A stretch of 8,582 nucleotides of DNA from Candidatus Mcinerneyibacteriota bacterium (lineage in GTDB: Bacteria; AUK180; JAQVHJ01), in contig DAOVMD010000107.1 of NCBI GenBank assembly GCA_030630935.1, positions 1 to 8,582 on the forward strand, written 5' to 3'. Shown one piece after another: positions 1 to 8,582 of the stretch. The translations under genes were made by a program, and so were the position numbers. The notes below the pieces were generated by a model, which did not search any database, had not been told where the DNA came from, and was given only the letters and a program-made list of their open reading frames with translations. Within the stretch, counting starts at the first letter, position 1, and the number at the start of each line of letters is the position of its first letter.

Positions 1-35
1 AGTATGTCCTTAAAATAACACTTGAACGGTTTATT

Positions 36-62
36 AACATTTTAACCATTCAACATTTTAAC
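36..62. repeat. Short direct repeat at the end of the bactofilin-like gene
   Basis: aacattttaac occurs at 36-46 and again at 52-62, a 16-nt period; the second copy overlaps the stop codon of the gene. A looser third match (aacagttttgac, 69-80) lies inside the coding end. It could be a binding site, slippage debris or chance in AT-rich DNA. No terminator hairpin is visible between the stop codon and the window edge. Confidence 0.3.
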
Positions 63-1071
63 TCGTTTTAACAGTTTTGACATAATTATTTCTACCGAAG
101 CCGGTAATAACGATTGCGCCGAGTATAAAGCTTTCCATTATTAAAATAGCGATGAATCCGGCAGTAGGGATTAAATTAAAAAGGGTGAGTACGATATAGC
201 CGAGGATTATTTTAATTGTCCAATGCGGTTTTTTTAGTTTGAGTAGTTTTACGAATTTCCCTCCGATCACCGAAGTTAAAATTGCATATGCATAAAAAGA
301 AATGATTAATAAGATTATAAATAAAGATATCCCGATTGGGAGCAGGACAATTGAGATTGCAGAAACAAACATCATACTAGCAAAAACCAGCATCAAGAGT
401 AGGCCAATAGTCAGCATCAGGAAAGGCGATGTTTTTACAGCTTCTTTTATTCTAAATATTGATTTTCTAAGATAATAAATAATTATTAGGATCATCCCTA
501 ATTTTACCAGGAACCATATCGCAGAATAGAGCAGTTTAAATTCAGGAGCACCTTTAAAGATAAATGTAAATAACGGTTCTAACAAGTTAATCAGTGGCGA
601 TTTCTTTATGATTACATGACCGTTAATTATGGCCTTTTCTTCTTTCTCAAAAGTCTTCCCTATAAATGAGATATTCCCATTCACGACAGAATTATTTTTC
701 AGGATAAGTTCACCGCCGAAGATATTTATATCCCCGTTCACCTTACCTTCCACAATCACAACCCCATAGACACTCTTGATTGTACCATTCAGCGTCCCTT
801 TCACAATTAATACAGAATTAATTAAGGAGAGGTCTTCATATAGGATTTCATGCTCGCCAATTATTATTCTATTACCAAACCCGATATGTTTCTTTCCCGG
901 TGTAGTGAAGTGCAGACCTGATTTATCCTTAGGTTTTGTAACCGGTGTCTCTTTGATCTGGCTTTGTTTCTCTTCAATAGTATAAAATAAATCATCTTTT
1001 GCAGCATAAGTAACTTGACTAAAGGTACTTAATAGAATTATTAATAGAATTAGAATACTTAATCTCTTCAT
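58..1071 (-). CDS. Secreted, membrane-anchored bactofilin-like (polymer-forming) protein
   Basis: This 337-residue protein begins with a signal peptide (about residues 1-23, ending near TYAA). Residues 85-155 show a beta-helix-like repeat: Asn-Gly turns at 95-96, 112-113, 131-132 and 150-151, each followed one residue later by Ile or Val, 17-19 residues apart, with alternating hydrophobic strands between. That pattern is typical of bactofilin/polymer-forming domains. The C-terminal half is membrane-embedded, with hydrophobic spans near 180-201, 216-265 (probably two) and 284-323 (probably two). Ordinary bactofilins are cytoplasmic; the signal peptide puts this beta-helix outside the cytoplasmic membrane (inference). 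It is the third gene of the sigma/anti-sigma operon, 11 nt after the anti-sigma stop, and its Shine-Dalgarno is poor, so translation is probably coupled to the upstream gene. It may be a target or sensor partner of the sigma system. The gene call is firm; the bactofilin-like fold is likely; the role is unknown. Confidence 0.9.
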   Translation of the reverse strand: MKRLSILILLIILLSTFSQVTYAAKDDLFYTIEEKQSQIKETPVTKPKDKSGLHFTTPGKKHIGFGNRIIIGEHEILYEDLSLINSVLIVKGTLNGTIKSVYGVVIVEGKVNGDINIFGGELILKNNSVVNGNISFIGKTFEKEEKAIINGHVIIKKSPLINLLEPLFTFIFKGAPEFKLLYSAIWFLVKLGMILIIIYYLRKSIFRIKEAVKTSPFLMLTIGLLLMLVFASMMFVSAISIVLLPIGISLFIILLIISFYAYAILTSVIGGKFVKLLKLKKPHWTIKIILGYIVLTLFNLIPTAGFIAILIMESFILGAIVITGFGRNNYVKTVKTS

Positions 1072-1082
1072 GTATTTTCAGC

Positions 1083-1637
1083 TCAACTCATCAATTGATG
1101 TATAGCACTGAATCTATCTTTCAGTTTCAGGAATAAAATAAATATTACTGCGATACCGCCCCAGATAATTCCGTTGAGCAACTGACCGCTTTTGAATCCG
1201 GAGTTTAAAACTAATATTACATTGAATATATTGATTAGATAGTTAAGAAAAACCTGGAACTCTAACTTCATTTCAGTTAAAAAATTCGTAACGGGCACAG
1301 TGTTAACTCCGGCTAAGGTCAATAAATTCAGCAATGGAATAAAGAATACCACGATGAATGCAATTGCTGCTGCAATACTGATTTTTACAGTTCTTCTTCT
1401 TAATACTCTTACTTTCTCGTTCTTAACAAATGCTAATGTTTTCTCAGCAAAGTTCACAGGTAGTTCAGGTACTTCAATCGACTCTAACCCATCGAAGATA
1501 AACTGAAACTGTTTCATCCGTTTCTCACAGTTTGAACAGATTTCTAAATGTTTCTCGAGTTGGGCACGCGCCTTTCCAATAATCACCCCATCAAGGTAAT
1601 CTTGAATCTCGCGGTCCGTAATACAATGCTTTCTCAT
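1083..1637 (-). CDS. Membrane-bound zinc-finger (zf-HC2) anti-sigma factor
   Basis: This is a 184-residue protein. The N-terminal 45 residues carry the zinc anti-sigma signature: His30, Cys34 and Cys37 in HxxxCxxC spacing (HLEICSNC), with His4/Cys5 near the N-terminus as the probable fourth ligand. Known members of this family bind their ECF sigma factor in the cytoplasm and release it on an envelope signal. A charged linker (about 38-82) leads to a first membrane span at about 84-102. Further hydrophobic segments lie near 129-146 and 153-171, so it has up to three spans rather than the common single span, and only a small extracytoplasmic part. The ATG is preceded by AAAGGAG at good spacing, and the gene starts 14 nt after the sigma stop, which supports a cognate pair. 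The assignment rests on both motif and context. Confidence 0.92.
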   Translation of the reverse strand: MRKHCITDREIQDYLDGVIIGKARAQLEKHLEICSNCEKRMKQFQFIFDGLESIEVPELPVNFAEKTLAFVKNEKVRVLRRRTVKISIAAAIAFIVVFFIPLLNLLTLAGVNTVPVTNFLTEMKLEFQVFLNYLINIFNVILVLNSGFKSGQLLNGIIWGGIAVIFILFLKLKDRFSAIHQLMS

Positions 1638-1651
1638 TATTTCTCCTTTAA

Positions 1652-2230
1652 TTAATCTTCTTTAAAAAATACATCTTTTAAAAGTTTCCTTGCTCTATGA
1701 AGGTATGTCATGACAGTACCAATCGGTAACTTTAACACTGCGGCAATCTCTTTATAGCTCATCTCTTCATAGTGCCTTAGTATAATAATCTCTCTATAAG
1801 TCTCCGGGAGATGCTTGATACCTTCCATCAATTTCTCCTTTTGTTCATTCTCTTCCCAGATAACTTCCGGGTTATAAGAATTATCCGGGATCGGGAGTTC
1901 ACTGAACTGATCATCTAAATCCTTGAACGTAGTTTCATAGGAGATTGTCTTCAGTTTCTTCTTCCTCAGGAAATCGATACTGTGATTTGTTGCAATCCTG
2001 ATAACCCATGTAGAAAATCTATATACCATATCAAATTTCAAAAGGTTCAAATAAACTTTTGCAAAGATCTCTTGTGATAGATCGTATGAAGTCTCAGCAT
2101 TATAACAATGCTTATACGCGATTGAGTATACTTTTCTCTGGTACCTTTCAATGATCTCTTTAAATGCTTCGTCATCATTTTTGATACTCTTTTCAACAAG
2201 TTCTTTATCCGTTAAACTAGTATAATCCAC
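1652..2230 (-). CDS. ECF-family RNA polymerase sigma factor
   Basis: This 192-residue protein has the two-domain ECF layout. Sigma region 2 spans about residues 24-95, with the core-binding motif DLSQEIFAKVY at 50-60 and the -10 recognition stretch FSTWVIRIATNHSIDFLRK at 72-90. A variable acidic linker covers about 100-130. Sigma region 4 spans about 135-188, with the helix-turn-helix SYKEIAAVLKLPIGTVMTYL at 158-177 followed by HRARKLLK. The length is normal for the family. The start is GTG at 2228-2230: the next methionine is only at residue 68, inside region 2, and a GGAG lies 10 nt upstream of the GTG. It is the first gene of a three-gene operon with its anti-sigma factor. Target promoters cannot be read from the protein; autoregulation is usual for the family. 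Confidence 0.96.
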   Translation of the reverse strand: MDYTSLTDKELVEKSIKNDDEAFKEIIERYQRKVYSIAYKHCYNAETSYDLSQEIFAKVYLNLLKFDMVYRFSTWVIRIATNHSIDFLRKKKLKTISYETTFKDLDDQFSELPIPDNSYNPEVIWEENEQKEKLMEGIKHLPETYREIIILRHYEEMSYKEIAAVLKLPIGTVMTYLHRARKLLKDVFFKED

Positions 2231-2252
2231 CTGGATCTATCTCCACATAATA

Positions 2253-2280
2253 CATACGAGTGATTTAATATAATAATTTC
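2253..2280 (-). promoter_or_regulatory. Candidate ECF-type autoregulatory promoter of the sigma operon
   Basis: Read on the minus strand, GAAAT (2280-2276) is followed after 17 nt by CGTATG (2258-2253). This resembles the GGAAC / CGT pattern and 16-17 nt spacing of many ECF-dependent promoters, and it sits just upstream of the sigma gene, where autoregulation is common. A weak sigma70 alternative overlaps it (TTATTA, 18 nt, TATTAT with the -10 at 2252-2247). The region is so AT-rich that either match could be chance. Confidence 0.25.
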
Positions 2281-2290
2281 ATTAATATAA

Positions 2291-2322
2291 AAGAAAAATC
2301 GCCCCTGAAAAACAGGGGCGAT
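2291..2322 (-). terminator. Intrinsic terminator of the four-gene membrane operon
   Basis: A perfect 10-bp stem (ATCGCCCCTG with CAGGGGCGAT, 2298-2307 and 2313-2322) closes a 5-nt loop. On the minus strand it is followed directly by a T-rich run (TTTTTCTTTT). It lies 35 nt past the last stop codon of the operon and ahead of the sigma gene, so it separates the two transcription units. Confidence 0.92.
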
Positions 2323-2357
2323 ATAAAATTTTCGACTAAAACTACTTCACTGAATTG

Positions 2358-2996
2358 CTACCCGCCAAACAGTACCTTCGGCAGGTCCTGGAACAGGAAG
2401 ACAATTCGACCTATCAACAGTGAGATTCGACCCATAACTGTCAAGCCAAAAGAGGCCCCGAATCCAATCATCAGGAAGTAAATCCCGACCTTTGCCACTC
2501 CACCAACAACTCCTTTATGTTTCCACGAGAAGAAGAAGTAGACGATTGCACTAAATACTCCCACTATCAATAGTATATTGGAAAAGGTCTCTCCAACAGT
2601 AAGACCATATCTAAAGAGTGGAATAATCGTTCCCTGGACCTGTTTAAATATTGATGCCTGCATACCTGGACCAAGACCGAAACCGGCCATTATTCCCATA
2701 AGAATTGCAATAGGAATTCTAATTAACCATCTTGTTTTAGGATGGACAAAACCAAAATATAACATTCCAATTGCAGTCGGGATCAATAACTCGTATCTTG
2801 CTTCTTTAAATAACGGATCGAATAAAAACTGTTTAAATCCAAGATGCCATAACTGACCTAAACCATATCCTACAGATAATCCTATCATAATATGTTCTGC
2901 AGACCTGTAAAACGGATTATCCTTATACAGGAATGAAAAGATTGCTAAAGTCGCAAGTGCGGCTAAAATTGTTCCAAAAACTGACCAAAAAGCCAT
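2358..2996 (-). CDS. Six-span integral membrane protein of the DUF6754 operon, function unknown
   Basis: This 212-residue hydrophobic protein has about six predicted spans (near residues 4-24, 33-52, 68-84, 90-110, 135-157 and 166-188). Charge distribution favours both ends outside: the positive loops at 25-32, 85-89 and 158-161 would all face the cytoplasm. Two stretches look conserved in character: KDNPFYRSAEHIMIGLSVGYG after the first span (25-45), and the Gly-rich end of the last span running into an amphipathic tail (GASFGLTVMGRISLLIGRI, 180-198). Loops 104-110 and 162-167 are also Gly-rich. No enzyme motif or named family is recognised. The ATG has GGAGGT 6 nt upstream and lies 14 nt after the preceding stop. 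As the last gene before the terminator it is inferred to be a membrane subunit of the same complex. Confidence 0.93.
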   Translation of the reverse strand: MAFWSVFGTILAALATLAIFSFLYKDNPFYRSAEHIMIGLSVGYGLGQLWHLGFKQFLFDPLFKEARYELLIPTAIGMLYFGFVHPKTRWLIRIPIAILMGIMAGFGLGPGMQASIFKQVQGTIIPLFRYGLTVGETFSNILLIVGVFSAIVYFFFSWKHKGVVGGVAKVGIYFLMIGFGASFGLTVMGRISLLIGRIVFLFQDLPKVLFGG

Positions 2997-3010
2997 ATCA
3001 TTACCTCCGG

Positions 3011-3838
3011 TTATTTAGTTTGTTTTTTTTCAAGTAAATAAGCGATATTTCCAACTACAATTAAAATAATAATCATAATATGTGCCCAATTCTGAGAAGG
3101 GATTCCACGTGTACCCAACCCTTTTATGTTGATTAACTTCTCATAATCAGCAGCACCTTTCATACCGTTTAATAAACCTATTAACTGACCGGTCTGTAAA
3201 TATGGATAATAATCAGCGGCCATAACAGCTGTAACACCTGCAGATACTGGTCTATTATACATTGTGTTTACAAAATAGATATAGGTTTGAACAGTTCCGC
3301 CGGCTGCTAATACGATTACGATGGAGACATCGTCATAATTTTTTACTTCCTGGAATAATTCCATATTCTTCAAACTTTCACCGCGGTAATCTGCCTGGAC
3401 CGTTTTAACAATATCCTTACCCATTCCAATAATCATCTGGGCGAATCCAACTTTATACCCGAAGTAAACCCAATCTTTACCTTGGACCTTATCATATTCC
3501 TTTGCAGCTGAAGACACAACTTCCTGACCTAAACCGGAACCTGATGGCCAGGCAAACGCCATTCCTATTACATTAATATCCTTAGAGAATGCATGCCTGC
3601 AAATTGCGCGACCCATCGGGTTCAACTCTGCAAGGGAATCGGGTGAATAATCAAAACAAACCATAATAGTTGACCCTTCAGGTAACGCATCGATAAAATC
3701 ATATAACTCCTGAACAGGACGTGCCGGAACAATTGGCGGATTAGACGGGATAAAAAGCGGTACAGAAACAACAATTGCAACCATGAGGAATATCCAGCGC
3801 CTGTCTAAATTTACTATATTAAGAAAAAACTTTTTCAT
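3011..3838 (-). CDS. Doubly anchored protein with extracytoplasmic alpha/beta domain, function unknown
   Basis: This is a 275-residue protein. A positively charged N-terminus (MKKFFLNIVNLDRRW) precedes a membrane span at about 15-30. Residues 35-248 form a soluble domain predicted to lie outside the membrane, and a second span at about 252-269 is followed by a basic tail (EKKQTK) inside. The domain alternates hydrophobic strands and helices in an alpha/beta manner, for example STIMVCFDYSPDS (56-68), DINVIGMAFAWPSGSGLG (87-104), VSIVIVLAAGGTVQ (171-184) and GQLIGLLNGMKGAADYE (217-233). Gly-rich turns follow several strands, as in nucleotide- or ligand-binding folds, but I see no specific catalytic motif. 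The ATG has a GGAGG that nearly abuts the upstream stop, with an 11-nt intergenic gap. Several segments match the pattern of the DUF6754-type domain encoded by the first gene of the operon. Function unknown. Confidence 0.94.
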   Translation of the reverse strand: MKKFFLNIVNLDRRWIFLMVAIVVSVPLFIPSNPPIVPARPVQELYDFIDALPEGSTIMVCFDYSPDSLAELNPMGRAICRHAFSKDINVIGMAFAWPSGSGLGQEVVSSAAKEYDKVQGKDWVYFGYKVGFAQMIIGMGKDIVKTVQADYRGESLKNMELFQEVKNYDDVSIVIVLAAGGTVQTYIYFVNTMYNRPVSAGVTAVMAADYYPYLQTGQLIGLLNGMKGAADYEKLINIKGLGTRGIPSQNWAHIMIIILIVVGNIAYLLEKKQTK

Positions 3839-3849
3839 TATCGTCCCTC

Positions 3850-4515
3850 CTACTCTGAACCGCCGAGCCAGGAGCGCTCGATCCCTAAGATTATCTTCAA
3901 ACTCGTCGCCATCATTCCAAGTGCAACACCTAACATGATTGCTCTCTTTGTGGCTGTATTCGGAACATCAAGTATCCACTGAGTCCACTTTGGAAAATCC
4001 AGGAATCCTTGAGTAATACTGCGTATAGTCTCACCTAATGGAACTCGTCCCAGCATAACAACAACTGCTGCAAGCAATAGACATGTCGCTTCGACACTTC
4101 TTGCCTTAAATGCCCTGAATGCTGCAGAAGTAATATAGAATGCAAGTAATGAAAACATGGTTGCTTGAAGTGGAACTTGAAGATTCATGAATATCCAATC
4201 ATAGATCGAGCCCTGCTGAATACCTCCATTAAACTTCTCAGGAAGAAGAATTCCAACAATAAACATTACACCAATTCCTGAAAGTGTCAAGATACTATAT
4301 TGCCAATTATCTACTTTTCTCTTAATTTTATTAACATGCAGATGAATGAGTGAATATAAACCTATTACAAATGCAAATAAACTAATAACCTTAATCCATT
4401 CAACCATAATCTGACGTTGAAGAATTTCTTCTGAAATATAGTGAGGTACGAAGTATGAAATAAAGAATACAACACCTCCAATAAATACTATCGCTAATGG
4501 TAATGAGCGCTTCAT
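3850..4515 (-). CDS. Six-span integral membrane protein of the DUF6754 operon, function unknown
   Basis: This 221-residue protein has about six predicted spans (near residues 4-24, 40-60, 73-93, 109-132, 141-158 and 190-211). The positive-inside rule is well satisfied with both ends in the cytoplasm: loop 61-69 (VNKIKRKVD) and loop 133-139 (FRAFKAR) are basic. Outside loops are short, except residues 159-189, which contain GRVPLGETIRS and a Trp/Pro stretch (FPKWTQWILDVP). The C-terminus ends in GIERSWLGGSE, which looks like a conserved tail. No transporter or enzyme signature is recognised. The ATG is preceded by GGGAGGT at normal spacing and follows the stop of the large first gene by 18 nt. 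It is inferred to be an integral subunit of the same complex as its neighbours. Confidence 0.93.
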   Translation of the reverse strand: MKRSLPLAIVFIGGVVFFISYFVPHYISEEILQRQIMVEWIKVISLFAFVIGLYSLIHLHVNKIKRKVDNWQYSILTLSGIGVMFIVGILLPEKFNGGIQQGSIYDWIFMNLQVPLQATMFSLLAFYITSAAFRAFKARSVEATCLLLAAVVVMLGRVPLGETIRSITQGFLDFPKWTQWILDVPNTATKRAIMLGVALGMMATSLKIILGIERSWLGGSE

Positions 4516-4533
4516 AATATAAGTACCTCCCGC

Positions 4534-7500
4534 CTATTTAGGAACATTTTCAAAGAAATTAATAAAACCTTCCTGCCAAATACCAAATGTATAAAGCAGG
4601 ATTCCAACTGCAAGTAAAATCATTATAATTAATTTTCCTGTATCCTGTGCTTTGAGAGTTCCTAATAACAACGGGTCTTTTGACATGTATGCACTCGCTG
4701 CATAAAGTTCCTCACCTATCAATGTATAATCACAGGCCGTAATAAAGAATGGGATCTGAGTAACCGCATCAGTTCCGGCGATCTGGATTGCTCCAATTGA
4801 ATTACCGGTCTCTGCCATAATCAATGATTCAGCAAAAAACATTCCCATAAAGAATACGGTTGCAGGTTTTTCCCGGACCATAATACCGTTGACTCCTGCG
4901 GCATAAGCAAACTGCGCCTGAGTAAGGAAGAATACACTATCCTCATTGAATGCATCAGGTTTCCCAACATCAATGTATGCCTCCCGAACAACCTCTTTCT
5001 GAATAGTATATACAATCGGGTCGTAGGAAGGTACAATCAACGGTGTTTCATACAAAGCAATCTTCCTCGCTACCTGACCAAGAATGTTGATTGATGCAAG
5101 TGTCGCAATATCCTGGATACCCGATAACCCCGAAATATAGAGAACGGGACGCCCCATCTCAGTTGCTCTACCTACCGCTTCATCAACCGCTGCTAAACCG
5201 GCAATCGGTCGAACAAAGATTTCCTTACCGGATTTCGCCATATTAAAGAAAAATAAGAAAATTATAATATAACATGAGACCCCAAAGAAAAGCCTGAATA
5301 AAGGCGGTTTAATCCATTCCGGATGACCTTTATATGGTCCGAAAACGGGGGTATATGAAAATTGCTTTGAATTATCAACGGTCTTCATTGAAACTAAATA
5401 GCTGTCAAGGCCTAAACCTGATTGTTTAAATGAACCGAAACTCCCTACCAGGATTATCTCTGCACTACTGTAATAACCAAGATGTAGTGAATAATCAAGG
5501 GTTATCATCGCAACAATATTTTCGTATGTTAATTTTTCCTTCATCTTCTCAAGCGTAACCAGGTCAGATTCAAACGATGGTTTATATCCTTGTACCATTA
5601 TAAATCTTTGAGTATAATCGAATAAGCTATTTAAATCCTTATCATTAATATACTTCTTCAGATCAGCTCTATATTCCGGTAATTTCAAAGATGCATCATA
5701 CTGTTTCTGTGCGGCTGTCTTCTCTTCTTCGATTAAACCTTCTTTTTCTAATGCGGATTTTAATTTCTCCTGATACTTACTGTAATTCTCCTTTTCAAGT
5801 TCTGATAAGGCTTGTTTTTTATCTAAATCAGGATCACCAAAGGCTCGGGACGCTGTTATTATTGTACTATAGACTGTATCGGGTGTAACATCACTTACGA
5901 TGTTATATCTCTTTATTAAATAATCATCAAGGTCCTTTAAACAATCCCTGATAGGCTGCTGGGCTTCTTCGATAGTTAATGTTTCTGCTTTTAATTTGGT
6001 CGCGTGAACACGATATTTCTTCAGAATTTTAAATGTTTCGTTTAAGGTGGCTATATAGATCTTATAAGATTCATGTTTGTCTTCGGTGGTTTTTAAAGTA
6101 TCTTTTAAATGTTTACCAAATTCACTTACTTTAACTTTTGAAAAAACATCCCAGGATAAAAATCCATAAATCATATAGTTCTTTTCAATACTCTTTTTGA
6201 ATGATTTTAAATCTCGAATATCTTTTTTCTTCTGCTCTTCAGATAATCTCGCTGAAATCTCCTTGAACGTCTTATCCTTCCAATTAAAACCTTCAAATGG
6301 ATTATATTTCTGATTCGTCTTCTCAATTGCCGTGATAAAAGGTTTTGTGTCGATTGGTGCTTTGGTCTCCAACTCGTTAATTGTAGCAGTCTTTAAGTTT
6401 ATATCTAAATTATGGATCTTCTTTGAAGATACAACTTTTATATGTGATTTTAAAGCATCAAATAAAATTTTGTTCGCTTCAATTACTTCGTAAGGAAAAA
6501 ATAATTCCTGGAAAGTCTTATCTTTATACTCTTTATATTTCCCGTCAAATAAGGGCTCAATCTTTTTAAATTCTTTTATGTTTCTTTTTAATACTCGAAT
6601 ACCCTCCCTTTGATACGAAAGTTGACCTTTGAAAAAATTCCGCGTTCCCACTATGTCCTTCCCAATCTTAAGTGCTTGAAGTTTTCTTCCCAGAACCGGA
6701 TCATGACTTCTTGGATCTCCAACATAAAGGAAATCAAAGGAAAAAATAGTATATTCCTTTAATAGTCCCCTGTAAAATTTATCTTTTAAAGTGGGTTTAA
6801 ATTTACCAATAGTATCAATGATCTCTCCCATTGAATATACTCGGAAAGCATTGAATAAGAGTTCCTTCTGATTACGAAGAGTCTCATAATAAACAAATTC
6901 ATTACTTAACTTTGTTTTATCCGTTTCAGATAAATTCTTATCTTTTAACTTCTTTCTTAAATCGGTGATCGTCTTGTCAAGATCCATACTATCAAGTTTC
7001 TTTAAACCAGTCTCAATATCATCTGTCTCCATCTTTTTCTGAATATCTAAAAGTAATGGAACTGAGCGAATTAAATTTAAATCTTTATTCCCTGAATCTA
7101 AACCAATCTCTCTTCCCAGTAATACTAGAAGATTATGAACCTTCTCCGGACGATCACAATTAAATTTTTTCGCTAACTTGCGACCCTGTTTAATATTCTT
7201 GAGGAAATTCTTCTGAATCTGAGAATAAGTAACAAAAAATTCACCTAAATCAGTCTCAAAAATATCCAGTTGATTTAATATTGTTTTAGATTGTGAATAA
7301 AATTTCTTATTTATCTTATTCTGTTTTAGAACAATCTTAAGCTCTACAATTTTTGCAAGGATTTCATCGATCTCCTCGACAGTAAAAATATTCCTGGAAT
7401 TATTTAAATTTACTAACTTAACCTTTAAAGTAGGAATATAATTTAAAAAATCAATAAATACATCGTATTTATCCCCAAAAATCTCCTTCTCGCTCTTAAA

Positions 7501-8016
7501 ACGAGTAATTAATTTCAACATCCTATTAATATGCTTGATAAATTTCTCGTTCTCAAGTCTTTCAAAGACTATATCATATTTGAAAATATCCCGTTCACTA
7601 TCCCTGGGATTTGAAGGGTCAGTCCAGTCATCAGGTGAATTATCAAACAAACCTTTAATCGCCTGACCATCATCAAACTGAACATTGGTAATCCTAAAAT
7701 TAAACGCCGGTCTGGGAGGTTTATCTACTTTTATTTCAGGAACTACCGGCTCTTCTGTTTTAACTTCCTCAGTTTCAGCTGGAATCTTAACTTCCTTCGG
7801 CTCCTCATCCTTCTTCAAGTTCTTACGATCTGTGGACTCCTCCTTGGCTTCAGGTTTCTTTTCCGACTTTGTATCAGATTTTACTGGTTCTTCCTTCTTA
7901 GATTCCTTCTTATCCTCGGTAACACCTTCTTTCGTACCTGCAATAACAGTCGACGGAACTAAGAAAAGGAAAAAGCATAATACTAAAAACAATGCAATGA
8001 AGTGTTGTCTCTTCAT
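4534..8016 (-). CDS. Large envelope protein: FN3-like region, long helical insert, C-terminal DUF6754-type membrane domain
   Basis: This is a 1160-residue protein. Residues 1-26 are a signal peptide. Residues 28-101 are a Lys/Glu/Pro-rich, probably disordered linker. Residues 103-153 look like the opening strands of a fibronectin type III domain (FDDGQAIKGLFDNSPDD, then FKYDIVFER). About 155-835 are mostly charged, predicted helical sequence with no family I recognise. Residues 836-900 resume a strand-like pattern (DSYLVSMKTVDNSKQFSYTP) before a membrane span at 905-927. Residues 930-1125 match what I remember of DUF6754: RPIAGLAAVDEAVGRATEMG (936-955), TPLIVPSYDP (991-1000), GVNGIMVREKP (1041-1051), and IAGTDAVTQIP through GEELYAASAYMSKDP (1079-1115). 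Basic residues at 928-936 place this domain in the cytoplasm, and a final span at 1128-1147 leaves the C-terminus outside. The start ATG has AGGAG 5 nt upstream and a consensus promoter further up. It leads a four-gene operon. The DUF6754 name is from memory; the biochemical role is unknown. Confidence 0.95.
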   Translation of the reverse strand: MKRQHFIALFLVLCFFLFLVPSTVIAGTKEGVTEDKKESKKEEPVKSDTKSEKKPEAKEESTDRKNLKKDEEPKEVKIPAETEEVKTEEPVVPEIKVDKPPRPAFNFRITNVQFDDGQAIKGLFDNSPDDWTDPSNPRDSERDIFKYDIVFERLENEKFIKHINRMLKLITRFKSEKEIFGDKYDVFIDFLNYIPTLKVKLVNLNNSRNIFTVEEIDEILAKIVELKIVLKQNKINKKFYSQSKTILNQLDIFETDLGEFFVTYSQIQKNFLKNIKQGRKLAKKFNCDRPEKVHNLLVLLGREIGLDSGNKDLNLIRSVPLLLDIQKKMETDDIETGLKKLDSMDLDKTITDLRKKLKDKNLSETDKTKLSNEFVYYETLRNQKELLFNAFRVYSMGEIIDTIGKFKPTLKDKFYRGLLKEYTIFSFDFLYVGDPRSHDPVLGRKLQALKIGKDIVGTRNFFKGQLSYQREGIRVLKRNIKEFKKIEPLFDGKYKEYKDKTFQELFFPYEVIEANKILFDALKSHIKVVSSKKIHNLDINLKTATINELETKAPIDTKPFITAIEKTNQKYNPFEGFNWKDKTFKEISARLSEEQKKKDIRDLKSFKKSIEKNYMIYGFLSWDVFSKVKVSEFGKHLKDTLKTTEDKHESYKIYIATLNETFKILKKYRVHATKLKAETLTIEEAQQPIRDCLKDLDDYLIKRYNIVSDVTPDTVYSTIITASRAFGDPDLDKKQALSELEKENYSKYQEKLKSALEKEGLIEEEKTAAQKQYDASLKLPEYRADLKKYINDKDLNSLFDYTQRFIMVQGYKPSFESDLVTLEKMKEKLTYENIVAMITLDYSLHLGYYSSAEIILVGSFGSFKQSGLGLDSYLVSMKTVDNSKQFSYTPVFGPYKGHPEWIKPPLFRLFFGVSCYIIIFLFFFNMAKSGKEIFVRPIAGLAAVDEAVGRATEMGRPVLYISGLSGIQDIATLASINILGQVARKIALYETPLIVPSYDPIVYTIQKEVVREAYIDVGKPDAFNEDSVFFLTQAQFAYAAGVNGIMVREKPATVFFMGMFFAESLIMAETGNSIGAIQIAGTDAVTQIPFFITACDYTLIGEELYAASAYMSKDPLLLGTLKAQDTGKLIIMILLAVGILLYTFGIWQEGFINFFENVPK

Positions 8017-8066
8017 CTCGTCTCCTAATTTTTTATATTATTATAGATTATTAAAAATTATTTTAA

Positions 8067-8095
8067 ATTATATCATAAATAATATTTAATGTCAA
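8067..8095 (-). promoter_or_regulatory. Consensus sigma70 promoter of the four-gene membrane operon
   Basis: On the minus strand, TTGACA (8095-8090) and TATAAT (8072-8067) are separated by exactly 17 nt. The -10 is preceded by TGA, giving an extended -10 element (TGATATAAT). All twelve core positions match the housekeeping consensus. AT tracts upstream of the -35 (about 8097-8112) could act as an UP element. Transcription should start near 8060, giving an AT-rich leader of about 44 nt before the AGGAG and ATG. No operator-like palindrome overlaps it, so strong constitutive expression is the simplest reading. Confidence 0.88.
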
Positions 8096-8122
8096 CGAAA
8101 AAATGTTAATTTGAGGAAATAT

Positions 8123-8245
8123 GGCTTTCCAAAAGCCTGTTATTTGTCATTATCCCGACGCGTCGGGATGACTTCCGTTACACTCCAGCCACACGCTAAA
8201 GCAAAGTGTGGCAATCTCAAAACATCGCTTTGCTCTGCAAGTAAA
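8123..8245. repeat. Palindrome-rich, probably dispersed intergenic repeat
   Basis: This stretch contains three inverted repeats in close succession: a 6-bp stem with a 3-nt loop (ggcttt/aaagcc, 8123-8137), a perfect 18-bp palindrome atcccgacgcgtcgggat (8152-8169), extended by gtcat/atgac with a small bulge, and a 7-bp stem gccacac/gtgtggc (8188-8212). It is clearly GC-richer than the flanking AT-rich leader. Read in frame on the minus strand it gives a peptide (VLRLPHFALACGWSVTEV...) of a type I associate with spurious ORFs from dispersed repeats in uncultured bacterial genomes. Copy number cannot be judged from one window. Confidence 0.55.
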
Positions 8246-8300
8246 AATGAAGAGTGAATAATGAACAAGTAAGAATTATCTTGCATTATGTATGAAAATG

Positions 8301-8470
8301 CAGTAGGGGCTACCGAGTCGAATCGAGCGAAGCGAGATCTAGCTTGCGTCCCCGCCCTGACCATAAGAAATAAAACACCCATACGATAAAAAGATAAAAA
8401 CAAGAGAAATAAATCCAACCGTAGAGAGGTCAGGAACCACGCGCTTCGCTTGGGTTCGGGATAAACCCCG
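8301..8470. repeat. Second repeat-like block with inverted 'agcgaagcg' copies
   Basis: This block holds agcgaagcg at 8326-8334 and its exact reverse complement cgcttcgct at 8442-8450. It also has short GC stems: taggggc (8304-8310) against gtccccgccct (8348-8358), and cggg/cccg around 8457-8470. An AT-rich segment (about 8362-8420) separates the two halves. The base composition changes sharply within the spacer, which suggests inserted mosaic repeats rather than a gene. No transposase or clear target-site duplication is visible. Confidence 0.4.
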
Positions 8471-8512
8471 GACACAGAAAAAAACAAGAAGAAAAACCAA
8501 AATATTTTTCAT
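8339..8512 (-). CDS. Doubtful 57-codon ORF with a signal-peptide-like start, possible gene remnant
   Basis: The ATG at 8512-8510 has an AGGA 8 nt upstream and opens a 57-codon frame ending at TAG (8341-8339). The first residues, MKNILVFLLVFFC, look like a secretion signal, but the following sequence (RGLSRTQAKRVVPDLSTV...) runs straight into the repeat-like block and shows no domain. It may be the 5' stub of a secreted-protein gene interrupted by repeats, or simple coincidence in AT-rich DNA. Another frame over the same region (8140-8487) would have to start at TTG and is less credible. Confidence 0.2.
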   Translation of the reverse strand: MKNILVFLLVFFCVRGLSRTQAKRVVPDLSTVGFISLVFIFLSYGCFISYGQGGDAS

Positions 8513-8582
8513 CGCGATGTCCTATGAACATACAGGACGTCTGCTCTACGCTTGTCGCAGTACTTTAATCTATAAAACAACT

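What the first reader, a model, noticed from the sequence alone, without database searches (positions are those of the whole stretch)
2291..8095. Self-contained four-gene membrane operon of unknown function built around a DUF6754-type protein
A consensus promoter, four genes 11-18 nt apart and a strong terminator delimit one transcription unit. All four products are membrane proteins: two six-span proteins, one doubly anchored extracytoplasmic domain, and one giant protein with a large outside region and a cytoplasmic conserved domain. No transporter, secretion or enzyme signature is visible in any of them. The composition suggests a stable trans-envelope complex that has not been described, to my knowledge.
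Basis: partly seen in the sequence, partly recalled or inferred. Interest (0 to 1): 0.68.

Follow-up and report, generated by a model that had tools for sequence, protein, structure and literature searches.

The report
Widespread uncharacterised ATPase-linked membrane complex
The four membrane-protein genes are one part of a conserved set of about seven genes, found in dozens of little-known bacterial lineages, that almost always travels with a dedicated ATPase and appears to form an undescribed membrane-spanning machine.

Summary
Four minus-strand genes (D 1160 aa, C 221, B 275, A 212) lie 11-18 nt apart between a perfect promoter and a strong terminator. It is not a local oddity: 122 complete D-C-B-A cassettes were found in the same order in more than ten phyla, often in tandem. 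In 193 genomes D, C and B occur in the same 54 (one weak extra B). A three-gene module, P (small, membrane-associated), M (ASKHA-type ATPase of the MutL/GlmL superfamily) and S (barrel-sandwich-hybrid protein), commonly sits directly upstream, and long-form M co-occurs with D in 99 of 386 genomes (D alone 6, M alone 2; p about 6e-82). M is not the glutamate-mutase reactivase its family name suggests: only 1 of 54 D-bearing genomes has that enzyme. Genomes with three or more D genes mostly carry one M (97 D, 35 M in total), so several membrane modules seem to share one ATPase module. D normally carries an outside Fn3 domain and a cytoplasmic domain with a DHS-like Rossmann fold; B has the same architecture with its domain outside. 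No paper in the library mentions it. The system is well supported; its mechanism and cargo are inferred or unknown.

The parts
8067..8095 (-). sigma-70 type promoter TTGACA-17-TATAAT with extended -10, upstream of D
   Evidence: 12/12; chance expectation 0.009 per window
4534..8016 (-). gene D, 1160 aa: signal peptide, large mostly helical extracytoplasmic region, TM, cytoplasmic DUF6754 domain, TM
5308..7938 (-). extracytoplasmic part of D (about residues 27-903): charged linker then helical, lineage-specific insert; about 700 aa of it found only in the sister genome G001; corresponds in position to the Fn3 domain of ordinary relatives
   Evidence: low AlphaFold confidence; Fn3 halves not significant in this protein
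4579..5289 (-). DUF6754 domain (residues 910-1146), predicted DHS-like Rossmann fold between two TM helices (about 904-928 and 1115-1143)
   Evidence: E 2e-112; model mostly above pLDDT 90 here; Sir2 Z 11.6, ACDS epsilon Z 9.8
3850..4515 (-). gene C, 221 aa, about six TM spans, N-terminus inside by the positive-inside rule
   Evidence: same genomes as D
3011..3838 (-). gene B, 275 aa: TM, extracytoplasmic alpha/beta domain, TM
   Evidence: AlphaFold pLDDT 95.6; same genomes as D plus one weak
3131..3730 (-). alpha/beta domain of B (residues about 37-236), DHS-like: nearest ACDS epsilon subunit Z 9.4, transhydrogenase domain III Z 8.4
2358..2996 (-). gene A, 212 aa, about six TM spans
2298..2322 (-). 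intrinsic terminator after A
   Evidence: equivalent hairpin in G001
1652..2230 (-). ECF sigma factor, conserved neighbour in the class (not part of the core system elsewhere)
1083..1637 (-). zf-HC2 anti-sigma factor
58..1071 (-). membrane protein with weak bactofilin match, third gene of the sigma/anti-sigma set

Best explanation
The operon encodes the membrane module (D, C, B, A) of an undescribed ATPase-coupled complex. SHOWN: the four genes form one inherited cassette, and the system also includes an ASKHA-fold ATPase (M, MutL/GlmL superfamily), a barrel-sandwich-hybrid adaptor-like protein (S) and a small hydrophobic-hairpin protein (P), usually encoded once per genome and often directly upstream in the order P-M-S-D-C-B-A. 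INFERRED: A and C form the membrane core. D places a DHS-like domain on the cytoplasmic face and an Fn3 or lineage-specific domain outside. B places a similar alpha/beta domain outside. Nucleotide-dependent conformational changes of M, relayed by S to D's cytoplasmic domain, drive or gate movement of the outer domains or a substrate path through A/C. Several DCBA modules with different outer domains share one P-M-S module, as substrate modules share one energising module in group II ECF transporters or TonB systems. The cargo is unknown; transport of, or mechanical work on, an envelope component is my first guess. In this genome the window cassette carries an enlarged helical outer domain, and a second cassette on contig C404 is followed by a fused M-S gene.
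For: 122 complete DCBA cassettes, median gaps 11, -0.5 and -1 nt, in many candidate phyla. D, C and B confined to the same 54 of 193 genomes, plus one weak B. Long-type M with D in 99 of 386 genomes, D only 6, M only 2; 34 genomes have M within 10 kb of D, all on the same strand. P-M-S-D-C-B-A order in unrelated genomes; P-M-S also in the sister genome and class relatives. M keeps both phosphate motifs and the GSGG adenosine motif of ASKHA ATPases. 26 genomes with three or more D genes hold 97 D but 35 M; 17 of them have exactly one M. Window cassette and the second own cassette are distant paralogues. Fn3 in canonical D: 27 of 45 match PF00041, best 1.7e-7, and the profile finds fibronectin and titin Fn3 chains. 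Predicted folds. Own C404 cassette followed by M-S.
Against: No interface was predicted or measured. S and a separate M were not found in the window's own genome, which is only 80% complete; the only M there is cut by a contig end. Five D-bearing genomes show no M at all. Three D-bearing lineages (G066, G207, G337) show no Omp85, so a link to an outer membrane is not general. ATPase activity of M is untested. The opposite topologies of B and D rest on the positive-inside rule.
Confidence: 0.55

Rival explanations
1. Sensor: DCBA is an envelope-state sensor that feeds the neighbouring ECF sigma/anti-sigma pair, with D's outer domain detecting stress and the signal passing to the anti-sigma factor.
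For: Sigma, anti-sigma and a bactofilin-like protein follow A on the same strand in all class relatives with flanking sequence for this cassette type, only about 35 nt downstream in the sister family.
Against: The regulators are absent from the cassette's neighbourhood in almost all other phyla, and a terminator separates them in the window and in G001. The universal partners are M, S and P.
Confidence: 0.12
2. Chaperone/reactivase: M-S services a cofactor-dependent enzyme, as GlmL services glutamate mutase, and DCBA is the membrane-bound client.
For: M belongs to the PF13941 superfamily, whose MutL/GlmL members are chaperones involved in reactivating glutamate mutase (PMC4682846). B and D have conserved polar residues near predicted strand ends of Rossmann-like folds.
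Against: No cofactor-binding family is recognisable in D, C, B or A. Glutamate mutase E is in only 1 of 54 D-bearing genomes, and there beside a separate short GlmL.
Confidence: 0.15
3. Redox or ion-pumping complex related in layout to Rnf/Nqr: S stands for the RnfC/NqrA barrel-sandwich domain, A and C for the six-span pair, B and D for nucleotide-binding subunits.
For: Weak RnfC_N and NqrA_N matches in S; DHS-like (NAD/FAD type) nearest folds of B and D; Rex-like gene next to the Cloacimonadota cassettes.
Against: No conserved cysteines in A or C, no flavin or FeS family in any part, no match of A or C to Rnf/Nqr subunits, and A and C are not detectably related to each other. B's domain is outside, where NAD is not expected.
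Confidence: 0.1
4. Mere syntenic inheritance: the genes are co-inherited in related lineages without a shared function.
For: Most hits are in uncultured lineages whose deep relationships are unresolved.
Against: Tandem duplication of whole cassettes, relocation to unrelated neighbourhoods with order kept, and joint presence/absence across about 300 genera.
Confidence: 0.03

Closest known systems
DUF6754 (PF20539)
   Same: D's C-terminal domain is a full member (374.9 bits against a cut-off of 27).
   Different: Only a domain of unknown function. The library holds no paper naming it; the operon, partners, Fn3 domain and TM-flanked fold come from this work.
MutL/GlmL family (PF13941, methylaspartate mutase accessory protein)
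   Same: M (in relatives, and fused in the own genome) shares the ASKHA ATPase domain.
   Different: M is about 600-690 aa instead of 455-475, scores below the GlmL equivalog cut-off (242 against 475), and occurs without glutamate mutase.
Group II ECF transporters / TonB-ExbB-ExbD
   Same: Works-like only: several membrane modules apparently share one energising module.
   Different: No ABC ATPase, S-component, TonB or ExbB family in the cassette; different folds.
Rnf/Nqr complexes
   Same: Six-span membrane subunits and a cytoplasmic barrel-sandwich-hybrid protein.
   Different: No conserved cysteine or flavin site, no sequence match, and an ASKHA ATPase is present.
PilMNOP / GspL-type assemblies
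   Same: An actin-like (ASKHA) cytoplasmic protein combined with membrane proteins (from general knowledge).
   Different: No Pfam match to any Pil or Gsp family; membrane subunits are polytopic.

Membership tests
DUF6754 (PF20539) | domain match above the curated cut-off | tested here: met
   residues 910-1146, 374.9 bits, cut-off 27
Conserved D-C-B-A system | same four families, same order and strand, found together | tested here: met
   122 full cassettes; same 54 genomes
Conserved D-C-B-A system | M/S partner module present in the same genome | tested here: inconclusive
   own genome (80% complete) has one M-S homologue cut by a contig end beside its second cassette; separate S not found; P-M-S present in sister genome G001
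GlmL glutamate-mutase reactivase (for partner M) | PF13941 ASKHA domain | tested here: met
   E 1.7e-131
GlmL glutamate-mutase reactivase (for partner M) | GlmL equivalog score above cut-off | tested here: not met
   242.4 bits against 475
GlmL glutamate-mutase reactivase (for partner M) | glutamate mutase in the same genome | tested here: not met
   strong PF06368 matches in 3 of 193 genomes, only one D-bearing, beside a separate short GlmL
Rnf/Nqr | A or C matching Rnf/Nqr six-span subunits; conserved cysteines | tested here: not met
   no family match; no invariant or nearly invariant Cys
DHS-like NAD/FAD-binding fold (D core, B) | fold similarity to Sir2, transhydrogenase dIII, ACDS epsilon | tested here: inconclusive
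   Z 8.4-11.6, a range where a common arrangement cannot be excluded; no sequence relative in the PDB
Fn3 domain in D | PF00041 match in canonical D | tested here: met
   27 of 45, best 1.7e-7
Fn3 domain in D | Fn3 halves recognisable in the window's own D | tested here: not met
   3.9 bits; shuffles reach 5.7
ABC/ECF transporter | ABC ATPase or known permease family in the cassette | tested here: not met
   none; only a sub-threshold Mem_trans match in C (E 0.016)
Anti-phage defence system | PADLOC model match | tested here: not met
   none at E 0.01

The most novel reading that the evidence does not exclude
A new class of energised envelope machine: an ASKHA (actin/Hsp70-fold) ATPase, wrongly filed as a glutamate-mutase reactivase, powers interchangeable four-protein membrane modules in which two similarly built TM-alpha/beta-TM subunits (D and B) face opposite sides of the membrane. 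It is widespread in candidate phyla and absent from all 14 well-known control genomes.
Probability: 0.4. Interest if true: 0.88.

Novelty: categorically new. Interest (0 to 1): 0.72.

Why it matters
A quarter of a broad sample of bacterial genomes (105 of 386) carries this set, up to six copies each, yet none of the 14 well-known control genomes does, and three of its four membrane families have no name at all. It gives a concrete, testable partner list (M, S, P with D, C, B, A), corrects a likely misannotation of many MutL/GlmL-like genes, and offers a route to a basic envelope function of candidate phyla that model organisms cannot reveal.

Tried and rejected
Homology between D's core and B: same order of helices and strands between two TM helices and overlapping nearest folds, but profile-profile scores do not exceed block-shuffled controls (20.2 against a maximum of 24.6), so it is not claimed. 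Homology of A and C: none. Split Fn3 in the window's D: not significant, though split halves are significant in Cloacimonadota and in L042. Glutamate-mutase reactivation: rejected for M. Phage or plasmid origin: no match. Defence system: none. RNA element in the window: none. Lipoate ligase and TonB-dependent receptors downstream in a few lineages: seen, too few independent cases to use. Omp85 as a discriminator: uninformative because nearly the whole sample is positive. PDB sequence relatives of A, B, C, D, M, S: none convincing. Literature under DUF6754, PF20539 and GlmL/ASKHA terms: nothing relevant; the library lacks most subscription papers and bioRxiv preprints.

Full report
WHAT IS THERE. 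The window lies on a 471-contig, 3.16-Mb genome that is 80% complete. On the minus strand it holds D (8016..4534, 1160 aa), C (4515..3850, 221 aa), B (3838..3011, 275 aa) and A (2996..2358, 212 aa), separated by 18, 11 and 14 nt. A perfect extended -10 promoter (8095..8067) precedes D and a strong hairpin terminator (2322..2298) follows A. One perfect promoter was seen against 0.009 expected, and the sister genome has an equivalent terminator. Only D matches a family: DUF6754, residues 910-1146. A, B and C match nothing in Pfam or NCBIfam above cut-off.

CONSERVATION OF THE CASSETTE. Searching for D's domain gave 576 confirmed relatives in public genomes, of which 80 loci were kept. They lie in named candidate phyla including WOR-3/Stahlbacteria, Cloacimonadota, Poribacteria, Fermentibacterota, Latescibacterota, Zixibacteria, Edwardsbacteria, Coatesbacteria, Eisenbacteria and Armatimonadota. 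Gene calling over about 140 loci found 122 complete D-C-B-A cassettes in the same order, median gaps 11, -0.5 and -1 nt, frequently two or three in tandem. Incomplete cases are mostly contig ends or overlapping gene calls; the clearest exceptions are second D genes in Cloacimonadota with no C, B or A beside them. D occurs in 105 of 386 sampled genomes and 0 of 14 controls. In the 193-genome subset B occurs in 55 and C in 54 genomes, the same 54 as D plus one weak B in G099.

THE MISSING HALF. Clustering of neighbouring genes showed a recurrent pair directly upstream of D: a MutL-like protein of about 610 aa and a protein of about 375 aa. The first (M) is an ASKHA ATPase-fold protein (PF13941, E 1.7e-131) with conserved ATDCGSTTTK, DIGGATTD and GSGG motifs. 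It falls far below the GlmL equivalog cut-off. The second (S) has weak barrel-sandwich matches (RnfC_N; NqrA_N in a fused form) and an invariant-rich middle region. A third small protein (P) with a hydrophobic hairpin precedes M. The full order P-M-S-D-C-B-A recurs in many unrelated genomes. Over 386 genomes, long-type M and D are found together in 99, D alone in 6, M alone in 2 and neither in 279 (Fisher p about 6e-82); in 34 genomes they lie within 10 kb, always on the same strand. Real glutamate mutase (PF06368) is strongly present in 3 of 193 genomes. Two of these lack D, and the third (G124) carries it beside a separate short GlmL. M is therefore the partner of D, not of glutamate mutase.

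OWN GENOME. A second cassette lies on contig C404 and is followed by a fused M-S gene cut by the contig end. Its D is a distant paralogue of the window's D. Separate S was not found in the own genome, but the sister genome and five class relatives have P-M-S, so its absence here may be due to incompleteness.

DOMAIN ANATOMY. Ordinary D proteins are about 360-430 aa: signal peptide, Fn3 domain (27 of 45 match PF00041, best 1.7e-7; PDB fibronectin and titin chains), TM, DUF6754, TM. In Cloacimonadota and L042 Fn3 halves are separated by long inserts. In the window's D the corresponding region is about 870 aa and largely helical, of which about 700 aa were searched and found only in the sister genome; Fn3 halves there are not statistically detectable. 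AlphaFold models the DUF6754 part mostly above pLDDT 90 and B at pLDDT 95.6. Both read TM - alpha/beta with six strands - TM, and both have DHS-like nearest folds: Sir2 Z 11.6 and ACDS epsilon Z 9.8 for D; ACDS epsilon Z 9.4 and transhydrogenase domain III Z 8.4 for B. These Z values can reflect a common arrangement, and sequence profiles do not prove kinship. By the positive-inside rule D's domain is cytoplasmic and B's is outside.

MODULARITY. Twenty-six genomes with three or more D genes hold 97 D and only 35 M; 17 of them have exactly one M. I infer that several DCBA modules, with different outer domains, share one P-M-S module.

MECHANISM. Shown: gene content, order, co-occurrence, domain assignments and predicted folds. 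Inferred: complex formation, ATP use by M, relay through S and D, and a transport or mechanical role. I put the shared-ATPase membrane machine first (0.55). A cofactor-reactivation role, an envelope sensor tied to the sigma factor and an Rnf/Nqr-like redox pump are rivals with specific evidence against each. The sensor idea draws on the sigma/anti-sigma/bactofilin-like genes that follow A throughout the class, but these are not neighbours in other phyla.

NOVELTY. No paper in the open library names DUF6754 or PF20539, and searches for the M family in this context found nothing. The library excludes bioRxiv preprints and most subscription journals, so priority cannot be fully judged. I call the system categorically new because no known system shares its set of parts, while noting that M's domain family and DUF6754 are catalogued.

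Noticed in passing
window 8120-8582: The stretch upstream of the promoter is a patchwork of dispersed repeats: 54 matches in the own genome; a roughly 75-bp piece (about 8143-8218) recurs more than 35 times at about 86-96% identity. Its single strand folds better than shuffles (z -3.0), like REP-type elements.
   Followed up: partly
window 58-2230: ECF sigma / zf-HC2 anti-sigma / bactofilin-like membrane protein directly after the cassette in class relatives with flanking sequence; only about 35 nt from A in the sister family, but behind a terminator in the window and G001.
   Followed up: partly
L090, L091, L110, L113, L131: Cloacimonadota have a second long D (about 920-1000 aa) after the cassette without its own C, B or A; in four loci a Rex-like gene follows.
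   Followed up: no
L165, L166 (G066, G337): Divergent cassettes in lineages without detectable Omp85, with B enlarged to 706 and 1508 aa and a 726-736 aa M placed after A.
   Followed up: no
L071, L075, L141, L142, L145: A lipoate-protein ligase-like gene lies just downstream of the cassette in several lineages, sometimes followed by a TonB-dependent-receptor-like gene.
   Followed up: partly
L058, L061, L182, L187, L188: M and S occur as one fused protein of about 860-1050 aa, often as a second copy besides the separate M and S genes.
   Followed up: partly
G099:C20:39791-40543: A partial B-like match (E 6e-27) in a genome without D or C, the only sign of B outside the cassette.
   Followed up: no
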